Made by a program: the position numbers and the translations under genes. A DNA stretch of 29,355 bases from positions 1-29,355 of IMG/VR virus record IMGVR_UViG_3300031659_000057. One strand, 5' to 3'. Source of the stretch: a virus. This document shows positions 1 to 29,355 of this stretch, piece after piece (the stretch's first letter is position 1; each line of letters begins with the position of its first letter). A model generated the notes under the pieces. It did not search any database. It saw only the letters and a program-made list of their open reading frames with translations, and was not told where the DNA came from.

Positions 1-1
1 G

Positions 2-91
2 CAGGGATGGGGAAGCAAGGCGATAGCATCGAGCGACCTTGACCCTAAGATGGTTGAGGCAGCACTCGCAGCAGCAAAGGCATTAGCGTAA
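2..91 (+). CDS. C-terminal end of a gene cut by the window edge
   Basis: An open frame enters from the left edge and ends at TAA 89-91. It encodes about 29 residues ending ...DPKMVEAALAAAKALA, with an alanine-rich helical tail. It is immediately followed by the first promoter cassette, as at other gene ends here. Too little remains to name the product. Confidence 0.6.
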   Translation, partial: QGWGSKAIASSDLDPKMVEAALAAAKALA

Positions 92-92
92 G

Positions 93-147
93 TCATTGAT
101 TCCTATAGGGTTTCTGGGGTTGCATTTCACCCCCACTATGGTATAAT
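93..147 (+). promoter_or_regulatory. Promoter cassette 1 (early, sigma-70-like)
   Basis: -35 TTGCAT 120-125, 16-nt spacer, -10 TATAAT 142-147. The -35 lies between GGGG and CCCC arms of an inverted repeat. Upstream is the TTGATTCCTATAGGGTTT variant of the cassette stem. The leader is GA-rich (GAGAAAGAGAGAGAG) and ends at the ATG of the next gene. Confidence 0.88.
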
Positions 148-181
148 AGTTGTAAGAATTGAGAAAGAGAGAGAGAAAATT

Positions 182-454
182 ATGTTAGTTACCACACCAG
201 AAAAAGATATCCTTGAGATGAACGTGCAGTTTGACGCACGTACAGACCTCCACTACATTACTGTGAGGAAGGGCGGTCATATCCAGCGTTTGACTAACAC
301 TGCCAGTAAGTCACGGCATATTGCCAGTAAAATGCTGGTAGAAGTTGCGGAAGAACTTCGCACAGGAGTGAGCGTCATAGGATCAGAGAACGGCCGTCCT
401 TACCTGAAAACTGAAATAGGGTGTCTGGGAATAGTGAGCGGTGGGGTGGTATGA
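182..454 (+). CDS. Small accessory phage protein, paralog of the 1659 gene
   Basis: A 90-residue protein of unknown function. It begins MLVTTPEKDILEM and resembles the protein encoded at 1659 (MLVQLPNNDILEM); similar length and central region suggest paralogy. No catalytic motif or membrane segment is seen. It starts 35 bases after the -10 of cassette 1, directly behind the GA-rich leader, so it is a single early gene with its own promoter. Its last codons (..VSGGVV stop) lie inside the GTGAGCGGTGG element found at the end of several other genes, so the true ancestral C-terminus may have been replaced by cassette sequence. Confidence 0.75.
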   Translation: MLVTTPEKDILEMNVQFDARTDLHYITVRKGGHIQRLTNTASKSRHIASKMLVEVAEELRTGVSVIGSENGRPYLKTEIGCLGIVSGGVV

Positions 455-527
455 CATACTATACCGCGTAACCCCTTGATTCCTATAGGGTTTCTGGGGT
501 TGCATTTCACCCCCAATAGGGTATAAT
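433..527 (+). promoter_or_regulatory. Promoter cassette 2 with gene-end hairpin
   Basis: Starts with GTGAGCGGTGG overlapping the end of the previous gene, then a GGTAT (448-452) / ATACC (461-465) hairpin and an AACCC/GGGTT stem (470-492). The promoter is TTGCAT 500-505, 16 nt, TATAAT 522-527. It is one of the more complete copies of the cassette. Confidence 0.88.
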
Positions 528-559
528 GGTTACATAGACTAGAGAAACAGAGAAAGAAA

Positions 560-745
560 ATGGAAAATCAAGAACTGCGAGTAGACCATACTTGGATAGA
601 ACTGAACGACTTGTGTGATGACCAAGCGCGTATCATTGAGATGATGCAGAAGCGTATGCTCAGATACAGAGAGGATGAACTTATCCTTTCGCGTCACCTA
701 AACAGATACAAAGATAAAGTAGCAAAGTTGAAAGAGATATTGTAA
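560..745 (+). CDS. Short coiled-coil protein (DDQARII motif)
   Basis: A 61-residue, highly charged, helical protein with coiled-coil character. Residues around DDQARIIEMMQK match the protein at 2179 (DDQARIIASMQK), and the DNA is nearly identical there (617-635 versus 2320-2338), so the two share a duplicated segment. Function unknown. It is the only gene behind promoter cassette 2, with ATG right after the conserved leader. Confidence 0.72.
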   Translation: MENQELRVDHTWIELNDLCDDQARIIEMMQKRMLRYREDELILSRHLNRYKDKVAKLKEIL

Positions 746-748
746 CCT

Positions 749-801
749 ACTGATATCATTGAAGTTTCTGGGGTTGCATTTCACCACCAATAGGGTATAA
801 T
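749..801 (+). promoter_or_regulatory. Promoter cassette 3
   Basis: TTGCAT 774-779, 16 nt, TATAAT 796-801, preceded by the TGATATCATTGAAG stem remnant. The right arm of the -35 inverted repeat is degenerate (CACCACC). The leader runs to the ATG at 834. Confidence 0.87.
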
Positions 802-833
802 GGTTACATCAATTAGAGAAAGAGAGAAAGAAA

Positions 834-1061
834 ATGAAAAACCAGAATTACATCCTAGAAGTAGAAGTTAACGAAGAAATTTCATACAAGCATGATCCCA
901 TTCGCATGGAGAATGTGTCGGAAAATTCTGCAATAGCGGAAGCATGTTCAATCATTAAGAAGATATCTAAGAACTTTCTTCTGCCTGGAAGTGTTCGTGT
1001 GATGGTCGTTAACGAAAGTAATGGCAAATCTGTACCAGTACAGTCAGAGAGTTGGTCATAA
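834..1061 (+). CDS. Small hypothetical phage protein
   Basis: A 75-residue acidic N-terminal half with a beta-like C-terminal stretch (GSVRVMVVNESNG). No family recognised. It is the first gene of a three-gene unit behind cassette 3. Its TAA overlaps the next ATG (TAATG), which suggests translational coupling. Confidence 0.72.
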   Translation: MKNQNYILEVEVNEEISYKHDPIRMENVSENSAIAEACSIIKKISKNFLLPGSVRVMVVNESNGKSVPVQSESWS

Positions 1062-1213
1062 TGTTGCCCAAAGCGTGGATAGAATACGAGATATCAGTTG
1101 TTGCGAAACTCATCGAACATGGGCGCAACACATCTCAGACTTCTGGAGTCTGGATGGACAACCTGGAGATAGAACTCCAAGACTTGAAAGCATTGTTAGA
1201 AGGAGTAAGTTAG
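1061..1213 (+). CDS. 50-residue hypothetical protein (first tandem-duplicate copy)
   Basis: ATG at 1061 overlaps the TAA of the gene upstream and the frame ends at TAG 1211-1213. The protein is MLPKAWIEYE...LEGVS, 50 residues. Its last 18 codons are a near copy of the end of the next gene (EIELQ...LKALLxGVS). No function is evident. It is below common ORF length cut-offs and easily missed, but the TAATG coupling and the repeat support it. Confidence 0.55.
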   Translation: MLPKAWIEYEISVVAKLIEHGRNTSQTSGVWMDNLEIELQDLKALLEGVS

Positions 1214-1385
1214 TCATGAGTGATAACTGGTTAGTGAAGCAACAGCATGAGGATATCAAACTACTCAGTGCTGAGAACAAGAGACTCGAAGCGAAAGTCA
1301 AACGGATGGAGATAGAACTCCAAGAATCGCGCTTGTGTGGATTTTTAAACTTGAAAGCATTGTTAGCAGGAGTAAGTTAGTCATG
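1165..1385 (+). repeat. Direct repeats from an internal tandem duplication
   Basis: Two repeat blocks recur. An 18-bp block beginning GGAGATAGAACTCC is at 1165-1182 and 1308-1325. A 37-bp block from ACTTGAAAGCATTG to TAGTCATG is at 1182-1218 and 1349-1385, with one mismatch. The second block carries the gene end plus the next ATG. After the second copy that ATG is followed at once by GTG TAG, giving a dead start. Confidence 0.85.
1216..1380 (+). CDS. 54-residue coiled-coil protein (second tandem-duplicate copy)
   Basis: ATG at 1216, two bases after the upstream stop. A longer reading of the same frame back to 1021 would overlap two real genes and is not favoured. Residues 11-38 (ENKRLEAKVKRMEIELQ) form a coiled coil. 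The C-terminus repeats that of the preceding gene, with an inserted ESRLCGFLN. Function unknown. Confidence 0.6.
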   Translation: MSDNWLVKQQHEDIKLLSAENKRLEAKVKRMEIELQESRLCGFLNLKALLAGVS

Positions 1386-1569
1386 GTGTAGATTATCGCG
1401 GTCTGGCAACAGATAGAGCAGCGAACGTGATGCTGCGTGACGATCAAAAGTGAGCGGTGAAATGGAGGCAAATCTCCACTTTCGCCTGTATACGAGCATA
1501 AAAAGGGTTTAGAGGTAAAATGTTCCCGAGCCAAGCGAATAAAATCTCCACTTTACCCCCATTATCGCA
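1381..1569 (+). other. Gene-poor stretch with gene remnants
   Basis: About 190 bases without a convincing gene. It starts with the dead ATG-GTG-TAG left by the duplication. An ATG-less frame ends ..NVMLRDDQK at TGA 1451-1453, within a GTGAGCGGTG element. The 13-mer AAATCTCCACTTT occurs twice (1470-1482 and 1542-1554). A 21-codon frame follows AGAGGTAAA at 1520 but is probably chance. It looks like recombination debris upstream of cassette 4. Confidence 0.5.
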
Positions 1570-1626
1570 AGTTATTGATATATAAGGAGTTTCTGGGGTT
1601 GTATTTCACCACCACTCTGGTATAAT
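1570..1626 (+). promoter_or_regulatory. Promoter cassette 4
   Basis: -35 TTGTAT 1599-1604, 16 nt, TATAAT 1621-1626. Upstream stem variant AAGTTATTGATATATAAGGAG. The GA-rich leader runs to the ATG at 1659. Confidence 0.87.
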
Positions 1627-1658
1627 GGTTACATCAACTAGAGAAAGAGAGAAAGAAT

Positions 1659-1922
1659 ATGTTAGTTCAACTGCCCAATAATGACATCCTTGAGATGATG
1701 ATAGAGACCGAAGTTACCAACAATGTGACTTGGTATAGTCTTGCACTGAGTGTTAAAAGTGCGTGGCAAACTATCGAGGGAACTCATCACCTTAACTTGA
1801 ACAAAATGTTCGATGATGTCAGCGACCTTATCAAAGACTTAGAGAGTGGGCGTAGAGAGATTATCATTGGGGTTGTTGGCATGCCAGTTATTAAGCACGA
1901 ATCAATTCAATACGCAACATAA
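1659..1922 (+). CDS. Small accessory phage protein, paralog of the 182 gene
   Basis: An 87-residue protein of unknown function starting MLVQLPNNDILEM, matching the start of the 182 gene (MLVTTPEKDILEM). The downstream sequence is diverged but both carry a mid-protein helix and an I-G-V/L-I type beta end. It is a single early gene behind cassette 4. The stop is followed by a GTGAGCGGTGG element. Confidence 0.74.
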   Translation: MLVQLPNNDILEMMIETEVTNNVTWYSLALSVKSAWQTIEGTHHLNLNKMFDDVSDLIKDLESGRREIIIGVVGMPVIKHESIQYAT

Positions 1923-1998
1923 AGTGAGCGGTGGGTCTGCAAGTGCTTGATATATAAGGACTTTCTGGGGTTGCATTTCACCCCAAATAGGGTATAAT
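1923..1998 (+). promoter_or_regulatory. Promoter cassette 5 with terminator-like stem
   Basis: GTGAGCGGTGG just after the upstream stop, then AAGTGCTT (1941-1948) and AAGGACTT (1956-1963), a 7-loop stem with one mismatch. TTGCAT 1971-1976, 16 nt, TATAAT 1993-1998. The GGGG/CCCC arms are intact. Confidence 0.88.
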
Positions 1999-2032
1999 GG
2001 TTACATCAACTAGAGAAACAGAGAGAAAAAAG

Positions 2033-2179
2033 ATGTCAAACGAAGAATTCGAAATTTTAGCAGCAAAAGCAGTCAAAGCAGACCGAGCAGCGATGTCCAA
2101 ATTTGAAGAAGAGTCTGAGATAGACTCACTGTTCAATGCGCTCATTCGTGATCTGCAACCACTAATCAAGGAAGCGTAA
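2033..2179 (+). CDS. 48-residue acidic helical protein
   Basis: Start set at ATG 2033, behind the GA-rich leader. The in-frame ATG at 1997 lies in the -10 box (TATAATG) and cannot be on the mRNA. Sequence MSNEEFEILAAKAVKAD...IKEA: charged, helical, no known family. First gene of a five-gene coupled set (2033-2796) joined by TAATG/ATGA junctions. Confidence 0.68.
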   Translation: MSNEEFEILAAKAVKADRAAMSKFEEESEIDSLFNALIRDLQPLIKEA

Positions 2180-2433
2180 TGTCAGTAGCAGATAAAATGA
2201 GTCAAGCGTATGTACAGGGTGCAGACGATCAAAAGCGAAGACTTGCGAAAGAGATTAACGCGCAAGAGAACGAAGTCAAGCAGCAGCGTCAGGAACTCGA
2301 AGAACTGCGCGAACTTGCTGATGACCAAGCGCGTATTATCGCGTCTATGCAGAAACAGTTAGAGAAGTATAGCAAAATAGCAGGTGACTACTACGAGGAA
2401 ATTAAGCGGTGGCAAGACTTGGAGGAATCGTAA
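2179..2433 (+). CDS. Coiled-coil protein (DDQARII motif)
   Basis: 84 residues, predicted to be one long coiled coil (KEINAQENEVKQQRQELEEL...). It shares the DDQARII.MQK segment with the 560 gene at protein and DNA level. Its ATG overlaps the stop of the upstream gene and its stop overlaps the next ATG. Function unknown; small coiled-coil proteins like this often act as inhibitors or adaptors of host proteins, but that is inference. Confidence 0.72.
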   Translation: MSVADKMSQAYVQGADDQKRRLAKEINAQENEVKQQRQELEELRELADDQARIIASMQKQLEKYSKIAGDYYEEIKRWQDLEES

Positions 2434-2534
2434 TGAATAATTCTGAAATTCTCGCAATAAAGGTTACCATAGGTCTAGGCGCATTATGCCTGTATCTATT
2501 GCTCGAACCAACACTCTATACATGGGGTCTATAA
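2433..2534 (+). CDS. 33-residue single-pass membrane peptide
   Basis: ATG 2433 in TAATG; ends TAA 2532-2534. MNNSEILAIKVTIGLGALCLYLLLEPTLYTWGL has one hydrophobic segment (about residues 9-25). It is coupled on both sides by overlapping stop-start codons. No function can be given; its size and topology fit phage membrane micro-proteins. Confidence 0.55.
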   Translation: MNNSEILAIKVTIGLGALCLYLLLEPTLYTWGL

Positions 2535-2563
2535 TGGATAAAGTACATGGAGATGTGGCATGA
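2534..2563 (+). CDS. Possible 9-codon coupling mini-ORF
   Basis: ATG 2534 overlaps the stop of the membrane peptide gene. The frame MDKVHGDVA ends at TGA 2561-2563, overlapping the next ATG (ATGA). It may only carry ribosomes to the 2560 gene. Low confidence as a protein. Confidence 0.25.
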   Translation: MDKVHGDVA

Positions 2564-2796
2564 AAACATTAGCGATAGGTATGTTTACTGAAGTTGATGT
2601 AGAGGGAGTCCATACATACGCAGAAAATACCGGATTCATGACAGGTGCATGGGATTTTCCCCATGTGTTACATACATTTGACGGTATACGATATGCAAAG
2701 ATAGAAGATAAAGTTGCATATATAGCAGTAGATGAAGATGAATATGGCATGCCAGTTGTCGAGACTTGGCAAATCAAAGATCATAGCAAAATTTAA
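2560..2796 (+). CDS. Hypothetical phage protein, 78 residues
   Basis: MKTLAIGMFTEVDVEGVHTY..., an acidic alpha/beta protein with a DEDEYGMPVVETW end. No family recognised. A GGAG lies about 7 bases before the ATG, inside the mini-ORF, so initiation is supported. Last gene of the cassette 5 unit before a 23-base gap. Confidence 0.7.
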   Translation: MKTLAIGMFTEVDVEGVHTYAENTGFMTGAWDFPHVLHTFDGIRYAKIEDKVAYIAVDEDEYGMPVVETWQIKDHSKI

Positions 2797-2819
2797 GATT
2801 ATTGGGGGAATATAGAGAA

Positions 2820-2930
2820 ATGCAAGGCATTATAAAGGTTTTAGTATCGATAGCAGTAGTATACGGTGTATTTTGCCTTTTCGCGTATGTTTTTATCGGG
2901 ATAGTCATGATCGGGGCAATATTCGCCTAA
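2820..2930 (+). CDS. 36-residue membrane peptide
   Basis: ATG 2820 to TAA 2928-2930: MQGIIKVLVSIAVVYGVFCLFAYVFIGIVMIGAIFA, almost wholly hydrophobic with one long or two short membrane segments. The stop overlaps the ATG of the next membrane protein. Function unknown; it could be a small holin-like or regulatory membrane peptide, but nothing specific supports that. Confidence 0.5.
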   Translation: MQGIIKVLVSIAVVYGVFCLFAYVFIGIVMIGAIFA

Positions 2931-3220
2931 TGAAATATAATATATTGTATGCATATGCACTTGTTGTGGTGGTACTTATCGCAACACTCACTTGCGTCAT
3001 TCTTATGGGCATAGGAGCAGATTGGCATGGTGTCACTGGTGGCACTGTCTTCATTACTGGCGTACTATGTGTTGCCTCTTATAACATAATAGAAGTACAA
3101 AAACAATTAGATTCTTTTCGCTCTATATTAGATCATATAGAGGAGTATCAAGCGATACCATATAAAAAACGCATCGATGAACTTGAAAAGGAACTTTCTA
3201 TACTAAAGGATATGCTATGA
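2930..3220 (+). CDS. Membrane protein with C-terminal coiled coil
   Basis: Start chosen at ATG 2930 (TAATG with the upstream gene) rather than an upstream in-frame ATG that would overlap that gene. 96 residues: two hydrophobic segments (about 5-27 and 36-54), then a coiled-coil tail (EVQKQLDSF...RIDELEKELSIL). Likely an inner-membrane protein with a cytoplasmic coiled coil. The ATGA overlap couples it to the secreted protein downstream. Confidence 0.66.
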   Translation: MKYNILYAYALVVVVLIATLTCVILMGIGADWHGVTGGTVFITGVLCVASYNIIEVQKQLDSFRSILDHIEEYQAIPYKKRIDELEKELSILKDML

Positions 3221-3555
3221 ATAAGGTTTTACTATTCGCACTGATTGTATTAATATGCTATAATATAAGTCTCTATGCATCACCCCCATATGAACCCATA
3301 GAACATACATGTATATTACCTCCACCTGAGATTCATAATACAGGCAATGCCCGATTAGATAGGATTATGAATAGCAAATCTTCCTCAATGATAGAACGAG
3401 AGGATCGTGCTTATGATGATGTTATAGAGATGTATGATATGGTCGATAGTAATGATGGCATACCAACCGAACAACCTGAACCAGTAGAGGGTGTAACACT
3501 TCCAAACTTTGGACCGATGAAATATATGCCAGAAGAACTGGAGGACTCGCTGTAA
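3217..3555 (+). CDS. Small exported protein with signal peptide
   Basis: 112 residues. Residues 1-22 (MNKVLLFALIVLICYNISLYA) form a Sec-type signal peptide with a plausible cleavage after LYA. The mature part is acidic and proline-rich with one Cys. It overlaps the upstream membrane gene by 4 bases and the next mini-ORF by TAATG. The membrane plus exported pair is reminiscent of spanin gene arrangements, but there is no lipobox and no nested frame, so function is open. Confidence 0.66.
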   Translation: MNKVLLFALIVLICYNISLYASPPYEPIEHTCILPPPEIHNTGNARLDRIMNSKSSSMIEREDRAYDDVIEMYDMVDSNDGIPTEQPEPVEGVTLPNFGPMKYMPEELEDSL

Positions 3556-3611
3556 TGGTCGCATTAGTATGTCTATTCATAATATTAATAGTGACAACAC
3601 TGGATGAGTGA
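3555..3611 (+). CDS. 18-residue hydrophobic mini-ORF
   Basis: TAATG-coupled frame MVALVCLFIILIVTTLDE ending at TGA 3609-3611. A hydrophobic helix with a charged end. The coupling is the same as in the genes before it. Low confidence as an expressed peptide. Confidence 0.3.
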   Translation: MVALVCLFIILIVTTLDE

Positions 3612-3685
3612 CACCCCCCAAAAGATGGGTCGAATGTCTGGAGATAGGGTGGTACGGTATATGGGGTAAAGGGTAAGGAGACTCT

Positions 3686-3814
3686 ATGTGTACATCTGCC
3701 CGTTTAGACAATCATCCGTGGGACGGTCGTCTTTCTATATTTTTTCTCCCACATTTTTTTTCGCCAATGAGGTCTTTGGGTGAAAAGCGTTACCAACTAA
3801 ATAGATTTGAATGA
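3686..3814 (+). CDS. Possible 42-residue protein
   Basis: ATG 3686 with an AGGAG Shine-Dalgarno about 6 bases upstream, better than most here. The frame MCTSARLDNHPWDGR...LNRFE ends at TGA 3812-3814. It sits alone in an otherwise gene-free 3612-3837 gap and includes a TTT/CCC-rich middle. No family recognised. Confidence 0.4.
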   Translation: MCTSARLDNHPWDGRLSIFFLPHFFSPMRSLGEKRYQLNRFE

Positions 3815-3837
3815 TTAAATAACGAATGGAGAATGGC

Positions 3838-4059
3838 ATGGTAATTACATCCACAATGATAGGAATTTTGGTTGCATATGCATCAGGTACTATTATCGGA
3901 GGTATTATGATGTGGCGTAATAATCGGAAGAGTGAAGTCGATGTTATTGCGTATACAATAGAAATGTTGATAGAAAGTAAATTCATAAAGACTAAGGTCA
4001 ACGCGAAATCCGAAGTGGTTCTTATGGCATACGATAGTGAAGAGGAAGAGGAAGAGTAA
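3838..4059 (+). CDS. Single-pass membrane protein with acidic tail
   Basis: Start at ATG 3838, 6 bases after GGAG, instead of the in-frame ATG at 3826. 73 residues: N-terminal membrane segment (about 4-24, GILVAYASGTIIGGIMMW), a basic WRNNRKSE turn, then a helical cytoplasmic part ending in a run of glutamates. Followed after 3 bases by the next gene. Function unknown. Confidence 0.66.
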   Translation: MVITSTMIGILVAYASGTIIGGIMMWRNNRKSEVDVIAYTIEMLIESKFIKTKVNAKSEVVLMAYDSEEEEEE

Positions 4060-4062
4060 ATT

Positions 4063-4278
4063 ATGAAACAGCACCATATCGCATACAGTAGACGGTTGCC
4101 TAACAGAGATGATTGGGTTGGGTTCAATGCGCGTATCGAAGTGTTGCAGGATATTATCGCTGCGATTAAGGTTTCACCATGTTGCGAAGACGATGACGTT
4201 CTGTTGACTGTCGCAGACATTGAGAGTAAACTCTATGACTTGCGCGACCTTGCGGATGTAACAAACGAAGATGAGTAG
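4063..4278 (+). CDS. Hypothetical phage protein, 71 residues
   Basis: MKQHHIAYSRRLPNRDDW... with a helical, acidic C-terminal half (CCEDDDVLLTVADIESKLYDLRDL). The Glu-rich end of the upstream gene (GAAGAGGAAGAG) supplies a purine-rich ribosome-binding site. Overlaps the next gene by 8 bases. No family recognised. Confidence 0.68.
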   Translation: MKQHHIAYSRRLPNRDDWVGFNARIEVLQDIIAAIKVSPCCEDDDVLLTVADIESKLYDLRDLADVTNEDE

Positions 4279-4603
4279 AAATGCAACGGAAAAACTACAA
4301 AGTTTACTCACAGAACAAACACATCTTGTAGAACAACTGAATAGATCACTCGCAATAAAACATCTGTGGCATTCAGCATTCGACTACGGCAATGTGAAGT
4401 CCCAGTGGATACCTGCGCTAGTGGGGCGATCCAAATTAGACCGACTGCGGAATCCAGGAGAGCATGTGGGCGAAGAGTTAATCATCACCAATGCTATGGG
4501 CGATGTGAAGAAGTTTTTCTATAAAGATGTGCCGAAGTGTCTCGGTGGCGGATATAGTGAAGATGCGCCCAACAAAGCAAATTTTCACGGTGGTACAATA
4601 TAA
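4271..4603 (+). CDS. Hypothetical phage protein, 110 residues
   Basis: N-terminal helix (EKLQSLLTEQTHLVEQLNRSL) followed by a mixed domain with GGGYSEDAP near the end. No known family seen. Last gene of the 3838-4603 group, before the repeat and cassette 6. Codon use resembles its neighbours. Confidence 0.68.
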   Translation: MSRNATEKLQSLLTEQTHLVEQLNRSLAIKHLWHSAFDYGNVKSQWIPALVGRSKLDRLRNPGEHVGEELIITNAMGDVKKFFYKDVPKCLGGGYSEDAPNKANFHGGTI

Positions 4604-4615
4604 AATAATCCGTCA

Positions 4616-4640
4616 GCGCGGCAGATACACCAGACAGCAA
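4616..4640 (+). repeat. 25-bp direct repeat, copy 1
   Basis: A 25-base sequence starting GCGCGGCAGATACACC recurs exactly at 6022-6046. Similarity continues in weaker form to the GATAA at about 4655 and 6060. Both copies lie between a gene end and a start region. Confidence 0.85.
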
Positions 4641-4659
4641 TTTGAGTCCCGATAAGTCA

Positions 4660-4712
4660 CTGTTTTATAAGGGTTTTTAGGGGTTGTATTTGGAGTCATG
4701 ATAAGGTATAAT
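4660..4712 (+). promoter_or_regulatory. Promoter cassette 6 (diverged)
   Basis: TTGTAT 4684-4689, 17-nt spacer, TATAAT 4707-4712. Upstream TTTTATAAGGGTTTTTAGGGG. The right arm of the inverted repeat is lost (GGAGTCATG). Unlike the other copies, the leader carries a true GAGGAGG Shine-Dalgarno (4737-4743). Confidence 0.8.
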
Positions 4713-4753
4713 GGTTGTATAAATTGAGTTGAGTGTGAGGAGGTTTGTTGATT

Positions 4754-5326
4754 ATGAAGATTGGATATTTACACGGTTATAACAGTTATTTCAAAGAAAA
4801 CGCTAAAGTCAAAGCATTAAGTATTCTAGGGCATGTTGTTGGTCTGGACATTGATTACAACAAGGGAAATTCCGTTATTGCCGAAGTTTGCAGTTGGGGT
4901 ATAAAGGAAGATATCGACCTAGTTGTCGGTTGCTCTATGGGGGGATGGTTAGCATCACATGTTGGTGACCTTCTCGGAATTCCTGCGGTAATGTTAAACC
5001 CTGCTATTGATCCTGCGATATCCCTTAAAAAATATATTAACATACCGGAAGGTGAGGTTGATTATGGTGGGTATCCGATGCGAGATATGGACGCAGAGAT
5101 TGTTGATGCAATGTATCCTATCTGTAAGAAAGCGTGGGGACTTGTATTACTAGAAAAAGGTGATAATGTATTCAACTACAAGAACAGCGAATCTATTCTT
5201 AATAAATACTTTAAAGTCATTGTCTCTGAAGGAGGGTCTCACCGTTATGATAGTCTTGAAGATCGCCTCGAAGATATCGAATATCTAGTAGAAATGTCAG
5301 GATTGAACTATGGAATCAGTAACTAA
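4754..5326 (+). CDS. YqiA/UPF0227-like alpha/beta-hydrolase (esterase)
   Basis: 190 residues. It resembles the E. coli YqiA/YcfP esterase family along its length: YLHGYNS near the N-terminus, nucleophile elbow GCSMGG (Ser61), LNPAIDP, GDNVFNY (Asp137) and GGSH (His163), giving a full Ser-Asp-His triad. Family members hydrolyse small acyl esters; the phage substrate is unknown. ATG 4754 is chosen because GAGGAGG lies 10 bases upstream; TTG codons at 4745/4748 are too close to it. It overlaps the next gene by 17 bases and is driven by cassette 6. Confidence 0.85.
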   Translation: MKIGYLHGYNSYFKENAKVKALSILGHVVGLDIDYNKGNSVIAEVCSWGIKEDIDLVVGCSMGGWLASHVGDLLGIPAVMLNPAIDPAISLKKYINIPEGEVDYGGYPMRDMDAEIVDAMYPICKKAWGLVLLEKGDNVFNYKNSESILNKYFKVIVSEGGSHRYDSLEDRLEDIEYLVEMSGLNYGISN

Positions 5327-5930
5327 ACCTTTTAATACATTCATCAGTGAACGCTATGTGAATGCCGTGGGTGACCGTGATATGGAGATCAAGCGTCAGT
5401 ACGGTAAGCAGGTTTTTGACTTGCTGACCAAGTCATACGCTGGCAATGGTGGACTATTCACCAATGGTTTTCAGAACTTAGAGACCATGATACAGAAAAT
5501 TCCTATGTGGAAGATGGTAGTCAATAATGGTGTTGTAGAAGCAGTGGTGATGTATAAGGATAAGGGTGGACGCAAGTCAGTAGCGATGGGCAGCACAGGT
5601 TCACCTTATGCTAAAAAAGCAATATCGAATTTATTCCCAGCAGAACTCCAACGGTCATATGGCGAGAAGTCTAAGAGTGCGCTTGGAGCGTTAATGAAGA
5701 CAGTACCTTGGTCAGTCCTTGAACCCTATGTACATAGTCCAAAAGCAGTAGCAAAGATATCAAAGAAAAAGATTGTATCATTAAAAGACTTCAAAGACAC
5801 TATACCTGAAGATGCTAAGAAGACATTAGATAAGTATCCGGTGTTAAAACCGTATGGATACTTCAGAGAGTTAAATGGTGAGTGGGCATTCAAGATAATG
5901 ATAGGAACTTCTGGATTAGGAATAAAATGA
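5310..5930 (+). CDS. Conserved T4-like phage protein of unknown function
   Basis: 206 residues. From memory it resembles a family common in marine T4-like phages: ERYVNAVGDRDMEIKRQYGKQV, a GG.F..GF.N stretch, IPMWKMV.NNGVVEAVVMYKDKGGRKSV, YGEKSKSALGALMKTVPW and a C-terminal YPVLKPYGYFRE. The middle could be a small alpha/beta sensor fold, but no catalytic motif is identified. It overlaps the esterase gene and its TGA overlaps the ATG of the lipoprotein-leader ORF. Confidence 0.72.
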   Translation: MESVTKPFNTFISERYVNAVGDRDMEIKRQYGKQVFDLLTKSYAGNGGLFTNGFQNLETMIQKIPMWKMVVNNGVVEAVVMYKDKGGRKSVAMGSTGSPYAKKAISNLFPAELQRSYGEKSKSALGALMKTVPWSVLEPYVHSPKAVAKISKKKIVSLKDFKDTIPEDAKKTLDKYPVLKPYGYFRELNGEWAFKIMIGTSGLGIK

Positions 5931-6001
5931 TGAAAACTGAATATACAGTATGCATAATTCTAATTCTGCTGAACATGGCAGGATGCGGAGGTGGTTATTA
6001 G
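5930..6001 (+). CDS. 23-residue lipoprotein-signal mini-protein
   Basis: ATG 5930 overlaps the upstream TGA; TAG at 5999-6001. The product is a lipoprotein signal peptide with lipobox NMAGC and only GGGY after it. The DNA is nearly identical to the start of the 410-residue metalloprotease lipoprotein at 8210 (same LLNMAGCGGG). Either a truncated duplicate or a genuine tiny lipoprotein whose mature part would be CGGGY. Translational coupling suggests it may still be made. Confidence 0.5.
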   Translation: MKTEYTVCIILILLNMAGCGGGY

Positions 6002-6021
6002 TTCTGGATGGATGGTGAATG

Positions 6022-6046
6022 GCGCGGCAGATACACCAGACAGCAA
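6022..6046 (+). repeat. 25-bp direct repeat, copy 2
   Basis: Exact copy of 4616-4640. It lies 20 bases after the truncated lipoprotein ORF. A TATAAT at 6068-6073 follows without a recognisable -35, then a GGAAAGGAAGGGAAGGAAA leader and the 6103 gene. This may be a worn promoter unit. Confidence 0.8.
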
Positions 6047-6102
6047 ATGAGATTCGATAACCTTCTTTATAATAGTTAGAGAAGGAAAGGAAGGGAAGGA
6101 AA

Positions 6103-6504
6103 ATGAAAGATGAAACAGCGATGGTGTACAGTGCTATCCAAACTCCGGACGGTACAGTAATAGAGAGTCAGTCGCGGCACGATTATAAAGAGTACACTGA
6201 TGCCAATGGTAAAGTGTATATGATTGACGGAGGTCTATCCTACATTCGATCTAGTGCTAACGGGGACGAGAAGTACCTGACAGTACTGTTGAGTGACGGT
6301 CACGAAGCAGTCCGTGAAGTGGTAACTTGGGGAACATACGGTATCAAAGGGGATCAACCTCTCAAGTATGTTAAACTATCTGAGATGGACACCGATCACA
6401 TTCAGGCATGTATTGATACAGTACCAACGATGATACCTCAATACAGAGTAGCAATGGCGAACGAGTTAAAATATCGTAAAAGGAATGATCATGAAATATG
6501 TTGA
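6103..6504 (+). CDS. Conserved phage protein (HDY...DGGL family)
   Basis: 133 residues. It carries the pattern MVYSAIxTPDGTVIESxSRHDY...D.NGK.YM.DGGLSYIR...HE..RE...WGTYG..GDQPL.YV.L, which I know from a widespread tailed-phage protein of unknown function. An excellent purine-rich ribosome-binding region (AGGAAAGGAAGGGAAGG) precedes it. First of a run of conserved small phage genes (6103-8145). Confidence 0.8.
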   Translation: MKDETAMVYSAIQTPDGTVIESQSRHDYKEYTDANGKVYMIDGGLSYIRSSANGDEKYLTVLLSDGHEAVREVVTWGTYGIKGDQPLKYVKLSEMDTDHIQACIDTVPTMIPQYRVAMANELKYRKRNDHEIC

Positions 6505-6541
6505 TTTTTACAATGAGGCACCCGATAGGATATCAGGATGA
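6491..6541 (+). CDS. Possible 16-residue peptide
   Basis: ATG 6491, preceded at good distance by AAAAGGA, overlaps the 3' end of the 6103 gene in another frame: MKYVDFYNEAPDRISG, TGA 6539-6541. The strong Shine-Dalgarno is the main support. It may serve to bring ribosomes to the 6548 gene. Confidence 0.3.
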   Translation: MKYVDFYNEAPDRISG

Positions 6542-6547
6542 AGAACA

Positions 6548-6772
6548 ATGACGCTGCCAGATGAACGATATATCTCGCTAATAAGGACAAGGGATTTTTT
6601 AGTTGAGTTGCAGAACCCTAGTGGTGATTGGAAGAAGATTGCTGATATTCGTAAGGAAGCGTCTAGATGTCTTAGACACTACCCATTGGAAATGCACCTT
6701 GAAGACCTATCAGATCAATCACCCAATATATTAGAGAACAAAGATGATTTGGATTATGAAACAGGAAAGTAA
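6548..6772 (+). CDS. BPSL0761-family phage protein
   Basis: 74 residues with the signature MTLPDERYISLIRTRDFLVEL..P.....IADIRKEASRCLRHYP, matching the small BPSL0761-type family found in phages and prophages (family name from memory). Function unknown. The ATG is preceded by AGGA. It sits directly upstream of another widely conserved phage gene. Confidence 0.72.
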   Translation: MTLPDERYISLIRTRDFLVELQNPSGDWKKIADIRKEASRCLRHYPLEMHLEDLSDQSPNILENKDDLDYETGK

Positions 6773-6774
6773 AG

Positions 6775-7173
6775 ATGATCACATATAGCACAAATTGGAT
6801 GGGACCAATTTCTCCGGAGTGGTATGAAAAGAATAATATACCAATGGTAGAGACTACCCGCACTTATAGTAAATGGTTATCACCCGAAAAAGCAGGAGAG
6901 ACTTATCTTTCCCACAAACCGAGCATCGCGTATTCGGGTGGGCGTATCGATATTTATGGTCTGGACGAACAGGACTACTACTGTGGAACCAGTGAGTACG
7001 GAGTTGGTATTATGGAATCTTCCAGTTGGCATATACTCACCGATTGGTTAGATGATTTCAGTAGTGAGGACTTGTTGGAGTATACAAAGTTAATAGAATT
7101 GTTTGAGTCTGAAACCGGACACAAGATAGAATGGTTTGAACCTAGCGTACAGGAGAGTGAAGATGAAATATAA
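6775..7173 (+). CDS. Conserved phage protein (ITYSTNWMGP family)
   Basis: 132 residues. Opens with ITYSTNWMGPISPEWY and has YSGGRIDIYGLDE..YYCGTSEYGVGIM..SSWHILTDWL, a pattern I recognise from a protein family spread among unrelated tailed phages. No function is known. The stop overlaps the start region of the next gene (7163), whose AGGAG lies inside this gene. Confidence 0.78.
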   Translation: MITYSTNWMGPISPEWYEKNNIPMVETTRTYSKWLSPEKAGETYLSHKPSIAYSGGRIDIYGLDEQDYYCGTSEYGVGIMESSSWHILTDWLDDFSSEDLLEYTKLIELFESETGHKIEWFEPSVQESEDEI

Positions 7174-7483
7174 AATACCGAGTCCACGAGATCGCGCGAA
7201 GTCTTGGGTTCATAATGTTGGACGAGGTGCTTGGCCACCATCAGTGATTAACGCATCGGTGGTTGAAAGTCATGTGGCAGCACTAGAGACAGAAAAGGAT
7301 GCCCTGATTGCAAAGTGTGAACGGTTGCAACATGAGATGGATCAGATGAGAGGATACGCTATTAAGGGTCCTAGTAATTCACCTACAATGGAAACGCGGG
7401 TAGCATTACTCGAAAAGGCAGTGGGTCTTTTAGCGCAACAATCCGCTCTTGTTGGGGCAATTACATATGGTAGTAACCTATGA
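7163..7483 (+). CDS. Coiled-coil hypothetical protein
   Basis: Start at ATG 7163, 7 bases after AGGAG, rather than an upstream TTG. 106 residues: basic N-terminus (KYKIPSPRDRAKSWVH), a coiled coil (ALETEKDALIAKCERLQHEMDQM) and a second helix near the C-terminus. Unknown function. Overlaps the next gene by ATGA. Confidence 0.68.
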   Translation: MKYKIPSPRDRAKSWVHNVGRGAWPPSVINASVVESHVAALETEKDALIAKCERLQHEMDQMRGYAIKGPSNSPTMETRVALLEKAVGLLAQQSALVGAITYGSNL

Positions 7484-8145
7484 AAGTATACATAGGAAAT
7501 TATGTGAATCGGAAGATTAGCAATTTTCACTCTCGATACATGGAGAAGAGATACGGATTATCATCCTCTGGAGAAAACCTTGATTGGATAGACAACACCG
7601 TAGAATACCTTGAAGATGTGGTACAAACTATCTACAACTGCACTATTAATTTAGTCTTAGATCGTTTAGAACAACGAGTAGATGTTCGCATTGATAAGCA
7701 TGATACTTATTCTATGGACCACACACTTGCTGTTATTATATTGCCGATGCTAAAGCAACTTAAAGAAACCACACATGGCGCACCAGCAATCAATATGAAG
7801 GATGTTCCTAAAGCACTTCGCGCAACCAAAAAAGAAATCGAAGATGCTAGGGAAACTGGTGAGACCGATGCAAACTTCTTTAAACGCTGGGATTGGATTC
7901 TAGATGAAATGATCTGGGCGTTTGAGCAGAAGTGTCGCGACAATTGGGAGGCAGACTATTACAACTTTGATGATTTTGTACTTCCTGATGCTGAAAATTC
8001 GGAATTTTTTGGTGACACATTAACATTTACTAAAACCTTTACTGATAGATATGCAGCATCGAAGCCACATATTGATGCACACCAAAAACGCATGAGTAAT
8101 GGGTTCCGTTTATTCGGTGTCTACTTCGAATCACTTTGGGATTAG
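7480..8145 (+). CDS. Conserved T4-like phage protein
   Basis: 221 residues, with D..DTYSMDHTLAVIILPMLKQLK..THGAP, a central WDWILDEMIWAFE and a C-terminal HQKRMSNGFRLFGVYFESLW. I recognise this set of motifs from a conserved protein of T4-like and other large marine phages, commonly annotated as hypothetical. Acidic, soluble. No function can be assigned. Starts in ATGA overlap with the preceding gene. Confidence 0.8.
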   Translation: MKVYIGNYVNRKISNFHSRYMEKRYGLSSSGENLDWIDNTVEYLEDVVQTIYNCTINLVLDRLEQRVDVRIDKHDTYSMDHTLAVIILPMLKQLKETTHGAPAINMKDVPKALRATKKEIEDARETGETDANFFKRWDWILDEMIWAFEQKCRDNWEADYYNFDDFVLPDAENSEFFGDTLTFTKTFTDRYAASKPHIDAHQKRMSNGFRLFGVYFESLWD

Positions 8146-8151
8146 GAAATA

Positions 8152-8159
8152 TATAAGTA
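8152..8159 (+). promoter_or_regulatory. Possible late promoter variant TATAAGTA
   Basis: TATAAGTA differs by one base from the T4 late consensus and lies about 50 bases upstream of the lipoprotein gene, right after the previous stop. No early cassette precedes that gene, so a late promoter is plausible. Confidence 0.4.
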
Positions 8160-8209
8160 GTATTGAAGGGATGTTATTTACCCGTGACGAAACCAATAGA
8201 GTATAAATT

Positions 8210-9442
8210 ATGAAAATCGAATATACAATGAGCATCATTCTAATTCTGCTGAACATGGCAGGATGCGGAGGTGGTGGTGGTGGATCAGATAATCCCTTTG
8301 TTGAACCACCAATTATAGTAGAACCACCAATTATAGTAGAACCTCCTGTGATTATAGAACCACCAGTTATAATTGAACCACCAGTTATAATTGAACCACC
8401 AGTTATAATTGAACCACCAGTTATAGTTGAACCTCCTGTGATTGTAGAACCACCTCTGACTCAAATGAGTAAACCCGATGATTGTCCGACCGATGCAAGT
8501 GGGTTTACTGGTGACTATCCATATATAACGTGTGATGGCATCCGTACCACCGATGACATTGACTATCCATACAGTGCAGACAATACCGAGATTGCTATCA
8601 TAGATTTGCTTGCAGTGGTTGATACTAATTTGGATGAAGAACTGGACGGACTGAGTCGAACAGAGTTTGTGCAACGAGAAATAGACTTTGCCAATAAGGT
8701 AAACAAGGACTCTGGTGTCCATATAATGATACGGTTAGTTGGACTAAAAACCGTAGAAGTCCGTAGAGATGATCTATACAGACAGATCAAGTATTTCTCT
8801 GAAAGCAGAAGCGAATTCTCTAACTTAGATGAGTGGCAGAGAGATGCTGGTGCTGACTTTGCATTCCTGTTCAAGAAAATAGAAGATGAACCAATTGCAT
8901 GTGGTGTAGCACTATACAAGGCAGATCGCCAACCGTACAAGTACCGTAGGGGTGTCACCCAGTGTTTCAGGAATAGCGTATTTCAAGAAAGTGAAGTTAC
9001 ACGATACTATGAACGAGCAGGTGAAACTTTCGCTCATGAGATGGGACATCTTTTTGGTCTCGACCACAACATCGAATCTTCCTTTGTCACGCCTATATTC
9101 ATGTTTTCCTATGGATACCTGATTCCAGGATACGATCCTGAACTCAATGATCAGTGGAATGGATACGGAACAGTAATGAGTTATTCAGACAAAGGGACTG
9201 GTCGTTTCTCTGATAGGTCAGAACGATTCACCATACCAGAGACAGGTACATCTCAGCGATTAGGAAGAGATCAACAAAACTCTAACTATGTGGGTGGCGA
9301 TGCGATTCCAGCAACAGATGGAGTTGATCATCTCAATCGTGTGCGATACCACATGAGTCAATTGCATGAGATGTATGGTGATGGAGAAGATCAATCCCAA
9401 TCCCTTGCACTGTTCAATGGACACAATATATGCCTGTTTTGA
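8210..9442 (+). CDS. Lipoprotein with metzincin zinc-protease domain
   Basis: 410 residues. Residues 1-19 are a lipoprotein signal ending NMAGC (Cys19), then a Gly run. Residues 32-83 are a Pro-rich stalk of EPPxIV/EPPVII repeats. The globular part has the zinc motif HEMGHLFGLDH (His276, Glu277, His280, His286) and a Met-turn TVMSYS (Met323), diagnostic of metzincin metalloproteases. It should be an outer-membrane- or periplasm-anchored protease made in the infected cell, or a virion-associated one. No strong Shine-Dalgarno; placed after a possible late promoter. Phage-encoded lipoprotein metzincins are uncommon. Confidence 0.85.
   Translation: MKIEYTMSIILILLNMAGCGGGGGGSDNPFVEPPIIVEPPIIVEPPVIIEPPVIIEPPVIIEPPVIIEPPVIVEPPVIVEPPLTQMSKPDDCPTDASGFTGDYPYITCDGIRTTDDIDYPYSADNTEIAIIDLLAVVDTNLDEELDGLSRTEFVQREIDFANKVNKDSGVHIMIRLVGLKTVEVRRDDLYRQIKYFSESRSEFSNLDEWQRDAGADFAFLFKKIEDEPIACGVALYKADRQPYKYRRGVTQCFRNSVFQESEVTRYYERAGETFAHEMGHLFGLDHNIESSFVTPIFMFSYGYLIPGYDPELNDQWNGYGTVMSYSDKGTGRFSDRSERFTIPETGTSQRLGRDQQNSNYVGGDAIPATDGVDHLNRVRYHMSQLHEMYGDGEDQSQSLALFNGHNICLF
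8303..8458 (+). repeat. 18-bp tandem repeats coding the EPP stalk
   Basis: Eight full 18-bp units plus a partial one, all in frame (GAACCACCAGTTATAATT and variants). Units 1-2 are identical, 4-6 are identical, and 3 and 8 use CCTCCTGTG in place of CCACCAGTT. The pattern fits slippage or unequal-recombination growth of a stalk. Confidence 0.95.
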
Positions 9443-9461
9443 AAGTAACAAATATTAATCA

Positions 9462-9469
9462 TATAAATA
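9462..9469 (+). promoter_or_regulatory. Late promoter TATAAATA
   Basis: Exact T4 late octamer in a non-coding AT-rich stretch, 47 bases before the ATG of the tail-fibre-like gene. It is followed by two AATATTAAATAG repeats. Confidence 0.75.
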
Positions 9470-9515
9470 GATTCTATAGAATATTAAATAGAATATTAAA
9501 TAGGATATAAATCAA

Positions 9516-10562
9516 ATGGCATGGAAACATATTCCTAACAATCCCCATTGGCAGTACGATGATGCTCCAGCAGACCCTGGAGCAAACAGTCCATATAGAC
9601 CTCTGTGGTTAAAACAAACTGAGGGAATTCGAACGAACAGTGGCGGAAACGAAGTTTTCACGAAAGTTCGCAAGGTTGGAATCACCGTCGATACTATGGG
9701 TGAGCTGAGTAAAACATTCTGGGACGCTCAAGGTGATGAGGTGTTAGGCACAGACGCATTTGAACTGCTAATAGAAACCAATGCTGGTAACCAGTCCATG
9801 GTGCTGGGCGGCCGCAGTGGATACACTTACAACGCAGTAGTTGATTGGGGCGATGGTACCAGTACAACATCTGTAACTCACTATGCTGATGCCGTTCACA
9901 CTTATGTTACCGCAGGTGAGTATACTATTTCTATCACAGGTACTTTCCCTGCTATTAAAATGTACAATGAACCATCATCAGCATACATCAGGAAAGTATC
10001 GAATCTTGGAAAGGTTGGATGGAAAAGTTTTAGGAACGGTTTCTATGCGTGTACTGGTATGACCGAATTTACCATGGGAAATACTGATACATCTGGTGTT
10101 ACAGAAGCACAAAATATGCTTCGTGGATGCTCGGGACTCGTAGGCACCCTCGACCTGACCAGTATGATAGGTTCGAATTGTGTCAACACTACCGCTATGA
10201 TTAGAGAGTGTTCTTCTGTAACGTCCGTGGTTTTTACTGGATGGGACACATCTTCACTTCCGAGATTTAAAGATATGATGCACAACTGTACTGCGCTAGT
10301 GAACGTAACAGGAATAGAAGATTGGAATATTACGGGGGTGAACGTGGCAGATGCCTTTAGTCAGATACTCACAAACGGTAGAATGACAACAGCACAGTAC
10401 GATGCCCTGTTGGTTAATTGGGATGCCCAGAGTCCCCTTCCGCAAACCGGAGGGACATCGCGATTCGGAAACTCAACATATACATCCGGTAGTGCAGCAG
10501 AGACTTCTAGGACCAATCTAATAAATGAGGGTTGGACAATCTCGGATGGGGGTAGTGTATGA
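9516..10562 (+). CDS. Tail-fibre-like virion protein with PKD-like and BspA-like repeats
   Basis: 348 residues. The N-terminus (MAWKHIPNNPHWQYD..P.DPG) resembles the start of phage tail-fibre or virion appendage proteins. A PKD-like domain follows at about residues 85-143 (VVDWGDGT...HTYVTAGEYTISITG). Four Cys at 179, 205, 232 and 258 have 26-27-26 spacing, each in a [F/M]..C..[LMV] setting, as in BspA/DUF285 26-residue surface repeats. Probable role: receptor binding or decoration of the particle. Expressed from a late promoter with the next small gene. Confidence 0.72.
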   Translation: MAWKHIPNNPHWQYDDAPADPGANSPYRPLWLKQTEGIRTNSGGNEVFTKVRKVGITVDTMGELSKTFWDAQGDEVLGTDAFELLIETNAGNQSMVLGGRSGYTYNAVVDWGDGTSTTSVTHYADAVHTYVTAGEYTISITGTFPAIKMYNEPSSAYIRKVSNLGKVGWKSFRNGFYACTGMTEFTMGNTDTSGVTEAQNMLRGCSGLVGTLDLTSMIGSNCVNTTAMIRECSSVTSVVFTGWDTSSLPRFKDMMHNCTALVNVTGIEDWNITGVNVADAFSQILTNGRMTTAQYDALLVNWDAQSPLPQTGGTSRFGNSTYTSGSAAETSRTNLINEGWTISDGGSV

Positions 10563-10744
10563 TAATCACACAGGAGAACGGGTACTGGATTATAAACAGC
10601 GGAGTAATTGCGTTAGACGAAAATATAGTTGTTTCCTACCGTGACGATGCTATTGTGCAAGAGTTTGCCAGTGAGGAACTTATGATGGCTGCTCACAAAG
10701 AGCAGTTTCCAGACGAACATAGAGAACAGTTTCCAGAAGAGTAG
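10559..10744 (+). CDS. Small protein coupled to the fibre gene
   Basis: 61 residues, ATGA-coupled to the fibre-like gene. MIITQENGYWIINSGVIALDENIVVSYRDDA..., acidic, ending with a repeated EQFP[DE]E motif. By position it could be a fibre-associated or chaperone-like small protein, but this is inferred from context only. Confidence 0.66.
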   Translation: MIITQENGYWIINSGVIALDENIVVSYRDDAIVQEFASEELMMAAHKEQFPDEHREQFPEE

Positions 10745-10764
10745 ACTGATTAAAGGAATATATA

Positions 10765-11181
10765 ATTTTTAAAATAGCTACAGCAGAACTTATAGGAAAG
10801 CATCTCTCTCAGGTTAATTCTTGGTTGGATAGTATTTCCCCAGAAGAATATACAGGATTAGAAATAGCATTACATCTGAAATCTGGAAAAGTTGAAATGT
10901 ATTTTGTATATTTAGACTCAGATAATAGTCTGATGGGAATAATAATTGCTTCTAACGAGTATGATAATAATACCCTAGTAATCGTAGGTGCTGCGGGAAA
11001 TGTTGATAATGAATGGGAAATGTTAGATAAAGACTACACACAACTAGCGAAGTCGAAAAGATGTACATCTTACGAGTTTCGTGCGCGTAGGGGATTTTTG
11101 CGAACATTTAAAAAATATGGAATAGTTGAGAAGTACACAGTCATGCGTAAAACATTCAACTTGGTAGAAAACAATGGATAG
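10765..11181 (+). CDS. Hypothetical protein with apparent AUU start
   Basis: A clear coding frame runs from the TGA at 10747 to TAG 11181. No ATG/GTG exists near its start. The best candidate is ATT 10765, 7 bases after AAAGGA (10752-10757), giving (M)FKIATAELIGKHLSQV... of 138 residues. A TTG at 10825 would drop a well-formed helix and has no Shine-Dalgarno. The C-terminal half (GAAGNVDNEWEMLDK...CTSYEFRARRGFLRTFKKYG) resembles small GNAT-like phage proteins of the virion region, a weak match. Confidence 0.62.
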   Translation: MFKIATAELIGKHLSQVNSWLDSISPEEYTGLEIALHLKSGKVEMYFVYLDSDNSLMGIIIASNEYDNNTLVIVGAAGNVDNEWEMLDKDYTQLAKSKRCTSYEFRARRGFLRTFKKYGIVEKYTVMRKTFNLVENNG

Positions 11182-11368
11182 CGTTTGGGTTAGAATTAAG
11201 GGTCATAGGTATTATGACCCAGCACAACAACCCAAGAGTGGTTATGCCGTTGCTGAATCTTTGCAATCGAAACTTGACAAAGTGGAACAAGAAAAACATC
11301 GTCAAGATTTTCTTCAAAAGTGGGAAAAGTCTTACGATCAAGAAATACCCTCTGATTTTAATTCTTGA
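11174..11368 (+). CDS. Small hypothetical protein
   Basis: 64 residues: MDSVWVRIKGHRYYDPAQQPKSGY followed by a coiled coil (ESLQSKLDKVEQEKHRQDFLQKW). Overlaps the upstream gene by 8 bases. Last gene of the late fibre unit; function unknown. Confidence 0.62.
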   Translation: MDSVWVRIKGHRYYDPAQQPKSGYAVAESLQSKLDKVEQEKHRQDFLQKWEKSYDQEIPSDFNS

Positions 11369-11424
11369 TGGAAATCTTTCTCTATAACAGTGTATCCGTC
11401 AATTTGTACAAAAGCGACTAATAC

Positions 11425-11448
11425 CGTGGTATGACTATGCATACCACG
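11425..11448 (+). terminator. Perfect 9-bp hairpin (gene-end element)
   Basis: Arms CGTGGTATG (11425-11433) and CATACCACG (11440-11448) with a 6-base loop. No U-run follows, so it may be an mRNA 3'-end stabiliser or a Rho-independent-like block rather than a classic terminator. Diverged versions stand at 448-465, 12887-12902, 15607-15624 and 20577-20596. Confidence 0.6.
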
Positions 11449-11461
11449 CCCCGCCCACCCC

Positions 11462-11560
11462 TCCTAAGTCCTTGATTTCATTGAAGTTTTCATAAAATCT
11501 GTAAGTCATTGATTTCCCTCAAGTTTTACCCCTTGTATTTCACCCTCACTCTGGTATAAT
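11462..11560 (+). promoter_or_regulatory. Promoter cassette 7 (compound, two stem units)
   Basis: Two successive cassette stem units (AAGTCCTTGATTTCATTGAAG and AAGTCATTGATTTCCCTCAAG types) precede TTGTAT 11533-11538, 16 nt, TATAAT 11555-11560. The same two units occur in reverse order in cassette 10. The leader to the first ATG is about 95 bases, much longer than usual, and contains CGGG/CCCG and GCAGC/GCTGC complementary pairs. Confidence 0.82.
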
Positions 11561-11637
11561 GGTTACATTGAATAGAGAAAGGTAACGGGGTCTCGCAAGG
11601 GATACGGCAGCAAACCCGATGACACGCTGCATAGATA

Positions 11638-11667
11638 GAATTTAATGACGATGGACAATTGATATGA
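11638..11667 (+). repeat. Duplicated 30-bp translation start region
   Basis: The 30 bases beginning GAATTTAATGACGATGG and ending GATATGA recur at 11841-11870 with 2 mismatches. Each copy overlaps an ATG (11664 and 11867). In the second copy the sequence also codes the end of the upstream gene (EFNDDGELI stop). Confidence 0.85.
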
Positions 11668-11870
11668 AAGACCTAAAAGAACTGAGTAATCAGGAACTGC
11701 TTGAGATGCGCGACACGGCATATGAAGAGGAGTTGCGATTAAAAGCGAGTGCTTGGAGGTATGGCAGTAAAACCTCAGTTTCGAGGATAGTTACATCATG
11801 CGCGAATGAGATAGGTCGCAGGATGATCGAAGGCACAATGGAATTTAATGATGATGGAGAATTGATATGA
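11664..11870 (+). CDS. Small hypothetical protein, 68 residues
   Basis: MKDLKELSNQELLEMRDTAYEEELRLKASAW... helical, charged, with one Cys; no recognised family. First gene after cassette 7, coupled (ATGA) to the PEP-CTERM-like gene. Its start region is a copy of its own end. Confidence 0.68.
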   Translation: MKDLKELSNQELLEMRDTAYEEELRLKASAWRYGSKTSVSRIVTSCANEIGRRMIEGTMEFNDDGELI

Positions 11871-12475
11871 ACAAGTTAAGTTTTTGCAGTGCAGCAATGT
11901 TTGCTGCTGTTTCCTTTGGCACGAATGCCAATACAATTAATTTGGATACATGGAATAGTGATGATGTACATTGTAGTCCCGCATGCGATGGATTGGTCGT
12001 ATCAACAAGTATTGATAATTCGGCAAATTTTGATTGGAGTTTAACGGATGCCACTGGAATAGAAGAGACTTGGCGGTTGCCACTCAGTTCATTATTTGAT
12101 AGGACAGTTTACTATATAAATATCGTTCTTGTGAATTCTGGTATTGAACCTGTAACTGGTTATAAAGTGAGGAGTACCGCCATTGATACATTTGAAAGCA
12201 CTAGTATAACAACTGCTGCACCTTTCTGGAGTCTGTCTATGGATAACAGTAAGACCTGGTTTTTTAGTAACAATCCCAACGGCATGCCGACTGAAATAAC
12301 AGGAATTCCGTGTGATGGCGTTGGTTTCAGACCGTGTAGACAATACATCACAGAGTATAACTACACTCCTTCCCCCGTCCCAATTCCAGCAGCAGCATGG
12401 TTATTCGGTAGCGCACTGGTTGGACTATTAGGTATTGCAAGAAGAAAAAACAATGGAGGATTTTTTAATGAGTAA
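11867..12475 (+). CDS. Exported protein with PEP-CTERM/VPxPA-type sorting tail
   Basis: 202 residues. A Sec signal peptide ends near GTNAN (about residue 22) and a beta-rich middle with four Cys follows. The C-terminus has VPIPAAAWLFGSALVGLLG (171-189) followed by ARRK. The P-x-P-A-A-A-W-L-F-G-S-A-L motif, hydrophobic helix and Arg cluster define PEP-CTERM-class signals, which are cut and sorted by host exosortase. So the protein is probably displayed on or released from the infected cell. It lies in an early operon (cassette 7), which fits superinfection exclusion or surface modification; that is inference. Confidence 0.85.
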   Translation: MNKLSFCSAAMFAAVSFGTNANTINLDTWNSDDVHCSPACDGLVVSTSIDNSANFDWSLTDATGIEETWRLPLSSLFDRTVYYINIVLVNSGIEPVTGYKVRSTAIDTFESTSITTAAPFWSLSMDNSKTWFFSNNPNGMPTEITGIPCDGVGFRPCRQYITEYNYTPSPVPIPAAAWLFGSALVGLLGIARRKNNGGFFNE

Positions 12476-12875
12476 AAATAACGAAATATTACACCTAGAG
12501 TGTACCCTTGTTATCCGTGACCTGATGTCGCAACTTGCCGATATGTCAGCGAAGGTTGAAACCCTCCAAGGATGGCAGCAAGACTACAAAAATTGCATCA
12601 CTACCCTAGAAGAAGAAAACGATACACTCCGTGAAGAGTGTGCTGAGTTGGAACAGGAAATAATCGACAAAGAGACTAAAAGTCCTTATCACGATAATAT
12701 GCTTGTTTATCGTGTTGGCGCACTCGAAGAACAGGTTGAGAAGTTGACAGATCTGTTTGGTGATCTACCAGTTGAGGATAAGATAATGCCGAAGGATTTT
12801 ACAGAACAGACTATCAGAGATGTCAGTGGCGGAGGGGATTTTAAATTCTATCAGCGTTGTCCCGGGCAGTGGTGA
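12468..12875 (+). CDS. Coiled-coil hypothetical protein
   Basis: Start at ATG 12468, 8 bases after GGAGG (12455-12459), inside the end of the preceding gene. 135 residues, with a long coiled coil at about 25-70 (ETLQGWQQD...TLEEENDTLREECAELEQEI) and a second short one (ALEEQVEKLTDLF). The stop TGA starts the TGAGCGGTGG element. Function unknown. Confidence 0.7.
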   Translation: MSKNNEILHLECTLVIRDLMSQLADMSAKVETLQGWQQDYKNCITTLEEENDTLREECAELEQEIIDKETKSPYHDNMLVYRVGALEEQVEKLTDLFGDLPVEDKIMPKDFTEQTIRDVSGGGDFKFYQRCPGQW

Positions 12876-12885
12876 GCGGTGGTCT

Positions 12886-12964
12886 GGTATGACTATTCAT
12901 ACTCTCAAGTCCTTGATTTTTAAGGACTTTTTGGGGTTGCATTTGACCCCAGATAGGGTATAAT
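12886..12964 (+). promoter_or_regulatory. Promoter cassette 8 with intact terminator
   Basis: GTATG/CATAC hairpin (12887-12902), an intact terminator (see separate entry), TTGCAT 12937-12942, 16 nt, TATAAT 12959-12964. TGGGGT/ACCCCA arms are intact. It is the best complete example of the terminator-then-promoter order. Confidence 0.9.
12907..12932 (+). terminator. Intrinsic terminator within cassette 8
   Basis: AAGTCCTT 12907-12914, 7-base loop, AAGGACTT 12922-12929, followed by TTT. Perfect 8-bp stem; it ends transcription of the PEP-CTERM operon just before the next promoter. Confidence 0.8.
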
Positions 12965-12997
12965 GGTTGTATTGAATAGAGAAACAGAGATAGAAAG

Positions 12998-13183
12998 ATG
13001 AAAATGAGTTTAGAAGAAGCAGAAGCACTAGGAGTCGATCTGGACTATTGTGTTGAACAGCGCGATGCAGAAGCACTGGCGCGATGGAACGCGGTCAAGT
13101 ATCGCAGGAAGACCGGAGCGTCAATCCGTAACACTAAGGTGATCGACAAGATTGCCAAAGTTGTAAAAAGAATCGAGCAATAG
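12998..13183 (+). CDS. Small basic hypothetical protein
   Basis: 61 residues: MKMSLEEAEALGVDLDYCVEQ...RRKTGASIRNTKVIDKIAKVVKRIEQ. Acidic N-terminal half, basic C-terminal half. A second in-frame ATG lies at 13004. First gene of a long unit (12998-14931) behind cassette 8. No family recognised. Confidence 0.68.
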   Translation: MKMSLEEAEALGVDLDYCVEQRDAEALARWNAVKYRRKTGASIRNTKVIDKIAKVVKRIEQ

Positions 13184-13196
13184 AGAGAACTATATT

Positions 13197-13517
13197 ATGT
13201 TAGACCAAAATATCATGTCACGAAATGTTGGCGCAGAAGATTACTACTACGCTAAAGATGGCGCATTCCCTACTTACGACTTTACCCGACCAACACCAGA
13301 AAAACTTTTCGGTGTCGGTGGAGAAGGTGTTGTAGAGTATTACTACGATAACTCACGCGATAGGTTTGCGAACAGAAAAGCGTGGATGGACCTTGAGTCG
13401 GATATCGTGCGAGTAATGGTTGATCCAGACTTGGTCGCGCAAGAAATTGATGTGATATTCGACCTTGTCTATGCTGACCGTAAACGCCAGAAGCGTCAAT
13501 ACGAAAATCAGCGATAG
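13197..13517 (+). CDS. Hypothetical phage protein, 106 residues
   Basis: MLDQNIMSRNVGAEDYYYAKDGAFPTYDF..., Tyr/Asp-rich in the middle (EGVVEYYYDNSRDRF), with a helical basic C-terminus. The GAGAGAACTATATT leader resembles that of the 21539 gene. No function recognised. Confidence 0.68.
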   Translation: MLDQNIMSRNVGAEDYYYAKDGAFPTYDFTRPTPEKLFGVGGEGVVEYYYDNSRDRFANRKAWMDLESDIVRVMVDPDLVAQEIDVIFDLVYADRKRQKRQYENQR

Positions 13518-13528
13518 AGGACTTTACT

Positions 13529-14083
13529 ATGGATAGAATTGTTTATGGTGAAGGAAGACAGAAATTGGGCAAATTCAAACCCGATAATCGATATGAAAAG
13601 ATTGGTTCCTACAAGGGATTGTCTTTGTGGTTGGCGCAAGAAGATAGATTTATGAATGTTCAAATCTGTTGTGAAAAGCGTTCGAACATTGCCAGACTTT
13701 TTGGTAACAAAGCGAGTTATGACCGTGTTATGACCGTTGACCTTGAAAAGTCAAGGGCAAGACTATTCAAAGATTCCTATGAGATATCAATGGTTCTGGT
13801 AGATAGCACTTACCAAGGTTATGGTCTTGCACCAAAAATCTACCGATACCTAATGAAGAGAATGGGTATTACACTCAAGGCAGGGACTCAACAGTCCTAT
13901 GGTGGTAGGTCTGTCTGGAATGACCTTGCCAAATACAAAGATGTGCAGGTAGTGGGCAAGAAAAATAGAGATTGTTACGATATGCAAGCAGGAGAGGAGC
14001 GAGAAATGTCTACAGGAATTGATGACGTTAACTGTTATGATTCTGGCAACTTTACCGCATACGCATATTATATAGATTTATAA
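13529..14083 (+). CDS. GNAT-fold acyltransferase-like protein
   Basis: 184 residues. The C-terminal half has the GNAT acyl-CoA/ACP-binding core: VLVDSTYQGYGLAPKIY (the Q-x-x-G-x-G/A loop, YQGYGLA at 95-101) followed by the phage-type continuation LKAGTQQSYGGRSVWNDLAK (about 117-135). These groups transfer an acyl chain from CoA or ACP to an amine. The substrate is unknown. Followed by a gene encoding an ACP-like protein, which makes an ACP-linked donor conceivable. Confidence 0.75.
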   Translation: MDRIVYGEGRQKLGKFKPDNRYEKIGSYKGLSLWLAQEDRFMNVQICCEKRSNIARLFGNKASYDRVMTVDLEKSRARLFKDSYEISMVLVDSTYQGYGLAPKIYRYLMKRMGITLKAGTQQSYGGRSVWNDLAKYKDVQVVGKKNRDCYDMQAGEEREMSTGIDDVNCYDSGNFTAYAYYIDL

Positions 14084-14098
14084 ATAGAGGACAGGGCG

Positions 14099-14311
14099 AT
14101 GAATGAAATTAAGCAAAAAGCGATAAATAATATTATAGACAAAGTATTGGAAGAGGAGGGATACGATATGCACAATGTATTCGATAGTCTAACTGCTATG
14201 ACGATAATTACCGATGTAGAAGATCATTTTGATATCAACCTTGACCTAAATATTCTCGAAGGCGTTACAGAAAGAACCGCATTAGTAGAGAGGTTAATGG
14301 AAGCGATATGA
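14099..14311 (+). CDS. Acyl-carrier-protein-like protein
   Basis: 70 residues, acidic and helical. It keeps the ACP layout: helix I (IIDKVLEEEGYDM), then FDSLTAMTIITDVEDHFDINLD, where D-S-L (Ser30) is the phosphopantetheine attachment motif and the following helix matches ACP helix II (V..LE..F.I.I). Typical ACPs are about 77 residues, so length fits. Likely carries an acyl or other thioester group if modified by host phosphopantetheinyl transferase. Preceded by GAGGACAGGG and downstream of the GNAT gene. Confidence 0.72.
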   Translation: MNEIKQKAINNIIDKVLEEEGYDMHNVFDSLTAMTIITDVEDHFDINLDLNILEGVTERTALVERLMEAI

Positions 14312-14553
14312 AAATCATGGTCACTTTTGGCAGGGAACATATGACATTGGGTGGAGAACGACTCCACAAGTGTTTCCTGATTGTTGAAGGTGATGATGAT
14401 GAAGATTGTCGTAGAAAGATTTTTGAAATACGAGGTGACCAGTGGGCGTTTTGTTACACAATAGAGAATCTGTCAATGACATACCTTATCCATAAATGGA
14501 ACCTATATGAAGTATCAGCACAACAGGCGCAGATACACGGAGATGGAAAGTGA
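14308..14553 (+). CDS. Conserved small phage protein (VTFG family)
   Basis: 81 residues, ATGA-coupled to the ACP-like gene. MKIMVTFGREHMTLGG..LHKCFLIVEGDDDEDCRRKIFEIRGDQWAFCY... resembles a small family found in many phages that begins with a V/ITFGQ..H strand and contains R..I.E..G..FCF. Function unknown. Confidence 0.7.
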   Translation: MKIMVTFGREHMTLGGERLHKCFLIVEGDDDEDCRRKIFEIRGDQWAFCYTIENLSMTYLIHKWNLYEVSAQQAQIHGDGK

Positions 14554-14696
14554 GCGGTTGGTTAGTAGCAGTTACAGGTATCATTTATTTTTACATATGC
14601 GCGGAACAAGCGTATAAAGAGAACATACCAATGGCACTATGCTATGCAGGTTATGCATTTGCCAACATCGGATTATACCTGTCAGTGAGTAAATAA
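14550..14696 (+). CDS. Small two-helix membrane protein, GTG start
   Basis: GTG 14550 overlaps the TGA of the preceding gene (GTGA); TAA 14694-14696. 48 residues: MSGWLVAVTGIIYFYICAEQAYKENIPMALCYAGYAFANIGLYLSVSK. Two membrane segments joined by a charged loop. The AL.Y.GYAFAN.GL pattern recurs in a small membrane protein family of tailed phages. Its first codons are the GTGAGCGGT seen in gene-end elements elsewhere, so that element here doubles as a start. Confidence 0.68.
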   Translation: MSGWLVAVTGIIYFYICAEQAYKENIPMALCYAGYAFANIGLYLSVSK

Positions 14697-14697
14697 T

Positions 14698-14931
14698 ATG
14701 AGTGAGATTTTTCAGTTTAAAGACACCAAGTTTGACAATATTAAAGATTGTATAGAATATATTAGAGAAGATTGTGAAGGCGAAGTGGCAGGAAAAGAAT
14801 TCGTAATTAAACGAATTATCTCGACAGGTGAAGACGAGTGGGGTACTTATAGTGAGACCCAAGAAGTTATAGAATTGCGTTTGGCAGTGGTAGAGGTTGA
14901 GGCAGGTCTCGCAGCGCATCTAACCAATTGA
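14698..14931 (+). CDS. Small acidic hypothetical protein
   Basis: 77 residues: MSEIFQFKDTKFDNIKDCIEYI...EWGTYSETQEVIELRLAVVEVEAGL. Starts 1 base after the previous stop. Mixed alpha/beta, two Cys, no recognised family. Ends the unit begun at 12998; cassette 9 follows at once. Confidence 0.66.
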   Translation: MSEIFQFKDTKFDNIKDCIEYIREDCEGEVAGKEFVIKRIISTGEDEWGTYSETQEVIELRLAVVEVEAGLAAHLTN

Positions 14932-14979
14932 TTCCATTGAAGTTTCTGGGGTTGTATTTGACCCCAAATACGGTATAAT
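14928..14979 (+). promoter_or_regulatory. Promoter cassette 9
   Basis: TTGATTCCATTGAAG stem remnant, TTGTAT 14952-14957, 16 nt, TATAAT 14974-14979. CTGGGGT/ACCCCA arms are present. AT-rich leader to 15010. Confidence 0.87.
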
Positions 14980-15009
14980 GGTTACATTAAATAAAGAAAG
15001 AGAAATAAA

Positions 15010-15336
15010 ATGAAAAGATTAAGTATCGTTATAGCATTTACCGCATTGGTATCAGCACCAGTATATGCGATGAATGACCAAGTGCAAGACGCACTTATCA
15101 ACGTTGGAGTTCAGTCGGCAGTTAGTTGGATTATTACTAACCGACAGACTGACCCGTCTGTCCAGCGACAGAGGCAGTATCAATCATCGAATCGTTCGGA
15201 CTACCCTAATTTTGTCTGCAATTCAGACCCAGTAGATTGTTCTTATCAGCAAGGCATTTATGATAGAAACAAAGATCAATGGGACAAGCAGAATTCCAAT
15301 GCATACAACTGCGGTCGATACGGAAGAGATTGTTAG
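15010..15336 (+). CDS. Small exported Cys-containing protein
   Basis: 108 residues. Signal peptide MKRLSIVIAFTALVSAPVYA, cleavage after residue 20 (VYA|MND). The mature part is polar, Gln/Asn/Arg-rich, with four Cys in the C-terminal half, probably two disulfides in the periplasm (DYPNFVC..DPVDC...NAYNCGRYGRDC). Early expression suggests a host envelope role, for example defence against other phages, but there is no family match. Confidence 0.74.
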   Translation: MKRLSIVIAFTALVSAPVYAMNDQVQDALINVGVQSAVSWIITNRQTDPSVQRQRQYQSSNRSDYPNFVCNSDPVDCSYQQGIYDRNKDQWDKQNSNAYNCGRYGRDC

Positions 15337-15575
15337 TGATAGCAAAGACAAATAGAAGCATCAAACCACCACACAGAAGACGAGCAGGTCGGTGTCTGGG
15401 CAAATACATCATCAAACCTCGCCAGCACAAGACGATACGGATGATAAAAAGAAAGCATCGTCCCAACTGTTTCTTTGGATGGCGTATCAAACAAAACCGA
15501 GACTATGCTGTAAGGTCAAAAATGTTCAAGCAATATGCATATCTAACATTCCCAAAATCTACGAGAGGTGGTTGA
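15336..15575 (+). CDS. Possible basic protein, GTG start
   Basis: GTG 15336 overlaps the upstream TAG (TAGTG), with GGAAGAG upstream. 79 residues, very basic (MIAKTNRSIKPPHRRRAGRCLGKYIIKPRQHKTIRMIKRKHRPNC in two halves, then FFGWRIKQNRDYAV). Codon choice looks natural. A competing frame (15392-15613) runs into the gene-end hairpin and is less convincing. Possibly nucleic-acid binding; function unknown. Confidence 0.45.
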   Translation: MIAKTNRSIKPPHRRRAGRCLGKYIIKPRQHKTIRMIKRKHRPNCFFGWRIKQNRDYAVRSKMFKQYAYLTFPKSTRGG

Positions 15576-15591
15576 GTTCTCATAACCCAAA

Positions 15592-15725
15592 AGTAAGCGG
15601 TGGCGCGGTATGAATAGTTATACCACCACCTAAGTCATTGATTTCCCTCAAGTTTTCCACCCCTCCTAAGTCCTTGATTCCATTGAAGTTTCTGGTGTTG
15701 CATTTCATCCTGAATAGGGTATAAT
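15592..15725 (+). promoter_or_regulatory. Promoter cassette 10 (compound)
   Basis: AGTAAGCGGTGG, a GGTAT/ATACC hairpin (15607-15624), two stem units in the order AAGTCATTGATTTCCC then AAGTCCTTGATTCC, TTGCAT 15698-15703, 16 nt, TATAAT 15720-15725. The inverted repeat is decayed (CTGGTGT/CATCCTG). About 185 bases from gene end to start are all cassette sequence. Confidence 0.86.
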
Positions 15726-15761
15726 GGTTACATCAACTAGAGAAGAGAGAGAGATTTTATC

Positions 15762-16127
15762 ATGGCATATGTAAGCAAAGAAAAGAAAGCAGACCTCGCA
15801 CCAGCAATGAAAGCAGTTGCAAAGAAATACGGTTTTAAGTTGAGTGTATCTGTTAAACATCACAGCACCATTGTCGCAAAGATCAAAGATGCTGACCTTA
15901 TTATCGAAGATTATGCACTAGATGATCCTTGGATTGGGTCTTATGGTCTGGACGTTAACCAGTATCATATTGATTCACATTTTACCAAATACGCTAAGTT
16001 TTTGAATGAATTGCACGATGCTATGCTTGGCAAAGAATACTTTGATCATAGCGATGCGATGACCGATTACTTTCATTGTTCGCATTACACTGCTATTTCA
16101 CTGTTTCACTCTACTTACAAGAAGTAA
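15762..16127 (+). CDS. Conserved phage protein (MAYVSKE..KA family)
   Basis: 121 residues. MAYVSKEKKADLAPAMKAVAKKYGFKLSVSVKHHSTIV, then VNQYHIDSHF and a C-terminal TDYFHCSHYTAIS. This matches a family found in many large phages and in polyvalent phage proteins (LPD29-like, from memory). Unknown function. Sole promoter-proximal gene of cassette 10, followed by a 55-residue gene. Confidence 0.76.
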   Translation: MAYVSKEKKADLAPAMKAVAKKYGFKLSVSVKHHSTIVAKIKDADLIIEDYALDDPWIGSYGLDVNQYHIDSHFTKYAKFLNELHDAMLGKEYFDHSDAMTDYFHCSHYTAISLFHSTYKK

Positions 16128-16131
16128 AGAT

Positions 16132-16299
16132 ATGAAAGATTTCGAGATTGGTCAAATAGTGTGGGTCAAATGTGCTGGAACTGATTGTTGGGGACAAGGT
16201 GAGATTCTTGGATTTACTGCCAAACGAATAAGGGTATTCAACGAGGTTCGTAGTCTTGAAGGACTCTATTCCCCCAAGAATGTTAAGGCGCAGGACTAA
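16132..16299 (+). CDS. Small phage protein (GFTAKRIRV motif), 55 residues
   Basis: ATG 16132 to TAA 16297-16299: MKDFEIGQIVWVKCAGTDCWGQGEILGFTAKRIRVFN...EGLYSPKNVK. It looks like a small SH3-like beta barrel. The GFTAKRIRV..EV.. .GLY.PKNVK pattern is known to me from small proteins in T4-like and T7-like phages. Shorter than usual ORF cut-offs. Function unknown. Confidence 0.68.
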   Translation: MKDFEIGQIVWVKCAGTDCWGQGEILGFTAKRIRVFNEVRSLEGLYSPKNVKAQD

Positions 16300-16355
16300 G
16301 TTATTGATTTCATTGAATTTTCTGGGGTTGCATTTGAACCCCAATACGGTATAAT
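16300..16355 (+). promoter_or_regulatory. Promoter cassette 11
   Basis: TTGATTTCATTGAATTTT stem remnant, TTGCAT 16328-16333, 16 nt, TATAAT 16350-16355. TGGGGTT/AACCCCA arms are perfect (7 bp). It drives the longest operon, 16390-20567. Confidence 0.89.
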
Positions 16356-16389
16356 GGTTACATCAACTAGAGAAATGAAGGAAGAAAAT

Positions 16390-16716
16390 ATGTGTGATTT
16401 AGAAGTAGGAATGGCGCGAGTCAAAGAAGCATTAGAAAGCGACTATGCACAATGGGGTGGTAGGACTGCTTATGATATTGACATCAAAGAAAAATATAAT
16501 GTTATCTTCAAAGAAGGTCAAAAATATATCAAAATAATCCGTAGCGAGGATGGCGGGAGTCGCCAGTCGGTTGTCGGGTTCATCGTGAAGAAAGCAAACA
16601 AGGGATTCAAAGTTGGGGATATCCTCAAAGCATCATCTTGGAACGCACCCGCATTGAACTTTGCGCGTGGACATGTTGAAGAAGAAAACTTGAAATTGTG
16701 TTGGGCAGGAATCTAA
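16390..16716 (+). CDS. Conserved phage protein (GDILKA..W.APA.NFARG family)
   Basis: Start at ATG 16390, 8 bases after GAAGGA; the in-frame ATG 16354 is inside the -10 box. 108 residues with YDIDIKEKYNVIFKEGQKYIKII, SVVGFIVKK..KGFKVGDILKASSWNAPALNFARG, a pattern common to a family of small proteins in T7-like and other phages. Function unknown. TAATG-coupled to the next gene. Confidence 0.78.
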   Translation: MCDLEVGMARVKEALESDYAQWGGRTAYDIDIKEKYNVIFKEGQKYIKIIRSEDGGSRQSVVGFIVKKANKGFKVGDILKASSWNAPALNFARGHVEEENLKLCWAGI

Positions 16717-16952
16717 TGCATAGTGAATCAAAAAGTCTCTGGGTATTGAAGTGGACTGCGTCTACTTTGATACTGATAGGAATAGCATTCCGGTCAGCAG
16801 AGGGAGACTATAAAAGTTACGACTTGATAGTAACATTCTTTGGAGTGTTGGGATGGTCGGTAGTGAGTATCGTATGGAAAGACCGAGCAATGATAATGCT
16901 GAATGCGGTGAGTTTGTTTGTTCTTGGAGTAGGAATTTTAAATAATGTTTAA
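16716..16952 (+). CDS. DUF6552-like membrane protein
   Basis: Start at ATG 16716 (TAATG). 78 residues with three hydrophobic segments and the pattern LKWTASTLILIGIAF...FFGVLGWSVVSIVWKDRAMIMLNAVSL, matching the small phage and bacterial membrane family I know as DUF6552. Inner-membrane; function unknown. It overlaps the next membrane gene by 8 bases. Confidence 0.74.
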   Translation: MHSESKSLWVLKWTASTLILIGIAFRSAEGDYKSYDLIVTFFGVLGWSVVSIVWKDRAMIMLNAVSLFVLGVGILNNV

Positions 16953-17127
16953 CAAATACAATAGATTATCAGTATTAAGAATCATCTTGACTATGGTTAT
17001 TACTTTGGGCGTGGTATCTGGAATAGTGTACCCAGCATTCGGTTTGTCTCTTATGCTTGGAATCGGGATCGGTTACCTGATATTCGGATGGAATAAAGTT
17101 TTGAGTAAGGATAATATGTTACCATGA
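16945..17127 (+). CDS. Small membrane protein
   Basis: 60 residues with two membrane segments (LRIILTMVITLGVVSGIVY and LSLMLGIGIGYLIFGW) and a short charged tail. Overlaps genes on both sides. Function unknown; the two membrane proteins before the SleB hydrolase make a lysis or envelope role possible. Confidence 0.66.
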   Translation: MFNKYNRLSVLRIILTMVITLGVVSGIVYPAFGLSLMLGIGIGYLIFGWNKVLSKDNMLP

Positions 17128-17411
17128 TAGAAACCGAGTTTAGAATGTTGAGAGAAGTTACTGTATGGAATGAAGCACCCTATGCAGTCCCTAATCACGA
17201 CTACCTCTTGAATAGTACTCAAGAGAAGTTAATAGCGTATCGTAAAAATGGGTCAACCGAATGGGAGAAGTTTACTAAACCTTTAACATTCAGTAAGACG
17301 CGAAGAAAGTTCAAAAACCTGAAGGAAGAGATTCCTTCTTCATTCATCAAACCATTCCAAGATGATCCTTGGAATAATACAAGTTACAATTCACTGGAGA
17401 GTTATTTCTAA
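17124..17411 (+). CDS. Hypothetical phage protein, 95 residues
   Basis: MIETEFRMLREVTVWNEAPYAVPNHDYLLNSTQEKLIAYR..., a soluble, charged protein with KTRRKFKNLKEEIPSSF in the middle. ATGA overlap upstream and TAATG downstream. No family recognised. Confidence 0.68.
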   Translation: MIETEFRMLREVTVWNEAPYAVPNHDYLLNSTQEKLIAYRKNGSTEWEKFTKPLTFSKTRRKFKNLKEEIPSSFIKPFQDDPWNNTSYNSLESYF

Positions 17412-17788
17412 TGGGCATGTCACCAGAACGCATTCAGGAAGAATGCAAAAAACGCAAAGATCAACGTCAACGAATGAAAGATCGTAAAGCGAAGCGAAGT
17501 GCGAAACTACGAAACAGACAACCAGCAAAAAAAATGCGTAAAAACATTCCACTGTCAGTTGATGTCCCAGGAAAAATGGTTTCATTTAGACCGAATCCAA
17601 ATTCGGATATTCTATTTGGCGAAGTGATAGGAGTTCGTATGGATTTAAGAATACCGGAGAATCCAGAGTATCCGCATTCACGCGAGTATCATAAAACCAT
17701 CACGGTTGAGTTGGGCGATGGTAGAGTATTAAAGATGTCAGGTGATCACGAAGACTTAAAAAAAATAAGGATGATTGCAGAATCCTAA
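17411..17788 (+). CDS. Hypothetical protein with very basic N-terminus
   Basis: 125 residues. Residues 1-45 are extremely Lys/Arg-rich (ECKKRKDQRQRMKDRKAKRS), likely nucleic-acid binding. The rest looks like a beta barrel (VPGKMVSFRPNPNSDILFGEVIGVRMD...TITVELGDGRVLKM). Coupled by TAATG to the cell-wall hydrolase gene. Function unknown. Confidence 0.68.
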   Translation: MGMSPERIQEECKKRKDQRQRMKDRKAKRSAKLRNRQPAKKMRKNIPLSVDVPGKMVSFRPNPNSDILFGEVIGVRMDLRIPENPEYPHSREYHKTITVELGDGRVLKMSGDHEDLKKIRMIAES

Positions 17789-18306
17789 TGAGAGTATTAC
17801 TCTTTACTATTGCATGTTCTATTTCATTGGGTAGCAATGCTGTTGAGCATGGTGACCCTGAAGTCTTATGCCTTGCAGAAAATATCTATCACGAAGCGCG
17901 TGGTCAAGATATTGAAGGAAGAGTCGCGGTCGCCCATGTAAGTATAAATAGAATGGAATCTAAGCGGTTCCCCAATACACTTTGTGGTGTGGTAAGGCAA
18001 GGGTATACAAAACCTTCTTGGAAAGATGGCAGACCAATACCAATAAAAAATAAATGTCAGTTCTCTTGGTATTGCGATGGTAGGGTTGATGAAATTCTCG
18101 AACCTGATGCATGGGACTCTGCGTGGCGTGTGGCATATCATGTCTATGCCCACAGAGTTGAACAAAGTATTACAGACAGTAGATGGGACGATAGTGTGAA
18201 TGGTGCAATGTGGTATCACAACACACAAGTCGATCCATACTGGGTTAGTAGTATGCAGAAAGTTAAACAGGAAGGCAGTCACATTTTTTACATAGCAGGA
18301 AATTAA
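17788..18306 (+). CDS. SleB-type cell-wall hydrolase (candidate endolysin)
   Basis: 172 residues. Signal peptide 1-18 (..SISLGSNA), then a Hydrolase_2/SleB domain: LAENIYHEARGQDIEGRVAVAHVSINR with catalytic Glu31 and HEA motif (35-37), CGVVRQG, CQFSWYCDG, WYHNTQVDPYW and a final GSHIFY. The family cleaves the N-acetylmuramic acid to GlcNAc bond. This is the only recognisable lysis enzyme in the window. Sec export would make it periplasmic without a pore-forming holin. It lies in an operon behind an early cassette promoter and is followed without gap by the large membrane protein. Confidence 0.86.
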   Translation: MRVLLFTIACSISLGSNAVEHGDPEVLCLAENIYHEARGQDIEGRVAVAHVSINRMESKRFPNTLCGVVRQGYTKPSWKDGRPIPIKNKCQFSWYCDGRVDEILEPDAWDSAWRVAYHVYAHRVEQSITDSRWDDSVNGAMWYHNTQVDPYWVSSMQKVKQEGSHIFYIAGN

Positions 18307-19326
18307 ATGCGATATCTAACACTAATAACAGCATTGGCAATTGCCACCGTTGCAGCATGGTACTCTATCCTTGGTCTCATTGCAATATTCTCTGGAGCAG
18401 TCTTAGCGATTGCTATTATGGGTGGAGTCCTTGAAGTTGGTAAACTTGTAACTGCAACTTGGTTACATCGTAACTGGAGCAAAGCACCACTACTGATGAA
18501 GTCTTATCTAACATCGGCAGTTGTATTGCTTATGGTAGTTACATCCCTCGGCATCTTTGGGTTCTTATCTAAAGCGCATCTCGAAACAACGATTTCAAGT
18601 GGTGGAAATAACGAACTGAAAATAGAAAATCTTGAAAGGCAGATAGATAATGAGCAACGAAAAATAGGCGATGCAGAGATTGTTATGGGGCAGTTAGATG
18701 CTCAAGTGCAGACCCTGATAGACTATGATAGGGTACGCGGCAAAGATGGCGCGATGGCAGTGCGTAAGAATCAGGCAGAAGAACGCGCAGCACTCAATGA
18801 CGATATCAATGATTCATATGCCAGCATAGAATTGTTTCAAGAAAAACTACTGCCAATAAAACAGTCACAAATAGAGTTGGAAGTTGAAGTCGGTCCGTTG
18901 AAATACATTGCAGAGTTAATCTATGGCGATGCTGCCACAGACCACTTTGATGAAGCAGTGCGATGGGTTATCATACTATTGATTATTACATTTGACCCAC
19001 TGGCGATTGTTCTATTACTTGCAGCATCAATGGGATTCCGTGATAAGCAGTTGGCGAAGGTCTTTTATGATGACGGCAACATGAAGGTCTCACCAGACAA
19101 TGTTACAAACTTGGATGAAGAGATAGAAATTCCTATCGTGCAACCTAGAGTGATGCCACAGTATGAACCGATTATACAAGAACAAGTAATTAAGGAATCC
19201 GAGTATTTTGAAGACCAACTTATTGAGGAGGTCGATGATATTCCCGAAGATACATATGACGCTATCGATGAAGAAGAAGAAACGAGTCCCAAACATTGTG
19301 GTAGAGTGGGCGTAGTCAAAGTATGA
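18307..19326 (+). CDS. Large membrane/coiled-coil phage protein
   Basis: 339 residues. Two or three N-terminal membrane helices (about 5-48 and 66-88), a coiled coil of about 85 residues (105-190), a further membrane helix (218-242, WVIILLIITFDPLAIVLLLAA), and a long acidic tail. This layout and FDPLAIVLLLA are common to a membrane protein of T4-like marine phages of unknown function. Starts right after the SleB stop. Its last codons (..ETSPKHCGRVGVVKV) appear frameshifted relative to downstream coding-like sequence (see 19289). Confidence 0.78.
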   Translation: MRYLTLITALAIATVAAWYSILGLIAIFSGAVLAIAIMGGVLEVGKLVTATWLHRNWSKAPLLMKSYLTSAVVLLMVVTSLGIFGFLSKAHLETTISSGGNNELKIENLERQIDNEQRKIGDAEIVMGQLDAQVQTLIDYDRVRGKDGAMAVRKNQAEERAALNDDINDSYASIELFQEKLLPIKQSQIELEVEVGPLKYIAELIYGDAATDHFDEAVRWVIILLIITFDPLAIVLLLAASMGFRDKQLAKVFYDDGNMKVSPDNVTNLDEEIEIPIVQPRVMPQYEPIIQEQVIKESEYFEDQLIEEVDDIPEDTYDAIDEEEETSPKHCGRVGVVKV

Positions 19327-19387
19327 TCTTTCTCAAGCAGAAGTAAATAGGATAAGGAAGCATTTAAACTTTACAAGTACAAAGTGA
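19289..19387 (+). pseudogene. Out-of-frame C-terminal remnant of the membrane protein
   Basis: In the +1 frame across the end of the 18307 gene the bases read PNIVVEWA-stop-SKYDLSQAEVNRIRKHLNFTSTK-stop. The later part looks coding (charged amphipathic helix) and has no start of its own. The frame change would lie in the GAAGAAGAAGAA run at 19270-19281. One TAG (19313-19315) remains inside, so it is either decayed or a sequencing or assembly effect. Confidence 0.4.
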
Positions 19388-19403
19388 ATGAGACAACTAC
19401 AAT

Positions 19404-20060
19404 ATGAATAGATTTAAAATTGAAAGTACACCAGAAGCATGCGCGAGGTCGCTCTGCGATTCGCATGTGGTCAAGATGGTTCTTGAGGAAGGACAGATGC
19501 TATCTACAGTGCATCGTGTTCTTGACGGCAAAGAGATAACTGGTAAGACCAAAACAGGACGCAACCAGAAGCAGTGGGTTCTTCCTGACAAGCGCGAAAA
19601 GTTTCTCTACAAAGCATGTCACGTTAACCATCCTTGCACAGTATGGGCGCGAGAGACTACCGCTAATTACAAGTGGGCAGCACGTTTCTTTGAGGCAGTT
19701 GCCAAAGAATACAATTGGCGATACGATAATAGAACCCACAAGACCTATTACAAACTGAACTGGTTGATTAAGAGTCCCCCAAAGAACATAGACCCAAGTC
19801 TTGAGTTGACACCTTTCCCTTTGGCGATGGGTGCAGCACCTTATTGCATTGACGAAGAAAATCCCATACAGTCATACCGAGATTACTACTGGTCAAAGCG
19901 TGATAACTTTTCTATGGTCTGGACTAAGCGAGAGAAACCTTCTTGGTTTGAGTCAACGAAAAGATTTAGGATGGCAGAGTTGGCGCACTCTTACGGACAG
20001 ACCGTTGAAGAATTTAATGCAGAAATTGATGCATACAGAAAAGAACAAGGAATAGAATGA
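19404..20060 (+). CDS. Conserved T4-like phage protein, possibly DNA-glycosylase-like
   Basis: 218 residues: SLCDSHVVKMVLEEGQMLSTVHRVLDG, WVLPDKREKFLYKACHVNHPCTVWARET..NYKWA, HKTYYKLNWLIKSPP and SYRDYYWSK..FSMVWTKREKPSW. I know this pattern from marine T4-like phages, where it is sometimes annotated as pyrimidine-dimer-glycosylase-like. The N-terminal helix with CDSHVVKM/QMLST shows some analogy to that fold, but I cannot confirm it. ATGA overlap with the RHH gene. Confidence 0.72.
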   Translation: MNRFKIESTPEACARSLCDSHVVKMVLEEGQMLSTVHRVLDGKEITGKTKTGRNQKQWVLPDKREKFLYKACHVNHPCTVWARETTANYKWAARFFEAVAKEYNWRYDNRTHKTYYKLNWLIKSPPKNIDPSLELTPFPLAMGAAPYCIDEENPIQSYRDYYWSKRDNFSMVWTKREKPSWFESTKRFRMAELAHSYGQTVEEFNAEIDAYRKEQGIE

Positions 20061-20284
20061 CAACTAAATTATTCAATATCAGGATAACACCCGACAAGCA
20101 TTTGCAGTTTAAGCGGTATGCAAGTCAGCACAATATCTCTATGGGTGCGTTACTAAACGGATACATCGATAGACTGTTAGACGGGAGTGAGGATACTCCC
20201 GAAGAAGGACGAAGGAAGAACGCAAAATCAAAAGACCCACTTGACTCAATACGGACACAATATGTTGAAGGAGAAGATTATTAA
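20057..20284 (+). CDS. Ribbon-helix-helix (CopG-like) DNA-binding protein
   Basis: 75 residues. TTKLFNIRITPDKHLQFKRYASQHNISMGALLNGYIDRLL has the RHH layout: a short strand (residues 4-10) for DNA contact, helix A (13-25), a turn NIS, helix B (28-41). The tail is basic and polar. Such dimers bind short inverted repeats near promoters; the cassettes here contain them, but a link is only a hypothesis. Only recognisable DNA-binding regulator in the window. Confidence 0.75.
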   Translation: MTTKLFNIRITPDKHLQFKRYASQHNISMGALLNGYIDRLLDGSEDTPEEGRRKNAKSKDPLDSIRTQYVEGEDY

Positions 20285-20567
20285 AAAAACAACTGAAATA
20301 GATTATCGTTACAGTGAAGATAAATTAATTGAAGAGTTGACCAAGTACATCGATGCGACCTATGGCGAACACTACGCGCAAGATAAAATCCAGTCCACAG
20401 AATTTATTATTGATGGTGGACACGGAACTGGATTCTGCATCGGGAACATAATGAAATATTCCCAGCGATACGGAAAGAAAGACGGATGGAACCGCAAGGA
20501 TTTGTTGAAGGTCTTGCACTACGGCATTATCGCATTGCACGTACACGATGACGAGCATACCGAGTGA
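20262..20567 (+). CDS. DUF3310-like phage protein
   Basis: Start at ATG 20262, overlapping the RHH gene by 23 bases. The GTTGAAGGAG after it is inside the gene, so the ribosome site is weak and coupling likely. 101 residues: YIDATYGEHYAQDKIQSTEFIIDGGHGTGFCIGNIMKYSQRYGKKDGWNRKDLLKVLHYGIIALH, the DUF3310 layout (HY..IQ..EFI, F..GN..KY..R...K.G..DL.K). T7 gp1.7 nucleotide kinase belongs to this group (from memory). Ends at TGAGCGGTGG. Confidence 0.74.
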   Translation: MLKEKIIKKTTEIDYRYSEDKLIEELTKYIDATYGEHYAQDKIQSTEFIIDGGHGTGFCIGNIMKYSQRYGKKDGWNRKDLLKVLHYGIIALHVHDDEHTE

Positions 20568-20696
20568 GCGGTGGCGTGGTTTAACTATGCATACCATTCT
20601 CTAAGTCCTTGATTCCAAAGGACTTTTTTTATGCCTGTAAGTTATTGATTTCATTGAAGTTTCTGGGGTTGCATTTGACCCCAGATACGGTATAAT
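20563..20696 (+). promoter_or_regulatory. Promoter cassette 12 (complete)
   Basis: GTGAGCGGTGGCGTGG at the gene end, a TGGTtT/ATACCA hairpin (20577-20596), an intact terminator, a second stem remnant, TTGCAT 20669-20674, 16 nt, TATAAT 20691-20696. The -35 repeat is perfect (TCTGGGGT / ACCCCAGA, 8 bp). With cassette 8 it best shows the full module. Confidence 0.92.
20603..20630 (+). terminator. Intrinsic terminator
   Basis: AAGTCCTT 20603-20610, 7-base loop, AAGGACTT 20618-20625, then five more T's. Perfect 8-bp stem with a 7-T run: a textbook Rho-independent terminator ending the 16390-20567 operon. Confidence 0.9.
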
Positions 20697-20728
20697 GGTT
20701 ACATCAATTAGAGAAAGAGAGAAAGAAA

Positions 20729-20980
20729 ATGAAAGCAGCACAGTTATTAGAATTAGCACAGGAGTTAGCAGCAGTTCCAGCGAACATCCAAAACGGTTTA
20801 GTGAATTGGGATTGGGTTCAATGGGATGTCAACCTTCAACTTTCTGCGCGATGCTTTAAAGAAAACATACCACAAGGCGAAGACGGAGTTGACCGACAGA
20901 TGGTCAAGGATGCATTGTATGCTGCTGCTGCTCTGATAGAACCTAACCGAGTCATTGTCATCTCTGACCCTTGGGGATAA
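20729..20980 (+). CDS. Small hypothetical protein, 83 residues
   Basis: MKAAQLLELAQELAAVPANIQNGLVNWDWVQWDVNLQL..., helical with a Trp-rich loop and a C-terminal EPNRVIVISDPWG. No family recognised. Single gene behind cassette 12. Confidence 0.7.
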   Translation: MKAAQLLELAQELAAVPANIQNGLVNWDWVQWDVNLQLSARCFKENIPQGEDGVDRQMVKDALYAAAALIEPNRVIVISDPWG

Positions 20981-21036
20981 GTCATTGATATCATTGAAGT
21001 TCTTGGGGTTGCATTTGAACCCAGATAAGGTATAAT
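20979..21036 (+). promoter_or_regulatory. Promoter cassette 13
   Basis: AAGTCATTGATATCATTGAAG stem remnant, TTGCAT 21009-21014, 16 nt, TATAAT 21031-21036. GGGTT/AACCC arms. The leader TGTAAGAATTGAGAAAGAG is shared with cassettes 1 and 14, so sub-types exist. Confidence 0.88.
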
Positions 21037-21067
21037 AGTTGTAAGAATTGAGAAAGAGAGAAAGAAA

Positions 21068-21262
21068 ATGAACAAAGAATCTGATAGCAAAAGAATCGTA
21101 GTCCTGCTGGAAAATGATGTAATGGTGGGGCATTTCCCTGCGGATTGTCTCGCAGATATGGTACGCGAGTGGGTTGCCAATTCTCCAGAGGGTGTCTCTC
21201 GCGACTTCCAGGAAATAGGACAGTTCCCGATGAGAGAATTGTTAGACGCGAGCAAGGCGTAA
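21068..21262 (+). CDS. Small hypothetical protein, 64 residues
   Basis: MNKESDSKRIVVLLENDVMVGHFPADCLADMVREWVAN..., acidic alpha/beta. No recognised family. Five bases separate it from the next gene. Confidence 0.68.
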   Translation: MNKESDSKRIVVLLENDVMVGHFPADCLADMVREWVANSPEGVSRDFQEIGQFPMRELLDASKA

Positions 21263-21267
21263 AGAAA

Positions 21268-21447
21268 ATGAAAGTATACATCGTACATGGTAACTGGGAT
21301 TACGAAGGTTCTGAAATTGTTGGAGTGTTCAGCACTCGCGAGAAGGCGGAACTGCGTATTGAGGAAAGTAAGGATGGCGAGTTGATCCAAGGCGAATGGT
21401 ATCCAAGATACGACAGTTTCAGCATCATGGTTGAGGAAGTGCGCTAA
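21268..21447 (+). CDS. DUF7336-like small protein
   Basis: ATG 21268 to TAA 21445-21447, 59 residues: MKVYIVHGNWDYEGSEIVGVFSTREKAELRIEES..., ending YDSFSIMVEEVR. The pattern MKVYIV...YEG..I.GVFST.EKA matches small phage and bacterial proteins I know as DUF7336. Longer readings of this frame overlap the previous gene and are rejected. Function unknown. Confidence 0.7.
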   Translation: MKVYIVHGNWDYEGSEIVGVFSTREKAELRIEESKDGELIQGEWYPRYDSFSIMVEEVR

Positions 21448-21503
21448 CCCACTGATTTCATTGAAGTTTTAGGGGTTGCATTTGAACCCAGATAGGGTAT
21501 AAT
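21448..21503 (+). promoter_or_regulatory. Promoter cassette 14
   Basis: ACTGATTTCATTGAAG, TTGCAT 21476-21481, 16 nt, TATAAT 21498-21503. GGGTT/AACCC arms. Confidence 0.88.
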
Positions 21504-21538
21504 AGTTGTAAGAATTGAGAAACAGAGAGAACTTTATT

Positions 21539-21733
21539 ATGAACAATGAACTAATCCAGAAAATTATGAAGGACACAATGGATGTCCAGAATCAACGCAT
21601 CATCACCAAGGATGGAGAAATCGCAAGGTTGATGGATCAAGTCGCAAATCTGAAAAGTGAAAATGCAGAATTGCAAGAGGCATTTAACTATGTCGCAACT
21701 GACTTCAAAAATCTCCAAGCAGAGGTGGCATAA
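21539..21733 (+). CDS. Coiled-coil protein, 64 residues
   Basis: Start at ATG 21539, behind GAGAGAACTTTATT; an upstream in-frame ATG (21515) is at the transcription start. MNNELIQKIMKDTMDVQNQRIITKDGEIARLMDQVANLKSENAELQEAF is a continuous coiled coil. It resembles in style the 560 and 2179 proteins (Q.RII..) but no clear homology. Function unknown. Confidence 0.68.
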   Translation: MNNELIQKIMKDTMDVQNQRIITKDGEIARLMDQVANLKSENAELQEAFNYVATDFKNLQAEVA

Positions 21734-21734
21734 A

Positions 21735-21944
21735 ATGAATATTTTTGATTACATTTCACCAGAAAGTGAATCTTCAATTTACAAAGGCATCCCAATGAGA
21801 TACCGCGATAACATTGTCATTCGCGCACTCGCATATTCTGGTTGCAGATTAAAGTATCGCGGTCCAAGGCGACCCGGTGTTCGAGGTCAGGCAACTTGTC
21901 TCGTAGAACATGCAACCACATTCGCAATTTATCCAAAGGGATAA
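21735..21944 (+). CDS. Small phage protein, 69 residues
   Basis: Start at ATG 21735, 1 base after the previous stop. MNIFDYISPESESSIYKGIPMRYRDNIVIRALAYSGCRLKYRGPRRP..., basic, two Cys, ending ATTFAIYPKG. The YRGPR..........CL...ATTFAIY arrangement recalls small proteins of other phages near DNA metabolism genes. Function unknown. Confidence 0.68.
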   Translation: MNIFDYISPESESSIYKGIPMRYRDNIVIRALAYSGCRLKYRGPRRPGVRGQATCLVEHATTFAIYPKG

Positions 21945-21945
21945 T

Positions 21946-23049
21946 ATGATTACATTATACAAAAATCACAACGGTCGAGTCGGCATCTGGGAAGGTTGGA
22001 CGGAGGGAGATATTGTTTTCTCTCGCAGTGCAACAGTCATAGGTGGCAAAGCAGTTACAAGTCAACACACTGCGACTGGTAAAAACATCGGTAAGTCTAA
22101 TGAGACTACACCCGAAGAGCAAGCGGTTCTTGAACTGGAATCTAAGTCACGGTTGAAAATTGACAAGGGGTATGTTGATAGCATCAAGGCAGCAGAGGTC
22201 ACATCGACTAACGCATTGGGTTTACCTAAACCTATGCTTGCCGCATCACTTGATAAAGTCAAACCAGAAACTATCGATTGGGATACGGCACTCTGTCAAC
22301 CAAAGTTGGATGGGCATCGTGCATTATTTCTTGATGGTGTTTTATATTCTAGGTCTGGTAAAGTTATCGACCTACCACATATAATTGAGGCAATAGAATC
22401 TTCTTCCTTACAGCATCTACATCTTGACGGTGAGTTATATCTGCATGGTAAAACTCTACAAGAAGTATCAAGTCTTATCAAGGGAGCGAAGAAGAATCCA
22501 GAAGCGGCACTTGATATTGAATATCATATCTATGATGTTGTTGACGAGCATGCTTCTTTCTTAGATAGGACTGATGAATTTGAGGAAGGATGTTTTCCGT
22601 TCCATCCAAAGATTGTTGCCAATCCAACATACGCTATCGACAACATGGAAGAACTAATGGAACACCATGCAGATTGGCGCGAAGAAGGTTACGAAGGAAC
22701 CATGTTGCGATTTGGCAGCGATGGTTATCAGGTTGATAAGCGGTCACGCAAACTACTCAAGGTCAAAGAGTTTCATGACGCAGAGTTCAAAGTCATAGGA
22801 TACGAGGAAGGAACCCCGCGCATCCGCGCAGACAATCACAAGACATATCGTGTTCCTGTCTGGATATGCGAGACCGAGTCTGGTGCGACATTCAATGTCA
22901 CAGCAGCAGGGAACATGCATGAGAAAGCACTGGAGTGGAAACACCGTGATGAATGTATCGGCAACATCTTGACAGTAAAGTACCATAATTACTCCAAGGA
23001 TGGCATACCACAACTACCAATAGCATTGCAGTGGAAAGTGGAACTGTGA
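21946..23049 (+). CDS. ATP-dependent DNA ligase with N-terminal WGR-like domain
   Basis: Start at ATG 21946, after AAAGGG. 367 residues. Residues 1-75 form a WGR-like module (LYKNHNGRVGIWEGWTEGD...TGKNIGKSNETTPEEQA). The adenylation domain has motif I KLDG (Lys120 forms the AMP adduct), YSRSGK, motif III HLDGELYL (about 158-166), IEYHIYDVVD, motif IV YEGTMLR (249-255) and motif V KLLKVKEF. The C-terminal part is an OB-fold domain. It seals nicks in phage DNA replication and repair. Confidence 0.92.
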   Translation: MITLYKNHNGRVGIWEGWTEGDIVFSRSATVIGGKAVTSQHTATGKNIGKSNETTPEEQAVLELESKSRLKIDKGYVDSIKAAEVTSTNALGLPKPMLAASLDKVKPETIDWDTALCQPKLDGHRALFLDGVLYSRSGKVIDLPHIIEAIESSSLQHLHLDGELYLHGKTLQEVSSLIKGAKKNPEAALDIEYHIYDVVDEHASFLDRTDEFEEGCFPFHPKIVANPTYAIDNMEELMEHHADWREEGYEGTMLRFGSDGYQVDKRSRKLLKVKEFHDAEFKVIGYEEGTPRIRADNHKTYRVPVWICETESGATFNVTAAGNMHEKALEWKHRDECIGNILTVKYHNYSKDGIPQLPIALQWKVEL

Positions 23050-23165
23050 ATAAACTTGTAATAATAATCGCGATACTAATTCCACTAAGTGTGACTATTT
23101 GGTGCGGGGTGGGCGGTGAGATTGAACCAGACTCAATCCAAAGACACAGTATCGCAATCCCTTAA
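23046..23165 (+). CDS. Small GTG-start membrane-anchored peptide
   Basis: GTG 23046 overlaps the ligase TGA (GTGA); TAA 23163-23165. 39 residues: MNKLVIIIAILIPLSVTIWCGVGGEIEPDSIQRHSIAIP, a membrane segment then a short polar, probably periplasmic tail. The same GTGA coupling is used at 14550. Unknown function. Confidence 0.5.
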   Translation: MNKLVIIIAILIPLSVTIWCGVGGEIEPDSIQRHSIAIP

Positions 23166-23213
23166 TTTCATTGAAGTTTTGGGGGTTGCATTTGACCCCA
23201 GATAGGGTATAAT
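23164..23213 (+). promoter_or_regulatory. Promoter cassette 15
   Basis: TTAATTTCATTGAAG stem remnant, TTGCAT 23186-23191, 16 nt, TATAAT 23208-23213. GGGGT/ACCCC arms. The leader is shortened and lacks the GAGAAAGAG block, ending AAAGGATAACCT before ATG 23238. Confidence 0.88.
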
Positions 23214-23237
23214 GGTTCATCAAATAAAGGATAACCT

Positions 23238-23729
23238 ATGTATTACGAAGAACTAAGTCACGCACTAGTAGTAGCGATGGCAGCACACGAAGGGCAAGAA
23301 AGAAAGTTTACTGGTGAACCATATTTTAATCATCCAGTCGAAGTTTCTGATCTTGTCGAAGAATATATGGAGAACGATGGTTCATTCAGTGAAGACGAAA
23401 TATTGACTGCGATGACCATAGCAGTTCTTCACGATACTGTGGAAGACACTAAACTTACTCAGGAAGATATAGAAGAAAAGTTTAGTCCAGAAGTTGCTGC
23501 TGGTGTTTGGTTTATGACAGACCCTCCAGCATATGTTGGTAACCGAAAAACCAGAAAAGCGATAACAAGGAGCAGACTTTCTAATGCTCCGTTATTGGTT
23601 AAACTGGTAAAGAGGTTTGACCTAAAGCACAACACTGAGTCAATAGAAATGAATGACCCACAGTTTTATAAAGTTTACAGCAAAGAACGAGATGACTTGA
23701 TGCATGCAATGTTTGGTGAGGGAGTTTAA
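23238..23729 (+). CDS. HD-domain (p)ppGpp-hydrolase-like protein
   Basis: 163 residues. It matches RelA/SpoT-type HD hydrolases (SAH/MESH1 class): AHEGQERKFTGEPYFNHPVEV (His17, His32), AVLHDTVEDT (His65-Asp66, Glu69-Asp70), F...VA.GV..MTD, and FDLKHNTES (Asp128, Asn132). All metal-binding and catalytic positions appear present. No synthetase domain. It could hydrolyse (p)ppGpp or another nucleotide pyrophosphate and so blunt the host stringent response. AAAGG Shine-Dalgarno; single-promoter unit with the nuclease genes behind it. Confidence 0.82.
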   Translation: MYYEELSHALVVAMAAHEGQERKFTGEPYFNHPVEVSDLVEEYMENDGSFSEDEILTAMTIAVLHDTVEDTKLTQEDIEEKFSPEVAAGVWFMTDPPAYVGNRKTRKAITRSRLSNAPLLVKLVKRFDLKHNTESIEMNDPQFYKVYSKERDDLMHAMFGEGV

Positions 23730-24046
23730 TGAAATATTATTCAACATCACACGACTTCAATGGTCGCAAGGTAAAGAAGAAAAAGATTCTTGGGGGTGAG
23801 CGATTTCAAAAGCATCCGTCCCAAGAGTTCAAAACGATGGCAGACGCACCAGTTAGACCAGTGCGTGGCGATACATCCCAGTACAGGTCTGTTGACTCAG
23901 ACCAGAGCAAAGGAGCATGTGTCGGTCCACCAGTCAAGAAATACACAGGAACTCTTATCAAGGGTATTAGCGTTCTTCATAAGAGCAACGCTGTGCCAAT
24001 ACTAAATAAAGAAGACATCCTAGAAATAGCTAGGATGCGGAGATAG
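23729..24046 (+). CDS. Conserved T4-like phage protein (YTGTLIKGI family)
   Basis: 105 residues, TAATG-coupled. Basic N-terminus, then PVRGDTSQYRSVDSDQSKGACV and C-terminal YTGTLIKGISVLHKSNAVPILNKEDILEIARMRR. I recognise the two halves from small proteins of marine T4-like phages. No function known. Confidence 0.74.
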   Translation: MKYYSTSHDFNGRKVKKKKILGGERFQKHPSQEFKTMADAPVRPVRGDTSQYRSVDSDQSKGACVGPPVKKYTGTLIKGISVLHKSNAVPILNKEDILEIARMRR

Positions 24047-24047
24047 A

Positions 24048-24725
24048 ATGACAAAGAAGTATAATTTAGATTTAATAACTGACATCCCAGCACTAGAACA
24101 GATCATGATCGAAGGCAAACGGCACTACTCAGGAACAGGTGGCAAACCCTATCCCTCGGTCACCACAGTGCTGTCTGCTGACCCTTCCAGTAAGAAAGGA
24201 CTAGATAGGTGGCGTAAGCGTGTCGGTGAAGTGGAGGCAAACAGGGTCTCCACACAGGCACTCTCTAAGGGTAACGATGTTCACGAAATGATTGAACGAC
24301 ACATCCTTGGTGAAGAGCAAACGAAAATGATGCCTAATGTTAAAGCATTGTTTGCTGGTCTGCGAGATGTTGCGGATGCGCGTATAAATAATGTTAGGAT
24401 GGTGGAAGGACAGTTGTTCTCTCATCATCTTGAAGTTGCAGGAACGGTTGACCTTGTTGCAGAGTTTGATGGTAGACTTTCTATCATTGATTGGAAGACC
24501 TCATCAAAGGAGAAACCGCGAAAGTTTATAAATAATTACTTCAAGCAAGAGTCTGCATATGCAGTTATGTTTGAGGAAAGAACAAAGATACCAGTTGACC
24601 AGTTGGTTACTATTATCACACATCCAGAAGGAACTCAGGTATTCGTTGAACATCGTGATAACTGGATTGAAGGGTTCATGGAGTTGAGGAAATTGTATGC
24701 AGAAGAGCAAGGCAGACTGGAGTAA
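24048..24725 (+). CDS. PD-(D/E)XK (RecB-like) nuclease
   Basis: 225 residues. Nuclease core: H79-E80 in the GNDVHEMIE helix, Glu120 (VEGQLFS), Asp135 in AGTVDLVAEFDG, Asp148-x-Lys150 in IIDWKTS and the QESAYAVMF (Gln167/Tyr171) motif. This is the Cas4/RecB family exonuclease arrangement seen in T4-like phages. Probable role in host DNA breakdown or recombination end-processing. It lies 1 base after the previous gene. Confidence 0.84.
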   Translation: MTKKYNLDLITDIPALEQIMIEGKRHYSGTGGKPYPSVTTVLSADPSSKKGLDRWRKRVGEVEANRVSTQALSKGNDVHEMIERHILGEEQTKMMPNVKALFAGLRDVADARINNVRMVEGQLFSHHLEVAGTVDLVAEFDGRLSIIDWKTSSKEKPRKFINNYFKQESAYAVMFEERTKIPVDQLVTIITHPEGTQVFVEHRDNWIEGFMELRKLYAEEQGRLE

Positions 24726-24729
24726 CGAT

Positions 24730-24996
24730 GTGAGTTGGAACTATAGAGTAGCACATCGTCCTGGGTCAGAGGACACATGCTACAGTATACACGAAGTCTA
24801 TTACGATGACGAAGGTCGCGTAACCCTCTACAGTGTGGCAGCGATAGCAGCAATAGGGGATACGGTAGAAGAATGTCAGGTTGACCTTTCCCTCATGCAT
24901 GACGCATTTAACCTTGACCCATTGAATTTAAACTATGTAGATCACTTAATAAAAGTTAGAAAAATGATGATTGGAGATGAAAAAAAATATAAATAA
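24730..24996 (+). CDS. Small SWNYRV-family protein, GTG start
   Basis: GTG 24730, 8 bases after GGAG, gives MSWNYRVAHRPGSEDTCYSIHEVYYDDEGRVTLYS..., 88 residues. An upstream ATG (24697) would overlap the nuclease gene. The SWNYRV.........Y.IHEVYYD..G....YS form occurs in small bacterial and phage proteins; function unknown. Confidence 0.72.
   Translation: MSWNYRVAHRPGSEDTCYSIHEVYYDDEGRVTLYSVAAIAAIGDTVEECQVDLSLMHDAFNLDPLNLNYVDHLIKVRKMMIGDEKKYK
24988..24995 (+). promoter_or_regulatory. Late promoter TATAAATA
   Basis: Exact T4 late octamer at the very end of the preceding gene, about 37 bases before the ATG at 25033. Confidence 0.7.
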
Positions 24997-25032
24997 TCTG
25001 TAGAATAATAATAATAGTCGAGTGTTTCAAGG

Positions 25033-25218
25033 ATGAATAGGGGACGAGATAGGAGAAAGACTAAGAGGGTAAATGAAGATGACATGGATGCGACTCTTCA
25101 AAATTTGAGATACCATATAGGCAGAGTCGAGAATAGAGTTATGAAAATCGAAAAGTCTGTTTATTTTTTTATTATCGTTTTAGTGCTTATTCAATTTCTT
25201 CCCGTACTAACAAACTAG
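25033..25218 (+). CDS. Tail-anchored coiled-coil membrane protein (copy 1)
   Basis: 61 residues: basic N-terminus, coiled coil LQNLRYHIGRVENRVMKIEKSV, then one C-terminal membrane helix (YFFIIVLVLIQFLPVL). The layout resembles XhlA-type holin-associated proteins. It is paralogous to the next gene. Late promoter upstream. The ATG directly follows AAGG, so the ribosome site is poor. Confidence 0.66.
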   Translation: MNRGRDRRKTKRVNEDDMDATLQNLRYHIGRVENRVMKIEKSVYFFIIVLVLIQFLPVLTN

Positions 25219-25231
25219 GATTTAAATTTCC

Positions 25232-25471
25232 ATGACAGATAACGATAAAGTAGAACAGGGATATTCTCGACTCAATGTAGAGATAGCGGTGTTAAAAACT
25301 AAAGGCGACCAAACCAATGCCGCGCTGAAATCTATAATAAACCAGATCAATGAGGTAGAGCATAGGGTTAGAAAACTCGAACGCACAACTTATCTGCTAC
25401 TGGGTGGATTGATATTCCTTCAACTACTCCCGATGTTCGTTAACATTCATGCTATGATCGGGGGGCAGTGA
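25232..25471 (+). CDS. Tail-anchored coiled-coil membrane protein (copy 2)
   Basis: 79 residues: coiled coil ALKSIINQINEVEHRVRKLERTTY, then a membrane helix LLLGGLIFLQLLPMFV near the C-terminus. It aligns with the preceding protein (EVEHRVRKLERTTYLL versus RVENRVMKIEKSVYFF; LQLLPMF versus IQFLPVL). Likely an inner-membrane hetero-oligomer partner; a lysis-control role is inferred from XhlA likeness only. Confidence 0.68.
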   Translation: MTDNDKVEQGYSRLNVEIAVLKTKGDQTNAALKSIINQINEVEHRVRKLERTTYLLLGGLIFLQLLPMFVNIHAMIGGQ

Positions 25472-25536
25472 TGCCCTACAAGACCACAGTACCCCACATC
25501 CTACCCAGACCCACACCAACATCAGAAACCCCATAA
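25471..25536 (+). CDS. Possible 21-residue proline-rich peptide
   Basis: ATG 25471 overlaps the upstream TGA (TGATG); TAA 25534-25536. MPYKTTVPHILPRPTPTSETP. Coupling is the only support. Confidence 0.25.
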   Translation: MPYKTTVPHILPRPTPTSETP

Positions 25537-25550
25537 GGGCATTAATGCCC
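25537..25550 (+). repeat. 14-bp perfect palindrome
   Basis: GGGCATTAATGCCC, with a related GGGCAGTGATGCCC at 25462-25475. They flank the 21-codon frame. Could be a protein-binding site or paired 3' ends of the mRNA. Confidence 0.7.
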
Positions 25551-25555
25551 ACATC

Positions 25556-25615
25556 GTAAGTCGTTGATTACATTGACATTTTAGGTCTTGTATTTGACCC
25601 TCAAAAGAGTATAAT
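25556..25615 (+). promoter_or_regulatory. Promoter cassette 16 (diverged)
   Basis: AAGTCGTTGATTACATTGACATTTTAGG, TTGTAT 25588-25593, 16 nt, TATAAT 25610-25615. The inverted repeat is mostly lost. Confidence 0.82.
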
Positions 25616-25621
25616 GGTTAC

Positions 25622-25669
25622 ATTGAATGGAGGAATAGGCCGCAATAACGTGGCTTCCGATTATTCAAT
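25622..25669 (+). promoter_or_regulatory. Structured 5' leader hairpin
   Basis: ATTGAAT (25622-25628) pairs with ATTCAAT (25663-25669). Inside, GGAA (25632-25635) pairs with TTCC (25655-25658) and GCC (25639-25641) with GGC (25652-25654), closing a 10-base loop. It ends 11 bases before ATG 25681, next to the GGAG of that gene, so it could gate translation. Confidence 0.5.
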
Positions 25670-25680
25670 GGAGATTACCT

Positions 25681-25962
25681 ATGGCAATTGCCGAATTCAC
25701 ACGACCACTCTCAGAACGTATTGAGCGGTGGATTTCAACAGGATCAAATCTTACTCGCATTCTTCTTCACCCAGAAGACTATGTCAGTTTATCAAATTCT
25801 AAACGAGAAAAAATCGAAGAGCAGTATAGTCTGCCCATCGAAGTTCTTGGTGGAGTCGTAGCACTGAAAAAGTTTGTTGGTGAAAATTCTAAGGTTGATA
25901 TTGAAGACACATCGGAAGATGTTGTATTCGTTGACCCAGCGAAAGAACTGGAGAATATATAA
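25681..25962 (+). CDS. Hypothetical phage protein, 93 residues
   Basis: MAIAEFTRPLSERIERWISTGSNLTRILLHPEDYVSLSNSKREKIEEQYSL..., acidic and helical, ending DTSEDVVFVDPAKELENI. No known family. TAATG-coupled to a nuclease gene. The -TTGAGCGGTGG- inside it is a chance match to the cassette element, being in frame as IERW. Confidence 0.68.
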   Translation: MAIAEFTRPLSERIERWISTGSNLTRILLHPEDYVSLSNSKREKIEEQYSLPIEVLGGVVALKKFVGENSKVDIEDTSEDVVFVDPAKELENI

Positions 25963-26591
25963 TGTATGAATACCTACCACTTCCAAAGTTGAGTAAGATG
26001 TTTAACTGCATGGGATATCCCTCACCTAGTAAAGTGTGGAGGACTCTCAATGCTAAAGAAAATGCAATCATGCAACGTATGATGAAGGACAAGTATTCTC
26101 CTTTGGGCAAAGCAGTTCGCGAAGGTCGCAAGGCACACAAAACCCTTGAGGATAATTCTGCGAAGGACGAATATCAACAGGCGATTCTTGATATCTTTAA
26201 CAGGGAAATCGGGATTGATATTGATGAAGTCTGGGCGAAAGAGAAAGGTGTTATCTCTAAGGAAAATAAGTTTCGTGGTCAGTTTGACGGAGTTGGAGTA
26301 TTTCGCGGTAAGACCACAGTTTGGGATTACAAGAAAACCAACCAAATCAAATCGCCATCTCAAATGAAAAACTATGTCAAGCAATGCGCGGCATACGCTA
26401 TCGCACACGATGAGATGTACGGAACTGAGATAGAACAGATTGCCGTATTAAATATAGGTGGTAAGACTGAAGAAGGTCTCAGCACTAGAGTCACCACTTA
26501 TGACTTAAATGACGGACTGAAGCAAATGTTTCTTTGTGACCTTCAACAGTACTACAGGATGACACAGACTCATGAACCTTTACCTGTCTAA
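25962..26591 (+). CDS. Second PD-(D/E)XK (RecB-like) nuclease
   Basis: 209 residues. Nuclease core: His59/Glu63 in GRKAHKTLED, Asp109 in FRGQFDGVGVF, Asp122-x-Lys124 in VWDYKKT, and QCAAYA (Gln141/Tyr145). Same family as the 24048 gene but strongly diverged. Its partner gene order (cassette 16, 25681, 25962) suggests separate expression. Role inferred as in DNA end-processing or host DNA degradation. Confidence 0.82.
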   Translation: MYEYLPLPKLSKMFNCMGYPSPSKVWRTLNAKENAIMQRMMKDKYSPLGKAVREGRKAHKTLEDNSAKDEYQQAILDIFNREIGIDIDEVWAKEKGVISKENKFRGQFDGVGVFRGKTTVWDYKKTNQIKSPSQMKNYVKQCAAYAIAHDEMYGTEIEQIAVLNIGGKTEEGLSTRVTTYDLNDGLKQMFLCDLQQYYRMTQTHEPLPV

Positions 26592-27012
26592 AAATATGCC
26601 AGCATACATGAGAGTATATGCTGACTTTGCATCAAACTACATCGGTCTTGATAAACTGCGTGGTGAGGTATGTGTTAAATTAAAATACGGAACCATCGAT
26701 GATGACTCTTACGGTCTCTGTTGGGGAGATAACTACGGAGCAGAGATTGATATTGCGACTGTGACTTGTGGTGAGTCAATCAGTCGTGAAGATAAACTAA
26801 AAACTCTTGGTCACGAACTGGTTCACGCAAGGCAGTATCTCAAGCGTGAACTGGTTGCGCCCAACGCACCAAAGCATTGCGAAAAGTGGCATGGTGTTGA
26901 TATTGTTTATGAACCAAAGGATGAAAGCAAGATGCCTTGGGAACTTGAGGCAACCCGACTAGAGGATGAAATCTATACCCAGTTTATATTATGGAATAGG
27001 GAGTATAAATAA
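26572..27012 (+). CDS. Zinc metallopeptidase-like protein (HExxH)
   Basis: 146 residues. LGHELVHARQYL contains HELVH (His81, Glu82, His85). A third ligand is likely Glu126 in WELEATRLED, the gluzincin-like pattern. No signal peptide, so it should be cytoplasmic. Similar small HExxH proteins (SprT-like or ImmA/IrrE-like) occur in T4-like phages; the target is unknown. It overlaps the nuclease gene by 20 bases. Confidence 0.78.
   Translation: MNLYLSKNMPAYMRVYADFASNYIGLDKLRGEVCVKLKYGTIDDDSYGLCWGDNYGAEIDIATVTCGESISREDKLKTLGHELVHARQYLKRELVAPNAPKHCEKWHGVDIVYEPKDESKMPWELEATRLEDEIYTQFILWNREYK
27004..27011 (+). promoter_or_regulatory. Late promoter TATAAATA
   Basis: Exact T4 late octamer at the end of the metallopeptidase gene, 45 bases upstream of ATG 27056. 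Confidence 0.7.
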
Positions 27013-27055
27013 ACTTAAAGTATTGTATAATCCAGTAGGACAAATAGGTAAAGAG

Positions 27056-27979
27056 ATGGCAGCAGAAACATTAAAAGCGGATGTAAACGAAATACTACTT
27101 GGTTATTATCTTCTTGGTGGTAAATGGACTGGTTATCAAGATCAATTAGAAGTTAAAAAACAACTTGAAAAACGAAGAAAGCAAATTGGTGAAAAGGATT
27201 ATAAAATACAAGACGACAGAGCTAAAGTTATGTCGGTTGAATCTTTAAAATGGGCTAAAGAAAATAAATATGGTTCATCGGTATCCAAAGTTTGGTGGAC
27301 TGCAAGACCTGGTGTATTATCTAAAGCTGTAGGATATGAAGTAGATTCGAGAAAGAATCCGACAGATACATTGGTACAATTTAATACTACCAAATTATTT
27401 TTAGGAATATCTGCAAAATCTACTGCTGGTAAAGGTGATATAGGATTTAAAAATCCTGGCGTTGGTACAATAGAAACTTCACTTAGTATTAATTTAAAAA
27501 GCGAAATAGATAAACACGAAAACAATTTTGCCGAAACATATAATTTATCTAAATCAAAAAGCACTAGAAAAAACGAAATAAGAAAAAATAAAAAATTAAT
27601 AGAAGCATCAAATACAGCAAGGGATGTGATATTAGGTAAAACAAGAGATTCTTTTTTTAAAAAATTAAAAAAATTATCTCAAAAAGATTTAAAACAATAT
27701 GTGCTTAGTGATTGGTTGGACGCTGATGATATTATCAGACCTGCTTATATAAAAGTTACCGGACATGGTTCTAAATCTCCATACACTGCTTCATTATTAG
27801 ACCCATTGAAAAATAGTAAGATGGGGTATATGAATAAGGAAAAAATTATAATATCAAAAGTTGGTAATGATTCTATAGGAATAATGGCAGGTTCTTATAG
27901 AATAATGAAAATGAGAGTTAAGTATGAATCACAAGCAATGGCATCATCTGTTAAATTCAGTGGTGATCCGTGGAAATAA
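27056..27979 (+). CDS. AT-rich gene, possible PD-(D/E)XK-like phage protein
   Basis: Start at ATG 27056, with TAGGTAAAGAG before it; TTG 27023 would begin almost at the expected transcript start. 307 residues. Conserved marine T4-like pattern: KADVNEILLGYYLLGGKW, NPTDTLVQF (Asp104) ... LGISAKS (S-A-K 119-121), FKNPGVGTIE, and near the end GNDSIGIMAGSYRIMKMRVKYESQAMASSVKFSGDPW. D..(14)..xxK recalls a nuclease core, not proven. Base use is clearly richer in A/T than in the neighbours (many AAA/AAT/TTA), suggesting later acquisition. Confidence 0.72.
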   Translation: MAAETLKADVNEILLGYYLLGGKWTGYQDQLEVKKQLEKRRKQIGEKDYKIQDDRAKVMSVESLKWAKENKYGSSVSKVWWTARPGVLSKAVGYEVDSRKNPTDTLVQFNTTKLFLGISAKSTAGKGDIGFKNPGVGTIETSLSINLKSEIDKHENNFAETYNLSKSKSTRKNEIRKNKKLIEASNTARDVILGKTRDSFFKKLKKLSQKDLKQYVLSDWLDADDIIRPAYIKVTGHGSKSPYTASLLDPLKNSKMGYMNKEKIIISKVGNDSIGIMAGSYRIMKMRVKYESQAMASSVKFSGDPWK

Positions 27980-27984
27980 TTAAT

Positions 27985-27992
27985 TATAAATA
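27985..27992 (+). promoter_or_regulatory. Late promoter TATAAATA
   Basis: Exact T4 late octamer in the 44-base gap before the 28024 gene; the leader carries AAGAAGG. Confidence 0.78.
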
Positions 27993-28023
27993 GTCTTACG
28001 AATAAGAAGGCGACCAACCCGAT

Positions 28024-29259
28024 ATGAAATCATTTCTACACCAACAGATTCTGTCTGAACAGAAGAATACCCACATGACACACTTGGAAGATCAGGTTAT
28101 CTATGGTGGTGTGGACGGAACCCGACAGGCAATCAATGCCTTGAGGGAACTCCGTGATATGTTGCAGGGTAAGCACAAGCAAGACATCTCTGTAAAGTGG
28201 GATGGCGCACCAGCAATCTTTGCTGGCACTGACCCAAGCGATGGAGAGTTCTTTGTCGCCAAGAAAGGTGTCTTCAATAAGAACCCCAAAGTTTATAAAA
28301 CAAAAGCAGATGTTGATGCCGATACATCTGGCGACCTCAACACAAAAATGAATGCTGCACTTGAGTTACTACCACTGCTTGGAATCAAAGGTGTCATACA
28401 GGGCGACTTCTTGTTCGGTCCTGGTGATGTGCAGAATAAAGGTATCGGTGGAGAAAAGTATACAACATTTCACCCCAACACTATTGTGTATGCGTTCCCT
28501 GCCAAGTCCATAGGTGCAAAGGAAGTTAAGAAGGCGACCATAGGAATCGTTTGGCACACAACATACACAGGTTCTTCATTTGAAACACTGAAAGCATCCT
28601 ATGGTGTTAACGTAAACATACTGAAAACCACAAGTAAGGTATGGTCTCAGGATGCCATGCTGCGTGATGTCTCGGTTGCTACGCTAACGGAAAAGGAAAC
28701 TAAGGCGGTTGATGCTGCCTTATCTAATGCGGGTAAGTTGTTTTCTAAAGTAGCGGGAAGCACTCTGCGTCAACTAGAAGCAAACCCACAACTTGCCCAA
28801 CTGATAGAGCAGTTCAACAATACCTTTGTTCGTAAGGGCGAAATGATCAAAGACTCGCGCAGACATACCATCGCATTACAGAACTGGTTGAAAGCAAAAT
28901 ACAAGAAGGAAGAGGACAAGCGTTCAAGTGATGCTGGTAAGAAAGTCCAGCAGAAGAAACTCGCAGAGATATTGTCATTCTTCTCAAAGGAAAACAGTGC
29001 AAGTCTTATTAACATGTTTGAGTTGCAAAAGCAGTTGGTAACGGCAAAACTAATCCTTATAAATAAACTCAATGACCTTGCAAGTATTGACACATTTGTC
29101 AAGACAAGTAAGGGGTATAAGGTTACTGGTCAAGAGGGTTTCGTTGCCATTGATAAACTTGGTGGAGATGCTGTTAAACTTGTTGACCGAATGGAATTCA
29201 GTTACAACAACTTCTCTCCCGATATCTTAAAGGGTTGGGACTCTAAGGGGCGTGGTTAA
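28024..29259 (+). CDS. DUF6267-like protein with ligase-type KWDG motif
   Basis: 411 residues. N-terminus ILSEQKNTHMTHLEDQVIYGG and VKWDGAPAIFAG (Lys58-Trp-Asp60-Gly61), PSDGEFFVAKKGVFNKNPKV, GVIQGDFLF (127-130) and IGIVWHTTYTG. This is the large marine T4-like phage family I know as DUF6267. K-x-D-G plus a following GDFLF resemble motifs I and III of covalent nucleotidyltransferases (DNA/RNA ligases), so a nucleotidyltransferase activity is possible but unproven. Late-promoter driven; followed after 3 bases by another gene. Confidence 0.78.
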   Translation: MKSFLHQQILSEQKNTHMTHLEDQVIYGGVDGTRQAINALRELRDMLQGKHKQDISVKWDGAPAIFAGTDPSDGEFFVAKKGVFNKNPKVYKTKADVDADTSGDLNTKMNAALELLPLLGIKGVIQGDFLFGPGDVQNKGIGGEKYTTFHPNTIVYAFPAKSIGAKEVKKATIGIVWHTTYTGSSFETLKASYGVNVNILKTTSKVWSQDAMLRDVSVATLTEKETKAVDAALSNAGKLFSKVAGSTLRQLEANPQLAQLIEQFNNTFVRKGEMIKDSRRHTIALQNWLKAKYKKEEDKRSSDAGKKVQQKKLAEILSFFSKENSASLINMFELQKQLVTAKLILINKLNDLASIDTFVKTSKGYKVTGQEGFVAIDKLGGDAVKLVDRMEFSYNNFSPDILKGWDSKGRG

Positions 29260-29262
29260 ACA

Positions 29263-29355
29263 GTGAAACGATTCGCTCGATACATTGAGGAAGGATTCCT
29301 TGACGATATGCTCGCAGACTTTGAACCTGTCTCTAAGGCAGAGATAGATAAGGTG
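29263..29355 (+). CDS. 5' part of a gene, cut by the window edge
   Basis: GTG 29263, 3 bases after the previous stop, opens a frame MKRFARYIEEGFLDDMLADFEPV... that runs off the end. The MKRF..YIEE start is typical of genes in this region of marine T4-like phages. Not identifiable further. Confidence 0.55.
   Translation, partial: MKRFARYIEEGFLDDMLADFEPVSKAEIDKV

What the first reader, a model, noticed from the sequence alone, without database searches (positions are those of the whole stretch)
8210..9442. Lipid-anchored metzincin protease on a repeat stalk
Lipobox, an expandable EPP stalk and a complete HExxHxxGxxH with Met-turn give a surface-anchored zinc protease. This is unusual for a phage and not explained by known lysis or injection systems. 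It could process surface receptors, cut host outer-membrane proteins to prevent reinfection, or release progeny.
Basis: partly seen in the sequence, partly recalled or inferred. Interest (0 to 1): 0.68.

Follow-up and report, generated by a model that had tools for sequence, protein, structure and literature searches.

The report
Stalked, lipid-anchored phage zinc protease

Summary
ORF 8210-9442 encodes a 410-aa protein: lipoprotein signal peptide (MAGC), an 18-bp tandem repeat coding an EPPVII stalk, and a complete metzincin domain. Reprolysin (M12B) Pfam models score above cut-off, and an AlphaFold2 model (pLDDT 84.5, pTM 0.87) matches Acinetobacter CpaA (Z 21.8) and snake-venom/ADAM(TS) adamalysins (Z about 15).

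It is not a one-off: 65 other virus contigs, mostly T4-like, share the architecture. Zinc motif, Met-turn and lipobox are kept in every member that covers them; median dN/dS is about 0.10. None was found in 50,697 phage records, and bacterial genomes gave only distant reprolysins. Stalk sequence is exchangeable (EPP or ~45-aa Cys repeats). A C-terminal Cys-X-Phe/Tyr, not noticed before, ends 63 of 65 complete proteins after a variable linker.

The gene sits in many places. In seven contigs its ATG overlaps the stop of a SleB endolysin; elsewhere it lies between clamp-loader genes 44 and 62, or beside gp23 and a phage-encoded TonB receptor.

Best reading: an active protease tethered in the host envelope, helping to open it at lysis; receptor removal is the main rival. 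Surface location, activity and substrate are untested. New variant of a known kind.

The parts
8210..9442 (+). whole gene, 410 aa, ATG to TGA; lipid-anchored reprolysin-like metzincin
8210..8266 (+). lipoprotein signal peptide MKIEYTMSIILILLNMAG-C; lipidated Cys19 codon at 8264-8266
   Evidence: sequence; lipobox conserved in relatives
8267..8284 (+). poly-Gly linker after the lipid Cys (+2 Gly)
   Evidence: sequence; +2 residue Gly 47, Ser 8, Asp in L085 and L118
8303..8459 (+). EPP[VI]I[VI] stalk, 18-bp tandem repeat
   Evidence: repeat units printed
8462..8590 (+). conserved N-terminal cap QMSKPxxC...Y.TCDG; Cys92 (8483-8485) and Cys108 (8531-8533) conserved in 97% or more of members
   Evidence: confident in the model (about pLDDT 90)
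8591..9373 (+). catalytic metzincin domain (residues 128-388)
9035..9067 (+). zinc-binding motif HEMGHLFGLDH (276-286)
   Evidence: sequence; intact in 64 of 64 members that cover it
9167..9184 (+). Met-turn GTVMSY (320-325)
   Evidence: sequence
9374..9427 (+). variable, low-confidence C-terminal linker
9428..9439 (+). C-terminal ICLF; conserved Cys-X-Phe/Tyr end, Cys408
   Evidence: 63 of 65 complete 3' ends; kept after an inserted domain in L078/L010
7480..8145 (+). upstream neighbour, phrog_11543 (unknown function); also directly upstream of the metzincin in L076, L078, L079 and L039
9516..10562 (+). downstream neighbour with PKD/DUF285 domains; same gene in the cluster of the closest relative L076
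17788..18306 (+). SleB-type cell wall hydrolase (endolysin) of this phage, not adjacent here; its homologue is directly upstream of the metzincin in nine related contigs

Best explanation
The gene makes an active zinc endopeptidase of the adamalysin/reprolysin type, exported during infection by the host Sec and lipoprotein machinery and tethered by its N-terminal lipid, most likely to the outer membrane. The stalk (about 65 residues here, up to 193 in relatives) holds the catalytic domain at reach from the membrane. There it cuts host envelope proteins. I think its most likely use is to help take the envelope apart around lysis, for example by cutting outer-membrane or peptidoglycan-associated proteins after or alongside the endolysin. 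Shown: intact gene, fold, catalytic residues, purifying selection, lipobox, stalk, translational coupling to an endolysin gene in one set of relatives. Inferred: catalytic activity, membrane and side, substrate, timing. Rough split: active envelope-tethered protease acting on host envelope proteins about 0.75; lysis or envelope opening as the specific use about 0.4.
For: Fold and family: Pfam Reprolysin_3/4/5 above cut-off; model pLDDT 84.5, pTM 0.87; CpaA 6o38 Z 21.8 over 205 residues, adamalysins/ADAM(TS) Z about 15. Activity: HExxHxxGxxH and Met-turn kept in all members that cover them; median dN/dS 0.10 over 42 pairs. Tether: lipobox in all members with complete 5' ends. Stalk is selected as a spacer: two unrelated stalk types joined to the same domain. 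Envelope/lysis link: SleB endolysin directly upstream in nine contigs (L029, L084, L093, L095, L100, L101, L102, L104, L108), with a 4-bp ATGA overlap in seven of them (SleB by Pfam and PHROGs). Precedent: a phage-derived Listeria metzincin, with its lipoprotein partner, sensitises cells to phage lysis and increases virion release (PMC8235301).
Against: In the window itself the endolysin gene is 8 kb away. In many relatives the gene lies among replication genes (between clamp-loader genes 44 and 62), which suggests early or middle rather than late expression there. The nine endolysin neighbours may be one locus receiving alleles by recombination rather than independent associations. No late promoter consensus sits cleanly upstream of the window gene (only TATAAGTA at 8152, one mismatch). 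No activity or localisation data exist.
Confidence: 0.4

Rival explanations
1. Superinfection exclusion or receptor removal: the protease is displayed on the infected cell, cuts the phage's own outer-membrane receptor or another surface protein, and so blocks a second infection and stops progeny from sticking to debris.
For: Phage exclusion proteins are often lipoproteins made early (T5 Llp, PMC9586334; Rtp45, PMC12685063). Placement among replication genes in many relatives fits early or middle expression. Four relatives have a phage-encoded TonB-dependent receptor gene immediately next to it, convergent. Frequent movement between genomic sites and sporadic presence look like accessory cargo (absent from the complete Phage C48C1).
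Against: Known exclusion lipoproteins work by binding, not cutting. Receptor-specific proteins tend to diversify, whereas this domain is strongly conserved (dN/dS about 0.10). Coupling with endolysin in some relatives points elsewhere. Outward orientation not shown.
Confidence: 0.3
2. Extracellular function: the enzyme digests matrix, biofilm, competitor or grazer proteins, or external protein for amino acids, during infection.
For: Closest structural match CpaA and the weak sequence match Mep72 are secreted bacterial proteases. Some relatives carry an isocitrate lyase gene nearby, a metabolic cargo gene.
Against: A lipid anchor would be an odd choice for a secreted digestive enzyme; no other constant metabolic neighbour.
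Confidence: 0.12
3. Virion-associated protein that cuts surface proteins during adsorption or injection.
For: Some relatives place the gene next to gp23 and the scaffold gene.
Against: A Sec/lipoprotein signal sends it out of the cytoplasm where virions assemble; in those relatives it is on the opposite strand to the capsid genes.
Confidence: 0.04
4. Inactive or decaying cargo gene of bacterial origin.
For: Reprolysin-like proteins are common in bacteria.
Against: Open frame, intact active site and dN/dS of 0.07-0.30 in all close pairs; phage members form one side of a supported branch against 30 bacterial relatives (96/88).
Confidence: 0.03

Closest known systems
CpaA of Acinetobacter (glycan-specific adamalysin-like protease; PDB 6o38)
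   Same: Best structural match of the catalytic domain, Z 21.8, 205 residues, 20% identity; extended zinc motif and Met-turn. In CpaA the active site is covered by the C-terminal tail of its chaperone CpaB (PMC7542363), which is a parallel for the conserved C-terminal tail here.
   Different: CpaA is a type II secretion substrate, not a lipoprotein; the match covers only chain residues 370-574, and the phage protein has a signal and stalk in place of the N-terminal part. Glycan specificity untested here.
Adamalysin/reprolysin metzincins (M12B; snake venom proteases, ADAM, ADAMTS)
   Same: Fold Z about 15; sequence profile hits to the family in the PDB at E 3e-07; Pfam Reprolysin models above cut-off.
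   Different: Viral, lipid-anchored on a repeat stalk; own Cys-containing N-terminal cap and C-terminal CxF.
Listeria Mtz/Tim pair of phage origin (PMC8235301)
   Same: Phage-derived metzincin that acts at the envelope and promotes phage lysis.
   Different: Mtz is secreted and acts on a lipoprotein partner Tim; here the protease itself is the lipoprotein and no constant partner gene was found beside it.
Phage outer-membrane lipoproteins Llp (T5) and Rtp45 (Rtp)
   Same: Phage-encoded lipoproteins acting at the outer membrane.
   Different: They bind and jam the receptor; they have no protease domain.
Bacterial reprolysin-like lipoproteins, e.g. L061 (Epsilonproteobacteria MAG)
   Same: Lipobox followed by a Gly run, reprolysin domain.
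   Different: 22% identity, no C-terminal CxF, no N-cap Cys pair, no repeat stalk seen.

Membership tests
Metzincin clan | HExxHxxGxxH zinc motif | tested here: met
   HEMGHLFGLDH 276-286; 64 of 64 members
Metzincin clan | Met-turn | tested here: met
   GTVMSY 320-325; all members that cover it
Metzincin clan | metzincin fold | tested here: met
   model pLDDT 84.5, pTM 0.87; top structural matches all metzincins, Z 14.5-21.8
Reprolysin/adamalysin (Pfam M12B-like) | profile score above curated cut-off | tested here: met
   Reprolysin_3 37.7 (22.4), _5 37.1 (27), _4 31.1 (22) bits
Reprolysin/adamalysin (Pfam M12B-like) | peptidase activity | not testable with these tools
   needs protein
CpaA-type glycoprotease | cleavage at O-glycosylated Ser/Thr after Pro | not testable with these tools
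   needs assay
CpaA-type glycoprotease | large N-terminal domains before the catalytic domain | tested here: not met
   only signal, stalk and a 43-residue cap precede the domain (sequence; one search aligns only chain residues 370-574)
Mep72 (NCBIfam NF052434) | score above 645 bits | tested here: not met
   31.9 bits
BF0631-type metalloproteinase lipoprotein (TIGR03952) | score above 208.1 bits | tested here: not met
   10.6 bits
Bacterial lipoprotein | lipobox after a hydrophobic stretch | tested here: met
   MAG-C19 after MKIEYTMSIILILLN; conserved in relatives
Bacterial lipoprotein | lipidation in the cell | not testable with these tools
   needs labelling or globomycin test
Listeria Mtz/Tim-like pair | adjacent TIMP-like lipoprotein partner | tested here: inconclusive
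   no constant neighbour across contexts; TIMP fold not searched in neighbours
Phage superinfection-exclusion lipoprotein | blocks adsorption or injection of a second phage | not testable with these tools
   needs infection assay

The most novel reading that the evidence does not exclude
A phage-specific family of stalked, membrane-tethered sheddases kept latent by a built-in C-terminal cysteine latch: the conserved terminal Cys-X-Phe folds back on the zinc until the enzyme is in place, then releases, so that the phage can shear host envelope proteins at a set stage. In support, the terminal Cys makes the cysteine count odd in the simplest members (four core Cys plus one), and the only two members without the tail (L005, L082) have exactly four; CpaB's tail plays such a part for CpaA (PMC7542363). 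The model gives no position for the tail (pLDDT under 50), so this is untested; a free thiol for cross-linking, or a recognition tail, is equally open.
Probability: 0.25. Interest if true: 0.75.

Novelty: new variant of a known kind. Interest (0 to 1): 0.6.

Why it matters
If right, many environmental T4-like phages carry a dedicated, tethered protease for remodelling the envelope of the infected cell, an enzyme class in phages for which I found only the Listeria locus as a described precedent. It offers a direct test of how such phages open or alter the outer membrane, and a ready family of small, stalk-mounted adamalysins with a conserved C-terminal tail whose role (latch, cross-link or tag) can be tested with single mutants.

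Tried and rejected
First AlphaFold job on a two-sequence alignment gave pLDDT 31 and was discarded. PDB search with the single sequence found nothing; only the profile worked. BFVD search gave only giant-virus and insect-virus metalloproteases, with TM-scores of about 0.3. No relative in INPHARED phages with three queries. Plasmid hits were distant reprolysins of Xanthomonas and Sodalis, 26% identity for those listed. Genome scan with the four-member alignment found no relative; the wider alignment found only distant reprolysins. Tested whether the C-terminal CxF is a general tag: no other ORF among about 1,300 neighbours ends with it, and none of 32 bacterial relatives does. Looked for a constant partner gene: none. 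Late-promoter and sigma-70 scans were inconclusive. Considered host identification: only indirect clues (Gram-negative by lipoprotein and phage kin), left open. L010/L078 has an extra domain of about 150 residues before the tail; no Pfam match.

Full report
What is there. The window is a 29,355-base virus record. Its gene content is T4-like; the DUF6267 protein at 28024-29259 is 64% identical to that of Phage C48C1, Kyanoviridae. ORF 8210-9442 encodes 410 residues: a signal peptide ending in MAG-C19, six glycines, an EPPVII-type stalk from an 18-bp tandem repeat, a conserved cap of 43 residues, a catalytic domain with HEMGHLFGLDH and GTVMSY, a short linker and the end ICLF. Pfam places the domain in the reprolysin-like M12B group, above curated cut-offs.

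Structure. With 26 aligned family members AlphaFold2 gave pLDDT 84.5 and pTM 0.87 for residues 85-410; only the last 15 residues are below 50. Foldseek and VIA-align give as first match 6o38 chain A, CpaA of Acinetobacter (Z 21.8, rmsd 2.7, 205 residues), then venom adamalysins, ADAMTS and ADAM proteases at Z about 15. A profile search of PDB sequences finds the same families (E 3.4e-07).

A phage family. Successive scans of IMG/VR contigs with growing alignments gave 1, 3, 40 and 68 loci. Leaving out six distant contigs without a lipobox (L039-L043, L122), 65 contigs besides the window carry the lipoprotein form, 51 distinct in the catalytic part. Every member with a complete 5' end has a lipobox (55 by pattern; L085 and L118 read by eye, both with Asp at +2). 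The +2 residue is Gly in 47 and Ser in 8 of the pattern matches. The zinc motif is intact in all 64 that cover it. Pairs with moderate divergence have dN/dS of 0.07-0.30, median 0.10. A maximum-likelihood tree puts all phage members on one side of a branch (96/88) against 30 bacterial relatives, and the EPP-stalk members, with the window, on one branch (100/99). Several bacterial branches are very long, so the exact root is unsure. No member was found in 50,697 phage records, and bacterial genomes gave only distant reprolysins.

Stalk and tail. The same catalytic domain is mounted on two unrelated stalks: EPP repeats (41-73 residues from lipid to domain in those measured) or Cys-containing repeats of about 45 residues (up to 193 residues). 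This suggests that spacing, not stalk sequence, is selected; that is inference. The protein ends in Cys-X-Phe/Tyr in 63 of 65 complete 3' ends, after a linker of 19-48 residues, and even after an inserted domain in L010/L078. The two exceptions, L005 and L082, have four cysteines in this part where their EPP relatives without the inserted domain have five. No neighbouring ORF and no bacterial relative has this end. A latch on the zinc, a cross-link or a recognition tail are all possible; the CpaB tail that covers the CpaA active site (PMC7542363) makes the latch worth testing first.

Context. The gene moves. In the window and L076 it lies in a shared cluster with phrog_11543 and a PKD/DUF285 gene in a different order. 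In ten contigs it follows a 78-residue ORF downstream of the large clamp-loader gene and precedes the small clamp-loader gene and regA; in L042, which has the distant form elsewhere, these two clamp-loader genes overlap, so the site is empty. In nine contigs it follows a signal-peptide SleB endolysin, and in seven of these the TGA of the endolysin and the ATG of the protease overlap as ATGA. In others it is convergent with gp23 or with a phage-encoded TonB-dependent receptor beside gp23. L005 and L082 sit next to a ribonucleotide reductase gene in what looks like another phage type.

How it most likely works. Export by Sec, lipidation at Cys19 and a +2 Gly predict an outer-membrane lipoprotein, by general knowledge of the E. 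coli Lol rule. The domain then works at a distance set by the stalk. Which side it faces is open. Endolysin coupling, the Listeria metzincin precedent (PMC8235301) and strong conservation make envelope opening at lysis my first choice, at about 0.4. Early-region placement in other relatives and the habit of phages of using lipoproteins for exclusion (PMC9586334, PMC12685063) make receptor removal a close rival, at about 0.3.

Known or new. The enzyme is a member of the reprolysin-like metzincins. The lipid-anchored, stalked phage form with a CxF tail did not pass the cut-off of any other named family in Pfam, NCBIfam or PHROGs (best PHROG match E 2e-04, unknown function), and a search of open-access papers for reprolysin with phage found no description of it. 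Absence from those sources does not prove that nobody has seen it. I call it a new variant of a known kind.

Noticed in passing
L087:1849-4707 (-); also L085, L090, L036, partial in L101:14881-17011: Phage-encoded 952-aa TonB-dependent receptor (barrel E 1e-33, plug E 4e-14) with a signal peptide and an N-terminal ParB/nuclease-like domain (ParBc_2 E 2e-04, just below cut-off), beside the metzincin and gp23. Only four weak relatives in INPHARED. Possibly an exclusion or DNA-scavenging device.
   Followed up: partly
window 11867-12475: Phage protein with a signal peptide and a C-terminal VPIPAAAWLFGSALVGLLGIARRKN end resembling VPLPA-/PEP-CTERM exosortase sorting signals (NCBIfam E 2e-04, slightly below cut-off), as if made for display by the host's exosortase.
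   Followed up: no
window 9516-10562: PKD plus DUF285 (BspA-like) protein directly downstream of the metzincin; kept in the same cluster in L076.
   Followed up: partly
L083:3702-4247 (-), L121, L093:14551-15159, L102:15122-15664: Small exported protein of about 180 residues with a beta-barrel look and C-terminal aromatic or Leu; possible phage-encoded outer-membrane protein; no Pfam or PHROG match for L083.
   Followed up: no
L029:4347-5594; same family in L100, L101, L104, L106, L107, L111: Isocitrate lyase gene (Pfam ICL, E 3e-85) next to or near the metzincin: a metabolic cargo gene of these phages.
   Followed up: no
L039-L043, L122: Distant metzincins (22-26% for those aligned) without lipobox or CxF tail that keep the C...Y..C.G cap; in L039 directly downstream of phrog_11543 as in the window.
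   Followed up: partly
window, + strand: Exact TATAAATA occurs ten times or more on the + strand and never on the - strand, as expected of T4-type late promoters; one is at 9462 before the DUF285 gene.
   Followed up: partly
L007/L077 and L033/L113, glycosyltransferase family: Family-2 glycosyltransferase genes lie upstream of the clamp-loader cluster in ten contigs that carry the metzincin there.
   Followed up: no
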